Below, one piece after another: positions 1 to 64,000 of a stretch of DNA of 64,000 bases. The notes below the pieces were generated by a model. That model saw only the letters and a program-made list of their open reading frames with translations, had not been told where the DNA came from and made no database searches. The stretch is from the NCBI GenBank assembly GCA_017447265.1, contig JAFSOA010000010.1, forward strand, positions 1 to 64,000, given 5' to 3'. Made by a program: the position numbers and the translations under genes. Source of the stretch: Bacteroidales bacterium (GTDB lineage Bacteria; Bacteroidota; Bacteroidia; Bacteroidales; UBA932). Positions within the stretch are counted from its first letter, which is position 1, and each line of letters opens with the position of its first letter.

Positions 1-1
1 A

Positions 2-418
2 CAGGTTACCCGTTTCGTGAACAATCTTATGTTGCAGGGGAAGAAGAGTATCGCGTATTCTATTTTTTACGATGCCATCGATATCATCGGCGAGAAGATG
101 AAAGATTCTGAACAGGCTCCTATCGATATTTGGAAGAAGGCGCTCGAAAACGTCACCCCGCAGGTCGAGGTGAAGAGCCGTCGTGTCGGCGGTGCCAACT
201 TCCAGGTCCCTATGGAGGTACGTCCGGAAAGAAAGATCTCCCTTTCGATGAAGAACATGATTGTCTTCGCCCGCAAGCGTTCCGGCCACTCCATGGCGGA
301 GAAACTGGCTGCAGAGATCATGGCTGCATACAACAACGAAGGTGCAGCATTCAAGAGAAAAGAGGATATGCACAGAATGGCAGAGGCCAACAAGGCGTTT
401 GCCCACTTCCGTTTCTAA
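2..418 (+). CDS. rpsG: 30S ribosomal protein S7 (5' partial)
   Basis: Ribosomal protein S7, a primary 16S rRNA-binding protein of the small-subunit head. The window opens inside the gene: the frame is open from base 2 and begins [16 protein letters not shown], a conserved stretch near the S7 N-terminus, so about 20 residues are missing upstream. The GTG at 17 is an internal Val codon, not the start. The remaining 138 residues include the conserved [11 protein letters not shown] and [13 protein letters not shown] segments and end in the usual HFRF-type C-terminus. fusA follows after 21 bp, the normal str-operon order. Confidence 0.97.
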
Positions 419-439
419 TCTGCTTTTGATTCTGCGCAA

Positions 440-2560
440 ATGGCAAGAGACCTTACATATACGCGCAATATCGGTATCATGGCGCACATTGATGCCGGTA
501 AGACCACCACGTCCGAACGCATCCTCTATTATACGGGCAAGACCCACAAGATCGGAGAGGTGCATGAAGGCGCTGCTACCATGGACTGGATGGTTCAGGA
601 GCAGGAGCGTGGCATTACCATCACGTCGGCCGCTACCACGGCCTTCTGGCATTACAATGGCGCTCAGTACCAGATCAATCTGATCGACACGCCGGGTCAC
701 GTGGACTTTACGGTCGAAGTCGAGCGTTCGCTCCGTGTTTTGGACGGAACGATCGCCACTTTCTGTGCTGTGGGCCGTGTGCAGCCGCAGTCGGAGACGG
801 TCTGGCGTCAGGCGGACAAATATCATGTCCCGAAGATCGCCTACGTCAACAAGATGGATCGCACCGGTGCGGACTTTCTTGCCGTTGTCGAAGATATCCA
901 TGAAAAATTGGGCGCCCGCGCCATTCCGATCTGTCTCCCCATCGGTGCCGAAGATCATTTCGAAGGCATCGTGGACCTGATCGCCAAGAAGGCCTACTAC
1001 TACGACGGCAACAGCAAGGAACTCGTCAATTATGAGGAGCGACCGATTCCCGCCGACATGGTGGCCGAGGTGGAGGAGTGGAGAGGAAAACTCATCGAGT
1101 CTGTCGCCGAATACAACGACGAGATTCTCGAAAAGTTCTTTGACGATCCCGACTCGATCTCCGATCAGGAGATTATCGACGCACTCCGGGAAGCGACCAT
1201 CGACATGGCCGTCGTTCCGACCTGCTGCGGTTCGTCGTTCAAGAACAAAGGTGTCCAGTTCCTGCTCGATGCCGTGATGCGTTACCTGCCTTCGCCGCTC
1301 GACAAAGGCAGCATCCACGGTACGGATCCGCGCCACGACCAGGAGGTCGAGCGCAAGCCGATGGCCAGCGAACCTTTCTGCGGTCTGGTCTTCAAGATCG
1401 CCACAGATCCCTTCGTCGGCCGCCTGGCCTTCATTCGTGCCTACTCGGGCCATCTCGATGCAGGCCATCAGGTGCTCAATACCCGTTCCGGCAAGAAAGA
1501 GCGGGTGGTCCGCCTTTATCAGATGCACTCCAACAAGCAGAACCCCATCGAGTTCGTCGAGGCGGGTGATATCTGCGCCGCCGTGGGTTTCAAGGAACTC
1601 CGCACCGGTGACACGATCTGCGAGGAGAGCCATCCGATCGTCCTCGAATCGATCAGCTTCCCCGATCCTGTGATCGGTATCGCGGTCGAGCCGAAGACGC
1701 AGCAGGACCTCGAGCGCCTGGGCATTGCGTTGAGCAAGCTTTCCGAAGAGGACCCTACCTTCACTGTCCAGACGAACCAGGACACGGGCCAGACGATCAT
1801 CAGCGGTATGGGCGAGCTTCATCTCGACATCATCGTGGACCGTCTGCGTCGCGAGTTCAACGTGGAGATCAACCAGGGTGCGCCCCAGGTCAACTACAAG
1901 GAAGCCGTCACCAAGGCTTACCAGCACCGTCAGGTGTTCCGCAAGCAGACGGGCGGCCGTGGCAAGTTCGCCGACATCGTGGTCGAAATCGGCCCGGTCG
2001 ACGAAGGTGTCACCGGACTCCAGTTCGTGGACGAGGTCAAGGGCGGAAACATTCCGAAGGAATTCATTCCTGCGGTCGAAAAAGGTTTCCGTTCCGCCAT
2101 GGACAACGGCGTGCTTTGCGGTTGCCCGATGACTTCGCTGAAGGTACGCCTGCTCGACGGCAGCTTCCACCCGGTCGATTCCGACGCCCTCTCGTTCGAG
2201 ATCTGCGCCCGCGTCGCGTTCCGCAACGCCCTGCGCAAATGCGGACCGGTGCTCATGGAACCGATCATGTCGCTGGAAGTGGTGACCCCCGAAGATTACA
2301 TGGGCGATGTGGTGGGCGACCTCAACCGCCGCCGCGGCCAGATCGTCGACATGGACTCCAAGGGCAACGCCCGCATCGTGAAGGCAAAAGTTCCGCTAGC
2401 AGAGCAGTTTGGATATGTGACGGTTCTCCGTACCCTGACCTCCGGCCGTGCCACGAGCACCATGGAATTCTCCCACTATGCGGAGGTTCCGGCGAACCTG
2501 GCCAAGGAGATCATCGACAAGCACGGCGGACCGCGCAAGTATTCAGATGATGATGAGTAA
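440..2560 (+). CDS. fusA: Elongation factor G
   Basis: Translational GTPase that drives translocation and, with ribosome recycling factor, ribosome splitting. The 706 residues match a full-length EF-G. Visible G-domain motifs are AHIDAGKTT (about residues 15-23), DTPGH (about 84) and NKMD (about 138); the later GMGELHLDI and GGRGKFAD segments are typical of domains III and IV. It lies between rpsG and rpsJ as in the Bacteroidetes str operon. Frequent CGT and GGT codons, compared with CGC and GGC in many neighbours, fit high expression; this is an impression, not a computed index. Confidence 0.98.
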
Positions 2561-2580
2561 AATTGTTAAAATTTAGTATA

Positions 2581-2886
2581 ATGAGCCAGAAAATCAGAAT
2601 TAAACTCAAATCTTACGACCACGCGTTGGTTGACAAGTCGGCCGACAAGATCGTCAAGACGGTGCAGGCTACCGGTGCTGTCGTCAGCGGCCCGATTCCC
2701 CTTCCGACCGACAAGAAGATCTTTACGGTGAACCGTTCGACCTTCGTCAACAAGAAGGCACGTGAGCAGTTTGAACTCAATTCTTTCCGTCGCCTCCTGG
2801 ACATCCACAACTCTTCCCCGAAGACGGTGGACGCCCTCATGAAACTGGAACTTCCCAGTGGCGTCGAGGTTGAGATTAAAGTGTAA
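2581..2886 (+). CDS. rpsJ: 30S ribosomal protein S10
   Basis: Ribosomal protein S10 (NusE), a head protein of the small subunit that also takes part in NusB-dependent antitermination. The ATG at 2581 gives [20 protein letters not shown] and exactly 101 residues, the normal length; the open frame continues 18 bp upstream but that extension is not S10-like. The [16 protein letters not shown] and [26 protein letters not shown]-type regions are visible. The gene starts 20 bp after fusA. The usual next gene rplC is absent: a hairpin, a tRNA and a minus-strand operon follow. Confidence 0.97.
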
Positions 2887-2897
2887 GAATAGAAAAG

Positions 2898-2920
2898 TTG
2901 CCGGGCCCAAGGCCCGGCAA
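2898..2920 (+). terminator. GC-rich hairpin after rpsJ
   Basis: TTGCCGGGCC (2898-2907) pairs perfectly with GGCCCGGCAA (2911-2920) around a 3-nt loop, 11 bp after the rpsJ stop. Only a short T-containing stretch (ACTTTACC) follows, so it may be a weak terminator or an RNA-stabilising 3' end rather than a textbook intrinsic terminator. Confidence 0.6.
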
Positions 2921-2932
2921 ACTTTACCTAGT

Positions 2933-3014
2933 GCGGCTGCAGCCGCTAGCGAAGGCCGTTGAGATGGCCTTGTGTAATAGCAGGCCGGAGCGGCAGGGTT
3001 TGGGGCAGAGCCCC
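2933..3014. repeat. Cluster of short palindromes between rpsJ and the tRNA
   Basis: Three local inverted repeats: GCGGCTGCAGCCGC (2933-2946, perfect palindrome), AAGGCC/GGCCTT (2952-2957 with 2966-2971) and GGGGC/GCCCC (3002-3006 with 3010-3014). No coding frame is convincing here. They may structure the spacer transcript between the ribosomal operon and the tRNA; no function is claimed. Confidence 0.4.
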
Positions 3015-3024
3015 AGTAAACGCA

Positions 3025-3098
3025 GGTCCCTTAGCTCAGTCGGTCAGAGCAGCGGACTCATAATCCGTGGGTCGCAGGTTCAAGTCCTGCAGGGACCA
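3025..3098 (+). tRNA. tRNA with anticodon CAU (Met elongator or lysidine-type Ile2)
   Basis: A complete cloverleaf can be drawn. The acceptor stem is GGTCCCT/AGGGACC, the D stem GCTC/GAGC, the anticodon stem GCGGA/TCCGT with loop CTCATAA, and the T stem GCAGG/CCTGC with loop TTCAAGT. The discriminator is A (3098) and CCA is not encoded. CAU can read AUG or, after lysidine modification, AUA. The CTTAGCTCAG entry and GTCGC before the T arm resemble bacterial Ile2, but elongator Met cannot be excluded by eye. The bidirectional terminator follows at once. Confidence 0.95.
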
Positions 3099-3099
3099 C

Positions 3100-3129
3100 A
3101 AAAAAGACAGCTGTAAGGCTGTCTTTTTT
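3100..3129. terminator. Bidirectional intrinsic terminator
   Basis: AAAAA then AGACAGC (3105-3111) pairs with GCTGTCT (3118-3124) then TTTTT (3125-3129); the loop is TGTAAG. The A-tract and T-tract make it functional in both directions. It would end the tRNA transcript on the plus strand and the five-gene operon arriving on the minus strand, whose last stop codon is at 3148. Confidence 0.9.
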
Positions 3130-3147
3130 GTGCATTCAGACCACCTC

Positions 3148-4944
3148 TTACGGGGCGGCGACGACGGTAACGGCGTAGGTTGAACTGACGCGTCCCATGC
3201 GGGCGGTGATGGTACATTCGCCCGGGGCAACGCCCGTAACGACACCATTGGCAACCGTGGCGATGGCACCATCGCTGGTGCTCCAGCTGACGTTCTTCTC
3301 CGTGGCCGTGGTGGGCAGCCAGCTGGCCGTGAGGGTCAGTGATTGGCCCACCTCCAGGGTGTGCGTATCCGGATCGGCCGTCAGGGAGACCGAGGTCGGC
3401 AAGATGGCCCGGCGGAATTCCACCACCTTCATGATGCTCTTGTCCATCCATGTGATGAAGATGGCGATGCGCGACTTGAAGTTCGTGTACCATTGGCTCG
3501 AACTGCCCGTGGTGAAGGGCACGTCGAGGGTGAGGTTGTACTTGAAGCCGCCCTCCACCGGCTCGGAACTGAAGAAGACCGAGCGGATGGCGCCGGCGTA
3601 TCCGTCGTCGATGCAGATGGCTTCAATCTTCATTCCTGCGCTGTCGCAGTATTGCTGGTAAGTCGGAAGGGCTTCCGTCGTGGACAGCGTGTCGGTCATG
3701 AAGAGCAGAACCTGGAAGGTATAGTTGGTTTCCGCTTCCACATAGTCGTTGCGCAGCGACACGTCGACCGACGGGATGTGCTCCCGGGTGCGCGGCAGTG
3801 TGACCTGCGTGCCGTCCGCCATGGTCAGGACGACCTGGCGTACATCCGAGAGGTCGACGGCCGTGAAGAAGTCCTCCACGATCCGGCCGGTGGCGCAGAC
3901 CGCCTTGCCTTCCGCGTCGCGCATCTTCTCGGCGGGGCCGTCGCCCACGGCGACAGTGAAGTAGAGCTGGCCGACCGAGTCGACAATACCGATGTGGGGC
4001 GTGATGTCTTCGAGCGTGACGCAGACCATGTTGCCCTGGTAGCGGAGCCACTGATACTCCTCGCTGGAACGGCTCCGGAACACCCAGTAGGATTTTCCGT
4101 CGGTATATTTCTTTGCGCTCAGCAGCACCGAGTCGCGGTTGTCGTAGCCGTTGCGGATGGTCAGCACCTGCCCGTCTTCCATCGTCAGGCGGTAGCCGCT
4201 GGTCTGCCCTTCTTCAAAGGACGTGACCGAAGCCACAAAGATGGAGGAAGGGATGCCGTTGACCAGATCGGTATAGTCGGCCATCGTCTGGTTGAGGGCG
4301 TCGCACTTCGCATTGAGTTCGTCGACGGCTTTCTGGGTCGGAATCCGGATGACCGTGCCGCTGGAAAGCGTGAAGACGACATAATAGGGATCGGATGTGT
4401 CAACGCTCGAGAAGACCGAAGAACCACTCTTTCCCTGCGTGGCGCCCCAGCCGGTCTTCGTCCAGGAGTTGCCGTCGTAGCTGTACCACCAGACGCCCTC
4501 CTCGATCTTAAGCTGCGGCACGGTGCCCGTGGCGCGGACCCGCTGGCCGATGGCGTTGGTCATCCAGGTTATGGCGCCGCTTTCGCCCATCTGGATGGTC
4601 CAGTAATAGGCTTCGGTGGTCTCGTTGTAGTTGACGCCGAGGATGGGCGACACGCCGTCCGTTCCGTTGCGGAGGGTCAGGGCGGTACCGCTGGTGAAGA
4701 TCACCTGGTAGCCGCTCCAGTCACCGAGCGACCAGGGTTTGATGCTGGTGATGTGCTCGTTCTTCTCCAGCGCGTCGATCAGCGACGACAGGGTATGGAT
4801 GCTTTCGTTGATGGCGTTGACGCGCTGCTCAAGGGCTGCGACGTCGTCTTTCAGCGCTTTGATACGCTGCTCGATCTCTTCGTGGCAGCCACCCAGCAGG
4901 AGGGCGGACAGGAGCAGGGAAGCGAATAAAAAGAATCTTTTCAT
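3148..4944 (-). CDS. Coiled-coil surface lipoprotein with C-terminal Ig-like (BIG2) domain, DUF4988-like
   Basis: Predicted lipoprotein of 598 aa: signal peptide with lipobox LLLGGC (Cys20), then a heptad-rich coiled coil (about 21-65, with LKDDVAALEQRVNAINESI). Repeated beta modules follow, marked by a W or Y-rich pattern such as NGTDGVSPILGVNYNETTEAYYW. This layout resembles proteins annotated DUF4988 or PL29 N-terminal domain. The last 80 residues (LEVGQSLTLTASWLPTTA, then WSTSDGAIATVANGVVTGV) are a bacterial Ig-like BIG2 domain, which the two upstream paralogues lack. It is the last gene of the minus-strand operon, 15 bp after its neighbour. No enzymatic motif is visible; a role in surface binding is inference. 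Confidence 0.8.
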   Translation of the reverse strand: MKRFFLFASLLLSALLLGGCHEEIEQRIKALKDDVAALEQRVNAINESIHTLSSLIDALEKNEHITSIKPWSLGDWSGYQVIFTSGTALTLRNGTDGVSPILGVNYNETTEAYYWTIQMGESGAITWMTNAIGQRVRATGTVPQLKIEEGVWWYSYDGNSWTKTGWGATQGKSGSSVFSSVDTSDPYYVVFTLSSGTVIRIPTQKAVDELNAKCDALNQTMADYTDLVNGIPSSIFVASVTSFEEGQTSGYRLTMEDGQVLTIRNGYDNRDSVLLSAKKYTDGKSYWVFRSRSSEEYQWLRYQGNMVCVTLEDITPHIGIVDSVGQLYFTVAVGDGPAEKMRDAEGKAVCATGRIVEDFFTAVDLSDVRQVVLTMADGTQVTLPRTREHIPSVDVSLRNDYVEAETNYTFQVLLFMTDTLSTTEALPTYQQYCDSAGMKIEAICIDDGYAGAIRSVFFSSEPVEGGFKYNLTLDVPFTTGSSSQWYTNFKSRIAIFITWMDKSIMKVVEFRRAILPTSVSLTADPDTHTLEVGQSLTLTASWLPTTATEKNVSWSTSDGAIATVANGVVTGVAPGECTITARMGRVSSTYAVTVVAAP

Positions 4945-4959
4945 GGTCTTGTCCTCCTC

Positions 4960-6432
4960 TTAGTTTGCGGGCTGCAGGGTGATGATAATCGTTTTCATCT
5001 GCCCGTATCCATTGGAAATGAGCAGATTGAGTTTTCCGGTAGAAGGCGCTTTGAACGGGGACGGTGCCGTGACCGAGACCGTCCAGTCGACGTGGTCGGT
5101 CGTGGTGGCGCTGGCGTAGAAGTATTCGTCGGTCAACGGAAGCAGCGCTGCCTGTGCATCTCCGCCGATGATCCTGCAGTGGAAGCTCAGCGTCTGGCCG
5201 GAGCTGATCACCAGCACGTTGTTTTCGGTCACCGGGGCGGACAAGGTCACCTGGATGGCCTGCGGCATCGGAATCAGGACGCTCAGCCCTTCGGCCAGGC
5301 TGATGCGCACCATGTCGTCACGGACCTGGACAATGCCCTGGACCACGGCTTCCGGTGCCACGACACTGGCCTGTACCTTGGCGCCGCCTGACAGCAGGAA
5401 AACGGGCTCGCCGTCGCCGTAAGCCACGGCCCAGTACCAGGCCGGGTCGCCTTCCACCTGCCGGAGCGAAATCTTGGGCGTTTTGCCGTCCGGGGCGTTG
5501 GCCTGGATCTTCTGGCCGTCTTCATCGAGGATCCACTGGGCCGGATCGGTTCCATACTGGATGGTCCAGAACCAGACCTTGTCATCGGGATCGCTGGTAA
5601 GGCGGCGGGCGCCGATCACGGGCACGTTCGTGCCCTGTCCGTTGTAGAACGAGTAGTTTTGGCCGTCGGAGAGCCGGAGCTTCATGCCGATGGTGTCGCG
5701 TCCGCTCAGGATCGGAATCAGATCCTGGACATAGACCTTTTCCTGGAGCCGGGTCACCAGCTGGGTGAAGGTCTCCACGTTTTCATTGGTCTTCCGGCAG
5801 TTTTCCTGCAACTTCTCGAAGCTGGCCCAGGTGGGCGCCTGGATAGTGGTTCCGTTGAGCAGGTTGAACTCGATGTAGTCGCCCTTGTCCACGACACTTG
5901 AGAAGAAGGAAACACCGTCTTCTCCGGTCGCGCGGCCCAGGTCACGCCAGATTTCCCCGTTGTCGTAGGAGACCAACCAGTGGCCGTTTTCAATCTTGAT
6001 GAGCGGCGAACCGGCATCGCAGGGGATGCGGAGACCGAAGTTGTCGGTGATGAACGTAGACTGGGACTGGGACGGATAGCGCACCGTCCAGTACCAGACA
6101 CCGTCTTCTCCCTTGCCGACGCCCAGGATCGGCGTTTCGGCGTCGGTGCCGTTGTAGAGCACGATGGGGTCTGCGTGGGTGAAGCTGATGGTATAGCCGC
6201 TCCGGCCGTCGCGCTGGAAGGGCTGGACGTCGGTGATGAATTCGTATTGGTTCAGGTTGTCAAGCAGGGATTTCAGGCCTTGCAACGTGGTGTTCATGTC
6301 TTCGCAGCGCTGTTCGAGCTTTTCGATGCGGCGTTCCAGCACCCTGAGGTCGGAATCGATCTGGGTATGGCAACCGGCGGGCAAAAGCAGCACCGCCATG
6401 AACAGGAGAGAGAGAAAAGCTTGTTTTTTCAT
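4960..6432 (-). CDS. Coiled-coil surface lipoprotein, DUF4988-like (paralogue 2)
   Basis: Predicted 490-aa lipoprotein: signal peptide and lipobox LPAGC (Cys21), coiled coil at about 24-65 (LRVLERRIEKLEQRCEDMNT), then repeated modules with the pattern NGTDAETPILGVGKGEDGVWYW. These modules are shared with the genes at 3148-4944 and 6436-7896, so the three arose by duplication. The C-terminus is beta-rich and ends ITLQPAN; no BIG2 domain is seen. Spacing is 3 bp to the upstream gene and 15 bp to the downstream gene, so all three are probably co-transcribed. The substrate or partner is unknown. Confidence 0.78.
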   Translation of the reverse strand: MKKQAFLSLLFMAVLLLPAGCHTQIDSDLRVLERRIEKLEQRCEDMNTTLQGLKSLLDNLNQYEFITDVQPFQRDGRSGYTISFTHADPIVLYNGTDAETPILGVGKGEDGVWYWTVRYPSQSQSTFITDNFGLRIPCDAGSPLIKIENGHWLVSYDNGEIWRDLGRATGEDGVSFFSSVVDKGDYIEFNLLNGTTIQAPTWASFEKLQENCRKTNENVETFTQLVTRLQEKVYVQDLIPILSGRDTIGMKLRLSDGQNYSFYNGQGTNVPVIGARRLTSDPDDKVWFWTIQYGTDPAQWILDEDGQKIQANAPDGKTPKISLRQVEGDPAWYWAVAYGDGEPVFLLSGGAKVQASVVAPEAVVQGIVQVRDDMVRISLAEGLSVLIPMPQAIQVTLSAPVTENNVLVISSGQTLSFHCRIIGGDAQAALLPLTDEYFYASATTTDHVDWTVSVTAPSPFKAPSTGKLNLLISNGYGQMKTIIITLQPAN

Positions 6433-6435
6433 GGT

Positions 6436-7896
6436 TTACTCCTTGGTGACGGTGATGGTTTTGACAAGGGTGACAGGGGATACGGTCCCCGGGAAGGTAA
6501 ACACGGCCATGATTTTGCCCTGTCCATCCGTGATGTGGTAGGGAGACTGCACCGCGATGCAGGGCTCGCCGCTCTCCAGCGTCGCGGTTGTGGCGGTGAA
6601 GCCGCCCTGTGCGATGAGCGTGAGCGAGGGATTGTTTCCGTTGACCTTATAGCGGATCACGGCCTGGCTGTTTTCTTTCATGGCGAAATGGTCGCCGACG
6701 GGGTTCCCGTCCGCGTCGCTGAACGAAACGGTGTATTGTTTCGGAAGCACGAAGCGGGTGCTGTCTTTCAGCACGACTACCAGCGAGTCGCTATAGTCCT
6801 TGACCGAAGTGAAGATGCTACGGACTGAATCGATGGCGTGGGGCTGCCACTTGTCGTCGACTTTCGTGCGGAGGAATTCGGTGCTGTCCTGCGAGATGAC
6901 CACCCAGTAGAAATCGCCGTCCTCGTCGCGGGAGACGGATACCAGCGGAGTTTCTACCGACTCACTTTCGGCGGAGATACGCCGGCCTTCAGGCGAGAGC
7001 ACCCACTTTTCGGCCGACAGACCGATGGTGTAGGCCCAGTAAAGATGGCCGTCGCTGGCACGCTTGACGAAGATGGCCGGACTCAGGGAAGAGGTCCAGT
7101 CGTGTATGCTGAACTGCTTGCCGTTCGACAGGACGACCGTCAGGCCGGTGGTGTCGGCGCCGTCCAGGATGGGATCGATGGACGTGATCCAGGTCAGTTT
7201 GTCCTGCGTGGCCTGCACGAGGGCGATCTGGGCGTCGACATGGTCGTTGGCCTTGTTGAATTCGGTCTTCAGGCCCAGGTAGGCGCTGTAGGTGGGAATC
7301 TTGAAGATTTCGCCCGTCGTCATATGGAAGAGCACATAGTCGGCGTAGGGGGTGATCTTACTGAACATCTGGTCGCCGTTCGCGCCGTCGGCCTTGCCGA
7401 GTTCGATCCAGTTGGAGCCGTCATACGTATAGGCGAAGACGCCGTCGCGGATCGTGACGAAGGGGAGCACGCCGATGGAGAGCATCATGCTGCCGTCAGC
7501 GGCGCGGAGCCAGTCCCATTCGTCGTCGCCGTACTGGACCGACCAGTAGTATTTCTTGTCATCGGGGTTCTGGCGGCTCGAGACGAGCGGCTTCTTGCCG
7601 TCGGATCCATTGGAGATGGTGATGGGCTCGTGCTGTACGAAATTGATGCGGTAGCCCGTCACGCTGCTGCCCGAGCGGATCTCCGTGATGCCGGTGATCA
7701 TGTCCTGCCGCTGGATGACCTCCACGACATTGCGCAGGGTGCTCAAGTTCTCGTTGAGCCGGTTGCACAAGAGCGTCAGGTCGTCGACCCTGTCTTCCAG
7801 CTCATCGATTCTGTGGATGATCTCGTCGTGACAGCCCGCCGACAGGAGGCCGGCGGCCAGCACAAGCAGAGATAAAAGAAACTTTCTCATAGGCAT
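6436..7896 (-). CDS. Coiled-coil surface lipoprotein, DUF4988-like (paralogue 1)
   Basis: Predicted lipoprotein of 486 aa (484 if translation starts at the second Met at 7890, MRKFLLSLL). It has lipobox LLSAGC, coiled coil HRIDELEDRVDDLTLLCNRL, and the same beta modules as the next two genes (NGSDGKKPLVSSRQNPDDKK followed by YYWSVQYG). The first start overlaps the stop of the barrel gene as TGATG, which suggests translational coupling with that gene. Two Met codons six bases apart leave the exact start open. Function unknown; anchoring at the cell surface is inferred from the lipobox and phylum. Confidence 0.78.
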   Translation of the reverse strand: MPMRKFLLSLLVLAAGLLSAGCHDEIIHRIDELEDRVDDLTLLCNRLNENLSTLRNVVEVIQRQDMITGITEIRSGSSVTGYRINFVQHEPITISNGSDGKKPLVSSRQNPDDKKYYWSVQYGDDEWDWLRAADGSMMLSIGVLPFVTIRDGVFAYTYDGSNWIELGKADGANGDQMFSKITPYADYVLFHMTTGEIFKIPTYSAYLGLKTEFNKANDHVDAQIALVQATQDKLTWITSIDPILDGADTTGLTVVLSNGKQFSIHDWTSSLSPAIFVKRASDGHLYWAYTIGLSAEKWVLSPEGRRISAESESVETPLVSVSRDEDGDFYWVVISQDSTEFLRTKVDDKWQPHAIDSVRSIFTSVKDYSDSLVVVLKDSTRFVLPKQYTVSFSDADGNPVGDHFAMKENSQAVIRYKVNGNNPSLTLIAQGGFTATTATLESGEPCIAVQSPYHITDGQGKIMAVFTFPGTVSPVTLVKTITVTKE

Positions 7897-9182
7897 CAGA
7901 AGAGATAACCGGTGTTGACGTAAAACGAACCGCCCTTGCCGTTGTCCTGCCTGTTGATGGCGCGGCCGTAGTCCACGGCAATGATGAAGTTCTTGTTGAG
8001 GATGAAGCGCAGGCCGCCGCCGGCAGCCAGGTGGAACTTCTCGACCCCGTGCATGTCCAGCTGGTCCGGATGAGGGAACGGAATGTCGGTGGGCAGGTAG
8101 GACGGGATCGTGGTGTGGTATTTCTTCAGCACGCGGCCGCCGTCGAAGAAGGCATTGGCGCCGAAGGTCAGTTCCTGTTTGAATACGTTGACGGTAAGGA
8201 ATTTCCAGCGAAGTTCGGTATTGAAATAGCAGACGGCCTGGCCCTGGATGCGGTTGCGCATGATGCCGCGGAGGGTGCGGTAGCCGCCGAAGCCGTCGCG
8301 GTCGTAGCCCGGACCCAGCACCGATTCGTAGGGCAGCACGTAGAAGGCCGGATCACCGAGGAAGCCCTGCACGCTGGCGCGGTAGGCGAACACCAGGTTG
8401 CCGTTCTTGATGAAGGGGATGTACTGCCGCATCACGGCGTAGTAGTGTCCGTAGGGTTTGTTGGTGCCCATCCACTTGGGCGCCCATTCCATGAAGGCGT
8501 CGGCCCAGATGCCCCGGGTCGGCGCGTTTTCGATGTCACGGCTGTCGTAGCAGAGGCCGAGGCGCCAGGCGCTGGTCATGCCGCCCTTGTGTTCGTCGGC
8601 GGCGATGAAGCCCAGGTCCTTGTACCAGGAGAAGAGGGTTTTTCCGCCCGGCACTTCCTTCAGGTTGTCGTTCTGGTACTCGTCGATGATGAAATACTTG
8701 AAATGATAGCCGAACTTCCAGTAAAGCTTTCCTACGATCTTGCCCGTGAAATCGATCTTGCCGTAAGGGACCTTGCGGCCCATCTTGTAATAAGAGGTAG
8801 GCAGGGTTTTGTCATAGAAGGACTCGTAGCCGTTGAAGCCGTAGAAGTCGAGGGCTTTCTCGTTGGAGAACGAGGCGGCGAAGGAGAAGCGCACGCCCGG
8901 AATCAGGAAACGGTTGTCGTAGCTGAGCACGTAGAGCTGGGAGCCTTTGGTGAACCAGGATGCTTCCAGGTACATCTGCTGCCGGGGGTTGGGATACCAG
9001 CCGCTCTTGCCGAAGTCATAAATGTTGGCCAGGGCGCCGAGCTGGAAGCCCTTGTCCTGGTCGAACGCCACGATGGGGAAGGCGCCGAAGGAAAAACCGG
9101 TTTTCTCGACGGCTTTCTTGTTTTGTGCCGGAGCCGCCACTGCCAGAAGCAGGGCGATCAGCATCGGGAAGATACGTTTCAT
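7896..9182 (-). CDS. Omp85-superfamily outer-membrane beta-barrel (BamA/TamA-like barrel without POTRA)
   Basis: A 428-aa protein with a signal peptide ending near APAQ and then an all-beta sequence: alternating aromatic strands, many YxF and GxxF patterns, and a C-terminus YVNTGYLF ending in aromatic Phe as outer-membrane barrels do. The GYDRDGFGGYRTLRGIMRNR segment resembles the conserved (V/I)RG(F/Y) lid-loop region of Omp85 barrels. It is too short for POTRA domains, unlike BamA or TamA, and corresponds to the stand-alone bacterial surface antigen type. It sits 8 bp after the acyltransferase and overlaps the first lipoprotein start by one base. Export of its lipoprotein neighbours is possible but unproven. 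Confidence 0.75.
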   Translation of the reverse strand: MKRIFPMLIALLLAVAAPAQNKKAVEKTGFSFGAFPIVAFDQDKGFQLGALANIYDFGKSGWYPNPRQQMYLEASWFTKGSQLYVLSYDNRFLIPGVRFSFAASFSNEKALDFYGFNGYESFYDKTLPTSYYKMGRKVPYGKIDFTGKIVGKLYWKFGYHFKYFIIDEYQNDNLKEVPGGKTLFSWYKDLGFIAADEHKGGMTSAWRLGLCYDSRDIENAPTRGIWADAFMEWAPKWMGTNKPYGHYYAVMRQYIPFIKNGNLVFAYRASVQGFLGDPAFYVLPYESVLGPGYDRDGFGGYRTLRGIMRNRIQGQAVCYFNTELRWKFLTVNVFKQELTFGANAFFDGGRVLKKYHTTIPSYLPTDIPFPHPDQLDMHGVEKFHLAAGGGLRFILNKNFIIAVDYGRAINRQDNGKGGSFYVNTGYLF

Positions 9183-9190
9183 ATGTCCAT

Positions 9191-10495
9191 TTATTTTTGT
9201 TTCAATTCTTCATTCAGTTCATCCAACAGTTGCTGCTTCTGCCGACGCAGGCGGCTGTTGAACAGGTAGCGCCAGGAGGAAGCCAGCCGCCGCAGCTGCT
9301 CGAACCATTCGTAGGCCAGCAGGGGAGCCGGGACTGCCAGGACCAGTGCGGCCAGTGCCCAGTACCACTTGACGGTGCAGAAGAGCACGATGGCGGCCAC
9401 GAGCAGCAGGAAGGTCCAGAGCACGACGATGACCCCGAAGCGCAGGGAATTGCGGAAGGATGCGTCGTCCGTGCGGGAAGCGAGCCATTCGCAGGCGCCC
9501 AGGGCCGGACAGCTTCCCAGCGTGAAGGCCAGCCCGAACGGGAGGGCCAGCAGCATGAGCAGCATCCGCCACAGGGCCTTGGCCAGGGGATTGCGGGCGT
9601 GGGCGGCATGGATGCTCACCCTGGCTTTCTGCCGGGCCTGTTTCCAGGCGAGGGCTTTGTCAAAGAGCTGCCGGGCTTTCTCCGGCTGCTGCCGGCGGAG
9701 CTGCTGCAGTTCCGCCACGGCGGCCTTGTTGGCGGCCTTGCGCGCCTCCAGCCGGCATTCCGGCACCGGCCCGCTCATGAGCTTGGCCAGTTCCCAGGTC
9801 GCCTCGTAATCGTCATCATCCGGGATGTAGACGATCTGTTCCCGCAAATGCGCCGCCGTCACGTCGCGGATCAGGGACAGCTGCTGCGGTTCGTTCATCT
9901 CCGGGTGGGCGGCCAGCAGTTCCGTCACGTCGATGGCCTGGCCGAAAGAGACCAGCAGCGTGGACCGCAGGCGATAGTAATCGCCATATTCAAGCCCGAT
10001 GGGGACGATGTAAACGTGCCGTCCCTCCTCGATTGTCCTGACAGCGCCGCAGGCAATGCGCGAAAGCCCTTTTCCCAGCGGAAGCAGGCTGTGCATCGAA
10101 CGGTGCGTTCCTTCCGGTAAGATGCAGAATGGGACCCGATTGTTGAGTACCTCGATGCATTTTTCGACGGTGTCGTCGCTGCTCAGCACGCTGCGGAAGC
10201 CGTCGCGCAGACGGTTGATGGGCATGATCTTGAGGAAAGTCAGGATCTTGCGGATCACCGGGTTCTGGAAGATATCGGCACGCGCCACAAAGACTTTGTG
10301 CCGGTGATCCATGTCCAGGACGGCGAAGGCGTCCATCAGGGCGTTGCAGTGATTGGGCGCGAGAATGACGGCGCCCTCCTTCGGAACATTGTCAAGGCCC
10401 ACATACTTCATCCTTTTGAAGCAGCCCCGAAACCAGCGGTCGGTGAGATAGCGGAGCAGGAAGTAGCAGCTGTCGTTCTCGTATATTTTTTTCAT
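9191..10495 (-). CDS. PlsC-like lysophospholipid/glycerolipid acyltransferase with C-terminal membrane segments
   Basis: A 434-aa member of the 1-acylglycerol-3-phosphate acyltransferase superfamily. The acceptor motif is PNHCNALMD (His49, Asp55), an HX5D spacing rather than the classical HX4D; this form occurs in a Bacteroidetes/GPAT-like branch. The second motif is LPEGTHRS (about 126-133). After a charged helical region (about 255-310), three to four hydrophobic segments (about 315-400) anchor it in the membrane, and the tail is basic and coiled. It is the first gene of the minus-strand operon with an Omp85 barrel and three lipoproteins. Lipid or lipoprotein acylation coupled to envelope assembly is a hypothesis only. 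Confidence 0.82.
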   Translation of the reverse strand: MKKIYENDSCYFLLRYLTDRWFRGCFKRMKYVGLDNVPKEGAVILAPNHCNALMDAFAVLDMDHRHKVFVARADIFQNPVIRKILTFLKIMPINRLRDGFRSVLSSDDTVEKCIEVLNNRVPFCILPEGTHRSMHSLLPLGKGLSRIACGAVRTIEEGRHVYIVPIGLEYGDYYRLRSTLLVSFGQAIDVTELLAAHPEMNEPQQLSLIRDVTAAHLREQIVYIPDDDDYEATWELAKLMSGPVPECRLEARKAANKAAVAELQQLRRQQPEKARQLFDKALAWKQARQKARVSIHAAHARNPLAKALWRMLLMLLALPFGLAFTLGSCPALGACEWLASRTDDASFRNSLRFGVIVVLWTFLLLVAAIVLFCTVKWYWALAALVLAVPAPLLAYEWFEQLRRLASSWRYLFNSRLRRQKQQLLDELNEELKQK

Positions 10496-10562
10496 GCTGG
10501 ATTAAGCCAATCTAATAAATCGCTAAGGTAGCAAAACTGGGCGAATTTTCCCAGAATTTATT

Positions 10563-10570
10563 TATATTTG
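10563..10570 (+). promoter_or_regulatory. Bacteroides-type -7 box TATATTTG, leaderless arrangement
   Basis: Matches TAnnTTTG and ends 4 nt before the ATG at 10575. The transcription start would fall at or next to the start codon. No good -33 TTTG at 19-21 nt upstream is seen. Confidence 0.6.
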
Positions 10571-10574
10571 TAGT

Positions 10575-11540
10575 ATGGCTTACACCCTGATGTTCTACAA
10601 TCTCGAGAATCTCTATGACACCATAGATGATCCGAAGACCGACGACGACGCCTACACGCCGATGGGCGACCGTCGCTGGACCCGTGAAAAATACCTCAAG
10701 AAGCTGGCGAACCTGAGCGAGATCTTCTCCGCCGTGGCGTCGGCCCACAACGGCTTCCCCGTGGTGGCCGGCGTCTCGGAAGTCGAGAATCTCAAGGTGC
10801 TGCAGGACCTGGTGTCGCAGAAGCGGATGGCGGGCGCCCATTACAAATGCCTCCATTTCGAGTCGAACGACGCGCGCGGCGTGGAGGTGGGCATGCTCTA
10901 CCGTCCCGACAAGTTCACGCTCATGGGCTGCGAGCCGCTCAAGCTGGTCCTGCGCAGCGGGCGCGAATACATCGGCCGCGACATCCTCTCGGCCTGGGGC
11001 TCGATCGACGGCGAGATGTTCGCCTTCTACGTCTGCCACTTCCTGTCGCGCCGGACGGGTGTCGCCGCCTCCGAAGGTTTCCGCCGTGCCGGCGCCGAGA
11101 CGGTGCGCGACCATGCCGCCGCCATGCGCCGCGACTATCCCGACATCAAGGTCGTCATCCTGGGCGACATGAACGACAACCCCTCCGACGAGGCGCTGGC
11201 CATGCTGCTCCGTGCCCACAAGAACATCTTCAACGTGCCGGAAGGGGAGTATTTCAACCCGTTCTGGAAGCTCTCCGACGAAGGGAAGGGGACCAGCATC
11301 CACAACCACCGCTGGGTGCTCTACGACAACATCATCGTGTCGCACAACATGCTCCCGTCCTACGCCGGGCTCAAAGGCTTCCGTCTCTGCCGCATCGACG
11401 GCAAGAACCATTACGGCGAGATCTTCTGCCGCAACTTCATGCTCCGCAAAGGCGCCCCGCGCCGCAGCTACTACGGCAACGCCTTCGACAACGGCTACAG
11501 CGACCATCTGCCGGTGCTCATCAAGATCGACAAGCGATGA
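10575..11540 (+). CDS. Endonuclease/exonuclease/phosphatase (EEP) family protein
   Basis: A 321-aa protein with the EEP (DNase I/AP endonuclease/inositol phosphatase) pattern: FYNLENLYDTIDD near the start (metal-binding Asn and Asp), SEVEN (catalytic Glu region), LGDMNDNPSD (the conserved GDxN) and a terminal YSDHLPV with the catalytic His. No signal peptide is seen, so it is probably cytoplasmic. The start is fixed by the -7 box 4 nt upstream. Its stop overlaps the start of the HAD phosphatase gene (ATGA), so the two are translationally coupled. The substrate cannot be told from sequence; nucleic acid or phosphoester are both possible. Confidence 0.85.
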   Translation: MAYTLMFYNLENLYDTIDDPKTDDDAYTPMGDRRWTREKYLKKLANLSEIFSAVASAHNGFPVVAGVSEVENLKVLQDLVSQKRMAGAHYKCLHFESNDARGVEVGMLYRPDKFTLMGCEPLKLVLRSGREYIGRDILSAWGSIDGEMFAFYVCHFLSRRTGVAASEGFRRAGAETVRDHAAAMRRDYPDIKVVILGDMNDNPSDEALAMLLRAHKNIFNVPEGEYFNPFWKLSDEGKGTSIHNHRWVLYDNIIVSHNMLPSYAGLKGFRLCRIDGKNHYGEIFCRNFMLRKGAPRRSYYGNAFDNGYSDHLPVLIKIDKR

Positions 11541-12190
11541 AGGCCTACACCGATTTCGTCTTTGACATCGACGGCACGCTGCTCGACACGGAGCGTACGG
11601 GCGTGCTTTCGCTCATGCAGACCATCCGTGAACTGACGGACCGGGAAGTCAGCTACGAAGAGGCCTACCGCTTTTTCGGGGTGCCGAGCGCCCGGGCTTC
11701 CGCTTCGCTGGGCGTTGCCGACAAAGAGCGCTTCGCCGCCGTCTGGGAGGAGCATTTTCAGGAACTGATGTATCTGGTGGCGCCTTTTCCGGGTGTGGAG
11801 GAAGTGCTGGATGCGCTGAAGGAAAAGGGGGTCCGCACCGGACTGGTCACTTCACGCTCCCGTTTCGAGGTCGACTACGACCCGCACCTGGCGAAGCTTC
11901 TGCCGCGTTTCGACGCGCTGGTGTGCGCCGAGGATTCCGTGCGCCACAAGCCCGATCCCGACCCGATGCTGGCGTATTTCGCCAAGACGGGCGCGGAGGC
12001 CGCCACGACACTTTTCATCGGCGACACGATGCACGATTACCAGTGCGGGCATGCCGCCGGCTGCGATTTCGCGCTGGCTGACTGGAAAAAGCGGGGAATG
12101 CAGGGGATTGCGGCGGACTACTGTTTCAGCGACGAGGCCGGATTGCGCTCGCTTATGCGTTTCTCCCGGCGCTGCTTCTCCTTGCCGTAG
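11537..12190 (+). CDS. HAD-superfamily phosphatase (phosphoglycolate phosphatase-like)
   Basis: A 217-aa HAD hydrolase. Motif I is FDIDGTLLDTE (Asp10 nucleophile, Asp12 acid/base), motif II is the Thr/Ser in LVTSRS, motif III is Lys in HKPDPDPM, and motif IV is FIGDTMHDYQCG. The helical cap lies between motifs I and II, as in subfamily IA enzymes such as phosphoglycolate phosphatase or beta-phosphoglucomutase. The ATG at 11537 overlaps the previous stop as ATGA. The last 73 bp overlap the 3' end of the convergent gene at 12118-12537. Confidence 0.88.
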   Translation: MKAYTDFVFDIDGTLLDTERTGVLSLMQTIRELTDREVSYEEAYRFFGVPSARASASLGVADKERFAAVWEEHFQELMYLVAPFPGVEEVLDALKEKGVRTGLVTSRSRFEVDYDPHLAKLLPRFDALVCAEDSVRHKPDPDPMLAYFAKTGAEAATTLFIGDTMHDYQCGHAAGCDFALADWKKRGMQGIAADYCFSDEAGLRSLMRFSRRCFSLP

Positions 12191-12537
12191 GACGACTTCA
12201 TGTACTTGTTCCACTGATCTTTCGTGAAAAAGCGCTGGAACGCTTCGTCGGTGGCCTGCATCCACTGGTCGGAGATGGCCTGGTACGTGTCCGCGTTGCT
12301 GGCGCCGGTCTTCCGGGCCTCTTCGAACGCTTCGTTCATCGCGTGGTAGTTGTACTGCAGGATCGAGTCGACGAAGAACACCTGCACCTCGTCGAGCTTG
12401 AAGGTGCGGGTCAGGTTGTCGATCTGGTTGGCGATAATCTGGTCGATGTCGGGCTGCTGCGGCTCCTGGGCCCGGGCGGCAGGCACGCTCAGCAGCAGTG
12501 CGGCTGCCAGCAGCAGAATCTGAAACAAGCGGTTCAT
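12118..12537 (-). CDS. Small secreted/periplasmic protein of unknown function
   Basis: A 139-aa protein starting MNRLFQILLLAAALLLSVPA with signal peptidase I-like site ARAQ. The mature part is helical and charged (QPDIDQIIANQIDNLTRTF, then FFVDSILQYNYHAMNEAFEE) with a strongly basic tail (KEKQRREKRI). No known domain is recognised. The start at 12537 is chosen over an upstream in-frame Met because the signal peptide begins there and a -7 box TATCTTTG ends 4 nt before it. It converges on and overlaps the HAD gene by 73 bp. Confidence 0.7.
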   Translation of the reverse strand: MNRLFQILLLAAALLLSVPAARAQEPQQPDIDQIIANQIDNLTRTFKLDEVQVFFVDSILQYNYHAMNEAFEEARKTGASNADTYQAISDQWMQATDEAFQRFFTKDQWNKYMKSSYGKEKQRREKRISERNPASSLKQ

Positions 12538-12541
12538 TTGG

Positions 12542-12549
12542 CAAAGATA
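12542..12549 (-). promoter_or_regulatory. Bacteroides-type -7 box TATCTTTG, leaderless arrangement
   Basis: On the minus strand TATCTTTG is followed by CCAA and then ATG at 12537, a 4-nt gap that implies a leaderless mRNA. Confidence 0.6.
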
Positions 12550-12599
12550 CGCTATTTTTTTATCTTCGTGGAACAAATCAAGACCAAAATCCTACCAGA

Positions 12600-14258
12600 A
12601 TGAAACGAATTCTCGCCCTTGCCGCCTGCGTGCTGCTTTTCGCGCGCCCCGCGGCAGACGCCTGCACCAATGTCATCGTGACCAAAGGGGCCTCCGCCGA
12701 CGGTTCCTGCATGGTAACCTACGCCGCCGACTCCCACCAGCTTTACGGTGAGCTCTATTTCCGCCCCGCCGCCAACCATCCGCTCGGCGCCATGCTCGAT
12801 ATCTACGACTGGGACAGCGGCTACTACCGCGGCAAGATCGCCCAGGTGCCCCACACCTACCAGACGGTCGGCAACATGAACGAGCACCAGCTCATCATCA
12901 TGGAGACCACCTTCGGCGGCCGGCCGAACCTGGAGAACAAGGACGGCATCATGGACTACGGCTCGCTGATCTACGTGACGCTGCAGCGCGCCCGCACCGC
13001 CCGCGAGGCCATCCGGGTCATGGACCAGCTGGTGCAGACCTATGGCTACTGCTCCGAGGGCGAGACCTTTTCGATCGCCGACAAGAATGAGTGCTGGATC
13101 TTCGAGATTGTGGGCAAGGGCGAGCAGAAAGGCGCTGTGTGGGTGGCCGTCCGCATTCCCGACGGCATGATCTCCGCGCACGCCAACCAGAGCCGCATCC
13201 ACCATTTTCCGCTCAACGATCCGGAGAACTGCCTCTATACCCCCGATGTGATCTCGTTTGCCCGCGAAAAGGGCTTCTTCACGGGCAGCGACGCCGAATT
13301 CAGCTTCTGCGACGCGTACTGCCCCGCCGACTGGAGCGGACTCCGCGGCTGCGAGGCCCGCGTGTGGTCGGCGTTCCGCCTGCTGGGCGGCGCCAACTTC
13401 GATGCCGACAAGTACCTGGACTTCGCCTGGGGTGAGAATCCGACCAACAAGATGCCGCTCTACATCCGTCCGGAAGGCAAGGTGAGCGTCAAGGCACTGG
13501 CCGACGTGATGCGCGACCACTACGAAGGCACGCCCTTCGATTTCAGCGAAGATGTGGGTGCCGGCGTGAGCCGCCTGCCTTACCGCTGGCGTCCCATGAG
13601 CTTCGAGCTCGACGGAAAAGAATATATGTTCGAACGTTCGATCGCCACGCAGCAGACCGGCTTCTGGTATCTGGGCCAGGCCCGGGGCTGGCTGCCCGAC
13701 GTGGTGGGCGGCCTGCTGTGGTTCGGCGTGGACGATGCCGCCACCAGCGCCCTGACGCCCATCTATACCAACATTACCGCGGTGCCCGAATGTTTCCGCG
13801 AGGGCAACGGCTCCATGCTCGAGTACAGTCCGACATCGGCTTTCTGGCTCTTCAACCGCGTGGCGCAGTATGCCTATCTGTTCTACGACCGCGTGCAGCC
13901 GGAGGTCCGTGCCTGCATCGACCAGTATGAAAACGAGAATCTCGAACTCGTGAAAGTCTATGACGAGCGGGCGCTCCGGATGGTGCAGAACGGCAATGAA
14001 GCCCAGGCGAAGCGCATGCTCACGGAATGGTGCAGGCACCGTTCCCAGTATCTGTTCGACCAGTGGACTGGCCTGAGCAACTACCTGCTGGTGAAGTTCA
14101 TGGACGGCAATGTGAAGCGCCAGAACGAAGACGGCTCCTTCCAGGACAACGGTTCAGGCAAGCCGATTCCGGCTTCGCCCCAGCACCCCAAGTTCCGGGA
14201 ACGCTGGTTGCGCGGCGTGGTGAAGGACCACGGTGCCGTCATGGAAATCAAGAAATAA
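12600..14258 (+). CDS. Peptidase family C69 dipeptidase (PepD-like), secreted
   Basis: An N-terminal nucleophile hydrolase of 552 aa. A short signal peptide (MKRILALAACVLLFARPAAD, then A) is followed directly by Cys22 in CTNVIVTKGASADGS, the pattern of C69 enzymes, where the N-terminal Cys exposed by processing is the nucleophile. Further conserved blocks are NEHQLIIMETTFGG, MDYGSLIYVTLQRA and ISAHANQSRI. The family cleaves dipeptides with broad specificity; the signal peptide points to the periplasm or surface. The ATG at 12600 is chosen because it begins the signal peptide. The gene ends 3 bp before the stop of the convergent BACON gene. Confidence 0.9.
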   Translation: MKRILALAACVLLFARPAADACTNVIVTKGASADGSCMVTYAADSHQLYGELYFRPAANHPLGAMLDIYDWDSGYYRGKIAQVPHTYQTVGNMNEHQLIIMETTFGGRPNLENKDGIMDYGSLIYVTLQRARTAREAIRVMDQLVQTYGYCSEGETFSIADKNECWIFEIVGKGEQKGAVWVAVRIPDGMISAHANQSRIHHFPLNDPENCLYTPDVISFAREKGFFTGSDAEFSFCDAYCPADWSGLRGCEARVWSAFRLLGGANFDADKYLDFAWGENPTNKMPLYIRPEGKVSVKALADVMRDHYEGTPFDFSEDVGAGVSRLPYRWRPMSFELDGKEYMFERSIATQQTGFWYLGQARGWLPDVVGGLLWFGVDDAATSALTPIYTNITAVPECFREGNGSMLEYSPTSAFWLFNRVAQYAYLFYDRVQPEVRACIDQYENENLELVKVYDERALRMVQNGNEAQAKRMLTEWCRHRSQYLFDQWTGLSNYLLVKFMDGNVKRQNEDGSFQDNGSGKPIPASPQHPKFRERWLRGVVKDHGAVMEIKK

Positions 14259-14261
14259 TCG

Positions 14262-14642
14262 TTATTCCGGGCTTGACCCGGAATCCCCCGCCTGGATGAC
14301 CACGAGCTTCTTCTCGATGGCTTCCGACTTGAAATAGAGAATACCGGTCCGCTCCGCCTGGCCGGTATTTTGACGTACATAGATGGTGACGGTCGCGCTT
14401 TCTTCGAACCATTCGGGCCAGGACGTGATCCATTCGGAACCCTGTTCGGCCTCTGTCTTGGAGATGACGTTGGTCGTCAGGAAGATGTCGGCCGAATCGG
14501 CCATGGCGTTGAAGCGCAGGGTGTCGGGCGCGATGCTGAGATCGGGCAGGATGTATTTCTCGCAGCCCGTGAACTGTGCGGCGGCGGCCAGCACGAGCAG
14601 GATGGAAACGAGGATGGAAGGTATTTTGCGCACGATCATCAT
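14262..14642 (-). CDS. Small lipoprotein with a single BACON-like domain
   Basis: A 126-aa lipoprotein: MMIVRKIPSILVSILLVLAA leads to a probable lipobox (FTGC, Cys27). The rest is one BACON-like beta sandwich (LSIAPDTLRFNAMADSADIF, WITSWPEWFEESATVTIYV, then a ...KKLVVIQAG end strand). The C-terminal residues DSGSSPE are encoded by a palindromic repeat of the CCGGGTCAAGCCCGG family (14264-14284), so the reading frame has absorbed a repeat. A degenerate -7 box TACCTTCG lies upstream on the minus strand, divergent from the promoter of 14688. BACON domains are thought to bind carbohydrate or mucin. Confidence 0.75.
   Translation of the reverse strand: MMIVRKIPSILVSILLVLAAAAQFTGCEKYILPDLSIAPDTLRFNAMADSADIFLTTNVISKTEAEQGSEWITSWPEWFEESATVTIYVRQNTGQAERTGILYFKSEAIEKKLVVIQAGDSGSSPE
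14264..14284. repeat. CCGGGTCAAGCCCGG-family palindrome
   Basis: ATTCCGGG (14264-14271), loop CTTGA, CCCGGAAT (14277-14284): a perfect 8-bp stem. It lies between two convergent genes and overlaps the end of the minus-strand BACON gene. It may serve as a shared 3' end. Related copies are at 38160-38180, 38197-38215 and, inside a gene, 39489-39507. Confidence 0.75.
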
Positions 14643-14675
14643 TGTTTGGGATGCGAAGGTATGAAAAAAAAATGA

Positions 14676-14683
14676 TAATTTTG
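14676..14683 (+). promoter_or_regulatory. Bacteroides-type -7 box TAATTTTG, leaderless arrangement
   Basis: Matches TAnnTTTG; the next 4 nt are CGGT and then the ATG at 14688. It would drive the five-gene TBDR operon from 14688 to 22194. Confidence 0.6.
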
Positions 14684-14687
14684 CGGT

Positions 14688-15308
14688 ATGAAACGTTATC
14701 TGCTCCTTGTCGTCCTCTGCCTGGCAGCCGTGTCCTGTGACCAGGACACCAATTTCTACATAACGCCCAACCATACTTCGTTTGTGCTCGGGCCCAATGG
14801 CGGAAGCTTCGACGACGTACTCTTTACCAACGGCAGCTGGACCTGCACGGTATCCGACGACGCCGCAACGGTGACGCCGATGTCCGGTGACTACACCACG
14901 CCTTTCCGGGTGGTGGTGGGCACCAACAACGAGCGCTTTACCAAGTCCATCCGCATCAAGTTCACCTCGACCCTCGGTGACCTTTCCCGTACCGCCAACG
15001 TGGTGGTCACGCAGGACTGTTTCCCTTTCATCTTCGCCGATGAGACCCTCAGGACCATCGGTCCCGAAGGCGGCCGGGTTTTCTTCACGGTCAATTCCAA
15101 CGAGCCCTGGGTCATGCTGGAGCCGGATGGCAGCGTTCTTCCGGCCGGTTTCAGCGCAGAACCGCACAACGGCGGCCCCAACAACACGACGGTCACGCTC
15201 GACATCCCCGTCAACGATACGGGCGAGGAGCGGTGGCTCGAAGTCCTGCTTCGTCTGGAGAGCGACCCTGAAGTCTATGTGATCCTGACCGTCATCCAAT
15301 CCTTTTGA
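14688..15308 (+). CDS. Lipoprotein with two BACON-like domains
   Basis: A 206-aa lipoprotein with signal peptide MKRYLLLVVLCLAAVSC (Cys17). Two tandem beta domains follow: residues about 25-110 (SFVLGPNGGSFDDVLFTN, ending TANVVVTQD) and about 113-206 (TIGPEGGRVFFTVNSNEPW, ending VILTVIQSF). Both have the BACON signature of a GPxGG..F.V..N..W opening and a final (V/I)xQ strand. It is the first gene of the operon and is placed 17 bp before the next BACON lipoprotein. Likely a surface-exposed binding accessory to the downstream TBDR; the ligand is unknown. Confidence 0.82.
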   Translation: MKRYLLLVVLCLAAVSCDQDTNFYITPNHTSFVLGPNGGSFDDVLFTNGSWTCTVSDDAATVTPMSGDYTTPFRVVVGTNNERFTKSIRIKFTSTLGDLSRTANVVVTQDCFPFIFADETLRTIGPEGGRVFFTVNSNEPWVMLEPDGSVLPAGFSAEPHNGGPNNTTVTLDIPVNDTGEERWLEVLLRLESDPEVYVILTVIQSF

Positions 15309-15325
15309 ATCGTAAAACCATGCAT

Positions 15326-16705
15326 ATGAAAAAGTTTTTTGCAATTTTGGCAGCAGGCCTTTTCCTTTTCGCGGCCTGCGAGCCCGCACCGGTTCTCTCG
15401 GTCAGTCCGAACCAGCTGGAATTCAGCGCTGAAGGCGGCAGCCAGTCCATTTCCGTCACCGCCAACAATGTATGGGACGTCATCCCTGACAATAGCGGCA
15501 TCATTACCGTTTCGCCCGCTTCCGGTACCGGAAACGGCTATTTTACCCTGACGGTCAAACCCAACACCACCGCTTCCATCCTGAGCGCCAGCGTCACCGT
15601 CGTCTGCACCAGCCGGGATGAAACGGCCCGTCAGACGGTCTCCATCAGCCAGCTCTGCCAGGCTGGCAGCATCAGTCTCGAAAAACTCGAATGCGACCCG
15701 CCGCAGGCAGCGGACAAACATCTCTCCGCGGAAGGATGTGTCATGAAAATGACGCTCGTGGCCAACTCGGCCTGGACGATCCGCTGTGCAGCCTCCGACG
15801 TGACGCTCGATGCTACGGGCGGCAACGCCGGCACGACGGTCGTAACCGCCACCGTTCCCCCCTGCCCGGTCTTCGAAGGCCGTAAGATTGAATTCATGCT
15901 GTCTTGCCAGACTGCCATAGGCGGCGAAGATGCCACGCTCGGCTTCACCCAGGACGGCGGCATCGTTGTCTATGGTGGTGAAACCTATCATGCCGTGAAG
16001 ATGAAAGACGGTAAGTGGTGGATGAAGGAAAATCTGCGTTATGTCCCTGAAGGCATGACCCCGTCTTCCGATCTCAACAATGTGACGGCCGGTGTTTACT
16101 ATCCGCTGGTCATGAATGCCGACAACACCGGTCTCGCGTTCTCCACCGACGCCGCTGTCATCAAGGCCAAAGGCTATCTGTACCAGGCCGAGGTGGCCCT
16201 GGGCAAGAAGGTCGGTGACCTCACCACCGTGGAGGCGGCAGAGGCGTTGAACGGCACGCAGGGTATCTGCCCGAAAGGCTGGCACGTGCCCACGAGCGAC
16301 GATATCATCAATCTGGTCGGCAAGGCAGTCTCGCCGCTGGCCACCAAGACGGACGCTCCCTATTACGACGGCAAGAACGGCTCCATCGTCATGCTCAACG
16401 AAGACGGCTTCAACATGGATGCTTTCGGCTCTGTCTCCATCCTGGACAACACCAAGACCGCCGGTACCTTCCTGGGCTGGGCCAAGGGCTATCCCGAGAA
16501 GATTTCTTCCGGTATGTTCTGCGGCTCCACCTACGCCGGTGTCACCTACAACACCAAGGATGACCCCGCTTCCGGCGTGAAGAACCTCCAGTTCTTCGGT
16601 TTCATGCCCATGACCAACAAGGCCACGGAGGCGGAGTACACCTGCAATGGCTCCAAGGTGAGCTATCGCATTGCTGCCCCGCTGCGTTGCGTCAAAGACA
16701 ACTAA
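15326..16705 (+). CDS. BACON-domain lipoprotein with C-terminal FISUMP-like domain
   Basis: A 459-aa lipoprotein (start MKKFFAILAAGLFLFAAC; an alternative Met lies 6 bp upstream at 15320). The first BACON domain is at about 23-105 (SVSPNQLEFSAEGGSQSISV to TVSISQ) and a second divergent one at about 110-205. From about 212 comes a domain like the Fibrobacter succinogenes major paralogous (FISUMP) family: WWMKENLRYVPEG, GYLYQAEVALGKK, QGICPKGWHVPTSDDI and a terminal LRCVKDN. FISUMP domains are found on surface proteins of several gut bacteria. The gene is 3 bp upstream of the TBDR, so it is probably its surface lipoprotein partner. Confidence 0.82.
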   Translation: MKKFFAILAAGLFLFAACEPAPVLSVSPNQLEFSAEGGSQSISVTANNVWDVIPDNSGIITVSPASGTGNGYFTLTVKPNTTASILSASVTVVCTSRDETARQTVSISQLCQAGSISLEKLECDPPQAADKHLSAEGCVMKMTLVANSAWTIRCAASDVTLDATGGNAGTTVVTATVPPCPVFEGRKIEFMLSCQTAIGGEDATLGFTQDGGIVVYGGETYHAVKMKDGKWWMKENLRYVPEGMTPSSDLNNVTAGVYYPLVMNADNTGLAFSTDAAVIKAKGYLYQAEVALGKKVGDLTTVEAAEALNGTQGICPKGWHVPTSDDIINLVGKAVSPLATKTDAPYYDGKNGSIVMLNEDGFNMDAFGSVSILDNTKTAGTFLGWAKGYPEKISSGMFCGSTYAGVTYNTKDDPASGVKNLQFFGFMPMTNKATEAEYTCNGSKVSYRIAAPLRCVKDN

Positions 16706-16708
16706 GCC

Positions 16709-19576
16709 ATGCGCGGACACGTCCTGGCTGTCCGCTTCGTGATACTGCTTGCCACTTTGCTGGCAGGCAGTTTCACTTTTGCGCAGGAATCCGGCCGGGC
16801 GCGCTTCCAGGTTTCCGGCCGGGTGACCGAGCGCGGTTCCGGCGAACCCGTCGTCATGGCATCGGTCGTGATCCAGGACCTGGGTCTCTGGGCTGTGACC
16901 GATGCGGAAGGCCGCTTTGCGCTGGCGGAGGTGGCGCCCGGCAGGCACCAGCTGGTCGTTTCGCTGCTGGGCTATGAGACCCGTACCCTGCCGATCGATG
17001 TCAAGGGCAACATCGCCAGGCTGGCGGTGGAGCTGTCTGTCTCCAGCCTGACCCTCGACGCCGTGGTGGTCACCGCCAAAGAAGGCGGCGAGATGACCAC
17101 ATCTTCCAAGATTTCCAAACAGACGCTGGAGCACATCCAGCCTTCCAGCCTGCGCGACGTGATGCAGCTGTTGCCGGGCAGCGTCACGGAGAATCCCTCC
17201 CTGACGCAGGTCGGCACGCTCTCGATCCGCGACATCGGCACCAATTCGGCCAATGTGGCCGGCACGGCGCTCATCGTGGACGGCGCCTCCTTCTCGAACG
17301 ACGCCAACCTGCAGATGCTCTCGACGGGCACGGGTATGGGCGCAGGCCAGGGCAACGTGGCCTCCACGGCCGGCGGCGGGGTGGATTCCCGGCAGATTTC
17401 GACCGACAACATCGAATCGGTGGAGGTGATCCGCGGCATCCCGTCGGTGGTCTACGGCGACCTGACTTCAGGGGCCGTGGTCGTGAAGACCAAGGCGGGC
17501 GTCACGCCGTGGGAAATACGGCTCAAGGCCGATCCGCAGCTCAAGCAGGTCTCTTTCGGCAAGGGCTTCCAGCTTGGGGAGAAGGGCGGCGTACTCAACT
17601 TCGACGCCGACTATGCCCATGCCGCCAGCGATGTCCGTACGCCCTCTTCGGCCTACAACCGTGTCAATTTCCAGGCCGGCTGGTCAGGCCAGGTCAAGGG
17701 CCGTTTTACCATCAACGCCAAGCTGCGCGGCAACTGGTCGAACGCGACCAATGCCAGTGATCCCGACCTGGCGCTCGACGAACTTTCGCAAGCGCGCGAC
17801 CGGGGCCTGCGCCTGGGCGTGAACGGCCGCTGGGTGCTGAACAAGCCCTGGATCACCAATGTGGAATACCTGCTGTCCGGCAGCATCACCGACCAGTTCT
17901 CCCGGAGCCGGGTCTATCAAGGCTCTGCCGGCCGCACCCCGACGTCCACGGCCATGTACAATGGTGAAAACGAAGCCTTTTTCACGCCGCCCCAGTATTA
18001 TTCCGACGTGCAGGTGTTCGGCCGGCCGGTCGATGCCCAGGCCCGGCTGACCGCCCACCAGATAGGCCGCTACGGCACCGTCACCAACAAGGTGCTCGCG
18101 GGCTTCGAGTGGAAGAGCCAGGGCAACATCGGCCGGGGCAAGGTCTTCGACCCGACGCTGCCGCCTTCGCCGGGCTCCGCATCCGCCTTTCGCGAGCGCT
18201 CGTACCGCGACATTCCCTTCCTGCATGCCCTGACGGGCTATGTGGAAGACAATCTCAAGCTCCCCCTGGGCGGCACGCTGCTGGAACTGCAGGCCGGCGT
18301 CCGCTTCAACACCATCCTGGCCTCGGGCGTCAACACCGGCGCTTTCTTCGGCATCGAGCCTCGCGTCAACGCGCGCTACGTGCTGGTCAAGCGGAATGAG
18401 GGACTGCGGGAACTCGTGCTGCGCGGCGGCTGGGGCCTGACCTCCAAGATGCCGTCGATGATCTACCTCTATCCCGAGCCGGCCTACAAGGATATGGTTT
18501 CGTTCTACTACAACGATTTCGACGCACACGGCACGGGACTGGCCGTCGTGACCACCCAGCGTGCCGGGACGGACAATCCTTCGCTGAAGCCGCAGCGGAG
18601 CCGCAACATCGAAGCGGGCCTGGAATTCGACGCCGGGAAGTTCAGCGGTTCGCTGGTGGGCTTCCACGAGAAGATGCGCGACGGCTACGGCTTCATCACG
18701 GAATATGTGCCGATGGTCTACACGCGTTACGGCTACACCTGGAAAAACGGCGCGCCGTCGCAGGTCGTGCTGCCTTCCGGCGCCCGGCTCGACTGGCACA
18801 TCGGCAGCGTGACGATGGACGGAAAGCCGCTGCCGTCCATCAGCGACACCACCTTCATGTCGCTGTCGCGCCCGGCCAATGACATCGCCACCGACAAGTG
18901 GGGCGTGGAATTCACGTTCGACGTGGCGCGGATGCCCGCCATCGGGACCTCCATCAATGTCAGTGGCGCCTGGATGCACATCGAAACCCGCAGCACCGCT
19001 TACACGCAGCGGCTCTATGCCGGCACCTCGAACGGGCGCAGCTATCCCTGGGTGGGCATCTACGGCGGTTCCTCCACCACCTCGAACGGATCGGCCAAAG
19101 ACCGTTTCAGCAGCAACGTGCGCTTCATCACGCACATCCCGCAGCTGGCCATGGTGGTGACGCTCACCGCCCAGATGGTCTTTTTCGAGCGCTCGTGCAA
19201 TCTCTGCACTTTCCAGGGCAGGGACATGGCCGTCTATGATCCGGAAGCCGGTACCTGGAAGGTCAGTCCGCTCTACATCATGGACCGGGCGGGCCGCACC
19301 CTGCCTTTCACCGAAGAAATGGCACAGGATCCGCAGTACCGCAACCTGATCCTGACCACCAATACCGACACGTACTACGTCCGGCAGGGCTATCCGTTCT
19401 ACGGGATGTTGAACCTGCGTCTTTCGAAGGAAGTCGGCCGCTGGGGCACCGTCTCGTTCTACGCCAACAACTTCCTGAACCTGCGGGGCCGGGTCCGGAA
19501 CACCGTCACGCATTATCCTTCCGACCGCAACACGCCGCTCTATTTCGGTGCGGAAGTCAAAATATCCATCCGCTAG
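16709..19576 (+). CDS. TonB-dependent outer-membrane receptor with N-terminal carboxypeptidase-like domain
   Basis: A 955-aa outer-membrane importer. Signal peptide (about 1-25), carboxypeptidase regulatory-like domain (about 30-115: VSGRVTERGSGEPVVMASVV, LLGYETRTL), TonB-dependent plug (about 120-260: LRDVMQLLPGSV, ALIVDGASF, VEVIRGIPSVVYGDLTSGAV) and a C-terminal barrel ending in EVKISIR. It lies 3 bp from genes on both sides: BACON lipoproteins before it, a DUF4876-like and a barrel gene after it. No SusD homologue is present, so it is not a classical glycan locus. The substrate is unknown. Confidence 0.9.
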   Translation: MRGHVLAVRFVILLATLLAGSFTFAQESGRARFQVSGRVTERGSGEPVVMASVVIQDLGLWAVTDAEGRFALAEVAPGRHQLVVSLLGYETRTLPIDVKGNIARLAVELSVSSLTLDAVVVTAKEGGEMTTSSKISKQTLEHIQPSSLRDVMQLLPGSVTENPSLTQVGTLSIRDIGTNSANVAGTALIVDGASFSNDANLQMLSTGTGMGAGQGNVASTAGGGVDSRQISTDNIESVEVIRGIPSVVYGDLTSGAVVVKTKAGVTPWEIRLKADPQLKQVSFGKGFQLGEKGGVLNFDADYAHAASDVRTPSSAYNRVNFQAGWSGQVKGRFTINAKLRGNWSNATNASDPDLALDELSQARDRGLRLGVNGRWVLNKPWITNVEYLLSGSITDQFSRSRVYQGSAGRTPTSTAMYNGENEAFFTPPQYYSDVQVFGRPVDAQARLTAHQIGRYGTVTNKVLAGFEWKSQGNIGRGKVFDPTLPPSPGSASAFRERSYRDIPFLHALTGYVEDNLKLPLGGTLLELQAGVRFNTILASGVNTGAFFGIEPRVNARYVLVKRNEGLRELVLRGGWGLTSKMPSMIYLYPEPAYKDMVSFYYNDFDAHGTGLAVVTTQRAGTDNPSLKPQRSRNIEAGLEFDAGKFSGSLVGFHEKMRDGYGFITEYVPMVYTRYGYTWKNGAPSQVVLPSGARLDWHIGSVTMDGKPLPSISDTTFMSLSRPANDIATDKWGVEFTFDVARMPAIGTSINVSGAWMHIETRSTAYTQRLYAGTSNGRSYPWVGIYGGSSTTSNGSAKDRFSSNVRFITHIPQLAMVVTLTAQMVFFERSCNLCTFQGRDMAVYDPEAGTWKVSPLYIMDRAGRTLPFTEEMAQDPQYRNLILTTNTDTYYVRQGYPFYGMLNLRLSKEVGRWGTVSFYANNFLNLRGRVRNTVTHYPSDRNTPLYFGAEVKISIR

Positions 19577-19579
19577 CCT

Positions 19580-20782
19580 ATGAAACGAATCGCACGGATA
19601 TGCTTTTTCTTCCTCCTGCTGGCGGCCCCGGCCTGTTACCGCGAGATGCCTTCCGTGGCCTCGCTGGACGTGCAGCTGGTGCTGCGTCCCGACGAGCCGG
19701 TGGCCATCGACCTCACGCAGCTGGAAGTGCGCCTGCAGAACAAGAACGCCGCGTTCGGCTATGTCAAGCATCCCGATGCGTCGGGCCGTGTGCATTTTGA
19801 CGTGCAGCCCGGGAAATACGACGTGATGGCGGCGGGCTGGTTCTCGAGTACGCGCATCGCGGTCAACGGGGCCAGCGAGGAGTTCCTGCTCACGGGCACC
19901 GACCTGATCGATGCGACGGGGCAGGCGCGTGCACCCCTGCTGGAGATTCCGCTCAACGTGGTGGTCCCCAATCCGGTCATGATCCGGGAGGCTTATTTCC
20001 ACGGGTCTTCGACCCTGGAAGGAGCCAATTATACGAAAGATACGTATATCGAGATTTACAACAACGCGGGTCCGGGCGGCCAGACCGTCTGGCTCGACTC
20101 ACTGTGCCTGGCGGCGGTCTATCCGTACAATTCCACGACGGGCAACAATGCCTGGGCGGGGCGCGACACGATTCCGATCGCGCAGATGTTCTGGATGTTC
20201 CCGGGCGACGGGCACACGTATGCGCTCGCCCCGGGCGAGTCTGCGGTGGTAGCCTGCATCGCGGCGGTCGACCACAGCGGGCGCGCGACGTCAGGCCTGG
20301 CGCTGAACCGGGCGCATTTCGGCTGCTGGTCGGAAACGCTCTCGCGGCACGAGATCGCGGCGGGCGTGGTGCCGATGGTTCTCTACATGACGGGGCAGGG
20401 CAATGCCTGGGCGCTCTCGATCCACAGTCCGGCCATCGTGGTGTTCAAGCCGTCGATGGGCGTGGCTGCCTGGCAGGCGCAGGCCTCTGTCTGGGAGTCG
20501 TATGAGCCGGGCAAGAGTTCGGGTACGCGGTACTGGCACATTGCGAAGGACTGGATCCTGGACGGGGTGGAGTGTGTCGATTCGCCGGCGGGCGCCATCA
20601 AGCGTTTGCCGGGCACGGTGGATGCGTCGTACGTGTGGATGCGTTCGGGGCACTATTCGGGAAAATGTGTGACGCGCAGGCTCGATTTCCAGGATCAGGG
20701 AATCGAGGTGTTTATGGATACGAACAATTCGGATGCTGATTTCATCCCCGACAGCACGCCGCAACCGAGGTTAAAGCGATGA
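19580..20782 (+). CDS. DUF4876-like lipoprotein partner of the TBDR
   Basis: A 400-aa secreted protein, probably a lipoprotein (MKRIARICFFFLLLAAPAC, Cys19; the -3 residue is not ideal). The N-terminal part (about 25-120) is an Ig-like beta domain with VEVRLQNKNAAFGYVKH-like strands, and the rest (YTKDTYIEIYNNA, DSLCLAAVYPYN, MFWMFPGDGHTYALAPGESA) resembles lamin-tail-like or DUF4876 proteins found next to TBDRs in Bacteroidetes. Family assignment is from memory and moderate. Its stop overlaps the next start as ATGA. It may bind a ligand at the surface for the TBDR at 16709. Confidence 0.65.
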   Translation: MKRIARICFFFLLLAAPACYREMPSVASLDVQLVLRPDEPVAIDLTQLEVRLQNKNAAFGYVKHPDASGRVHFDVQPGKYDVMAAGWFSSTRIAVNGASEEFLLTGTDLIDATGQARAPLLEIPLNVVVPNPVMIREAYFHGSSTLEGANYTKDTYIEIYNNAGPGGQTVWLDSLCLAAVYPYNSTTGNNAWAGRDTIPIAQMFWMFPGDGHTYALAPGESAVVACIAAVDHSGRATSGLALNRAHFGCWSETLSRHEIAAGVVPMVLYMTGQGNAWALSIHSPAIVVFKPSMGVAAWQAQASVWESYEPGKSSGTRYWHIAKDWILDGVECVDSPAGAIKRLPGTVDASYVWMRSGHYSGKCVTRRLDFQDQGIEVFMDTNNSDADFIPDSTPQPRLKR

Positions 20783-22194
20783 AGCCGCATGTCCTTTCTC
20801 TTTGTTTGTTGCTGCTCGCCTTCATGGCGGGGGCGCAGGAGCGGAATGTGGCGCGGCTGGTGCTGGCGGACACGTCGTATGTGGATTTGTCCCTGGGCGT
20901 GGGCGGAGAAGCCGGACGGCTTCACGATGTCTACGTGCCGGCGTCGAAGCTGAACGGGGCGCTCGATGTGTCTTCGCGGCATAAGCTGGGCCGGGTAAGC
21001 CTGTACGGGCACTTCGGTTACGACTACGAATATGGGAAGGGTAGCACCTGGCGGGGCTGGCTCGATCCCTATGAGACACCTTTCATGCTGGCCGACTCGA
21101 TTCCGGGCAATCTTTCGCTGGAACGCTACACGATGGCGTCCGGTGCGGGCCTGTCGCTGGACGACCACTGGTCGCTGGGCCTGGACATGGCCTACGACGT
21201 GGCACTGATGGCCAAGCATAAGGACTTGCGCAACAAGAATACGGCCATGAACTTCCGGGTGTCTCCGGGCGTGAACTGGCAGGGCGGTCAGGTGGGCCTG
21301 GGCCTGAACCTGGGTTACGAGCGTTCGACCGAGCGGGTGGAATTCACGCAGATTGCCACCAATGTCGAGCATATCCTCTTTGACATCTATGGCCTCTGGG
21401 TCTGCCATGGCAGTGGCTATGCGAGCGCCGAGAACCGCCGCCTGAAGACGAACAACCGCGTGTTCGGCGGCTTCCAGTTCGACTGGACGCCGGGCCGCCT
21501 GGCCCTGCACAACGAACTGCGGACTTCCTGGCTGCAGAGCCGGCAGACCGAAGTGGGCTACAACAACCAGCAGTTCGGCTCGACGCGTTCCTGGACCTGG
21601 GAAGACGACCTTTCTTTGGAATTCGGGCCGGCCCATGCGCTGGAAGCGTCGTTCATCTTCTCGTCGATGCAGGGCTTCCGTCCGCTGCAGCGGCAGGAAC
21701 TCGATCCCGATTCCCGCATCCGCGTCTGGGTCACCTATGGCGACCCGGTGTTCTGTTACTGGCGCCAGTATCATGTGGAGCGCCTGAATTACCGTTTCGG
21801 CACCCGTTGGAAATTGCTGGTGGGGGTGGAGAACTGGGGCATGGAGCACAGCTATACGGAGTATCCGCAGCGTTTCGTGCAGCGTATCAGCACGCTGACG
21901 CCCTCGGTGGCCGTGGAGATTCCCGTTGGCCGTTTCACGCTGATTCCCTGGCTGGGTTTCGCGATGGACTACCATGCCTACACCGACAACACCAGCTGGC
22001 AGCTGACCGAACCCCTGCTCCGGCAGTGGGATTTCTGGGACGGCAACAATTATCTCGGTGCGTTCGACGTGAAATGGTCGTCCGCCTCCGGCCGCACCTA
22101 TATCCGGGCGCACTACGACATCAACGCCTCGACCCGCTACGACAACGATGGCGCCCGCCACACCGCCGCCCTGACGGTCGGTTTTGTTTTTTAA
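20779..22194 (+). CDS. Outer-membrane beta-barrel, DUF6850-like
   Basis: A 471-aa protein with signal peptide MKPHVLSLCLLLLAFMAGAQ. The mature chain shows amphipathic beta strands throughout (HKLGRVSLYGHFGYDYEYGK, VGLGLNLGYERSTE) and a C-terminal TAALTVGFVF, an aromatic-terminated barrel signal. It starts within the stop of the previous gene and is the last gene of the TBDR operon. The set TBDR, DUF4876-like, barrel recurs in Bacteroidetes and the last member is annotated DUF6850; I recognise the pattern but could not check it. What passes through the barrel is unknown. Confidence 0.65.
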   Translation: MKPHVLSLCLLLLAFMAGAQERNVARLVLADTSYVDLSLGVGGEAGRLHDVYVPASKLNGALDVSSRHKLGRVSLYGHFGYDYEYGKGSTWRGWLDPYETPFMLADSIPGNLSLERYTMASGAGLSLDDHWSLGLDMAYDVALMAKHKDLRNKNTAMNFRVSPGVNWQGGQVGLGLNLGYERSTERVEFTQIATNVEHILFDIYGLWVCHGSGYASAENRRLKTNNRVFGGFQFDWTPGRLALHNELRTSWLQSRQTEVGYNNQQFGSTRSWTWEDDLSLEFGPAHALEASFIFSSMQGFRPLQRQELDPDSRIRVWVTYGDPVFCYWRQYHVERLNYRFGTRWKLLVGVENWGMEHSYTEYPQRFVQRISTLTPSVAVEIPVGRFTLIPWLGFAMDYHAYTDNTSWQLTEPLLRQWDFWDGNNYLGAFDVKWSSASGRTYIRAHYDINASTRYDNDGARHTAALTVGFVF

Positions 22195-22309
22195 AGGCGT
22201 CGCTGCAACGTACGCAGCTGATTGATAGACGATTATATAAACAGCATCCCCTTGAAACCATGGGGTGCATATCATATAAAACATTGATTCGTAAATGTTT
22301 ACATTGCAG

Positions 22310-24277
22310 ATGAAAAAGATAGTCCTGGCTTGCGCACTGCTGTTTTGCGCCGTCAGCGCCTTCGCCGACGAAGGCATGTGGATGATCAACACCATCGACC
22401 GCGTCCTTGAGAAGCGGATGAAGGCCGCCGGCCTCAAACTCGACGCCAAAGTGCTCTACGACGAAGAGCAGGAAAGTCTTTCCGACGCCGTGGTGGCGCT
22501 GGCCTTCGGCTGCACCGGCAGCATGATCTCGAACGACGGCCTGATGATCACCAACCACCATTGCGCCTACAGCGACATCCATGCCCTGAGCACCCTGGGC
22601 CACAACTACCTGGAGGACGGCTTCTGGGCCATGCGCCGCGACGAGGAGCTTCCGGTCAAGGGGCAGGCCATCTATTTCCTCAAGAAGATTTTCGACGTGA
22701 CCGACGAAGTGACGGCCCTGCGCCAGGAGTTCGATGCGGAGCACAAGCCCATGGCCATGCGGCGCGTGTACAAGCAGATAGAAGAAAAGTACGCCCAGGT
22801 CTACGAAGGGCAGGGCGAACTCATCTGCTCGTCGTACTACAACGGCAACAAATATTACATGGCGCTCTACCAGGTGTATCGCGACGTGCGGCTCGTGGCG
22901 GCCCCCCCGGTGAGCGTCGCGTCGTTCGGCGGCGACACCGACAACTGGGAGTGGCCGCAGCACAAGGGCGATTTCGCCATCTATCGCATCTATACGGCAC
23001 CGGACGGTTCGCCGGCGGAATATGCCCCCGAAAACGTGCCCATGCATCCCAGAAAGATCCTGAAGATCACGCAGGAAGGCCTCAAGGACGGTGATTTCAC
23101 CATGGTCATTGGTTATCCGGGCCGCACCAACCGCTACGCGTCGTCCTATGCGGTGGAGGAGATCCTGCAGATCCAGAATCCCATCCAGGCGCAGTTCCGC
23201 CTCGACCAGATGAAAATCATCGACAAGTGGATGAACGAGGATGTGGCCCTCCGTCTCAAATATGCCGACCGCTATTTCAGCCTGAGCAACGTGCAGGAGA
23301 TCCGCGAGGGCGAAATCTACTGCTACAACCGTTTCGGCGTGGTCGACGCCAAGCGGACCGAGGAACAGCAGCTGCAGAAATGGCTGGGCAATTCGGACCT
23401 GATCTTCCGCCTGGGCCAGAAATACGAAGACGTGGCGGGCATCAACCAGCAGATCGTCTATTTCCAGGAGACGCTGGTGCGGGGTACGAACCTGCACCGT
23501 TATGCGAATGCGTTGTTCCGGGGCGATACGGTGTTGGCGAACAAGGAGTTGGAGAAGCTGGACATGCGGGTGGAACGCGACCTGATGCGCTATGCGCTGG
23601 GACAGTTCTTCAAGCATGTGCGTCCGGCGTACTGGGGTGAATACCTGACGGGCCTGCACCAGCGCTTCGGCGGCGATGTCGACGCTATGCTCAACGAGGT
23701 TTTCGATGGACATGTCCACGATGCGCTCACTTCGTGCAAGATCGTGGCGTTCAACGAGAAGCGCGACGAGATCGAGGCGGGCGTGAGCAAGAATTCGCTG
23801 GAAAAGGAGTACAAGAACGCGGTCTACCGGATGAAGCTGGCCCGGAAGCAGCCGATGTATCCGGACGCCAATTCGACGATGCGCATCACCTACGGCAAAG
23901 TGTGCCCGCTCGAGCCGCGTGACGCGGTGTCGCTGGCCTCCCGGACACGGACGGCGGGCGTGCTGGAGAAATACAATGCAGATGACTATGAGTTCACGCT
24001 GAAGCCGGATTTCCGCGAGTTGCTGCTCCAGCATCCGGACGTTCCGGTCAACTTCCTGACGAACAATGATATCACGGGCGGCAATTCGGGTTCGCCGGTG
24101 CTCAATGCGAAGGGAGAGCTGGTAGGACTGGCTTTCGACGGCAACAAGGAGTCGCTGGCGGGCGACACGTACTTCGTCGAATCCATGAACCGCTGCATCT
24201 GCGTCGACATCCGCTACGTCCTCTGGCTCCTCCGCGACTACGCCCACATGGACGAACTCCTCACAGAGATCCTTTGA
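22310..24277 (+). CDS. Peptidase family S46 dipeptidyl-peptidase (DPP7/DPP11-like)
   Basis: A 655-aa periplasmic serine exopeptidase removing dipeptides from peptide N-termini. The start at 22310 (MKKIVLACALLFCAVSAFA) is chosen over an in-frame ATG at 22295 because it opens the signal peptide. Catalytic features: NHHC (His83/84), GGDTDNW (Asp) and GNSGSP with Ser593. At Ser+18, the position that is Arg in Asp/Glu-specific DPP11 and Gly in DPP7, this protein has Gly611 (FDGN), so a DPP7-like preference for hydrophobic P1 is inferred. It is about 55-60 residues shorter than the Porphyromonas enzymes. Monocistronic; a terminator follows at 24320-24355. Confidence 0.92.
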   Translation: MKKIVLACALLFCAVSAFADEGMWMINTIDRVLEKRMKAAGLKLDAKVLYDEEQESLSDAVVALAFGCTGSMISNDGLMITNHHCAYSDIHALSTLGHNYLEDGFWAMRRDEELPVKGQAIYFLKKIFDVTDEVTALRQEFDAEHKPMAMRRVYKQIEEKYAQVYEGQGELICSSYYNGNKYYMALYQVYRDVRLVAAPPVSVASFGGDTDNWEWPQHKGDFAIYRIYTAPDGSPAEYAPENVPMHPRKILKITQEGLKDGDFTMVIGYPGRTNRYASSYAVEEILQIQNPIQAQFRLDQMKIIDKWMNEDVALRLKYADRYFSLSNVQEIREGEIYCYNRFGVVDAKRTEEQQLQKWLGNSDLIFRLGQKYEDVAGINQQIVYFQETLVRGTNLHRYANALFRGDTVLANKELEKLDMRVERDLMRYALGQFFKHVRPAYWGEYLTGLHQRFGGDVDAMLNEVFDGHVHDALTSCKIVAFNEKRDEIEAGVSKNSLEKEYKNAVYRMKLARKQPMYPDANSTMRITYGKVCPLEPRDAVSLASRTRTAGVLEKYNADDYEFTLKPDFRELLLQHPDVPVNFLTNNDITGGNSGSPVLNAKGELVGLAFDGNKESLAGDTYFVESMNRCICVDIRYVLWLLRDYAHMDELLTEIL

Positions 24278-24319
24278 TGTTGTCGTGCAACGTAAGTTGT
24301 TGATTTTCATCTAAATAAT

Positions 24320-24355
24320 AAAAACAACCTGCTTTTCGCCAAGTAGGTTGTTTTT
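24320..24355. terminator. Bidirectional intrinsic terminator
   Basis: AAAAACAACCT (24320-24330) pairs with AGGTTGTTTTT (24345-24355) around a 14-nt loop. It lies after the S46 peptidase and serves the convergent YhbP-like gene as well. Confidence 0.85.
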
Positions 24356-24390
24356 CGTAATAGGCTGAAAATCACGGTGTCTCCTTGCAC

Positions 24391-24478
24391 AGCCACGCTT
24401 CGTTTCGCGGCTCTGGTGTCCGTCTTGCTCCCGAAAAAAGGTCGCTTCGCCGGACACCACCCGCCGCTGCGCTCCGCT
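24391..24478 (-). repeat. 88-nt palindromic repeat, copy A (inverted relative to copy B)
   Basis: Read on the minus strand, this copy begins with the same 23 nt as copy B at 25702-25789 (first 20: AGCGGAGCGCAGCGGCGGGT) and shares a 12-nt block ACCAGAGCCGCG near its end. Its internal stem GGTGTCCG/CGGACACC is perfect. It abuts the stop codon of the YhbP-like gene. The two copies bracket that gene and comF. Confidence 0.75.
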
Positions 24479-24904
24479 TTAGCGAGTCCAGTGAAGCTTT
24501 TTGCCGAAGCCGAGACGGTTGTCGGTGAACTTGAGACTGTCGAGTTTGATCTGCCAGACCTCACCGCCTTTAAAGACGGCGTAGGGAAAGCGCTTGAGAT
24601 AGAGCAGGCGGCAGCGGTCGAAGAGGCCGCCGTCGCACCGGCGCACCGTGCCGGTGAACTGCAGGCCCTGGATCTTTCCGACCTGTTCGGTCTCGAGGAC
24701 CACTGAGCCCGCGACCTGCGGATTCTCCAGAAACAGCTGGGCGTGAAGGGTCTTTTCTTCGGAAGTAATAATGAATCCTTCTTCCTGAGGATCATACACA
24801 TAGAAGGCGTTCGCACACCACGGCATACCGCCCGCCTGCGGGACGCACGCCACCGTCAGCACATGGTGCTCCCCGATGAAATCCAAGATTCGTTGATCGA
24901 TCAT
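24479..24904 (-). CDS. yhbP: YhbP/UPF0306 family protein (FMN-binding split-barrel fold)
   Basis: A 141-aa protein of the pyridoxamine 5'-phosphate oxidase-like split-barrel fold, closest by eye to E. coli YhbP. Shared blocks are HVLTVACV, PWCANAFYVYDP, TSEEKTLHAQL, VAGSVVLE, IQGLQFTGTVRR, YLKRFP and a terminal KFTDNRLGFGKKLHW. Members are thought to bind flavin, but the reaction is not established. The ATG at 24904 is chosen over an upstream TTG; the -7 box TACTTTTG ends 6 nt before it. It diverges from comF and converges on the S46 gene. Confidence 0.88.
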   Translation of the reverse strand: MIDQRILDFIGEHHVLTVACVPQAGGMPWCANAFYVYDPQEEGFIITSEEKTLHAQLFLENPQVAGSVVLETEQVGKIQGLQFTGTVRRCDGGLFDRCRLLYLKRFPYAVFKGGEVWQIKLDSLKFTDNRLGFGKKLHWTR

Positions 24905-24910
24905 ACCTTG

Positions 24911-24918
24911 CAAAAGTA
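24911..24918 (-). promoter_or_regulatory. -7 box TACTTTTG of the yhbP-like gene
   Basis: Matches TAnnTTTG on the minus strand and ends 6 nt before the ATG at 24904, so the 5' UTR would be zero to a few nucleotides. Confidence 0.55.
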
Positions 24919-24962
24919 CGCATTTTTCCCTACCTTGCCATCAAATCATCGAGGCGAGAGAT

Positions 24963-25688
24963 ATGTGCGGATATTTGATTCAGCAGATAGCATCGGGCAT
25001 ACAGGGGCTGCGGGAGTTGTTCTTTCCGCGGAAGTGTGTGGTGTGCGGGCGTTTTCTGGAGTTGGAGGAGCGGGATGTCTGTGACGCATGCATGGAAGGA
25101 CTGCCGAAGACGTACCAGTGGGACATCGTGCAGAATGCGGCGTTCGAGCGGCTGGCGCGGCGCTTCGAGGTGCAGGATGCAGCTTCGCTGATGTTCTTCG
25201 GCACGGAGAGCGACTATCGGCACATCCTCTACGGCATCAAGTACGGCAACCGCCGGGAACTGGCCGTGCGTATGGGTATGTTGTTGGGAGAAGAGCTGGC
25301 AGGCAGCCGGATGTTCAAAGGCTGTCAGGCCGTGGTGCCGGTGCCGCTGCATCCGCTGCGGCGCTGGAAGCGCGGCTACAACCAGGCGGAATTGATTGCG
25401 CGCGGCGTGGCGCAGGCGATGGGTCTGCCCGTTGAGGCGAAGCTGCTGCGCCGACGTCGTAACACGAAGACCCAGACGAAGTTACAGGGCGCCGCCAAGA
25501 CAAAGAACGTGCAGGGCGCTTTCGCGGTTGACGAACGCCATGCCGCCGCCCTGCAGCAGCAAAACATCCGCCATCTCCTGCTCATCGACGATACCCTGAC
25601 GACAGGCTCGACCCTGGCCGCCTGCGCCGCTCCGCTCCTCCACGCCGGCTTTCAGGTCAGTTGTACGACCCTCGCTTTTGTCGGCTAA
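24963..25688 (+). CDS. comF: ComF-family phosphoribosyltransferase-like protein
   Basis: A 241-aa ComF/GntX-type protein. The N-terminal zinc-finger-like region has CVVCG and CDACM (paired Cys), the middle has LYGIKYGNRREL, and the C-terminal PRT fold shows VVPVPLHPLRRWKRGYNQAE and the PRPP loop LLIDDTLTTGST. ComF acts in handling of single-stranded DNA during natural transformation in several bacteria; whether it does so here is unknown. It starts 58 bp from the divergent yhbP-like gene, and together the pair is bracketed by inverted repeats. Confidence 0.92.
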   Translation: MCGYLIQQIASGIQGLRELFFPRKCVVCGRFLELEERDVCDACMEGLPKTYQWDIVQNAAFERLARRFEVQDAASLMFFGTESDYRHILYGIKYGNRRELAVRMGMLLGEELAGSRMFKGCQAVVPVPLHPLRRWKRGYNQAELIARGVAQAMGLPVEAKLLRRRRNTKTQTKLQGAAKTKNVQGAFAVDERHAAALQQQNIRHLLLIDDTLTTGSTLAACAAPLLHAGFQVSCTTLAFVG

Positions 25689-25701
25689 TAACGATGATGC
25701 T

Positions 25702-25789
25702 AGCGGAGCGCAGCGGCGGGTGGTTTTAGGAGCCGCGAGCATTTTTCGCGAGCGGGACGAAAACCAGAGCCGCGGAGCGGAGCGATTCG
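25702..25789 (+). repeat. 88-nt palindromic repeat, copy B
   Basis: Inverted counterpart of 24391-24478. The first 23 nt are identical and the inner part differs, yet the stem is kept: GGTTTT/AAAACC here against GGTGTCCG/CGGACACC in copy A. A smaller hairpin CGCGA/TCGCG lies inside. It begins 13 bp after the comF stop. Confidence 0.75.
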
Positions 25790-25792
25790 TGT

Positions 25793-25878
25793 TTCATCCA
25801 TGAATACCCCCGTTTTTATGGATATAATGCTCAACGCGATCAGTTCGTCCATAAAAACAGCCGCTTTTCATGGACGAA
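25793..25878. repeat. Imperfect 35-nt inverted repeat upstream of dacA
   Basis: Arm 25793-25827 (opens TTCATCCATGAA) and the reverse complement of arm 25844-25878 (opens TTCGTCCATGAA) agree at most positions, around a 16-nt loop. Each arm itself holds a TCCAT...ATGGA palindrome. It could form a long hairpin and may end comF transcription, but no T-tract follows. Confidence 0.6.
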
Positions 25879-25910
25879 ATGCATGGCATAGCAAATAGCG
25901 TTTTATCAAT

Positions 25911-25927
25911 TATTTTTGTTATCTTTG
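25911..25927 (+). promoter_or_regulatory. dacA promoter: overlapping -7 boxes
   Basis: TATTTTTG (25911-25918) and TATCTTTG (25920-25927) both fit TAnnTTTG; the second ends 7 nt before the ATG at 25935. A very short 5' UTR is predicted. Confidence 0.55.
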
Positions 25928-25934
25928 TTCGAAT

Positions 25935-26720
25935 ATGTTCGATTTCATAGATATATCGTGGATTGACGTGATCGACGTGCTGATGGTCGGGTTGCTGATC
26001 TATTGGCTGATCCGGGTCGTGCGCGGCACGTCGGCCGTCAATATATTCCTGGGTATCCTGCTGCTCTATGTAATCTGGATCGCCTCCCGCGCCCTGGGCA
26101 TGAAACTCCTCTCCTTTATCCTCGGACAGGTGCTCGGCGTGGGCGTGGTGGCCCTGCTGGTAATCTTCCAGCCCGAGATCCGCCGCTTCCTCCTCCGCAT
26201 CAGCTCCAGCACCTCCCAGGCTGCCTATAAAGGCCTCTTCAGCAAACTGTTCCGCCAGACCGCCCGCTCGGGCGGCATGCGGCCCGCCGAGCTGGAGGAG
26301 CTCACCGCCGCCTGCAGCCGGATGGCCGACACGAAGACCGGTGCCCTGATCGCCCTCCGGCACAATTCCGGCCTCGGTGAGATCATCGACACCGGCGATG
26401 AAATCGACGCCCGCATCAGCCGGCGCCTCATCGAGAACATCTTCTTCAAGAACTCCCCGCTGCACGACGGCGCCATGATCCTGTCGGAAAACCGCATCCT
26501 CGCGGCCCGCTGCACCCTGCCCATCACACAGCGGCAGGATATCCCCGCGCACTATGGCATGCGCCACCGCGCCGCCATCGGACTCTCCGAGGCCTGCGAC
26601 GCCTCGGTCATCGTCGTGTCCGAAGAGACCGGCCACATCTCCTTCGTGCAGGAAGGCCAGATCAAGACCCTGGGCAGCATTACAGAGCTGCGCCTGGCCA
26701 TCGAACAATCGTACAAATAA
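25935..26720 (+). CDS. dacA: Diadenylate cyclase (CdaA/DacA type)
   Basis: A 261-aa membrane diadenylate cyclase that condenses two ATP into the second messenger c-di-AMP. Three hydrophobic segments fill the first 90 residues (IDVLMVGLLIYWLIRVV, IFLGILLLYVIWIA, VLGVGVVALLVIF), then the DAC domain carries DGAM (about 178) and RHRAA (about 209), the two signature motifs. Length and topology fit CdaA rather than DisA. The gene stands 15 bp before mutS2 and probably shares its transcript. c-di-AMP commonly controls osmotic and cell-wall homeostasis; no partner is encoded nearby. Confidence 0.94.
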   Translation: MFDFIDISWIDVIDVLMVGLLIYWLIRVVRGTSAVNIFLGILLLYVIWIASRALGMKLLSFILGQVLGVGVVALLVIFQPEIRRFLLRISSSTSQAAYKGLFSKLFRQTARSGGMRPAELEELTAACSRMADTKTGALIALRHNSGLGEIIDTGDEIDARISRRLIENIFFKNSPLHDGAMILSENRILAARCTLPITQRQDIPAHYGMRHRAAIGLSEACDASVIVVSEETGHISFVQEGQIKTLGSITELRLAIEQSYK

Positions 26721-26735
26721 ACCCGCCTCCCGCCC

Positions 26736-29270
26736 ATGGTACTCGAGCAGAAAATCGGATTCAATAAGGTGCGGGAGAAGATAGCCGCCAAGTGCGTCAC
26801 CCAGTACGCCCAGCGGAAAGTCGCCGCCGAGCAGATCTCGCACGACCCGGAGGAAATCCTGTTCCGACTGGGCCTGACCGACGAGATGCGCCTCATCTGC
26901 CTCTTTGAAGACAGCTTCCCGGCTGGCGGCTACCTCGACACCAAAGAGTTTCTGCTGCCCCTGCAGGCAGAAAACACCAGCATCGACCTGCCCTCGCTCC
27001 GCGCCCTGCGCACCAGCCTCGACACGCTGCGCCGCATCCTGGCCTTTTTCCGCGAGTGCAAGGACGATCTGTACCCCATGCTCCGGCAGATTTCCGCATC
27101 GGTCAGCTATGACCCGGAAATCAGCCGCCGCATCGATACCATCCTGGACCGCAGCGGCGAAGTGCGGGATACGGCTTCCCCTGAGCTCGCCGAGATCCGC
27201 CGCAGCCTCCGCGCCAAAGAAGGACAGGTTTCCCGCCGCATCAATGCCATTCTGGGCAGCGCCAAAAGCGAAGGTCTGGTCGACGCCGACGCCGAAGTGG
27301 TGGTGCGCGACGGCCGCGTGCTGATTCCCGTGGCGGCCGGCAGCAAGAAGAAACTGCCCGGCATCGTCTACGACGAGTCGGCCAGCGGCAAGACTGCCTT
27401 CGTGGAGCCCATCGAGATCATCGAACTGGGCAACCAGATCCGGGAACTGCAGTTCGACGAACAGCGTGAAATCGCCCGTATCCTGCAGCTTTTCACCGAA
27501 TTTCTCCGACCTTACCTCGGCGGCCTGATCGCCGCATCCGAATACATCGGCGAGATCGACTTCATCCGCTCCAAAGCGCTGGTGGCCCTCGACATGATCG
27601 CCGGCATGCCCATCCTCTCGACCAACGGCGAGCTCAACCTGCGCCGTGCCCGCCATCCGCTGCTGGAGGCTTCGCTCCGCCGCGAGAAGAAGGAGATCGT
27701 GCCGCTGACCCTGTCGTTGAGCCGCGAGAAGCACATCCTGCTGATCTCGGGTCCGAACGCCGGCGGCAAGTCGGTGTGCCTCAAGACCGTGGGCCTGCTG
27801 CAGTATATGTTCCAGTGGGGCATGCTCATCCCGACTTCGGAGGTCAGCGAGATGCTGATCTTCGACAGCATCTTCATCGACATCGGCGACGACCAGTCGC
27901 TTGAGAACGACCTGAGCACCTACAGTTCGCACCTGCAGAACATGCGGGAGATCCTGACCCATGCCACCGAACATTCGCTCGTGCTCATCGACGAGTTCGG
28001 CAGCGGCACCGAGCCCGCCGCAGGCGGCGCGATCGCCGAGGCCGTGCTGGCCCGCCTCGACGCCCTGGGTGCCTACGGCGTGATCACGACCCACTACACC
28101 AACCTCAAGCTTTACGCCGACAAGAGCTCCGGCGTGGTCAACGGCGCCATGCTCTTCGACGGGGCGGCCATCAAGCCCCTGTTCCAGCTGCAGCAGGGCA
28201 TGCCCGGCAACTCCTTCGCCTTCGAGCTGGCCCGGAAGATGGGCCTGCCCGCCGACGTGGTGAAGGATGCGGAAGAACGTGCCGGCAGCGAATTCGTCAA
28301 CATTGAGCGCAACCTGCGCCAGATTGCGCGCAGCCGTCGCGTGCTCGACGAGAAACTGGCCCGCATCAAGAGCACCGACAAGACCCTCGAAAGCCTGACC
28401 GACAAATACCAGAAAGAACTCGAAGAAGTCAAGGCGCTCAAGAAGCGCATGCTCGACGAGGCCCGCGCCGAAGCCGCCGAGATCGTGACGGAGGCCAACA
28501 AACAGGTGGAACGCACCATCCGCGAAATCCGCGAGGCACAGGCCGAGCGCGACAGGACGCGCCAGGCCCGCGCCCAGCTCTCGCAGTTCAAGGAGGCGCT
28601 GCAGCAGGAGAATCCCAGCGAGAACGATGCTGCGATCGAGCGCAAGATGCAGAAGATCTCGGAGCGGAAGGAGCGGGAGCGTGTCCGGAAGGAACGTCGC
28701 GGGGAGGTTTCCAAAGCGCCATCAGGCGCTGGCGGAGACCAGGCGGGAGAGCCTCGTGAAACAGCGGGTCGGAGCGGCGGGACGGGCAGCGCCCCAGAAT
28801 TGAAAGTGGGCGATAAAGTGCGCCTCAAAGACAACAACATGGTGGGCGAAGTGGTGCAGGTCGCCGCCAAATATATTTCCGTGTCGGTGGGCAGCATCAT
28901 CTCGAAAATTGCCCCCGGCAAAGTCGAAAGAATCTCCAACCAGCAATACAAAGAGCAGACCCGCAGCACTTTCCGGCCGGTCATCCACTACGACAGCGAA
29001 TCGATCAGCCGGCGCAAGCTCGAGTTCAAGCCTACGATCGACATCCGCGGCCAGCGCCTGGCCGACGCCCTCGACATCGTCATGCACTTCATCGACGACG
29101 CCACGATGGTGGGGGTGGGGCAGGTGAAGATCCTGCACGGCAAGGGCAACGGCGTGCTGCGCGAGGAAATCCGCAAGTACCTCAAGACCGTCCCTTCCGT
29201 GGCTTCGTTCCGCGACGAGGCCGTACAGCAGGGCGGTGCCGGCATCACCGTGGTGGAAATGGACCTGTAA
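26736..29270 (+). CDS. mutS2: Endonuclease MutS2
   Basis: An 844-aa MutS2. The N-terminal core/lever helices lead to the ATPase with Walker A GPNAGGKS (about 338-345) and Walker B LVLIDEFGSGTEP, then a long coiled coil (about 515-650), a Gly/Ala/Glu-rich linker (about 655-685), a KOW-like segment (LKVGDKVRLKDNNMVGEV) and a C-terminal Smr nuclease domain (IDIRGQRLADAL, VKILHGKGNGVLREEIRKYL). MutS2 suppresses recombination and, in some bacteria, helps split collided ribosomes. It lacks the mismatch-recognition domain of MutS. The downstream small lipoprotein begins 4 bp after its stop. Confidence 0.95.
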   Translation: MVLEQKIGFNKVREKIAAKCVTQYAQRKVAAEQISHDPEEILFRLGLTDEMRLICLFEDSFPAGGYLDTKEFLLPLQAENTSIDLPSLRALRTSLDTLRRILAFFRECKDDLYPMLRQISASVSYDPEISRRIDTILDRSGEVRDTASPELAEIRRSLRAKEGQVSRRINAILGSAKSEGLVDADAEVVVRDGRVLIPVAAGSKKKLPGIVYDESASGKTAFVEPIEIIELGNQIRELQFDEQREIARILQLFTEFLRPYLGGLIAASEYIGEIDFIRSKALVALDMIAGMPILSTNGELNLRRARHPLLEASLRREKKEIVPLTLSLSREKHILLISGPNAGGKSVCLKTVGLLQYMFQWGMLIPTSEVSEMLIFDSIFIDIGDDQSLENDLSTYSSHLQNMREILTHATEHSLVLIDEFGSGTEPAAGGAIAEAVLARLDALGAYGVITTHYTNLKLYADKSSGVVNGAMLFDGAAIKPLFQLQQGMPGNSFAFELARKMGLPADVVKDAEERAGSEFVNIERNLRQIARSRRVLDEKLARIKSTDKTLESLTDKYQKELEEVKALKKRMLDEARAEAAEIVTEANKQVERTIREIREAQAERDRTRQARAQLSQFKEALQQENPSENDAAIERKMQKISERKERERVRKERRGEVSKAPSGAGGDQAGEPRETAGRSGGTGSAPELKVGDKVRLKDNNMVGEVVQVAAKYISVSVGSIISKIAPGKVERISNQQYKEQTRSTFRPVIHYDSESISRRKLEFKPTIDIRGQRLADALDIVMHFIDDATMVGVGQVKILHGKGNGVLREEIRKYLKTVPSVASFRDEAVQQGGAGITVVEMDL

Positions 29271-29625
29271 ACCGATGAAAAAGACCCTGATCCTTCTTGC
29301 CTGCTGCCTCCTGGCCCTCGGCGCCTGCCAACGCCCGGAGAAGCGTGTCCGGGCCGTTGCCGAATCGTTTCTGCACGCGTATTACACGGCTGACTACGCC
29401 GCCGCGGCCGCACAGTGCACGCCGCGCCTGGCCGCGCTGGTGTCGCAGGGCGCCGAAGACCCGTCCGTCGTGCCCGACGACCTGGCGCAAAAAATGAAAG
29501 AGGCCCTGTCGGAGACCTCTTTCCAAATCATTTCCGTCGAGCTCGACGAAGACGCTGCTTCCGCCCGCGTCCGCTATGACCTCAGCGTACCGGATGCCGG
29601 CAGGCCGGTGCCGATGACGCTGGTG

Positions 29626-30867
<1,242 letters not shown>

Positions 30868-30886
30868 GATTTTAGCCTTTTTTTAG

Positions 30887-30918
30887 GGTGGTTGGCAAGC
30901 AGTACAAATCCATCCACC
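30887..30918 (-). promoter_or_regulatory. Hairpin in the metK leader
   Basis: On the minus strand GGTGGATGG (30918-30910) pairs with CCAACCACC (30895-30887), nine positions with one A/A mismatch, around a 14-nt loop. It lies 19 bp before the metK start, between promoter and gene. I cannot match it to a known SAM riboswitch; it may be a regulatory or attenuating element. Confidence 0.4.
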
Positions 30919-30932
30919 GGGTTAAGTGGCTG

Positions 30933-30940
30933 CAAAGGTA
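30933..30940 (-). promoter_or_regulatory. -7 box TACCTTTG of metK
   Basis: Fits TAnnTTTG on the minus strand, placing the transcription start near 30928 and giving a leader of about 60 nt that contains the hairpin at 30887-30918. Confidence 0.6.
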
Positions 30941-31004
30941 GAAAAAATATGAGCAAGTCAAAACCGTTTGTTGATAACTTCCTGAAAATTCTCATGAAAT
31001 CAAG

Positions 31005-31035
31005 TTTGTAATAATGCGGGGAATTGTTATTTTTG
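31005..31035 (+). promoter_or_regulatory. Bacteroides promoter: TTTG, 19-nt spacer, TATTTTTG
   Basis: A -33 element TTTG (31005-31008) and a -7 element TATTTTTG (31028-31035) separated by 19 nt, the classical Bacteroides sigma-ABfr spacing. It precedes the nuclease gene at 31060 and probably drives the operon to 38152. Confidence 0.75.
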
Positions 31036-31059
31036 CGCCGTCGTTTCAAGCCTGCAAAC

Positions 31060-33126
31060 ATGAAACAGCGTATATTGCTTTCCCTTTTAGCCGTAGCGGC
31101 TTTCCTTGTCGTGTCCTGTGACAAGCCTGAGCCGGAACCTGAACCTATACGCGTATCTGTCTCACCTTCATCCATTTCCTTTACTTCTGAAGGCGGAACA
31201 GAGAGCTTCTCTGTCTCGTCCAACGGGCTTTGGTACGTGCGTACCGAAGGTTCGTGGATCAGCACCTCGACCGCCTCGGGTTCGGGCAACGGAACCGTGC
31301 AGGTGATCGCGGCCTCCAATACGGGTGAAAGCCGGACGGCGACGATCCATATCGAATCGGCCGACAACAAGGCGACGGTGAGCGTCACGCAGCAGGCCTA
31401 CGTGAAGCCCGAGCCCGTGGTGAAAAGCATCAAGGACATCCGCGCGCTCTACAAGGGCAGCGACTATAAGATTACCGATGACATCTATCTTGAAGGTGCC
31501 GTCCTCAGTGATTTCCGCAAGAAAGAGGATGGCGGCCTCCACAACTATACCTCCGCGAAGACGCTGATCGTCTCCGACGGCGAAGCGGGCCTCATGTTGC
31601 GGCTGACGGAAGACAACAAGGATATCCTCCGCGGCCAGAAAGTGCGTGTCTCGCTCAAGAACCAGACCCTTTCGGTCTACAACGGCGGGCCGCTCCAGAT
31701 CAGCGACCTGCCGCGCGACCGGGTCACCACGACCGGCACGGAGACCCTGGTGCCCAGGGAAGTTTCCGTCCAGGAACTGCTGACGGGCAACTACGAGTGT
31801 ACCTACGTGGCTGTCAAGGAAGTCCAGGTCAAGGCGGAGTATGTTGGCAAGCCCTTCGGGAATGCGGAAAACCATACCTCGATTCCTTTCGAAGGAAAGT
31901 CGGGCGGTGAATTCGACCTCTTCACGTCGAAACTAGCCTCGTTTATCAATGAAACAGTACCTTCCGGCAGCGGTACTTTAAAAGGTATTGCCGGCGTATT
32001 CGGATCCCGTTGCCAGATCTACATTTCGGAGAAGGGCGACTATGCAGGCTTGACCGGTGAGCGTTTCGCTCCCGGCGCCCGTTTCTCCCTGGCGGCGACG
32101 AGCCGGACGGTGAGTGGTGATGCCGGTTCCTTCGGCATCACCCTTGCCGCCAATGTCGCATGGAAGGCGACCGCGTCCGATGCCGACTTCAGCGTCTCTC
32201 CCGCTTCCGGTACGAAAGACGCCACGGTGACGGTCACTTACAAAAGCAATCCGAGTACGGCCCAGAGCCGCGTGGCCAGGGTGATTTTCACCACGGAAGA
32301 CGCCGGCGTCGCGCAGAAGGAACTCACGTTCACGATCACGCAGCTGGCGCTGGACCAGGTGGTTCCGAGCCCGGTGCAGGCCTGGACGGAACTTCCGGCC
32401 ATGCAGCAGGCGGAGGGCAAAGCCTTCTTCAGCCACGACATGACCTACGGAGGAGCGACCGTCCGCAACTATTCTTTCTGGTATGACCTGAACAACCGGG
32501 TGGCCCTCTGGGTGGCCTATCCGCTGGTCAAGGGGCATCTCTCCGGGGTGAAGCGCACCGACAAGTGGGACTACGACCCGATGGTGCCGCACCGCTACCA
32601 GGGTGAAGTCTCGTACAGCTATGCCGGCTATGACCGCGGACACCAGCTTCCCTCCGCCGACCGTCTGTGCAGTGCGGAGGCCAACGAGCAGACCTTCTAT
32701 TACACCAATATCACACCGCAGAACAAGAATTTCAACCAGGGCATCTGGGAGACGCTCGAAGTCCTGGTGCGCAACCAGCTTTCCGCGTGCGACACGATGT
32801 TCGTGGTGACGGGCTGCGTGCTCAGCACGGATGAAAACCCGACGGTCGTCTATGCGAAAGATACGCAGGGCAAGGATGTGGCGGTGCCGCAGATCTACTA
32901 TAAGGTGCTCCTGCGCTACAAGGCGGGTGCGGCCAACGGCGGCTATTCGGGCATCGGCTTCTGGCTGGAGAACAGGAGTTACGGCAGCGAGGTGATCAGC
33001 CGCAGCCACGCCTGCACGATCGACCAGATCGAAGGCCGCGTAGGCATCGATTTCTTCGTGAACCTGAAAGATGAGTATGAAAAAGAAGCCGAATCGAAAT
33101 TCGATGCCGGCGCATGGGGATTATGA
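31060..33126 (+). CDS. Secreted lipoprotein DNA/RNA non-specific endonuclease with BACON and OB-fold (DUF5689-like) domains
   Basis: A 688-aa lipoprotein (MKQRILLSLLAVAAFLVVSC, Cys20) with a Pro-Glu linker. Domains in order: BACON (about 30-115), OB-fold DUF5689-like (about 118-335), second BACON (about 340-430), then an NucA/EndoG-type nuclease (about 445-680). The nuclease has the DRGH motif (Asp525-His528, catalytic His528) and the metal site region NFNQGIWETLE. Such enzymes cut single- and double-stranded DNA and RNA. Lipid anchoring with binding domains suggests it works at the cell surface. The next genes are a TBDR and an OB-fold lipoprotein, compatible with uptake of the products. Confidence 0.88.
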   Translation: MKQRILLSLLAVAAFLVVSCDKPEPEPEPIRVSVSPSSISFTSEGGTESFSVSSNGLWYVRTEGSWISTSTASGSGNGTVQVIAASNTGESRTATIHIESADNKATVSVTQQAYVKPEPVVKSIKDIRALYKGSDYKITDDIYLEGAVLSDFRKKEDGGLHNYTSAKTLIVSDGEAGLMLRLTEDNKDILRGQKVRVSLKNQTLSVYNGGPLQISDLPRDRVTTTGTETLVPREVSVQELLTGNYECTYVAVKEVQVKAEYVGKPFGNAENHTSIPFEGKSGGEFDLFTSKLASFINETVPSGSGTLKGIAGVFGSRCQIYISEKGDYAGLTGERFAPGARFSLAATSRTVSGDAGSFGITLAANVAWKATASDADFSVSPASGTKDATVTVTYKSNPSTAQSRVARVIFTTEDAGVAQKELTFTITQLALDQVVPSPVQAWTELPAMQQAEGKAFFSHDMTYGGATVRNYSFWYDLNNRVALWVAYPLVKGHLSGVKRTDKWDYDPMVPHRYQGEVSYSYAGYDRGHQLPSADRLCSAEANEQTFYYTNITPQNKNFNQGIWETLEVLVRNQLSACDTMFVVTGCVLSTDENPTVVYAKDTQGKDVAVPQIYYKVLLRYKAGAANGGYSGIGFWLENRSYGSEVISRSHACTIDQIEGRVGIDFFVNLKDEYEKEAESKFDAGAWGL

Positions 33127-33177
33127 TGAAATAAAACAACTATTTATTATATCAACAATTAACCACAAACAACATTT

Positions 33178-36100
33178 ATGAAAAAAACACTCAAGTTTTT
33201 CATGGCTGCAGCAGCCTTTCTGATGATGGTGTTTACGGCCCAGGCCCAGGTGACCACCTCGGCCCTCGCCGGACAGATCGTCGATGAAGGCGGCGAGCCG
33301 CTGGTCGGCGCGACCGTCATCGCGGTCCACACCCCTTCCGGCACGCAGTACTATGCCGTGGCCAACGAAGAAGGCCGCTATGCCATCCAGGGTATGCGTA
33401 CCGGTGGCCCGTATGAAGTGACCTACTCCCTGATCGGCTGCCAGACGGTCGTGATCCCCGACATCACCCTCGCCCTGGCTGAAACCTATCAGCAGAACGT
33501 GCGGATGAAGACCGCGGCCCAGAACCTCTCCGAGGCCATCGTGGTCGCATCGGCCGCTTCCAAATTCTCCAATGAGAAAACGGGTGCCGCCACCAACATC
33601 TCCAACCAGCAGATCACCAACCTCCCGAGCGTGAGCCGCGCCATCACCGACGTGACCCGCCTGTCGCCGTACGGCGGCAACGGCATGAGCTTCGCCGGCA
33701 GCGACGGTCGTCTGGCCAACTTCACGGTGGACGGTGCCAACTTCAACAACAACTTCGGTCTGAGCTCCAACCTGCCTGGTGGCGGCAACCCGATCTCCAT
33801 CGACGCCATCGAGGAACTCCAGGTCGTGATCTCCCCGTATGACGTCCGTCAGACCAACTTCATCGGCGGCGGTGTCAACGCCATTACGAAGTCCGGTACG
33901 AACACCTTCCGCGGAAGCGCCTATGTGTATCATCGCAACGAAAACCTCCGTGGTGACACGGTAGAAGGCGAGCAGATCGGCGGCGCACGCGCCAAAGACC
34001 GTTCGACCACCTACGGCTTCACCATCGGCGGCCCGATCGTCAAGAACAAACTCTTCTTCTTCGTCAACGGCGAATATTCCAAGATCCCGACCATCGTCAA
34101 CCGTTGGCAGGGTTCCACGAACGGCGTCGCCGATCCGGACAACTACATCTCCCGCACGAAACTCAGCGACCTGCAGCGCGCCTCCGAATACGTGAAGAGC
34201 AAATATGGCTATGACACGGGTTCCTGGACCGACTTCCCGGCCGATGAGAAGAACATGAAGATCCTGGCCCGCCTTGACTGGAACATCAGCAACCAGCACA
34301 AGCTGGCCCTCCGTTACAACTATACGCAGAACAACGTGTGGAACTCGCCGAACGGCAGCTCCATGGACGGTGGCACGCGTATGAGCGGCGCCCGTATGTC
34401 GCAGTACTCCATGTCCTTCGCCAACTCGATGTATTCCATGAAGAACATCGTGAGCACCTGGTCGCTCGACCTCAACAGCCGTCTGTCCGACAACCTGTCG
34501 AACCAGTTCCTGGCCACCTTCTCGAAACTCGACGATATCCGCGGCACCAACTCCGAAGAGTTCCCGTTCATCGATATCCTCGATGACAACAGCTCCAACA
34601 ACTACATGGCCCTCGGCTATGAGCTGTTCACCTGGAACAACGCCGTGCACAACACCGTGGCCAACGTCAAGGACGACATCACCTGGTACAAGGGCAGCCA
34701 CAAGGTTACCGCCGGTCTCAACTACGAGTATCAGATGGCTGACAACCAGTACATGCGTAACGGTTCCGGTTACTACCGCTACAAGACTCTCGACGACTTC
34801 CTCAACGGCCGTACCCCGGAGGTGGTCTGCTTGACCTACGGTTACGACGGTGAGCAGTATCCGGCCGCCCGTGTCCAGTTCCACAAAGCCGGCATCTATG
34901 CCCAGGACGAATGGAACATCAACGACCGCTTCAAACTGACCTACGGTATCCGTCTCGACGGCCTGTTCTTCGACAACGGCGACCTGATGACCAACAATGC
35001 CATCAAGGAGCTGACCTATTATCCGAAGCGGTACAACTACCAGGAAACGCACATCGACACCGGTAAATGGCCTACCTCCAAGGTGACCGTTTCTCCGCGC
35101 GTGGGCTTCAGCTGGGATGTCTTCGGCGACAAGAGCTTCAAGGTGCGTGGTGGTACGGGTCTCTTCTCCGGCCGTCTGCCGCTCGTGTTCTTCACCAACA
35201 TGCCGACCAACGGTGGTCTGGTGCAGTATCAGGCACAGATCAATGCCAAGAACGCTGCCGCAAGAGGCTTCTCGATGGATGTGTTTGACGGCGGTCTGGT
35301 GACCGACGCCAACGGCAAGGCTACCATCGCGGCTCTCTACGACAAACTCGTCAGCCTCGGTTACCCGAGCACGGTGAAACCGGAAGACGGTACGGTTCCT
35401 TCCGCCGTCAACGGTGTCGATCCGAAGTTCAAGATGCCGCAGGTCTGGAAGAGCTCGCTCGCATTGGACTACAGCTTCCCGACCTCTTTCCCGTTCAGCA
35501 TCTCGGCTGAGGGTATCTTCAACAAGACCGTCAACGCGGTGGCCATCTCCGACTGGAGCATGAGCAACGTGGCCGGTTTCGCCCGCTTCAACGGTGCCGA
35601 CAACCGCCCGATCTATCCTGCCGGCTTCCGCTACACCACCAAAGCCTTTGTCCTGGAGAACACCGACAAGGGTTACGGCTGGAGCGCCAGCGCCCAACTC
35701 AACATGCAGCCGATCAAGAGCCTGAGCATCATGGCCGCCTACACGCACACCGTGAGCAAGGAAATCACCGGCATGCCGGGTTCCGCCGCCGAGTCGGCCT
35801 TCACCTATGTGCCGACCAACGAAGGTCCGAACTACATCAAACTCCACAATTCGCAGTATGTGACGCCTGACCGCGTGGTCGCTTCCCTGACGCACCACGA
35901 CAAGGCCGGCAACCACTACAGCTTCATCTATGAGGCTTGGCGTGGCGGTTACAACTACTCCTACATGCTGTCGAACGACATGAACGGCGACGGTTACAAC
36001 TACGACGCTCTCTACATCCCGACCGACGAAGAAGTGCAGACCCGCCAGTTCCGTTTTGTCTCGCCTGACGACCAGAACCGCTTCCTGGACTTCCTCCACA

Positions 36101-36480
36101 ACGACAAGTACCTGAGAAGCCACCAGGGCCAGTATGCAGAAGGCTACAGCCTCTACAGCCCGTGGGTGCACCGTCTGGACTTCAGCTACAAGCACGACTT
36201 CACCGTCAAGTGCGGCAAGAACACCAACACCTTGCAGCTCTGCCTCGACCTGAAGAACGTCCTCAACCTGTTCAACTCCAGCTGGGGTGTGAGCAAGTAC
36301 CTCAACCCGGCCATCGGCTCCGATGCCCGCATCCTCAAGTATGAAGGTGTCGACGCTGACGGTTATGCTACCTTCTCCACGCCGGCCGCCATCAGCGGCG
36401 CGACCCAGACTTTCGTTCCGAACCACGCGCTCGGACAGTGCTGGTATGCTTCCGTGGGTATCAAATATCTGTTCAACTAA
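33178..36480 (+). CDS. Large Oar-like TonB-dependent receptor
   Basis: An 1100-aa outer-membrane receptor. Signal peptide (about 1-23, ending AQAQ), carboxypeptidase-like domain (about 27-120: LAGQIVDEGGEPLVGATVIA), plug (about 125-250: LPSVSRAITDVTRLSPYGG, FTVDGANFNNNFG, VVISPYDVRQTNF, GTNTFRGSAYVYH) and a long barrel ending SVGIKYLFN. This is the Oar/OmpA-related TBDR type without a SusD partner. It follows the nuclease by 51 bp and precedes the OB-fold lipoprotein by 16 bp. Frequent CGT and GGT codons resemble fusA and suggest strong expression. The substrate is unknown; nucleic acid products are suggested by the neighbour. Confidence 0.9.
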   Translation: MKKTLKFFMAAAAFLMMVFTAQAQVTTSALAGQIVDEGGEPLVGATVIAVHTPSGTQYYAVANEEGRYAIQGMRTGGPYEVTYSLIGCQTVVIPDITLALAETYQQNVRMKTAAQNLSEAIVVASAASKFSNEKTGAATNISNQQITNLPSVSRAITDVTRLSPYGGNGMSFAGSDGRLANFTVDGANFNNNFGLSSNLPGGGNPISIDAIEELQVVISPYDVRQTNFIGGGVNAITKSGTNTFRGSAYVYHRNENLRGDTVEGEQIGGARAKDRSTTYGFTIGGPIVKNKLFFFVNGEYSKIPTIVNRWQGSTNGVADPDNYISRTKLSDLQRASEYVKSKYGYDTGSWTDFPADEKNMKILARLDWNISNQHKLALRYNYTQNNVWNSPNGSSMDGGTRMSGARMSQYSMSFANSMYSMKNIVSTWSLDLNSRLSDNLSNQFLATFSKLDDIRGTNSEEFPFIDILDDNSSNNYMALGYELFTWNNAVHNTVANVKDDITWYKGSHKVTAGLNYEYQMADNQYMRNGSGYYRYKTLDDFLNGRTPEVVCLTYGYDGEQYPAARVQFHKAGIYAQDEWNINDRFKLTYGIRLDGLFFDNGDLMTNNAIKELTYYPKRYNYQETHIDTGKWPTSKVTVSPRVGFSWDVFGDKSFKVRGGTGLFSGRLPLVFFTNMPTNGGLVQYQAQINAKNAAARGFSMDVFDGGLVTDANGKATIAALYDKLVSLGYPSTVKPEDGTVPSAVNGVDPKFKMPQVWKSSLALDYSFPTSFPFSISAEGIFNKTVNAVAISDWSMSNVAGFARFNGADNRPIYPAGFRYTTKAFVLENTDKGYGWSASAQLNMQPIKSLSIMAAYTHTVSKEITGMPGSAAESAFTYVPTNEGPNYIKLHNSQYVTPDRVVASLTHHDKAGNHYSFIYEAWRGGYNYSYMLSNDMNGDGYNYDALYIPTDEEVQTRQFRFVSPDDQNRFLDFLHNDKYLRSHQGQYAEGYSLYSPWVHRLDFSYKHDFTVKCGKNTNTLQLCLDLKNVLNLFNSSWGVSKYLNPAIGSDARILKYEGVDADGYATFSTPAAISGATQTFVPNHALGQCWYASVGIKYLFN

Positions 36481-36496
36481 TTAACAAGACTGCGAT

Positions 36497-38152
36497 ATGA
36501 AAATCAAGAATATCCTTGTTTCCCTCTTTGCCATTCTGGCTCTCGCAGCCGGTTGCAATCAGATCGAGCCGGATCATTATCTGGACGAGGTTTCGCTTTC
36601 CACTTCCTATGTCTCCCTCTCCATGGCGGGTGGTTCCTCTTCCGTCGAAGCCTTCACGGCCGACAACTGGACTATCACCGGCGCTCCTTCCTGGCTGACC
36701 GTCACCCCGACTTCGGGCAGTGCCGGTGTGACCAGCATCTCCTTCTCCGCCCCCACGACGCTTGACGGTCGTTCGGCTGAACTCATCCTGACCTGCGCCG
36801 GCAAGACCCAGCGCATCAATGTGATCCAGGGCCTGTCTACCGTCTCGCCCGCTACCTGTGCTGAGGTGATCGCCGGTCCCGACAGCAAGACCTACCTGGT
36901 GACGGGTGTCTGCACGGGTATCGCCAACACCAACTATGGTAACTGGTACCTGATGGACGACACGGGTGAGATCTATATCTATGGTACGGTCAATGCGGCC
37001 GGCAACTATGCCTGGAGCAGCTTCGGCATCGAGGTCGGTGACGAGGTGACTGTCCAGGGCCCGAAGACGACCTACAACGGTACCGTCGAGCTTGTGGATG
37101 CACAGGTTGTCAACGTCAACAAGTCGCTCATCAAGATCGCCGAGATTGTCCCGATGGAAGGTATCTTCCCGACGGCTGGCGGCGACATCGCCATCACGCT
37201 CAACAACAAGGGTAAAGGTCTCTACGTGGAGATCCCCGAAGCAGCGAAGAGCTGGCTCACCATCAAATCGATTGCTGGCAACACCATCGTGTTCCATGCC
37301 GATGAGAACGTCGCCGGCCCGCGTACCGCGACCCTCGTGTTCAAGACCACGGACGGCAAGAAAGACTATACCTGCGAGACCAGCCTCATCCAGCTGGGTG
37401 CTTCCGGTTCGAAGGACCTTCCGTTCACCGTGGACGAGGCCATCGCTTACGCCATGAGCGTAGGTACCGAGACCACGACCGACTTCTACGTGAAGGGTAT
37501 TGTCTCCAAGATTCTGGACAAGGGCGAGTACGGTTCCTACGGCAACGCCTCCTTCTGGATCTCCGACGACGGTGAATACCACAATGATCTGTCCCGCGAC
37601 TTCGAGGCTTACCGTGTCCTCTGGCTCGGCAACGAGAAGTGGGTTGAAGGCAACGCCCAGATCGCTGTCGGCGCCGAGGTCATCATCTGCGGTCATCTGA
37701 CGACCTACAAGGGTACCGCCGAGACGGCCCAGAACAAGGCGTATGTCTACCAGATCAACGGTGTCCATACCGATGCCAACGGTATCGGAACCAAGGCTGA
37801 TCCGTTCAACGTGGCCGGTGCCATTGCTGCTTGCAACGCCATTGGTGGCGCCACGAATTTCAATGCCTATGTGACTGGCAAGGTGTCGAAAGTCGAAAGC
37901 GCTTACAGCGCCCAGTACGGCAACGCTACCTTCTGGATCTCCGAAGACGGCGCTTACCACGACAAGGATGTCACGAAGGACTTCGAGGCCTACCGTGTCC
38001 TCTGGACAGACGGCAAGAAATGGGCGGAAGGTGATCCGCAGGTCGCTGTCGGTGACAAGGTGACGATCTACGGCCAGCTGACCCTTTACAAAGGCCTCGC
38101 CGAGACCAACTCCGGTAAAGCCTGGGTCCAGGAGCACATTCCTGCCAACTAG
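36497..38152 (+). CDS. Lipoprotein with BACON domain and three OB-fold-like modules
   Basis: A 551-aa lipoprotein (MKIKNILVSLFAILALAAGC, Cys20). A BACON domain (about 30-113, with TADNWTITGAPSWLTV) is followed by an OB-like module (about 118-212: YLVTGVCTGIANTNYGNWYL), a second BACON-like part (about 213-300) and two near-duplicate OB-like modules (about 312-418 and 430-548). In the last two, YGNASFWISDDGEYHND and YGNATFWISEDGAYHDK align, as do FEAYRVLW in both. It ends the nuclease-TBDR operon and is followed by palindromes and an intrinsic terminator. A surface nucleotide- or nucleic acid-binding role is inference. Confidence 0.8.
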   Translation: MKIKNILVSLFAILALAAGCNQIEPDHYLDEVSLSTSYVSLSMAGGSSSVEAFTADNWTITGAPSWLTVTPTSGSAGVTSISFSAPTTLDGRSAELILTCAGKTQRINVIQGLSTVSPATCAEVIAGPDSKTYLVTGVCTGIANTNYGNWYLMDDTGEIYIYGTVNAAGNYAWSSFGIEVGDEVTVQGPKTTYNGTVELVDAQVVNVNKSLIKIAEIVPMEGIFPTAGGDIAITLNNKGKGLYVEIPEAAKSWLTIKSIAGNTIVFHADENVAGPRTATLVFKTTDGKKDYTCETSLIQLGASGSKDLPFTVDEAIAYAMSVGTETTTDFYVKGIVSKILDKGEYGSYGNASFWISDDGEYHNDLSRDFEAYRVLWLGNEKWVEGNAQIAVGAEVIICGHLTTYKGTAETAQNKAYVYQINGVHTDANGIGTKADPFNVAGAIAACNAIGGATNFNAYVTGKVSKVESAYSAQYGNATFWISEDGAYHDKDVTKDFEAYRVLWTDGKKWAEGDPQVAVGDKVTIYGQLTLYKGLAETNSGKAWVQEHIPAN

Positions 38153-38159
38153 CATTCCA

Positions 38160-38215
38160 AACCCCGGGTCAAGCCCGGGGTGACGGAAAACATCCTGCCG
38201 GGCTTGACCCGGCAT
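38160..38215. repeat. Two CCGGGTCAAGCCCGG-family palindromes
   Basis: ACCCCGGG/CCCGGGGT (38161-38168 with 38174-38181, loop TCAAG) and TGCCGGG/CCCGGCA (38197-38203 with 38209-38215, loop CTTGA). The two hairpins are inverted copies of each other's core. The first is followed by TGACGGAA, also found after the coding copy at 39489-39507. Confidence 0.75.
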
Positions 38216-38221
38216 CGCAAA

Positions 38222-38248
38222 GGGCGGTCTTCTGACCGCCCTTTTTTT
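38222..38248 (+). terminator. Intrinsic terminator
   Basis: GGGCGGTC (38222-38229), loop TTCT, GACCGCCC (38234-38241), then seven T. A textbook rho-independent terminator ending the operon 31060-38152. Confidence 0.92.
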
Positions 38249-38253
38249 GTCCT

Positions 38254-38379
38254 GCGCCGTCCCTCTTTGCGCGACACAGACGCCGGCGCCGCTTCTTCTG
38301 TGTCGCGCGAGGTTTCTGCCCGAAAACCGCTATTTCCTTCCCGCGACACAGACGAGACAGATGAAACTTCTGTGTCGCG
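38254..38379 (+). repeat. Left inverted repeat bracketing the half-length TBDR gene
   Basis: 113 bp (38267-38379) match the reverse complement of 40179-40291 with about eight mismatches. It contains two internal hairpins built on GCGACACAGA/TCTGTGTCGC. The match extends outward to 38254 through GCGCCGTCC, but with one unit of the 15-nt repeat that is expanded at the right end. Confidence 0.88.
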
Positions 38380-38401
38380 AGCGGGAAATGAGATAAAATG
38401 A

Positions 38402-40099
38402 TTAAAGAATGTATCGCAAGCCGAAAAGCAATTGCGAACTGCTGGCGGCACGACGGTAGTAACCCGTGAGCTGGAAGCGGTGCTCCCGGCCGCCGGTCTG
38501 GAAGAAAAAGTCCTGGCTCAGGCGTACTTCAAAGAGATGGTGCCAGACGAACATATCCGGCGCCGGATATGTGCTGCTGAGCAGCGACTCGTCCACGTGC
38601 TGTCCGTCATAGAGCACCGCCAGCATCGTCGCGAAATGCCGGGCATATTCCGCCTGGTACGAGAAGCCCCCCATAACGCGGTCGCGGATCCATCCGTCGC
38701 TGCGCGTATAGGAAGCCAGGGCCCAGGCCCGCTTGGCGAAGGGCCGCTCCATCCGCGCCGTCAACGCATAATGGCTGTCCAGCACATTGCGCGAAGAGAT
38801 ATAGAAAGCCCGGCGCCAGGCCTGCCCGTAGATGCCTTCGAGCGTCAGCTTGAAATCGAGCGGCAGGCGCGTATCAATGGCCGCCAGATTCTTCCAGACC
38901 GTGCCTTCGCCATGCACGCCATAGACCGCCGTGCCGGCACGCAGCACGAGCCGGCCATTGCCCAGCGCATCGTAATACACGCTCACACGCGGCGAAAAGG
39001 CAAAGGGGAAGGTAAAGCGCACACCGGCCTGCAGGGTCAGGCGCCGCCCGAGGCGGATGGCATCCTGCACATAGATATCGCCGTGCGTGGACGTTGAATC
39101 GGCCAGGATGAAATTCTGGTAGGAGAACTGCACGCCGGCCAGCACACGATGTCTTCCTGCGGCAAAGGTGAAGTCATCGGAAGCCAGCAGCTGGCGGGAA
39201 TAGCCGGTCGCGTACCAGCCCGCCTGGAGCCGCATCGAAAGCTGTTCGCTGAAAGATGCCGTCAGCCCTGCCGTGGCCCAGTTTTCACCCCCGAAATGAT
39301 CCGTGCCGGCCACATTGGCCGCCAGCCGTCCGCCGGAGAGATCCAGCCGGAAACGCTCGCTCAAGCGCGCGTCGAAGCGCGCCGCGCCGGAAAGGGCCTG
39401 GAGGCTACCGCCATATTGCAGGCCGCCGAACAGCTGGTAGTCCTGGTTTCCAAGGGGAGTGGCGATGCTGAGGCCGCCGAGTCCCAGATGCTGGGTCGAG
39501 CCCGGCATGACGGAAGAAGCGTCCTCGCCGGGAAAGCCAACGCCGCCAAAAAATCCGTAGGCTGTGCCATGGAAACGGCTGCTGCCCGTGGGCATCATCC
39601 ATTGCTCCGAAACGCCCGCCAGCGGCGATGTCTGCCGTATATCGAAGGCCACGGGCGTGGAGATGCGCTGGCTCACCAGGTCGTAGCCCAGCGGAGAGAC
39701 CGGCACCGTGCCGCCACCCAGTTCGGGGCCCATGCGCAGTGAGGTGGCGGCCTCATCGACATGGACATACGATGTCTTCGCTTCCAGATCGGCGTCGACC
39801 ACGGTGTTCTGCCCGGCATAGGTAAAGACCTGTCGGACAGTTAGCGGATCGTATCCGAAATAGTGGATGCGCAGCGTATAGGGGCCGCCCGGCAGGACGT
39901 CCAGCAACTGCCACCAGCCTCCGTGGCCTGTCGTGGTATAATACTGTGCGTTGGTCTGCTGGTGGATGGCCACCACGGTCACGCCCTCGATCGGGCCGTT
40001 CTCGTCGGTCACACGGCCGCCGAGGCTGGCCGTACCGGTCTGCGCAGCTATCGGCAGCGCCGCCAGCAGCAATATGATGGTGCAGAGTTTTCTAATCAT
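38402..40099 (-). CDS. Half-length TBDR-like outer-membrane protein
   Basis: A 565-aa protein: signal peptide MIRKLCTIILLLAALPIAAQ, carboxypeptidase-like domain (about 22-105: SLGGRVTDENGPIEGVTVVA), a shortened region that keeps FDIRQTSPLAGVSEQWMMPT and SSRFHGTAYGFF (compare DVRQTNF and NTFRGSAYVY in the Oar-like receptor at 33178), then a barrel ending in LLFGLRYIL. The usual plug opening with the TonB-side beta strands is not evident and the length is about half that of the neighbour. The -7 box TATCTTTG ends 4 nt before the ATG. Residues near 200 (VMPGSTQH) are encoded by a genomic palindrome. The gene sits alone between inverted repeats. It may be a degenerate receptor or a distinct barrel. 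Confidence 0.72.
   Translation of the reverse strand: MIRKLCTIILLLAALPIAAQTGTASLGGRVTDENGPIEGVTVVAIHQQTNAQYYTTTGHGGWWQLLDVLPGGPYTLRIHYFGYDPLTVRQVFTYAGQNTVVDADLEAKTSYVHVDEAATSLRMGPELGGGTVPVSPLGYDLVSQRISTPVAFDIRQTSPLAGVSEQWMMPTGSSRFHGTAYGFFGGVGFPGEDASSVMPGSTQHLGLGGLSIATPLGNQDYQLFGGLQYGGSLQALSGAARFDARLSERFRLDLSGGRLAANVAGTDHFGGENWATAGLTASFSEQLSMRLQAGWYATGYSRQLLASDDFTFAAGRHRVLAGVQFSYQNFILADSTSTHGDIYVQDAIRLGRRLTLQAGVRFTFPFAFSPRVSVYYDALGNGRLVLRAGTAVYGVHGEGTVWKNLAAIDTRLPLDFKLTLEGIYGQAWRRAFYISSRNVLDSHYALTARMERPFAKRAWALASYTRSDGWIRDRVMGGFSYQAEYARHFATMLAVLYDGQHVDESLLSSTYPAPDMFVWHHLFEVRLSQDFFFQTGGREHRFQLTGYYRRAASSSQLLFGLRYIL
39489..39507. repeat. Palindrome of the CCGGGTCAAGCCCGG family inside a coding sequence
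   Basis: TGCTGGG/CCCGGCA (loop TCGAG) followed by TGACGGAA, as after the intergenic copy at 38161-38181. It lies in the gene at 38402-40099 and is read there as part of DASSVMPGSTQH. Confidence 0.65.
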
Positions 40100-40103
40100 A
40101 TTG

Positions 40104-40111
40104 CAAAGATA
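40104..40111 (-). promoter_or_regulatory. -7 box TATCTTTG, leaderless arrangement
   Basis: On the minus strand TATCTTTG is followed by CAAT and the ATG at 40099. The promoter lies inside the segment bounded by the inverted repeats. Confidence 0.6.
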
Positions 40112-40178
40112 ATAAAAGTCTCGCCGCATTTTCTTCCCTTTCCTTGCTTCTGCTATTCTGTTTAGCTTGTTCTCTTTG

Positions 40179-40360
40179 CGTGACACAGACGTTTTAACTG
40201 TCTCGTCTGTGTCGCGGGGAGGAAATGGCGGTTTTCGGGCAGAAACCCCGCGCGACACAGAAGAAGCGGCGCCGGCGTCTGTGTCGCGCAAGGAAAGACA
40301 GCGCAAGGAAAGACAGCGCAAGGAGGGACAGCGCAGTGAGGGGCAGCGCAAGGACGGCGC
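40179..40360 (-). repeat. Right inverted repeat with expanded 15-nt tandem array
   Basis: 40179-40291 is the inverted partner of 38267-38379. Continuing outward, 40286-40358 holds about four and a half copies of a 15-nt unit (GCGCAAGGAAAGACA and variants), where the left copy has roughly one. The 336-bp spacer 40100-40434 otherwise holds only the -7 box at 40104-40111 and the AT-rich leader of the next gene; no gene is seen in it. Confidence 0.85.
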
Positions 40361-40434
40361 GGATTGCAGGAGACGAAATAAATTCGTAACTTTCCCGAAT
40401 TAATCGGAAAGAAACGAATAATACCAAAATAAAC

Positions 40435-43400
40435 ATGAAAAGAGCTAGAATCATGATCCTGCTGGCGGCCGTGGGGCTGCTGGCGGCGTCAGCCACAGCC
40501 CTCTCCGCGCAGGAAAGCGCGCGCTGGCTGCGCAAGAACGCCATCTCCCCCGACGGAACCCGCATCGCCTTCTCCTACAAGGGCGACATCTACGTCGTGC
40601 CCGTGGCGGGCGGCCAGGCCCGGCAACTGACCACCAACCCGGCCTACGATTCGGACCCTGTCTGGACGCCTGACGGAAAGCAGCTGTTCTTCAGCTCGTA
40701 CCGCGAAGGCAGCAAGGATATCTTCCGCATGCCGGCCGAAGGCGGCACGCCCAAACGCATCACCAACTATCCCGGCAACGAGACCCCGAAGGCCGTGCTG
40801 CCCGACGGGCGCATCGCCTTCACGGCCAACCTTCAGCCCGACGTCCAGTTCGACGGCTTCCCGGGCGACGCCCAGGTCTGGGCTGTCTCGCCCGAGGGCG
40901 AGCAGCCGACCCGGCACCGCCCCGCGCTCCTGAGCTCGATCACCATGTCGGAACTGAGCGTGCGGCCCGACGGCGCCATCCTCTATGAGGACTACAAAGG
41001 CTACGAAGATCCGCTCCGCAAGCACCACACCTCCGCCGTCACCCGCGACATCTGGCTCTGCCAGAACGGCAGCTTCACCCAGCTTTCCCGCTTCAACGGC
41101 GAGGACCGCCAGCCCGTCTGGGCCGCCGACGGCGACACCTTCTACTATCTGAGCGAGCAGGGCGGCAAGACCATCAACCTGTTCAAGAGCAGCGTCAGCA
41201 ACCCCGGCAAGGCCGAGCAGCTGACCCGCTACGAGAAAGACCCCGTCCGCTACATCTCCGTGGCGAACGACGGCACGCTGGCCTTCTCGCAGAACGGCGA
41301 CCTCTATATCTTGCAGGAAGGTGGCGAGCCGCGCAAGCTGGCCATCGCGGTGACCCGCGACGAGAACGAGCGCGACCTGGTGAAGATGAACTATACGGGC
41401 GGCGCCACGTCGATGGCCGTCTCGCCCGACGGGAAAGAGATCGCTTTCGTGGTCCGCGGCGACGTCTTCGTGACATCCACCGAATACAACACCACCCGCC
41501 GCATCACCAACACCCCGGAGCAGGAACGCGGCGTGAGCTTCTCGAAAGACGGCCGAGAACTCTATTACGCTGCTGAGCGAGGCGGCTGCTGGGGCGTCTG
41601 GCGCACCGTCCTGACCGAAAAGAACGACAAGCTCTTCACCTATGCCGTCAAGACGAAGGAGGAGCTCTTTTCCGAACCTGGCGTAACCAGCTTCCAACCC
41701 GAAGTCTCGCCCGACGGCAAGTGGGTGGCCTACCTGCGCGACCGCACCGAACTTGTGGTCCGGTCCGCGAAGGGCGGTGCCGTCAAATCGCTCCTCAAGG
41801 GCGCGAACTATTCCTACAGCGACGGCGACCAGTCCTTCGCCTGGAGCCCCGACAGCGAATATCTGCTGACCGAATACCAGGCCAACGGCGGCTGGAACAA
41901 CACCGACATCGCCCTGATCGAGGTCTCCACCGGCCAGGTGACCGACCTGACCGAGAGCGGCTACTCCGACGGCAGCTTCCGCTGGGCCCTCGGCGGCAAG
42001 GCCATGACCTGGGAATCCGACAAGAACGGCTACCGCAGCCACGGCAGCTGGGGCGCGCAGGGCGACATCTACATCATGTTCTTCGACGGCAAGGAGATGA
42101 GCAAGTTCGCCCAGGACAAGGAAGATGAGGAGATCGAGAAACTGCTCAGCGGCAAGAGCGAGAAACAGCTGGCCAAGGAAGAGAAGAAAGACTCCCTGGC
42201 CCAGGAAAAGCCTAAGAAGCTGGAACTGACCCTCGAAGGCCGTGAAGCCCGCATCCGCCGCCTGACCGCTTCGTCGGCTTCCTACGGCGACCATTATCTG
42301 TCCAAAGACGGCCGCAAACTCTACTACGTGACTCCGCTCGAAAGCGGCATGGGCCTTTGTGTGAAAGACCTGCGCGAAGGCAGCGTGAAAGTGCTCTCCC
42401 GCGGCGTCACTGGCAGCATCACGCCGTCGCACGACGGCAATGATATCTTTATGTTCTCAGGCCGCGGCATCACCAAGGTGACCTTGTCCAGCGGGCAGAC
42501 CAAGCAGATCCACTTCGCCAGCGAGTTCGAGTTCAAGCCGAAGGCAGAACGGGAATACATGTTCTCGCACGTGTGGAAGCAGGTGAAGGAGAAATTCTAC
42601 GATCCGGACCTGCACGGCGCCGACTGGGACTATTACCGCGAGAACTATGCGCAGTTCCTGCCCTATATCGACAATTATTTCGACTTCCAGGAGATGCTTT
42701 CCGAGTTGCTGGGCGAGCTCAACGGCTCGCACACGGGCGCCCGCTACCGTCCGCAGGGCGGTGAGAGCCTGGGCCGGCTCGGCGTACTCTACGACCTCGG
42801 CTATACCGGCGCCGGCCTGCGGATTACCGAAGTGCTGCCGGGCGGCGTGCTCAACCTGGCCGACAGCGAGATCAAGGCCGGCGACGTGATCGCCGCCATC
42901 GATGGCAAGCCCATCGCTCCGGGCGAGAACTGGTTCCCGTTGCTCGCGGGCAAGGCCGGCAAGAAAATCGTGGTGACGGTGCGCAAGGGCGGCGAGAAAG
43001 GCAAGGAGGAGGATCTGATCGTCAAGCCGGTGGCCAATGAAAGCACGCTGCTCTACCGCCGCTGGGTGAAGCAGCGCGAAGACTTGGTCGAGCGCCTCTC
43101 CGGCGGCCGCGTGGGTTACGTGCATGTGGAAGGCATGGACTCGCCTTCGTTCCGCGAAGTGTATTCGAAGGCGCTGGGCAAGTACCGCAACTGCGACGCG
43201 CTGATCGTCGACATCCGCCACAACGGCGGCGGCTGGCTCCACGACGACCTCGTGACCCTGCTGGGCGGCAAAGCCTATGTGGAATGGCGCCCGCGGGGCC
43301 AGTACATCGGCACGGAGCCCTATAACAAGTGGACCAAGCCTTCCTGCGTGCTGATGAATGAGGACTGCTACTCCGATGCCTGCGGCTTCCCCTACGCCTA

Positions 43401-43662
43401 CAAGGCCCTGAACCTGGGCAAGCTCGTCGGCATGCCGGTACCCGGCACGATGACCGCTGTGTGGTGGGAGACGCTCATCCATCCGCAGATGGTCTTCGGC
43501 ATCCCCGAAGTGGGCGGCTGGATTCCCGAGAAGCAGTATTACATGGAGAACCACCAGATTGAGCCCGACGTCCGCGTCGACAACGATCCGGCTTCCCGCC
43601 TGCGCGGCGAAGACCGCCAGCTCGAAGCCGCCGTCCGTGAGATGCTCGCCGGCTTGAAATAG
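40435..43662 (+). CDS. Tricorn-like protease (beta-propellers, PDZ, S41 peptidase)
   Basis: A 1075-aa secreted protease with signal peptide (about 1-25, ending ALSAQ). Residues about 28-330 and 335-680 carry WD40/TolB-like propeller repeats (ISPDGTRIAFSYKGDIYVV, VSPDGKEIAFVVRGDVFV). A charged Lys/Glu segment (about 560-600) separates parts. PDZ at about 780-860 (GLRITEVLPGGVLNLADSEI), S41 core at about 880-1045 with LIVDIRHNGGGW and nucleophile Ser980 in CYSDACGF. Tricorn-type enzymes degrade oligopeptides; the signal peptide suggests the periplasm. It is monocistronic, with a 38-bp gap to the convergent aldolase gene. Confidence 0.92.
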   Translation: MKRARIMILLAAVGLLAASATALSAQESARWLRKNAISPDGTRIAFSYKGDIYVVPVAGGQARQLTTNPAYDSDPVWTPDGKQLFFSSYREGSKDIFRMPAEGGTPKRITNYPGNETPKAVLPDGRIAFTANLQPDVQFDGFPGDAQVWAVSPEGEQPTRHRPALLSSITMSELSVRPDGAILYEDYKGYEDPLRKHHTSAVTRDIWLCQNGSFTQLSRFNGEDRQPVWAADGDTFYYLSEQGGKTINLFKSSVSNPGKAEQLTRYEKDPVRYISVANDGTLAFSQNGDLYILQEGGEPRKLAIAVTRDENERDLVKMNYTGGATSMAVSPDGKEIAFVVRGDVFVTSTEYNTTRRITNTPEQERGVSFSKDGRELYYAAERGGCWGVWRTVLTEKNDKLFTYAVKTKEELFSEPGVTSFQPEVSPDGKWVAYLRDRTELVVRSAKGGAVKSLLKGANYSYSDGDQSFAWSPDSEYLLTEYQANGGWNNTDIALIEVSTGQVTDLTESGYSDGSFRWALGGKAMTWESDKNGYRSHGSWGAQGDIYIMFFDGKEMSKFAQDKEDEEIEKLLSGKSEKQLAKEEKKDSLAQEKPKKLELTLEGREARIRRLTASSASYGDHYLSKDGRKLYYVTPLESGMGLCVKDLREGSVKVLSRGVTGSITPSHDGNDIFMFSGRGITKVTLSSGQTKQIHFASEFEFKPKAEREYMFSHVWKQVKEKFYDPDLHGADWDYYRENYAQFLPYIDNYFDFQEMLSELLGELNGSHTGARYRPQGGESLGRLGVLYDLGYTGAGLRITEVLPGGVLNLADSEIKAGDVIAAIDGKPIAPGENWFPLLAGKAGKKIVVTVRKGGEKGKEEDLIVKPVANESTLLYRRWVKQREDLVERLSGGRVGYVHVEGMDSPSFREVYSKALGKYRNCDALIVDIRHNGGGWLHDDLVTLLGGKAYVEWRPRGQYIGTEPYNKWTKPSCVLMNEDCYSDACGFPYAYKALNLGKLVGMPVPGTMTAVWWETLIHPQMVFGIPEVGGWIPEKQYYMENHQIEPDVRVDNDPASRLRGEDRQLEAAVREMLAGLK

Positions 43663-43678
43663 CGAAACAGACGGGGAC

Positions 43679-43702
43679 GCCGCTTCTTAGCGGCTTCCTT
43701 TT
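43679..43702. terminator. Short hairpin between convergent genes
   Basis: GCCGC (43679-43683), loop TTCTTA, GCGGC (43690-43694), then TTCCTTTT. Small, but placed where both the tricorn-like gene and the aldolase gene end. Confidence 0.5.
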
Positions 43703-44726
43703 AGAGCCATTTACGAAGTTCTTCGATGTGGTCGGGCGGGGTGGCCCAGCTGGTGGCGAAGCGGACGGCTGTGTGGTCGGGGTCGACGCGGTCCCAGAGA
43801 TCGAAGGCCACGTGTTTGGCAAGCGCGGCCAGTTGCCGGTTCTCCAGCACCACGAACTGCTGGTTCGTGGGGGAGTCGATGAAGAAGGTGCAGCCCTTCT
43901 CCTGCAGCATGGCCTTCAGCTGCATCGCCATCTCGATAGCGTGGCGGCTGATCGTGAAGTAGAGATTGTCGGTGAAGAGCGTGTCGAACTGGATGCCTAG
44001 CAATCGGCCCTTGGCCATCATGGCGCCGTGCTGCTTGGTGATGGTGTAGAAATGCTTCGGCGCGTTGGCGTGCGGGAAGACCACCGCCTCGCCGCAGAAG
44101 CAGCCCACTTTCGTGCCGCCAATATAGAATACGTCGCACAGGCGCGCGAGCTCAGGGAGCGTCAAGTCGCAGGCCGGGCTGGTAAGGCCGTAACCCAGGC
44201 GCGCGCCGTCAACGAAGAGCGGCAGGCCGTAGCTGTGCGCGATGCCGGCGATTTCCTCCAGCTCCCGCTTCGTGTAAATCGTGCCATATTCCGTCGGGAA
44301 CGAGATGTAGACCATCCCCGGGAAAACCATGTGCTCGTAATTCGGATCGGTGGTGGCAGCCACCAGGTAGGCCTTCAGCTCTGCCGGGTCCATCTTGCCC
44401 TGGTGGCCCGGAATTGTGAGCACCTTGTGCCCCGTGTACTCCACGGCACCCGCCTCGTGCACACCGATGTGCCCCGTCTCGGCCGACACCACGCCCTCGT
44501 AGTCTTGCAGCATCGCCGCAATCACGGTTGAATTGGTCTGCGTGCCGCCCACCAGGAAGAACACCTCCGCCTCCGGCGCCTCGCACGCCGCGCGGATCTT
44601 CGCCTTCGCGCTTTCGCAGTAATGGTCCATGCCGTAGCCCGGCAGTTGTTCCAGATTCGTCGCCGCCAGGCGCTCCAGAATCTTCGGATGCGCCCCTTCG
44701 CTGTAGTCGCAAGTAAAGGAAATCAT
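43701..44726 (-). CDS. ltaE: Low-specificity threonine aldolase (PLP-dependent)
   Basis: A 341-aa fold-type I PLP enzyme of the beta-eliminating lyase family, which splits L-threonine or allo-threonine to glycine and acetaldehyde. Visible are the cofactor-phosphate region GGTQTNS (about 60-66), the stacking region GHIGVHEAGA, LFVDGARLGYG with the PLP-ring Asp173, and the Schiff-base Lys206 in YIGGTKVG. Length is normal. It is monocistronic on the minus strand; a -7 box TATCTTTG lies at 44749-44756, giving a 5' UTR of about 15-20 nt. Confidence 0.9.
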   Translation of the reverse strand: MISFTCDYSEGAHPKILERLAATNLEQLPGYGMDHYCESAKAKIRAACEAPEAEVFFLVGGTQTNSTVIAAMLQDYEGVVSAETGHIGVHEAGAVEYTGHKVLTIPGHQGKMDPAELKAYLVAATTDPNYEHMVFPGMVYISFPTEYGTIYTKRELEEIAGIAHSYGLPLFVDGARLGYGLTSPACDLTLPELARLCDVFYIGGTKVGCFCGEAVVFPHANAPKHFYTITKQHGAMMAKGRLLGIQFDTLFTDNLYFTISRHAIEMAMQLKAMLQEKGCTFFIDSPTNQQFVVLENRQLAALAKHVAFDLWDRVDPDHTAVRFATSWATPPDHIEELRKWL

Positions 44727-44748
44727 GGTCAGTATTTTATTCTCGTTC

Positions 44749-44756
44749 CAAAGATA
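44749..44756 (-). promoter_or_regulatory. -7 box TATCTTTG of the aldolase gene
   Basis: Matches TAnnTTTG on the minus strand, 22 nt before the ATG at 44726. No clear -33 element at the expected distance. Confidence 0.5.
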
Positions 44757-44856
44757 CGGATTGTTTCCAAAATAGGCAACCCCCAGCTGCGGGCGTACGA
44801 AAAAGTCCTAGAATAGGATTTTTTGTAAAAGTTTTCGACTTTTTTAAAAAATAAAT

Positions 44857-44888
44857 TTTGTTTAATTGGAGGATTTTAAGTAAATTTG
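44857..44888 (+). promoter_or_regulatory. Promoter of fimbrial operon 1: TTTG, 20-nt spacer, TAAATTTG
   Basis: -33 TTTG (44857-44860) and -7 TAAATTTG (44881-44888) with a 20-nt spacer. The short leader that follows shares the word ATACTAG with the leader of fimbrial operon 2 (TAATACTAG near 57955-57963). Confidence 0.7.
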
Positions 44889-44920
44889 TTTAAATAGTGA
44901 TACTAGCACCCAGAATGAAC

Positions 44921-45703
44921 ATGAGCCAGTTTCCCTATCCGAAGAAGACAAGATGCCATAAGGCACTGTTAATAGCGATTTTAGGCTTTTTCAGCACAAT
45001 CGTTCCCCTGAATACTTTTGCGCAAGAGATCCCTGCGCCCGGGATTGAAGAAGTCCTGACGCAGTTCCTCGGCCCTCAGGGCCGCACCGGACGTCCCGCC
45101 GGCGTCATTCCCCAGCAGGAACCGACGCTCGTGTACCGCCCGAACAACCCGGCGGCCGTGTTCTCCATCCGCAACAACCTGGCCTACGATGCCACGGGTA
45201 CCATGAACCTCTCGGTCGAGTTCGCCCTGGGTCGCCACGCGAGCCTCGGCGGCACCTTCGGCCTGAAGCCCTGGGACCGCTTCTTCTTCTGGGACCACGA
45301 CGAAGCCCTCGTCAAGAAATGGCGCCATCTCTCTGTCGTGCCGGAGTTCCGCTACTATCTCAGTGAGGTGAGCCGGGGCCACTTCTTCGGCGCGAACCTG
45401 CTCTGGCTGCACTACAATGCGGCGGGCCTCACCTTCCCGTGGGGGATCTACCCTGATGTGCGTGACCTGCGCCTGCAGGGCGACCTCTTTGGCGGCGGCC
45501 TGTTCTACGGCTATGACTTCCCGTTGGGCAACCACTGGCGCATCGAGGGGCTCCTCGGCGTGGCCGGCGGCTGGTACAGCGACCAGTCCTTCCGCTGCGA
45601 GTCCTGCGGCCAGTCGGTCGGTGCGCGCACCGGCGCCGCCCTCCTGCCGAACGTGGGCGTGAACGTGGTGTACACCTTTAACAAAAGAGAGAAAAACAAT
45701 TGA
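44921..45703 (+). CDS. DUF3575-family protein, first gene of fimbrial operon 1
   Basis: A 260-aa exported protein. The start at 44921 (MSQFPYPKKT) is chosen because it aligns with the paralogue at 57980 (MSRLPLRSTT); two in-frame ATGs lie upstream. After the signal segment (ALLIAILGFFSTI, cleavage near TFAQ) and a linker comes a barrel-like domain of the DUF3575 type: IRNNLAYDATGTMNLSVEF, LGGTFGLKPWDRFFFWDHD, LSVVPEFRYYLSEVSRGHFF, ending VGVNVVYTF. DUF3575 proteins stand at the head of fimbrial loci in Bacteroidales and are thought to be outer-membrane assembly factors. From about residue 75 to 170 the two paralogues are almost identical in protein but differ at synonymous sites. Confidence 0.83.
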   Translation: MSQFPYPKKTRCHKALLIAILGFFSTIVPLNTFAQEIPAPGIEEVLTQFLGPQGRTGRPAGVIPQQEPTLVYRPNNPAAVFSIRNNLAYDATGTMNLSVEFALGRHASLGGTFGLKPWDRFFFWDHDEALVKKWRHLSVVPEFRYYLSEVSRGHFFGANLLWLHYNAAGLTFPWGIYPDVRDLRLQGDLFGGGLFYGYDFPLGNHWRIEGLLGVAGGWYSDQSFRCESCGQSVGARTGAALLPNVGVNVVYTFNKREKNN

Positions 45704-45718
45704 GAAACAAATAATAAT

Positions 45719-45735
45719 AACACATCCATTACACC
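45719..45735 (+). repeat. 17-nt leader shared by both fimbrillin genes (copy 1)
   Basis: AACACATCCATTACACC directly precedes the ATG at 45736 and is identical to 58779-58795 before the ATG at 58796. No SD-like purine run is present in it. Confidence 0.8.
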
Positions 45736-48012
45736 ATGAAAAAGTTACTTTTCATCACACTGGGCCTTGCTGCCATCTTCGGATTGACGGCATGCGTCGA
45801 AAGCAATCCCGGATTCGATCCATCCAAGGTAGACGGACACGAATCTGTGGTTACCAAGTTCTTCCTGAACATTTCTCCCGGCAGCCAGCCCAGCACCAAG
45901 CAGATGCCTGCCGACGTCCAGGCGAACGGCCAGTTCCGCGGCATCGACAATGCCACGATGTTTGCCTTTTCTTTGAAAAATCCTGACGGAACGCAACGGG
46001 ATGGCAGCAAGGTCGTCGACAATTCGATTGTGCCCACCCAGATGTACAATCTGTCCACGCTGTTCCCGAAAGGCACTTTCGGACCGACCGACAGCGGCAA
46101 CGAGACGAACAACCGCATGTTCGAGGTATCGCTCCCTTCCGGCACCAATGCCATCATCTTTTATGCCCAGGCCTATCGGGAGACCAAGACCAGCACGACC
46201 GGCAACCTCGACAACGACGAAGTGTACGGAAAGCTGGAATACGTGGTGGAAGGCGATGGGCGGACGACTGATATGACGGCCATCGGCAGCAAGGCAGGAT
46301 CCCGGCTCAATGAGTCGAACAAGAAGCAATACGTTGTCATGAAAGACATCATTCTGAGTGTCTTCAACCATATCCTCCGCGTCGGCTTCAATGCAACCGG
46401 AGCAGATGCAGGCGGCTGGGACAACGCCGTCGTCGATTCCACATTCGGTTCCTATTCTTTGAAGAATTGGGCGATTCACTGGTACGACTACAGGGTGAGC
46501 ACGGGAGCGACGCCCAAGAGTCCGATTGACAACAATCAACCGGCTTCTGAGATTGAAAGCATTCTGGGTAAGATGTATGTGGCGCTTACGACCATCGAAG
46601 TCCCGGAAATCCGTTCAGGTGCCGGCAATGCCATCGAACGGCAGATGGCAGACCTGTATTCCGTTTTGGCGGCCTCTTTGTATTCCGGCGCCAAGAATGA
46701 CAGGGAGCGGGTCGCCTTGGAAATTATCAAGCAGATTCAAAAGAACATCTTGTATTTCTTCGATCTCAACATCGAAACCGGTTCGCTGACATGGAAATCA
46801 ACAACGGATGTAATGACGGCTCTGTCAACGAATTATCACATTTCCATCAGTGGCGCGAAAGCAGATCCTGTCGACGTTAGCAATATCAACATTTCCCGTT
46901 TCCCCCGCAGCTTCCACATCCCGTTCGGCGGTGCTACGCTGCTTGTCCAGAGACCGGATGGAAAGCCCTATGACGAGTATGTCTACAACGACGCAAAGAT
47001 CAACATGTCCCAGGTCTACTACAACAAGGACACGTCTACTTTCTTTGTCGGTGTAGAAGATTTCACCTATACGCCGGAGCTCGTCTATTATTGCAATGCG
47101 CCGATCCATACGACCGAGGTCGCTCCCACGGTGGCGAATTTCAATGTATCCGTCAACAATTGGCCTCAATTTGACAAGTGGGGAGCTGCCGGAACAGGCT
47201 GGACGAAGAATTCCCATGTCGAATCTTCTACGCGTGGTGTCGCCCTGGCCAACAATGTCCATTATGGTGTGTCCCTGCTGAAGTCACAGGTCATCATGGA
47301 CGTGACGACGCTGAAAGACAACAACTCCGCCATCAATTCCACGCCCGGGAACATCGAACAGGACAAAGATATTCCAGTAGGCAACAACGCGTATCTGACC
47401 TGGACGGGCATTCTGGTGTCGGGCCAGCCCGATAAGGTGGGATGGACCTATATCGCTTTCCCGGAAGCTACGGGCAAAGGCAGCAAGTTCACCAAGATGG
47501 TGTACGATAAGGTCAACTACGTCAACGATGAAGAAGAAGGTTATAAAGTCCCCACAGACAAAAGCAGGACACCGGAAAACTATACGATCCTGTTCGACAA
47601 CTACAACCCCAACGTAGCCGATGCGGAGCAGAGTCCCGTGTTCGTCGCCCTGGAGTTCCGCAACGACCTGGGCGTCGACTTCTGGGGCAACGCCAACCTG
47701 GTCCGCCAGGGCGGTACCTTCTACATCATCGGCGTCATGCCGCCGGCGACCCTGGATGACAGCTGGTGGAACGACAACAATACGGAATATGACATGCTGC
47801 CGCCGTATGACGGTGATGGCAAGACCAGGCACGTCCCTCGTGTATTCATGCAGAACTGCATCACGAACGCCTTGTTCCACATCGGCGAGAACTCCCTGAA
47901 GCGCGCCTTTACCACGGTGCCGGACCTGCGGACCGCGCGCCTGTCGCTGGGCTTGTCGGTCGACCTCAACTGGCGTTCGGCCGCTTCTTACGATATCCTT
48001 CTTGGCCAATAA
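45736..48012 (+). CDS. Fimbrillin-like lipoprotein (probable major subunit), operon 1
   Basis: A 758-aa lipoprotein with signal LLFITLGLAAIFGLTAC (Cys20). It keeps a fimbrillin-like N-terminus (STKQMPADVQANGQFRGIDN, then MFAF) and a C-terminus FVALEFRNDLGVDFWG ... LRTARLSLGLSVDLNWR. Between these ends the sequence is unlike its paralogue at 58796 (about residues 85-560) and less GC-rich than its neighbours. It follows the DUF3575 gene by 32 bp and precedes the next lipoprotein by 9 bp. Fimbrillins are secreted as lipoproteins, trimmed and polymerised by strand exchange; that role here is inferred from context and ends. Confidence 0.72.
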   Translation: MKKLLFITLGLAAIFGLTACVESNPGFDPSKVDGHESVVTKFFLNISPGSQPSTKQMPADVQANGQFRGIDNATMFAFSLKNPDGTQRDGSKVVDNSIVPTQMYNLSTLFPKGTFGPTDSGNETNNRMFEVSLPSGTNAIIFYAQAYRETKTSTTGNLDNDEVYGKLEYVVEGDGRTTDMTAIGSKAGSRLNESNKKQYVVMKDIILSVFNHILRVGFNATGADAGGWDNAVVDSTFGSYSLKNWAIHWYDYRVSTGATPKSPIDNNQPASEIESILGKMYVALTTIEVPEIRSGAGNAIERQMADLYSVLAASLYSGAKNDRERVALEIIKQIQKNILYFFDLNIETGSLTWKSTTDVMTALSTNYHISISGAKADPVDVSNINISRFPRSFHIPFGGATLLVQRPDGKPYDEYVYNDAKINMSQVYYNKDTSTFFVGVEDFTYTPELVYYCNAPIHTTEVAPTVANFNVSVNNWPQFDKWGAAGTGWTKNSHVESSTRGVALANNVHYGVSLLKSQVIMDVTTLKDNNSAINSTPGNIEQDKDIPVGNNAYLTWTGILVSGQPDKVGWTYIAFPEATGKGSKFTKMVYDKVNYVNDEEEGYKVPTDKSRTPENYTILFDNYNPNVADAEQSPVFVALEFRNDLGVDFWGNANLVRQGGTFYIIGVMPPATLDDSWWNDNNTEYDMLPPYDGDGKTRHVPRVFMQNCITNALFHIGENSLKRAFTTVPDLRTARLSLGLSVDLNWRSAASYDILLGQ

Positions 48013-48021
48013 GCCTGAAAG

Positions 48022-49158
48022 GTGAACCGGACGTTCCATCTCCGCTTGTGCTGGATCGCGGCAGGCCTGCTCACGGCCTTCGCGTTGGGGTCGTGTGCCC
48101 TGATCGACGAGCGGCAGAAGGACTGCCCGGAGGAAATGAGCCTGACCTGCACGGTGAACCTGGTCAGCAACAAGGAAGAAGAAATGAACGACAAGCTCGG
48201 TACGCTGCATGACCTGCCGCTGCGGGCCGCCCTCGAGGACTATCTTTCGGATGTCTTCGTGAGCAGCACGCGCGACGTGGACATGCTGTTCTACGACCAG
48301 CGCAAACGGGGCAAGATGACCTTCCGCGAATCAGAAGTAATGGATGCGGAGCAGAGGGTCTTCTCGCTGCAGGTGCCGGCGTCGGACTACCGCGTGGCGG
48401 GCGTATCGAACCTGACGGCGGTGCCGGTGCTGTCGTTGCAGGACGAAGAGGACGGCTATGCCCTGGCACTGACGCACAAAACATCCAGGAGCGTCGTCCC
48501 GTCCCATCCCTCGGCCGTCTATGCGGCCCGCCAGCGCATGCTGGTGCGGGACCGGGGCGATCAGACGTTCGGCATACAGTTCCATATGGCCAATGCCGCT
48601 GCGGCGCTGGCGCTGAACTGCGACTCATGCGAAGTCCGGAACCTCCGGGCGACGTTCACCGGCCTGGCCGATTCGTTCCGGATCCTCGACAGCGCCTATT
48701 CCTTCGACCAGCATATCGTCATGGAGGCGGACGTCATCGACGCCCGGCCGTATGTCGACGACAGCGAAGAAGCCGAGCGTTTCATTTACGACACGTTCTG
48801 GGAGCGCTGGACGAAACTGCCGCTCATGGTCTGCACGGTGGGTTTCCCCAGCCCGAACGTGGGTTCCGCGGTGATCGGCACCTATCCGATCGTCTGGACG
48901 ATCGAGTTGTATGTGACCCTGGCCGACGGTTCGACGACGCGCAGCGACATCTACATCGGCCGCCCGCTCGAAGCAGGGAGGCTGATGATCATCAAAGGCT
49001 GGCTCACGGAGAATGGCGGTTTCATGGCTACGCCGCCGCACCCGCCGTATGTCCCGCCGCCGCCCGTCGATCCGGACCAGCCGGCCGACTCGACGGTCGT
49101 GGGCGTCAGCGTCGTGCTCAACTGGAATAACGCTGGTAACTATAACCCTTATTTATAA
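48022..49158 (+). CDS. Fimbrial accessory lipoprotein (FimB/Mfa2- or DUF5119-like), operon 1
   Basis: A 378-aa lipoprotein that starts with GTG, as does its paralogue at 61118. Lipobox LGSC (Cys25) is followed by ALIDERQKDCPEEM, the Cys-then-DCP opening of FimB/Mfa2-type anchors. A beta domain follows (VDMLFYDQRKRGKMTF, FSLQVPASDYRVAGV), then a second (LRATFTGLADSFRILDSAY, GTYPIVWTIELYVTLADG). The Pro-rich tail leads to VVGVSVVLNWN, a C-terminal strand like that of the fimbrillins. Bases 48307-48392 are identical to 61400-61485. Probably the cell-surface anchor or length regulator; the family name is uncertain. Confidence 0.7.
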   Translation: MNRTFHLRLCWIAAGLLTAFALGSCALIDERQKDCPEEMSLTCTVNLVSNKEEEMNDKLGTLHDLPLRAALEDYLSDVFVSSTRDVDMLFYDQRKRGKMTFRESEVMDAEQRVFSLQVPASDYRVAGVSNLTAVPVLSLQDEEDGYALALTHKTSRSVVPSHPSAVYAARQRMLVRDRGDQTFGIQFHMANAAAALALNCDSCEVRNLRATFTGLADSFRILDSAYSFDQHIVMEADVIDARPYVDDSEEAERFIYDTFWERWTKLPLMVCTVGFPSPNVGSAVIGTYPIVWTIELYVTLADGSTTRSDIYIGRPLEAGRLMIIKGWLTENGGFMATPPHPPYVPPPPVDPDQPADSTVVGVSVVLNWNNAGNYNPYL

Positions 49159-49172
49159 TTAGTTAGTTTAAT

Positions 49173-51005
49173 ATGTCAAGTCGTTTCACCCTCCGCCGCT
49201 TCATGCTGGCCACCGTCTTTCTGGCGCTGGTCACGGCGGGGTGTGTGGAACCATTTCATCCGTTCGGCCCCGGAGAAGGCGGCGCGGGCTATCTGCCCAT
49301 CGAGGTCTACCTGCCCGACATACCGGCCAGGACCAAGGCGTCCGGGGGCTTGGTCACTTCCCGCGAGATGGAGTCGTCCCTGTACGACCTGCAGATATGG
49401 GCGTTTACCCACCAGGCGCCGAATGCGACAGCCAACGACTATGAAGGTGCCGTGGCTTACATGTGCCTGCCGGCCATCAGCAGCTCGGAGACCCTTACCG
49501 GTATCCTGACGGTCTCCCTGCGTATCCCGGACTACGTGATGTCCCGGCCCGATTCGCTGCTGAAGTTCGATTTCTACGTGCTGGGCAACGGCAGTTCCGT
49601 GGGCTTTGACCTGGCCAGCGAGGCGACGGCCCGGCTGACGCGCGGCGACCTCAAGAACAAGGTCTTCGGCGACAGCGACGGCAGCGGCTTCGGCGGCAGC
49701 ATCGTGACGGCGGTGCCCGACGGCCGGATGGAAGGCCGTGGCAAGGGTCTTCCGATGACCAGTTTCTTCAACAACGGCGGCGAAGGCTTCGATCTGTCGT
49801 TCCTGAAGTACGACTTCACGACCGACCAGATGACCTATGTCAAGAATCACCATGGCCATCCGTACGACGCGGACGATCCCGATTTCCTGGCCCTGGGCCT
49901 GAGCAGCGGGCAGAAGAGCTACCTGCTGGGCCACTGCGTGGTGGCCGGTGTCTGGAACTGGTTCCGTCTTTCGCCTTCCGTCCAGCTGACCCGCGCGGTG
50001 AGCAAGCTGCGCTTCGTCTTCGCCAAGAGCCAGGGCATGACGGAAACCCAGATCACCTCGGTCGAACTCATCGACTATACCGACGAGTCGGGCGTCATTC
50101 CGACCCAGAGCTACCTCTTTGCGCGCGAGGCGGAGCCGCTGAACGGCATCGCCCTGCCTGTCAGCAGCTATGAGCCTGTCACCATGGGCTCGGAGCGACT
50201 TCCGCTCCTGCTCGACGACGACATCAAGGAGGATCCCAACCCCGTTCGTCTGAGCGGTTCAAGCACCATCGTGGACCCGTATTTCGGGCAGCCTTCCTCG
50301 ATGAACGCGCAGCAGTACGACGCATTCCTGACCAACTGGATTGGCGACTCCACGAAGACGGAAAAACTGCTCTATTTGCGGGAGACCGACAAGCCCATCA
50401 AGGGGCGGATTCACTACAAGCTCGGGGAATCGCGTGGGACCGCCACGTTCAACATGCTCGGCGTGGGGGCGGAAAACCTCTGCCGCAATTGCACCTGGAC
50501 GGTGTTCGCCTATTATTCAAGCGACCCGCGCCGCCTCGAGGTGGAGACCTTTGTCCTGCCCTGGGACGACAAGGTGGGCGGCAGCACCGGTATCCTGGAA
50601 TCCGTGAACGTAGATCAGGACGGCAAGCTCCTCGTGGATCCCAACACCGCGACAGTTGACCATTTCGTGGTGCAGGTGCCCTCCCTGCCCGACGCGGCCA
50701 TCGCCCGCGTCGTCATCTACAGCCCGGAGGGCGGGCAGTTGCTCGTCAATCCCAAGGGCGACGCAGATGCCTTCGACATCCGGATTGTCGACAAGGACGG
50801 GAACAGCCCGGCCGGCGTCGACCAGATCAACCGCAACCGGGACGGCGGCAAGATGTATATCCGCGTGGCCCGCTCTTCCGATCCGGGCAAGGCGGTATCC
50901 GGCAAATCCATGCAACTGTCCTTCCGCATCAAGCTGCCCGGCGGGCGGATCATCAGCGCGGATTCGGAACTGATTGACGATAACTACACCTTTGTGATAC
51001 CCTAG
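49173..51005 (+). CDS. Fimbrial lipoprotein, probable minor subunit, operon 1
   Basis: A 610-aa lipoprotein (FLALVTAGC, lipobox Cys at about 24). Mostly beta, with YDLQIWAFTHQAPN, LLKFDFYVLGNGSSVGFDL and VQLTRAVSKLRFVFAKSQGM. Its paralogue at 62286 shares the same landmarks (LKLDFYVLGNGASIGL, LTRSVARMRFLFAQATGM, YLRESDKPIKGRI against YLRETDKPIKGRI). The gene order and the lipobox suggest a fimbrial subunit built from transthyretin-like domains as in Mfa/Fim accessory proteins. It lies 14 bp after the previous gene and 2 bp before the next. Confidence 0.65.
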   Translation: MSSRFTLRRFMLATVFLALVTAGCVEPFHPFGPGEGGAGYLPIEVYLPDIPARTKASGGLVTSREMESSLYDLQIWAFTHQAPNATANDYEGAVAYMCLPAISSSETLTGILTVSLRIPDYVMSRPDSLLKFDFYVLGNGSSVGFDLASEATARLTRGDLKNKVFGDSDGSGFGGSIVTAVPDGRMEGRGKGLPMTSFFNNGGEGFDLSFLKYDFTTDQMTYVKNHHGHPYDADDPDFLALGLSSGQKSYLLGHCVVAGVWNWFRLSPSVQLTRAVSKLRFVFAKSQGMTETQITSVELIDYTDESGVIPTQSYLFAREAEPLNGIALPVSSYEPVTMGSERLPLLLDDDIKEDPNPVRLSGSSTIVDPYFGQPSSMNAQQYDAFLTNWIGDSTKTEKLLYLRETDKPIKGRIHYKLGESRGTATFNMLGVGAENLCRNCTWTVFAYYSSDPRRLEVETFVLPWDDKVGGSTGILESVNVDQDGKLLVDPNTATVDHFVVQVPSLPDAAIARVVIYSPEGGQLLVNPKGDADAFDIRIVDKDGNSPAGVDQINRNRDGGKMYIRVARSSDPGKAVSGKSMQLSFRIKLPGGRIISADSELIDDNYTFVIP

Positions 51006-51007
51006 TC

Positions 51008-53590
51008 ATGAAGAAAAGGATCTTCCATAGTCTGATCGGTCTGGTCGCCTGCCTGCTGTGCGGCTGTGTCGAGCCTGTGCTGCCCGACACGGGCCGCGGC
51101 ATCGCGCTGACCGTCGTCTGCGAAGATCCTGTCCGGACGAAGGCGCCGGTGTCGGGTGTGGACAATTACAACGAAAACCTCATCTCCTGGGTGGACTTCT
51201 TCTTCTATCCCGGTGAGAACCCCACGGGTCCGGCGGTGCTGCACAGCCGCGTCACGTCGGGCGAGCGCTCCGAGGCGGAATTCAAGATCAAGATCTCCCA
51301 GGGAGACGCTTACCGCCTGTTCCCGCTTTCCCCCGATACGCGCAAGGCGACGGTCCTGGCCGTGGTCAACTGCCCCCATACGCTGGTCGTGGACGAGAAC
51401 GACCTCTCCGGCACGGACCTGGCCACCCTGTATGCCGAAGTGATCGAGAGTGATTTCACCGCTCCCGCCAATCACAAGCAGACGCATTTCATGATGAGCG
51501 GCACGACGGTGCTGGACCTCAGTCCGGAAGGCCGTGAGACGGAACTGGTCACTTCGGGACGCCTCGATGTCAGGCGCTACGCCGGCAAACTGACCGTGTC
51601 GGTCCATCTGGTCGATACCGTCACCCTCAATACCTACGAGAAGTGGCATCCGATGCTCGAAGAGATGGAGGTCTATCTGGAGAACGGCGTCAAGACGGTG
51701 AAACTGTCGGGCAAGGACGACGCCCCGCATTATTTCAGCTTCTCGAACAACCGCAAGCGTTTTGCCTACAGGGATCCGCAGACCGATTCGGTGGATATCT
51801 TCTTCCTGCCGACCACGATCGGCGACAAGCTGTACTACAACACCTATCCGATGTACATGTATCCGCAGTCGTGGGAGGAAGGCTCCGACGACCGGGCGGC
51901 CGGCCTGTGTGAGCCGGACCTGAAAGTGATCGTTCCGTGGTACTGCGACCCGGACGATGAGCACGGCGTGGTCTCCAACCAGAAGCAATGCTATTACAAA
52001 GTGTTGATGCCCGAAAACTTCCAGTCGGAGTTCCGGAGAAACTACTGGTATCACCTCGACATCGATATCGAGATCCTGGGTGCGCTGAGCGGGGAGAATG
52101 CCGTCCCCATTTCCTCCGGGTCCTGCTTCATCGTGCCCTGGCAGAACCAGTCACAGGCCATCAGCCACGAGTCCAGCGTCGGCAAGGCCCGCTACCTGTC
52201 GGTGAACCGCGACTCGCTCCTGCTGCAGAATGTCAACAGCGTGCGCATCCCGTATCTCACGAGCCATCCGGCCGTCATCAAGCCGGGCTCCATCCGCATG
52301 ACGCGGCCGTACTATGGCGAGAAGACCTCGGGAAAACTGGGTGACGGCACGATCAGGCAGGTCACGGCCGACGGTGACATCTATCCGAAGGGTTCCTATT
52401 ACCTCGACTATGACGGCGCGCCTTTCTTCAACAGCAAGGAGGACATCCAGCAGACCTCGACCGTTGTCCTGACGCACCCGCTCAACAATGACTATACGGA
52501 CCCGGCCTTCGACTACTCGCCGTATACCATTTCCTTCACCCTGGTCCACGAAGACAAGCAGGACGGCGGCAGCATCGAGCGCCCGGTCGTGATCGTGCAG
52601 TATCCGGGCATCTATATCGACCGGCATACGAACTCCGACGCCAGCACGGTCGGCGGCACGACGCCGGTCTATACTTCGACGCAGCATTACAACCTGCCCT
52701 CCGTCTACTGGGGCTATACCTTTGTGGACGGTGCCTATAAACCCGACGATGCCGAAGGAACGAAGTTCACCTTCTATCCGGGCAAGCAGCAGGCCCGCAA
52801 GAGCAACGGGTCCAGCGATCCCTACAATCGCCTGACGGACGATAACGACAAGAAGGACTTTCAATGGCGCACCGTCTGGTATACGGGTGGCAGCCCCGAC
52901 CTCTACCAGATCCACATCACAGTGCTCGACAACAGCGATTTCAGTATCGGCGACCCGCGCATGAGCACGATCGACAACCTGGACTATTCCTATAATGAGG
53001 ATCATTCGGTGGCGGACTCCAGGCTCGGCAGCCGCGGCGGCTTTGCCGTCGCCTCGTCCCTCCATCCGGAAGATGACGGTCAACAGACGCGCGAGCTCCG
53101 CTATTACCACCCGACGGATGCTTCCCACCGCACGCTCAACATGCTGGCGCCCAGTTACCGGGTCTCGTCGAAGTTCAGCGGCGTGGAATACGGCAAGATC
53201 GATCTCGAGCATGCCCGCTACCGCTGTGCGTCCTTCCAGGAAGACGGTTTCCCGGCCGGACGCTGGCGCCTGCCCACCCGCGGCGAAGTCCGCTTCATCG
53301 CCCAGCTGTCGGCCAACGGCATCTTCACCGTCCTTTTCAACAACAACGACACCTACTGGTCGGCCAACGGCGCCATCAGGATTTCAGGGCACACCGTCGT
53401 GGATTCTTCCGAACCGACAGCCTTGCTGCGCTGCGTGTACGACACCTGGTACTGGGGCGAAGACCAGAAAGAATACGATGACTGGCGCAGGAAGGATCCC
53501 GAATGGCTCGCCTTGCCGGACGGCGACGAGCCCTACCAGAAAAACAAGGAATTACGCAATAAATTCGTATGGGGGGACCGACCGCGATGA
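51008..53590 (+). CDS. Mfa1/FimA-like fimbrial protein with C-terminal FISUMP/DUF1566-like domain, operon 1
   Basis: An 860-aa lipoprotein (LVACLLCGC, Cys20). The N-terminal half has fimbrillin traits: VRTKAPVSG after the lipobox, VDIFFLPTTIGDKLYYN, and CYYKVLMPENFQSEFRRNYW then YHLDIDIEILG, the strand of Mfa1/FimA-type subunits. The C-terminal 130 residues (YRCASFQEDGFPAGRWRLPT, RGEVRFIAQL, NDTYWSANGAI, LLRCVYDTWYWGED) form a FISUMP/DUF1566-like, probably lectin-like fold. That pairing suggests a tip or adhesin subunit. Its stop overlaps the next start (ATGA). Confidence 0.7.
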   Translation: MKKRIFHSLIGLVACLLCGCVEPVLPDTGRGIALTVVCEDPVRTKAPVSGVDNYNENLISWVDFFFYPGENPTGPAVLHSRVTSGERSEAEFKIKISQGDAYRLFPLSPDTRKATVLAVVNCPHTLVVDENDLSGTDLATLYAEVIESDFTAPANHKQTHFMMSGTTVLDLSPEGRETELVTSGRLDVRRYAGKLTVSVHLVDTVTLNTYEKWHPMLEEMEVYLENGVKTVKLSGKDDAPHYFSFSNNRKRFAYRDPQTDSVDIFFLPTTIGDKLYYNTYPMYMYPQSWEEGSDDRAAGLCEPDLKVIVPWYCDPDDEHGVVSNQKQCYYKVLMPENFQSEFRRNYWYHLDIDIEILGALSGENAVPISSGSCFIVPWQNQSQAISHESSVGKARYLSVNRDSLLLQNVNSVRIPYLTSHPAVIKPGSIRMTRPYYGEKTSGKLGDGTIRQVTADGDIYPKGSYYLDYDGAPFFNSKEDIQQTSTVVLTHPLNNDYTDPAFDYSPYTISFTLVHEDKQDGGSIERPVVIVQYPGIYIDRHTNSDASTVGGTTPVYTSTQHYNLPSVYWGYTFVDGAYKPDDAEGTKFTFYPGKQQARKSNGSSDPYNRLTDDNDKKDFQWRTVWYTGGSPDLYQIHITVLDNSDFSIGDPRMSTIDNLDYSYNEDHSVADSRLGSRGGFAVASSLHPEDDGQQTRELRYYHPTDASHRTLNMLAPSYRVSSKFSGVEYGKIDLEHARYRCASFQEDGFPAGRWRLPTRGEVRFIAQLSANGIFTVLFNNNDTYWSANGAIRISGHTVVDSSEPTALLRCVYDTWYWGEDQKEYDDWRRKDPEWLALPDGDEPYQKNKELRNKFVWGDRPR

Positions 53591-56500
53591 GACGATGCTT
53601 CTATATCTGGCTGGCCTTCGTGGCCCTGTTCTCCGTCCTGGCCTGCATGCGTGAGCTGCAGCCCGTTCCGGAGGTCGTGGACGAGCCGTTCCCGGAAGGG
53701 GAGCCTGTGACGCTTTCCTTCTCGCTCCCGGCCGAAGCCCCGACCAAGGCGCTGGAGGAAAACGGGGTGCTGAAGACCCTGCATATCGCCGTTTTCGGCA
53801 GTTCCGGCTATCTGAAGGAATATGTGAAGGCAGTGGACCAGGGTCCCGGAACGCCCATCACGTATACGGATCCGTATGGCTATACCCGGGAAAACGTACC
53901 GGTCCGCAACTTCTCCGTGACGCTGACCCTTTCCGAGAAGCCGCGTATCCTGCACTTCATCGGCAACGGGCCGAAAACCCTGCCCTTCGACGCCGACACC
54001 ACCATCCTGTCGACCCTGATGTCCGAATCGGGACAGGAGGGCTTCTGGCAGGTGAAACGGGTGAACAGCATCGACGCGAAGAAGGAGAACGGCCATTATG
54101 TCAAGGACGCCGACGGGAACTACATCGCGGACGACGCCATCGTGAACAACCTGACCCATGTGCCGTTGATCCGCAACTGGTCGAAGATTTCCATTGTCGC
54201 CGACCCGGAATCCGGCTTCACGCCCAAGAGCTTCGCGGTGGTGAATGTCCCGGACAAGGGTACCATCGCCCCGATGTACCGGATCCAGGGCTCCCTGGGG
54301 CAGGACTCCCTGGTGTTTGTCGAGCACTACGACACGCTGTCGTTCGCCAGCCTGGAGCGGAAGGGCTATCCGGCCAGCCTGCCGGGCGACGCTCACTTTG
54401 TCCGTACGGTGCCCACGAAGCAGGACTTTGTGAACTGTACCAACGGGGTGGTCGCCTATCAAAACGGCCTGGGTGCCGGCTATCTCTATGAGCGTCCCAT
54501 CCCGTCCGACGAGATCGAACCGACTTTCATCATCGCGTACGGAACCTTTGCGGAAGACGGAAAAGACTACTTTTATCGCATCGACTTGGCCGACAAGGAC
54601 GGATACTATGCGGTCTACCGGAATTTCTGGTATCGGATCGATATCCAGAAGATCGAATCGGTCGGCCACCTGACACCCGAGGCGGCGGCCAAGTCGTCGG
54701 GCGGCGCCAATGTCTCCTCCGACGTCGTCACCAGCCAGCTGGGCGACATCTCCGACGGCGTGGCGCGCCTGGTGGTGCAGCCCTGGATGACCCAGACTTT
54801 CCCCAGCCGGCAGACCGACAACCAGCTCCTGCATGCCAAGTTCTTTGCGGATCTCGCTTCGGCCGAGCCGGTCATGGACCCCGCCGCGGTGACGGTCGAA
54901 GTGCTGGAGATGAAAGACGACCCGCTGGATACCGTCATCACGTCGTGCAGCATCGGCCCCGCATCGGACGGAGAAGGAACGGAAAAAGGCTGGCGGACCA
55001 TCACTTTCTCCACCTCGGATCCCGACGACCAGAAGATACGGACGCAATATCTCCGGGTTACCGCCCATTATAGCCAGGCGGGTGTGCCCAAGACCCTCTA
55101 TCGGGATGTCGAAATCACCCTCCTGCCGCTTCAGGACATGGAGGTCTCCTGTGCGAAGGGAACCCTGAAGCGCGGCATCGGACAGGAGCAGACGCTGTAT
55201 ATCACCCTCCCTGACGGCCTGCTCGAATCGATGTTCCCGCTGAATTTCACCATCGAGGCGGAAAACCTGTCCCTGATGCCCAAGGTGGGTTCCAACCTCC
55301 CCGTCATTGCAGGCATGAGCATTTCCGACGACGGCGAGCGGAAAGGGGAGCAGTCCTTCTATTTCGCCTGGACGCTTTCGTGGGACGATTACCAGGCGGT
55401 GGCGCCGGTCCAGTCCCCGATCAATGACGAACAGTTCTTCCGGACTTTCAGCTGCGATTTCGTAACGACCCGGGCCCTGAGCGCCACGACCATCTGGGTG
55501 GGCAACGAATTCTTCCACAAGGCCAAGACCTCTTTCACCAACAGCGATCTGTCGAACCTGCCGTACTTCTATGTGGAAGCGGCCGACATCAATGGCTGCA
55601 CCGTCTCCATCGACCAGAACGGCCTGCAGTACCAGGTCGACAACGACGGCTGGATCAACTATACGGCGAAGGACCTGATTCCGTTGGATGAAGGGCAGAA
55701 ACTGTACATCAGGGCTGGTTCCGCCGCGGCGCCTGTCACCAACTGGAGCGGTGCCAACAAGTTCAACTGCACGGGTACTTTCAACCTGGGCGGTAATCTC
55801 GCCTCGCTGGTGATCGGCGAGGATTATGCGCAGGGAGCCGACCTGAGTTCCCTGGCCCCGGGCTGGACTTTCGCCAACCTGTTCCAGAAGGAGGCGGGCC
55901 TGCTGAAAGCTTCCGCCCTGGAGCTTCCCATGACAACGATGAGTGCGAACGGATTCCAGAGCCTGTTCGAGGGCTGTGTGAACATGAAGGAGCCGCCGGC
56001 CCTGCCGGCTGCCACGCTGGCGTCGTACTGCTACCGCTATATGTTCAAGGGCTGTACTTCGCTGCGGACTGCGCCCGTCCTGCCCGCCCGTACGCTCGCG
56101 CAGAACTGCTACGAACAGATGTTCCACAGCTGTATCAGCCTGACCGTTGCTCCTACCCTGCCAGCAGAGAAACTGGTGAATAACTGCTACATCAACATGT
56201 TCAACAGTTGCACGAATCTTGGCGAGATCTCCATGATGGCCACCGATGTCTCTGCAAGCAACTGTCTGTCCAACTGGGTGACGGGTGTGCCGGCGAGCGG
56301 CACGTTCTACCGGAACCCGAAGATGCTTGAAAGCGGCTACAAGCGTGGCAACAGCGGTGTCCCCGCCAGCTGGGAACTCCTGCCCTGGGACGAGTTCCGC
56401 CTTGAAGTCGCGTCGCCCGGCTCCGTGTCCTATTCCGCTTCGGACTTGCTTTATTCCCTGAACTGGGGCGAATGGGAGGAGTACACGGCCAATGTAGCGA

Positions 56501-57810
56501 TCAGCCTGGCCGTCGGCGACAACGTCCGCTTCATGAGTTCGGCGCCGGTGACGCGGGCTTGCGAAGGCAGCTTCGCCTCGACGACCCATTTTACCGCGGC
56601 CGGCAACATCATGAGCCTGGTGGCGGGGGAACATTACCGGACGGAGACCAGCGTGCCGGATGAGGGCTTCAGGGCCTTGTTCTCCGGCAATACCCACCTG
56701 ACGTCCGTCGCCGCACTGGACCTCCCCGCCCGGAACCTGGGCGTTGCCTGCTATGCGGAAATGTTCAAGAACTGCACCGGCCTGACCGCTGCACCGGCCC
56801 TGCCCGCCACGACCCTGTCCCGGGAGAGCTACAAGGAAATGTTCGCGGGCTGTTCGAACCTGTCCATGGTCCTGTGCGACGCGGTCGACATCTCCGCGGC
56901 CAACTGCACGCAGGACTGGCTGCAGGGCGTGAAGGGCACGGGCCTGCTGGCCGGCAACCATTACGAAACAGCCTGGACAAAAGGCAGCGCTTCCGGCGTG
57001 CCCGTGGGATGGGAAGCCAGCAACTATTTCTTCGTGAAAGCGATGGAGGAAGGCGCCAGCGTGAAGCTGGCCCGGAATTGCAGCATCTCGTACAACGGCC
57101 TCGACTGGGTGTCGTATACGTCCAATACGAACGTGAGCCTCGAAGTGGGCAAGCCCGTGTATTTCAAGTCTGGTTCTGCGGCCTCGAAGACTCCGAACTG
57201 GAACTCGTCTCAAGGCGCTCGCGCTCTGACCGTGGCGGGCGCGTATGTGGAAGTGGGCGGCAACCTCGCTTCGCTGGTCGCCGGCGATGACTTTGTCGTG
57301 GAGGGCCCGGGATTGCGGGGATATATATTTGTCAATTTCTGCTTGAACAACGGTTTCCTCCGCGAGGCGACCCACCTGGAATTCCCGATGCTGACCTGTG
57401 AGGAGGGCTGCTACAAATCCTTCTTCGACGGTTGCAAGAATCTGCTGCACGGACCGGAAATCCTGCAGGCCACGACACTGGCCAAGACCTGCTACCGGAA
57501 TTTCTTCTATAACTGCTCCTCCTTGGAGCGAGGTCCAGTCTTGCCTGCCACAACCATCGTCGCAGAGTGTTATCAGCGTATGTTCTGGGGCTGCACCTCG
57601 CTGACCTGGGTCAAGATGATGGGTACCAATTACATCCAGAGTGCCTTCAAGTCCAACAACGACGGCTGGATGCAGAACGTCCCGAGCGGGGACGACGCTG
57701 TCAGCAAGGGCTGCGTCTTCGTCATGAACGCCCATGCGCCGGCCAATCTGCTTCCTCGCGATAAGTTCGGTATTCCGGAAGGCTGGACCATTCAAACCGC
57801 TACCCCTTGA
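53587..57810 (+). CDS. Giant fimbrial/surface adhesin with three BspA-like leucine-rich cassettes, operon 1
   Basis: A 1407-aa probable lipoprotein (MRRCFYIWLAFVALFSVLAC, Cys20). The start at 53587 overlaps the previous stop; an ATG at 53569 is also in frame. Residues about 25-640 are beta-rich and fimbrial or DUF4906-like (VTLSFSLPAEAPTKAL, then LKTLHIAVFGSSGYL). From about 665 come three cassettes (about 668-930, 937-1140, 1145-1407), each a beta module (..YS.N.G.W..Y, then a VG..V.F.SG pattern) followed by BspA-type repeats such as CYRYMFKGCTSLRTAPVLPA. BspA repeats bind host or bacterial proteins. It closes operon 1 before the terminator, so it is a likely tip adhesin. Confidence 0.75.
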   Translation: MRRCFYIWLAFVALFSVLACMRELQPVPEVVDEPFPEGEPVTLSFSLPAEAPTKALEENGVLKTLHIAVFGSSGYLKEYVKAVDQGPGTPITYTDPYGYTRENVPVRNFSVTLTLSEKPRILHFIGNGPKTLPFDADTTILSTLMSESGQEGFWQVKRVNSIDAKKENGHYVKDADGNYIADDAIVNNLTHVPLIRNWSKISIVADPESGFTPKSFAVVNVPDKGTIAPMYRIQGSLGQDSLVFVEHYDTLSFASLERKGYPASLPGDAHFVRTVPTKQDFVNCTNGVVAYQNGLGAGYLYERPIPSDEIEPTFIIAYGTFAEDGKDYFYRIDLADKDGYYAVYRNFWYRIDIQKIESVGHLTPEAAAKSSGGANVSSDVVTSQLGDISDGVARLVVQPWMTQTFPSRQTDNQLLHAKFFADLASAEPVMDPAAVTVEVLEMKDDPLDTVITSCSIGPASDGEGTEKGWRTITFSTSDPDDQKIRTQYLRVTAHYSQAGVPKTLYRDVEITLLPLQDMEVSCAKGTLKRGIGQEQTLYITLPDGLLESMFPLNFTIEAENLSLMPKVGSNLPVIAGMSISDDGERKGEQSFYFAWTLSWDDYQAVAPVQSPINDEQFFRTFSCDFVTTRALSATTIWVGNEFFHKAKTSFTNSDLSNLPYFYVEAADINGCTVSIDQNGLQYQVDNDGWINYTAKDLIPLDEGQKLYIRAGSAAAPVTNWSGANKFNCTGTFNLGGNLASLVIGEDYAQGADLSSLAPGWTFANLFQKEAGLLKASALELPMTTMSANGFQSLFEGCVNMKEPPALPAATLASYCYRYMFKGCTSLRTAPVLPARTLAQNCYEQMFHSCISLTVAPTLPAEKLVNNCYINMFNSCTNLGEISMMATDVSASNCLSNWVTGVPASGTFYRNPKMLESGYKRGNSGVPASWELLPWDEFRLEVASPGSVSYSASDLLYSLNWGEWEEYTANVAISLAVGDNVRFMSSAPVTRACEGSFASTTHFTAAGNIMSLVAGEHYRTETSVPDEGFRALFSGNTHLTSVAALDLPARNLGVACYAEMFKNCTGLTAAPALPATTLSRESYKEMFAGCSNLSMVLCDAVDISAANCTQDWLQGVKGTGLLAGNHYETAWTKGSASGVPVGWEASNYFFVKAMEEGASVKLARNCSISYNGLDWVSYTSNTNVSLEVGKPVYFKSGSAASKTPNWNSSQGARALTVAGAYVEVGGNLASLVAGDDFVVEGPGLRGYIFVNFCLNNGFLREATHLEFPMLTCEEGCYKSFFDGCKNLLHGPEILQATTLAKTCYRNFFYNCSSLERGPVLPATTIVAECYQRMFWGCTSLTWVKMMGTNYIQSAFKSNNDGWMQNVPSGDDAVSKGCVFVMNAHAPANLLPRDKFGIPEGWTIQTATP

Positions 57811-57845
57811 TTCCTCGCGGTGAAGAATCATTGTAAATAGCTGTG

Positions 57846-57880
57846 AAACAGGCCGTCTAGTGATAGATGGCCTGTTTTTT
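57846..57880 (+). terminator. Strong intrinsic terminator of fimbrial operon 1
   Basis: A 13-bp stem (57847-57859 with 57864-57876, one G-T pair) closed by a GTGA tetraloop (GNRA type) and followed by a T-tract to 57880. Confidence 0.95.
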
Positions 57881-57882
57881 CC

Positions 57883-57892
57883 GGGGGGGGGG
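57883..57892. promoter_or_regulatory. Run of ten G upstream of fimbrial operon 2
   Basis: G10 followed by TGGG, three bases after the terminator T-tract and 46 bp before the -7 box at 57939. Homopolymeric G runs of this length are typical sites of slipped-strand phase variation; a role here is inference. Confidence 0.6.
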
Positions 57893-57938
57893 TGGGTAAT
57901 TTGTGATATTTTTCGGGCCAATTGTAGGGGTTTTTCTG

Positions 57939-57946
57939 TAACTTTG
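57939..57946 (+). promoter_or_regulatory. -7 box TAACTTTG of fimbrial operon 2
   Basis: Fits TAnnTTTG; no TTTG lies at the canonical 19-21 nt upstream, unlike operon 1. A leader of about 28 nt with TAATACTAG precedes the ATG at 57980. Confidence 0.55.
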
Positions 57947-57979
57947 CGGGTTAGTAATACTAGTACTCATAAGTGAGGA

Positions 57980-58759
57980 ATGAGCAGATTGCCCCTCAGA
58001 TCGACGACGAGTGTTCGTAAAGTATTGAAAGTGGCGATTTTAGGATTCTTCTTCTTAGGAATCGCTACGACGTATTCGTTCGCCCAGGATGCCCCCGCGC
58101 CCCGGGCGGACGACGTGTTGGCCCAGGTCCTCGACACACTGACCCGGAGCGGACAGGCTACGGGCGTCATCCGTCACCAGGAACCGGCCATCGTCTATCG
58201 TCCGCACAATCCGGCAGCGGTCTTCTCGATCCGCAACAACCTGGCCTACGACGCCACGGGGACCATGAACCTCAGCGTTGAATTCGCGCTGGGCCGTCAT
58301 GCAAGCCTCGGCGGCACTTTCGGCTTGAAGCCCTGGGACCGCTTCTTCTTCTGGGACCATGATGAGGCCCTGGTCAAAAAGTGGAGGCACCTGTCCGTCG
58401 TGCCGGAATTCCGCTACTACCTCAGCGAAGTGAGCCGCGGCCATTTCTTCGGTGCGAACCTGCTCTGGCTGCACTACAATGCGGCGGGCCTCAATTTCCC
58501 CTGGGGCATTTATCCGGCGGTCCGGGACCAGCGCCTGCAGGGCGACCTGCTGGGCGGCGGCCTCTTCTATGGCTATGCCTTCCCGCTGGGCCGTCACTGG
58601 CGCATCGAAGGCCTGCTGGGCGTGGCGGGCGGCCGCTACGCCGACGACACGTTCCGCTGCGAGCACTGCGGCCAGTCGACCGGCTCCCGCCGCGGAGGCG
58701 CCCTCCTGCCGAACCTGGGGGTGAACATCGTGTATACCTTCCATAAAAAGAATCAATAA
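57980..58759 (+). CDS. DUF3575-family protein, first gene of fimbrial operon 2
   Basis: A 259-aa paralogue of the gene at 44921. The N-terminal signal region (VAILGFFFLGIATTYSFAQ) and the 40-residue linker differ, then about 95 residues from NPAAVFSIRNNLAYDATGTM onward are almost identical before small changes near the end (RRGGALLPNLGVNIVYTF). Codons differ at many synonymous sites, so the protein is kept by selection rather than by very recent copying. It starts a second fimbrial operon 170 bp after the first. Probable outer-membrane assembly component. Confidence 0.83.
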   Translation: MSRLPLRSTTSVRKVLKVAILGFFFLGIATTYSFAQDAPAPRADDVLAQVLDTLTRSGQATGVIRHQEPAIVYRPHNPAAVFSIRNNLAYDATGTMNLSVEFALGRHASLGGTFGLKPWDRFFFWDHDEALVKKWRHLSVVPEFRYYLSEVSRGHFFGANLLWLHYNAAGLNFPWGIYPAVRDQRLQGDLLGGGLFYGYAFPLGRHWRIEGLLGVAGGRYADDTFRCEHCGQSTGSRRGGALLPNLGVNIVYTFHKKNQ

Positions 58760-58778
58760 CAAGAAATCAATATCAATC

Positions 58779-58795
58779 AACACATCCATTACACC
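58779..58795 (+). repeat. 17-nt leader shared by both fimbrillin genes (copy 2)
   Basis: Identical to 45719-45735 and also directly followed by ATGAAAAA. The sequence upstream of it differs between the two operons. Confidence 0.8.
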
Positions 58796-61105
58796 ATGAA
58801 AAAATCATTTTTCATCACCCTGGGCCTTGCGGCCCTCTTCGGCCTGACGGCCTGCGTGGAACCGCAGAACGTCAGCCCGACCTACAATCCGGTGGACAAC
58901 ACCATCAACACCCAGTTTGTTTTCAACATCTCCGCGGCTGCGGGCGAGTCCGATCCCAGTACCAAACAGGCCGACACCAGCGTGCAGGCAAATGGCAATT
59001 TCCGCGGTATCGACAATGCCTCGCTGTTCGGCCTGATCGATTCGACGGTTACGACGAGTACGGCTTCTGCGAAAAGAAAAATGGTGCAGGCTTTTACGGC
59101 CACGACCTATCGTGATTTTTCCTCCATTTTGTCTCAAAGTGCCGTCCCTGCCAATCAGAAGGGAGGAACGCGAATCGTTGAGGTCAACCTGCCCGTCGGT
59201 ACGAACGAGCTGGTTTTCTATGCCAAGGCTGCAAAACAACATATTTCCGGTTTGGACGACAAGGAGTTGTATGGTAGTCTGAGTTACACGACGACGTCAG
59301 ATAAGTATATGGATCTTTCCGAGGCCATCGGCTCCTTTGCCGAAAGACGCCTGGCCGACGAAGACACCACCGCCTTCCGGATTATGAAGCAACTCATCTC
59401 AGGTGTGCTGAATGGCCTTTTCAGAACCTGCATCACGTCAGAGACATCGACCAATTGGTTCGACTCAACGCTGGCGAACCCTACCATTACCTATACCAAT
59501 GCGAGTCATGAGGTTTCATCATATACAGTAAACGGCAGGCTGTATTTGGCCGACTACCAAAAGGCAGGGAGTGACGATAATCCCCTGTCGCCCCTCGGCA
59601 CCAACATGCCTGCTTCCGAGTTGGAAAAAATCTTGGGAAAATTGTTTGTATCCCTTTCTTCGAACCGATACGCCGTCTCTGCCGGATCCGGTTCGGCTTG
59701 TGCGCGCGTGCTGTCCGATATCTATAATATCGCAAAATCCGGCGCCGATGCGACCCCGACAAGTATTCAGGAGGCGGTTGCGCAAGTCATGTTCAAAAAA
59801 ATAGCTTCCAGTGTCGAGAAGTTTTCGGACGCGACCACTTCCCTGACGGGTGAAAGAACGTGGAAACCCGTCAGCACCGTGCGTACGTATTTTGGCATCA
59901 ATACAAATGCGTATGACAGTTATGACCTGAATGAGTTCCCTGTGAACATGCATCTGCCGCTGGGCGCCGTAACCCTGGGCGCCGGGAGCCCGATCTTGAT
60001 AGGCACTCCTCCTACTATTATTATTCCGCAGATTAAGTATACAACGGCGCTCGACACCTTGTTGCATGGCTCCGGGCAAGGGATTTATACCTATATGCCG
60101 GAATTGTGCTACTATGGCAACAGCTCCATCCGTACCAACAATTCGAATACACTGAGCAATAGTAGCTATCCGACCGATTACACGGATTGGTATGGGAGCG
60201 ACATGTGGAATGGCGCCGGCTGGGAAGCAGACGGTTCTGCCATTACGAACAGCACCCGTGGCATTGCGTTGACTAATACCATCCAATACGGCGTTTCCCT
60301 GCTTTGTTCGAAACTCGTTTTTACGACGACAATGGGTTTGACCGATAACGGCTTGAATATGGCAGGCCAGACGAAATCCTTCACGCTCGACGATGCGCAT
60401 TATCTGGAATGGACCGGTATCCTGATCGGCGGCCAGCCCGAGCAGGTGGGATGGGACTATTTGTTGAAGAAAACGAATGGCGCTGCTGCCGGAATGAATG
60501 CCATCGTCTACGATAAGGTCAATTATCGCCTTTCAGAAAAGAATACGGGGAAGGATACCTGTGGAATTGCCATCAACACCAAGTCCAGTGGAGAAGTCTG
60601 GGTCGGAGGTACGTCAAAAGCGAACAGTTTTACGAACTATACACTGGTATATGACAATGTAGATCCGTATGCGAATACGGACGATACGCAAGGAGATGTG
60701 TATGTCGCGTTGGAATTTGTGAATCGTTTGGGACAGGATTTCTGGGGCCAGGAAGGTCTGATCCGAGACGGTGCTACTTTCTACCTGTTCGCCAAGTTGA
60801 CGCCGACACCGAATCTGGGTGGTGATGAAGAAACCTTCTGGACAAACGTTTTCAAGGAGGGTGGTTACAACAATCACTATCTGTTGCCGCCGTACAATCC
60901 GAACTCGGGAGTATCGCGGCCTATCCGCCGGGTCTTTGTTCAGGACATCAAGACGGGTGTAGATTTCCGCTTCGGACCCACATCCTTGAGCAATGCGTAT
61001 CTTTCGATTCCGGACCTTCGGTCGGCCAAGATATCCCTGGGTATGGCCGTCGACCTGAAATGGGAGACCGGGCTTAACTATGAGGCAGCGCTGGGAGAAC
61101 GCTAA
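58796..61105 (+). CDS. Fimbrillin-like lipoprotein (probable major subunit), operon 2
   Basis: A 769-aa lipoprotein (FFITLGLAALFGLTAC, Cys20), paralogue of 45736-48012. Ends are conserved: STKQADTSVQANGNFRGIDN near the N-terminus and VYVALEFVNRLGQDFWGQEG ... LRSAKISLGMAVDLKWE at the C-terminus. The middle diverges in sequence and in length. Many TTT, ATT and TAT codons make it more AT-rich than the flanking genes. The pattern of fixed ends and variable centre is expected of a surface antigen. It is 36 bp after the DUF3575 gene and 12 bp before the GTG-started lipoprotein. Confidence 0.72.
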   Translation: MKKSFFITLGLAALFGLTACVEPQNVSPTYNPVDNTINTQFVFNISAAAGESDPSTKQADTSVQANGNFRGIDNASLFGLIDSTVTTSTASAKRKMVQAFTATTYRDFSSILSQSAVPANQKGGTRIVEVNLPVGTNELVFYAKAAKQHISGLDDKELYGSLSYTTTSDKYMDLSEAIGSFAERRLADEDTTAFRIMKQLISGVLNGLFRTCITSETSTNWFDSTLANPTITYTNASHEVSSYTVNGRLYLADYQKAGSDDNPLSPLGTNMPASELEKILGKLFVSLSSNRYAVSAGSGSACARVLSDIYNIAKSGADATPTSIQEAVAQVMFKKIASSVEKFSDATTSLTGERTWKPVSTVRTYFGINTNAYDSYDLNEFPVNMHLPLGAVTLGAGSPILIGTPPTIIIPQIKYTTALDTLLHGSGQGIYTYMPELCYYGNSSIRTNNSNTLSNSSYPTDYTDWYGSDMWNGAGWEADGSAITNSTRGIALTNTIQYGVSLLCSKLVFTTTMGLTDNGLNMAGQTKSFTLDDAHYLEWTGILIGGQPEQVGWDYLLKKTNGAAAGMNAIVYDKVNYRLSEKNTGKDTCGIAINTKSSGEVWVGGTSKANSFTNYTLVYDNVDPYANTDDTQGDVYVALEFVNRLGQDFWGQEGLIRDGATFYLFAKLTPTPNLGGDEETFWTNVFKEGGYNNHYLLPPYNPNSGVSRPIRRVFVQDIKTGVDFRFGPTSLSNAYLSIPDLRSAKISLGMAVDLKWETGLNYEAALGER

Positions 61106-61117
61106 AGCTGTTTTGGG

Positions 61118-62269
61118 GTGAGACGTTTCTTCCGGACATCGGTTCTGCTCTGTGTGTTGCTGGCCAGCCTGGCGACGTCGGGGTCTTGCGCCCTGATCGA
61201 CGAACAGCAGAAGAACTGTCCGGAGGAGATGGAGATGACGTGCACGGTAAACCTGGTCAACAACAAGGAAGAGGAATTGAACGACAAACTCGGTACGCTG
61301 CATGACCTGCCGCTGCGGGCCGCCCTCGAAGACTATCTGTCGGATGTCTTCGTGGACGACGCGCACGACGTGGACATGCTGTTCTACGACCAGCGCCGCC
61401 GGGGCAAGATGACCTTCCGCGAATCAGAAGTAATGGATGCGGAGCAGAGGGTCTTCTCGCTGCAGGTGCCGGCGTCGGACTACCGGGTGGCGGCCGTGGC
61501 GAACCTGTCGGCGGTGCCGATGCTCTCGTTGCAGGGCGAGGAGGACGGCTATGCGCTTTCCCTGGTGCAGAAGGCGTCGAAAGACCCTGTCCCGTCACAC
61601 CCCTCGGCCATTTATGCGGCCCGCCGGCGCATGCTGGTCCGGGATGAGGGCGACCAGTCGTTCGACCTGAATTTCCACATGGCCAATACGGTGGCGGCCG
61701 TGGCCTTGAACTGCGACTCCTGCGAGGTCCGCAGCATCCGGGCTACTTTTTCAGGCCTGGCCGACACGTTCAGGATCTTGGACAGTGCCTATTCTTTCGA
61801 CCAGCATATCGTGCTGGAAGCAAAGGTGGTCGATGCTTCGCCTTATGTCAGCAGCACGGTAGGCAACGATGAAGAGGCCGAGCGCTTCCTCTACGACATC
61901 TTCTGGGAGCGCTGGACGAAATTGCCGCTGATGGTTTGTGGCGTGGGTTTCCCGAGTCCGAGCGTGGGTTCCGCGGTGGTCGGCACCTATCCGATCATCT
62001 GGACCGTCAACCTGTATGTGACCCTGGCCGACGGTTCGACGACGCGCAACGACATCTATATCGGCAAGCCGCTCGAACCCTCCCGCTTGATGATTGTCAA
62101 GGGTTGGCTTACCGCCAACGGCAGTTTTATGAACACGCCGCCGCACCAGCCGTATCTTCCGGGGCCGGAGTTCCCGGACAATCCGGACCAGCCTGCCGAC
62201 TCGACGGTCGTGGGCGTCACCGTGATGCTCAATTGGACGGAAGGCATGAACCAGTCCCCTGATTTGTAA
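61118..62269 (+). CDS. Fimbrial accessory lipoprotein (FimB/Mfa2- or DUF5119-like), operon 2
   Basis: A 383-aa paralogue of 48022-49158, also with a GTG start (no upstream in-frame ATG precedes the signal peptide). SGSCALIDEQQKNCPEEM keeps the lipobox Cys and the second Cys. The two proteins are closely similar over most of their length, with 86 identical bases at 61400-61485; they differ in the signal peptide and in the Pro-rich tail (PGPEFPDNPDQPADSTVVGV). The C-terminal strand VGVTVMLNW is kept. Probable anchor or assembly subunit of the second fimbria. Confidence 0.7.
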   Translation: MRRFFRTSVLLCVLLASLATSGSCALIDEQQKNCPEEMEMTCTVNLVNNKEEELNDKLGTLHDLPLRAALEDYLSDVFVDDAHDVDMLFYDQRRRGKMTFRESEVMDAEQRVFSLQVPASDYRVAAVANLSAVPMLSLQGEEDGYALSLVQKASKDPVPSHPSAIYAARRRMLVRDEGDQSFDLNFHMANTVAAVALNCDSCEVRSIRATFSGLADTFRILDSAYSFDQHIVLEAKVVDASPYVSSTVGNDEEAERFLYDIFWERWTKLPLMVCGVGFPSPSVGSAVVGTYPIIWTVNLYVTLADGSTTRNDIYIGKPLEPSRLMIVKGWLTANGSFMNTPPHQPYLPGPEFPDNPDQPADSTVVGVTVMLNWTEGMNQSPDL

Positions 62270-62285
62270 CCCTTTGTTTGTATCC

Positions 62286-64000
62286 ATGACGAGAAGTTCC
62301 CATATCCTGCCTGTTTTGCTGGCGATGCTGCTGATGGCACTTGCCGGGGCGGGGTGTGTGGAACCGCTTTGGACCGAGGACAAGCACAATAGAAAAGGGG
62401 TTGAACTCCCGCTGCAGATTTATCTGCCGACCCGTGTCAACACGGCCACGAAAGCCATTTCCGACGGACCGGTGGATGGCCTGGCCGCGGAATCAGCACT
62501 CTATTCCCTGCAAGTATGGGCCTTTTCCCATCCGGACAAGTCGGAGCAGGCGATGTCCGAAGCAGAATTAGCGCTGTTCCAGCAAGAGAGTTCCATCGCC
62601 TATCTGAACGTGCCCGATGTCAACGTGCTGTCCTCGTCGGGTGCAGGTTCGAGCATTCAGGTGGGCCTGCTCATCCCGGATTATGTCCTTTCGCGGTCGG
62701 ATGATGCCTTGAAACTGGATTTCTATGTGTTGGGGAACGGCGCATCCATCGGATTGGGGGATGTCGGCGTCAAGAAAAGGAGCGAGATGCGCGATTTGGT
62801 ATTTGAGGGCAACTATTTTGGGGTCAATGCCACCCGTTCTTCCGAGATTCCGGCCACCGGCCTTCCCCTGGCCTGTTTCTTCGACAACCGCGGAAATGGC
62901 TATGACATCGCTTTCTTGAAGACCGATCCGAATCCGACGGAAGCGCGCATGGAAGAAATGGGCCGCGTCTGGCCGGAGATGGAACTGACGCGCTCGGTCG
63001 CGCGCATGCGTTTTCTCTTCGCCCAGGCCACGGGCATGACGGGCAATGCCATCGACAGCGTTGTGCTGTTCAATTTCGATGACCTCGACGAACCGGGCCT
63101 GATTCCTACGGGAACCTACGTCTTTCCCCGGGAAGACGCCAGTGCCATCAAGCTGCCGGAGGGCAGTGCTTACGAAACGCTGAGCTGGGGTTCGTATTAC
63201 TCCGGACTGGAAGAGAACATCGGACAGATGGACGATCCCACGATCCTGTGCAGCAACAGCGAAGTGATGCGGAATATGTCGGCACAATTCTTTGAAGACT
63301 ATCTCCAGCAGTTATTTGCGCAAGCAGGCAACCAGAACAAGCCGACATCGAAAGTCCTCTATCTGCGGGAAAGCGACAAGCCGATCAAAGGCAGGATCTA
63401 TTACAATGGCCAGCGGGATAACGAAGACCAGATTGTCAAGCCCTCCCAGAGCGTGGAATTCACCATGGCCGGCCTGGGCTTTCCCGACAGGACCAATTTC
63501 TACCGCAATCACTCCTGGACGGTCTATGCCTATATGATCGGGCAGCACATGGAGGTCGACGTGCGGCTGGACGATTGGGTGGTTCCCTGGACCCGGCAGG
63601 AGGTCAACCTCATGGATACGGTCATGGTCAATGTGGACCAGGACGGCAAGTTTATCACGGACGCCACGATGCAGGCCGACAGCTTGCGCTATTACAATGG
63701 AAATGTCATTCCGAAAAGCAATGGCAAGCCCAGGAAGAAATGGTTCAACGTGCCGATTCCGGAAGGGGATGAGGGCGTTACGGGGCGCGTGGTTATCTAT
63801 GCGCCGCAAAACGGAAAGTTGATCGTTACGCCCGTAGCGGTCGATACGGCCGAGTTCTGGCCCAAGCTGTCAGCGTCAGAAAAGGGTGTTTATGAAGCAG
63901 ATCCATCGGATCCTTCGTATGTAACGAAGTGGTTCGACATTTCCATGACCACGAATGTGATCGACCGCCGTGTCGATGAAGGCAGCGGCATCCCGGGTTT
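62286..64000 (+). CDS. Fimbrial lipoprotein, probable minor subunit, operon 2 (3' partial)
   Basis: Open from ATG 62286 to the window end (571 codons seen, no stop). Lipobox LAGAGC (Cys at about 25) and VEPL match the paralogue at 49173 (TAGCVEPF). Shared landmarks are ALYSLQVWAFSHPD, LKLDFYVLGNGASIGL, LTRSVARMRFLFAQATGM and YLRESDKPIKGRIYY. The paralogue is 610 aa, so only a few dozen residues are probably missing. The gene lies 16 bp after its neighbour. If operon 2 keeps the order of operon 1, an Mfa1-like and a BspA-like gene should follow beyond the window. Confidence 0.68.
   Translation, partial: MTRSSHILPVLLAMLLMALAGAGCVEPLWTEDKHNRKGVELPLQIYLPTRVNTATKAISDGPVDGLAAESALYSLQVWAFSHPDKSEQAMSEAELALFQQESSIAYLNVPDVNVLSSSGAGSSIQVGLLIPDYVLSRSDDALKLDFYVLGNGASIGLGDVGVKKRSEMRDLVFEGNYFGVNATRSSEIPATGLPLACFFDNRGNGYDIAFLKTDPNPTEARMEEMGRVWPEMELTRSVARMRFLFAQATGMTGNAIDSVVLFNFDDLDEPGLIPTGTYVFPREDASAIKLPEGSAYETLSWGSYYSGLEENIGQMDDPTILCSNSEVMRNMSAQFFEDYLQQLFAQAGNQNKPTSKVLYLRESDKPIKGRIYYNGQRDNEDQIVKPSQSVEFTMAGLGFPDRTNFYRNHSWTVYAYMIGQHMEVDVRLDDWVVPWTRQEVNLMDTVMVNVDQDGKFITDATMQADSLRYYNGNVIPKSNGKPRKKWFNVPIPEGDEGVTGRVVIYAPQNGKLIVTPVAVDTAEFWPKLSASEKGVYEADPSDPSYVTKWFDISMTTNVIDRRVDEGSGIPG

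Follow-up and report, generated by a model that had tools for sequence, protein, structure and literature searches.

How did a single receptor-like gene come to lie between two long inverted repeats, and have these repeats turned the gene around or moved it? The question is raised by one locus in the window, by which we mean the whole stretch of 64,000 nucleotides that was analysed. The window genome (G000) was compared with its relatives (other G numbers; 40 genus genomes compared), whose contigs and loci carry C and L numbers, respectively.

Two inverted double hairpins around one gene

The inverted copies at 38267-38379 and 40179-40291 were identical at 106 of 113 positions, with 7 mismatches where about eight had first been counted, and the inverted match extended over 38253-38404 and 40154-40305 (129 of 152 positions identical). 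As the initial annotation had described, each arm contains two hairpins. Each has the form GCGACACAGA-N16-TCTGTGTCGC, with 10-bp stems and 16-nt loops, and the two are placed 36 nt apart; one of the eight half-stems (40180-40189) has a mismatch. When up to one mismatch was allowed, GCGACACAGA occurred 14 times in the window; 100 shuffles averaged 5.26 occurrences, and all stayed below 14. Single-stranded DNA folding of both arms on both strands gave z-values from -4.6 to -5.7. No recombinase was seen near the arms by inspection of the open reading frames of at least 100 aa between 32000 and 47000, in agreement with the first description of the locus, and the relative G035 carries a transposase gene between two arm copies at the corresponding place.

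Table 1. Coordinates of the features at the receptor locus
Feature	Position	Strand	Remark
Left reference gene, BACON-domain protein	36497..38152	+	
Hairpin with T run following the BACON gene, on the outer side of the left arm	38219..38249	+	sequence
Left arm, BIME-like element	38263..38386	+	covariance model R1 126.7 bits (copy belonged to the R1 training set); folding z -5.1
Left-arm hairpins	H1 38271-38306, H2 38343-38378		H1 with GGCGCC-type loop; 36-nt spacer between H1 and H2
Small outer-membrane receptor-like gene, 565 aa, inverted segment	38402..40099	-	CarboxypepD_reg domain and short barrel-like part
TAtcTTTG promoter-like element immediately upstream of the ATG, moving along with the gene	40104..40111	-	also directly before the start in G016, G033, G037
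Right arm, inverted copy of the left-arm element	40172..40295	-	R1 122.2 bits (copy belonged to the R1 training set); 106/113 identical to left arm
Right-arm hairpins	H2 40180-40215, H1 40252-40287	-	
15-bp tandem units outside the right arm	40286..40360	+	repeat family D5
Right reference gene, tricorn-type protease	40435..43662	+	
Possible decayed H1 half between the tricorn and threonine aldolase genes	43662..43688	+	85% over 27 bp, E 0.07; weak

The arms enclose one gene, as had been claimed. Its own promoter, which had been claimed as well, is presumed from the promoter-like TAtcTTTG directly before the ATG. The presumed promoter travels with the gene, so an inversion could be tolerated and the gene could stay functional, which argues against an on/off switch; the gene is probably expressed. 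The product matched PF13620 (E 3.7e-16), and a match to the outer-membrane barrel family PF25183 was weak (E 0.00095, below its cut-off); a plug domain was absent from its four listed family matches. The gene is about half the length of the 1100-aa receptor at 33178-36480. At E <= 1e-20 it was found in 17 of the 40 genus genomes, as a single copy at one conserved locus. An open frame of 535 to 675 codons is kept in 15 genomes, which rules out an orphan truncated receptor, and the gene forms a family of its own. The frame is split over two frames in G035, which may reflect decay or an assembly error, and in G036 the gene is a contig-end fragment.

The sequence at 38154-38247, outside the left arm, matches G016 on the same strand at 87.5%, over a stretch that is partly repetitive. 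Within it, behind the BACON gene, 38160-38217 is a CCGGGTCAAGCCCGG-like repeat, and comparable stretches recur intergenically in G016 and G033. The possible decayed hairpin half (Table 1) gave no R1 match at E <= 0.1. Rfam at gathering thresholds returned one tRNA and a SAM-II riboswitch in the whole window and nothing else; the riboswitch (RF01726, 30862-30923, 45.7 bits with a cut-off of 44) precedes a gene that by eye resembles S-adenosylmethionine synthetase.

A dispersed element family and its transposase

Further copies of the arm were found in the same genome (C3:164557 and C9:71111), together with elements near the ends of C4, C7 and C10. Elements lie within about 250 bases of the ends of C3, C4 and C7 and of the start of C10, and may break the assembly. 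Matches to the arm DNA at E <= 0.01 were present in 11 of the 40 genus genomes, and the R1 model at the same threshold gave matches in 21, two of them only near 0.006. R1 match counts were 16 in G000 and up to 67 in G021, with one element often counted on both strands. An alignment of 25 copies defined the element as a 124-nt double hairpin consisting of hairpin 1, whose loop is GGCGCCGCTT-like, a spacer of 36 nt and hairpin 2, whose loop is GAGAC.GATGAA-like. Compensatory changes were found in the stems: 95% of the cells pair, both sides had changed in 9 of 20 pairs, and the covariation score was reached by 0 of 500 shuffles. Inspection of the same 25 copies by eye revealed no consistent tetranucleotide at the stem foot that would correspond to the canonical GT[AG]G. 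Since both stems share their sequence, local or long-range folding is possible; RNAalifold preferred long-range pairing between the two hairpins, and two local hairpins were taken for the model instead. The elements are near-palindromic, and a direction call can hinge on a small score gap (68.5 compared to 62.1 bits in G034). Across the family, elements at E <= 1e-6 and with stricter filters were found in 13 of 199 genomes and 2 of 25 genera. By eye, L165 and L166 (G016 and G033) contain a different inverted-repeat element, with ends near GTCCGTCAAAGTGTGACACG, between the receptor gene and the tricorn gene.

The transposase gene of G035, which encodes a 316-aa RAYT, lies left of the receptor gene with an element copy on either side. 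Before the tricorn gene of G037 and G010, two elements flank a gene with 68% identity to this RAYT gene, and a 61% relative of the G037 gene adjoins the receptor gene in G034. In a scan of 22 of 30 RAYT loci (the 8 omitted are 24-27% identical), some of which hold R1 training copies, a hand count gave an element within 400 bp of the RAYT gene at 17 of the 22 loci and on both sides at 7; none lay within that distance at the remaining 5 (L126, L131, L133, L134 and L135). All 16 genomes with a RAYT at least 50% identical to P0001 had R1 matches, and 5 of the other 24 had them too (G000, G003, G005, G009 and G019). No close RAYT was found on the 19 contigs of the G000 assembly, which is 79% complete.

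An alignment of 18 close RAYT members has an HxH motif at positions 50-52, with H50 and Y107 invariant and H52 nearly so (R in L145), and a distance of about 55 residues from HUH to Y. None of the 18 matched PF01797 in Pfam, the NCBIfam model NF047646 (REP_Tyr_transpos) was weakly matched by 2 of the 18 (best E 0.0047), and the close members had no Pfam or NCBIfam match at E <= 0.001. No TnpA structure was matched by the close set. In G029, two relatives with 35-36% identity overlap PF01797 matches above the cut-off, and the RAYT profile gave an E of 5.4e-5 and a probability of 66.6% with ten PF01797-positive proteins of the genus. Several RAYT paralogues are associated with different stems in the same hairpin layout, and at the thresholds of the paralogue scan no hairpin was found at L121, L126 and L127. 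The RAYT family was found in 0 of 295 genomes across the order at E 1e-20, in a set without a positive control. We conclude that both arms represent BIME-like REP doublets that belong to a divergent group of RAYT-type HUH/Y1 transposases.

Direction of the receptor gene and traces of its history

The receptor gene was co-directional with the flanking genes in every unambiguous genome that lacked a long inverted pair next to this gene, 13 in all (G007, G010, G015, G016, G017, G018, G021, G023, G032, G033, G034, G037 and G038). Direction was judged from the BACON gene or the preceding receptor gene and, where present, the tricorn gene; in G023 only the BACON gene was used. The gene is reversed in G000 and G035 and also, relative to the tricorn gene, in a partial contig of G036. 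The ambiguous G006 was left out of this count: its gene agrees with p758 and disagrees with the tricorn gene, its contig begins just upstream, and a long inverted pair is present. A long inverted repeat beside the gene was found in G000 (127 bp, 91%), G035 (135 bp, 85%) and G006 (145 bp, 92%), and none was found in the gaps beside the gene in 13 of the 16 genomes tested, with G036 tested on one side only; here and at the second locus described below, the test covered the gaps adjoining the block and 30 further bases. The relatives checked are metagenome assemblies, in which misassembly at repeats is possible.

On a tree of the tricorn and threonine aldolase genes, the reversed genomes formed a clade with a support of 0.984, and one change in direction sufficed, which was matched by 0.2% of 2000 shuffles (n = 15, without the ambiguous G006 and without G023, which had too few residues). 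The support of the clade was 0.834 when the Oar receptor was added. On a two-locus tree G036 was placed elsewhere and two changes were needed (n = 17, with G006 counted as unreversed). Contigs C75 and C41 of G036 took different tree positions, which suggests a mixed bin or gene exchange. The reversed genomes may go back to one event, and thus the association at the receptor locus counts as one case.

A comparison with G016 located the breakpoints. The outer flanks had their best matches on the same strand, whereas the best matches of the inner flanks were on the opposite one, so that the strand switched within 38248-38453 and 40112-40358; each interval, at a resolution of about 206 and 247 bp, respectively, contains one arm. 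The left outer flank, which is partly repetitive, also matched G016 more weakly at other places, in one case on the other strand. The suggestion that the gene could invert is thus supported, for a past event, by the reversed gene in G000, G035 and the G036 fragment and by the strand switch in arm-containing intervals.

Relatives preserve further traces of this history. The order in G035 is BACON (+), arm, RAYT (+), arm, receptor gene (-), inverted arm, tricorn (+), with the RAYT and its arms flipped in direction compared to G010 and G037. Apart from the threonine aldolase and GHL6 genes, which lie between the receptor gene and the RAYT in G010 and G037, G035 is one inversion away from the order of those two genomes, plus one upstream arm. 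An element that has the direction of the right arm relative to the tricorn gene lies between the receptor gene and the tricorn gene in G006, G010, G016, G034 and G037, and G034 has a second element there in the other direction. A second, Oar-like receptor gene precedes the small one in G016, G018, G033, G034 and G038, and is missing there in G000 and G035. The RAYT is present at the receptor locus in G035 and absent in G000, where the left arm combines the outer flank of G035 copy A with the inner flank of G035 copy B, as expected from a deletion between direct repeats. The alternative, an insertion of the RAYT in G035, is less likely because G010, G034 and G037 also have a RAYT near the receptor gene.

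The arms themselves look mosaic. Over alignment columns 8-92 the right arm of G000 was nearest to copies A and B of G035 (2/85 differences) and differed from the left arm of G000 at 3/85 and from its counterparts by position, G035 copy C and the right arm of G036, at 6/85 and 8/85, respectively. Over columns 93-118, in contrast, the right arm of G000 grouped with that of G036, and G035 copy C with the left arm of G000 (1/26 differences each). Such mosaics, which involve few sites, fit gene conversion or repeated crossing over.

Other loci in the genus have changed direction as well. In G025 (L081:5536-9149, C15), opposed elements of 160 bp and 97% identity bracket two genes that by inspection were named M3-peptidase-like and flavodiiron-like. 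This block has one direction in 9 of 16 genomes (G000, G007, G010, G016, G017, G018, G035, G037 and G038) and the other in 7 (G021, G023, G025, G032, G033, G034 and G036), and G025 is sister to G000 on the tree of this second locus, yet has the opposite block direction. At least six direction changes were required on the locus tree with 16 genomes, and 84% of shuffles need six or fewer; with reversals this frequent, the direction of the block holds no phylogenetic signal. The ends of the block carried a long inverted repeat only in G025 among the 14 of 16 genomes tested (G007 and G023, with no HAD match found, were left out). Most flips at this locus thus appear to have left no repeat or used another route, and elements are not needed for every inversion in the genus. 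The strand of the threonine aldolase gene relative to the tricorn gene changed at least four times in 16 genomes; in the window this gene (43662-44726) lies on the opposite strand to the tricorn gene, and in G035 and G036 on the same strand. At a third locus, L207:8366-12430 (G035:C11), a gene for a receptor-like protein of about 990 aa is reversed together with its neighbour compared to G000, G016 and G033. This block (genes 05/04) has an element at one breakpoint (L207 12307-12430), with weak element matches in G000 and G016, and is a lead only. Two more inverted pairs were seen: at G025:C1 only 4 of 40 genomes have matches to the bracketed gene, which is not enough to judge orientation, and the pair at G006:C37 lies on a contig of 6921 bases.

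Proposed history, alternatives and known systems

Direct observation shows the element family, its link to the RAYT, the reversed orientation, the arm-containing breakpoint intervals and a RAYT that is present at this place in G035 but not in G000; from these we infer the order of events and the recombination pathway. In the ancestor, the order among its genes would have been BACON (+), receptor gene (+), element, RAYT (-), element, tricorn (+). An additional, oppositely oriented element copy would then have arrived on the upstream side of the receptor gene, and recombination between the outer inverted copies, most likely by ordinary homologous recombination, would have turned the receptor gene and the RAYT around to give the order of G035. 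In the lineage of the window, recombination between the two direct copies that flank the RAYT would then have removed it and left one gene between two inverted arms. We consider this account as a whole, with two opposed RAYT-linked REP doublets, inversion between them and later loss of the RAYT, to be probable. The receptor locus would then be a stepwise record in the relatives, from element and RAYT through an inversion that carried the RAYT to its loss.

The inversion may also be read as part of an ongoing reversible switch, with frequent recombination between the arms in living populations so that gene direction varies between cells. The mosaic arms and the second-locus block, with its repeated changes in direction, fit such a switch, but the mosaic depends on few columns and gene conversion without inversion would look alike. 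Moreover, the three clade members all share one orientation, and it is not obvious that flipping would switch expression, as the presumed promoter moves along with the gene; we regard an ongoing switch as unlikely. It is doubtful that opposed RAYT element pairs form a reusable, still active inversion system in which the RAYT promotes single-strand exchange at the hairpins. If they did, single genes and small blocks would flip back and forth over evolutionary, perhaps population, time. That the inversion was made by RAYT-catalysed single-strand cutting and joining at the elements, instead of homologous recombination, is unlikely; arms of more than 110 bp could support ordinary recombination. 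A RAYT with HUH and Y motifs does lie inside the inverted segment in G035, and the E. coli TnpA-REP cleaves and rejoins REP sequences (PMC6006769), but the part of that source drawn on here does not mention gene inversion for TnpA-REP.

Coincidence would require an unrelated reversal of the gene, followed by the arrival of REP-like elements on either side of it. Some relatives have many elements, and the second-locus flips occurred mostly without them, as coincidence would allow. However, an arm lies in each of the two breakpoint intervals, the arms are oriented to each other as an inversion requires, and the RAYT was flipped together with the gene in G035; we therefore find coincidence improbable. 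The initial annotation had also proposed a cassette that could move, in effect a transposon-like unit that carries a passenger gene between long terminal inverted repeats. An arm at either end with a single gene inside has this appearance, but the gene occupies the same locus in all 17 genomes that have it, with no second copy in any, and arms occur elsewhere without the gene; a mobile cassette is thus very improbable. That annotation had held that a dispersed, REP-like arm with no link to this gene, and no support for inversion, would speak against it. The arms are indeed dispersed and not linked to the gene, whereas the relatives do support inversion.

Paired REP-doublet repeats may help to reshuffle gene direction, and in a genus with frequent block reversal one could directly count how often paired REP elements have a part in gene inversion. 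In the open-access literature we found no report of gene inversion between RAYT-linked REP elements, and the term 'inversion' is absent from the text of the REP-dimer paper PMC3733652. The segment resembles invertons in that it lies between inverted repeats and differs in direction between genomes (PMC11892184 and PMC5903667, in the parts drawn on). In contrast to invertons, it comprises a whole gene with its presumed promoter, its arms are more than 110 bp of a dispersed element, and no invertase was seen beside it. Like the REP dimers described in the part of PMC3733652 considered here, in which most partners are 20-100 bp apart and some spacers are structured, the elements have two hairpins; unlike in those dimers, no consistent GTAG or CGTC tag was seen.

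REP, BIME and RAYT are already known, and so is a subclass, mostly from Bacteroidetes, whose hairpins are atypical, as set out in the part of PMC6006769 drawn on here. The closest known system is REP/BIME (REPIN) with RAYT (TnpA-REP), and within it subclass 2.6, or RAYT group 5, which is mostly from Bacteroidetes (PMC6006769, same part). Shared with REP/RAYT are dispersed paired hairpins, copies that flank a Y1-HUH transposase and a hairpin sequence of its own for each transposase, and shared with subclass 2.6 are atypical hairpins without GT[AG]G (section 12 of the same source). The window-type elements differ from REP/RAYT in their 36-36-36-nt layout and conserved loop sequences, and from subclass 2.6 in the gap between HUH and Y of about 55 residues compared to a median of 82 there (PMC6006769, as far as drawn on). 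What appears to be new is a divergent RAYT/BIME group, with RAYT and elements in this genus and elements also in one other genus of the family sample, for which comparative evidence suggests gene inversion between its elements.
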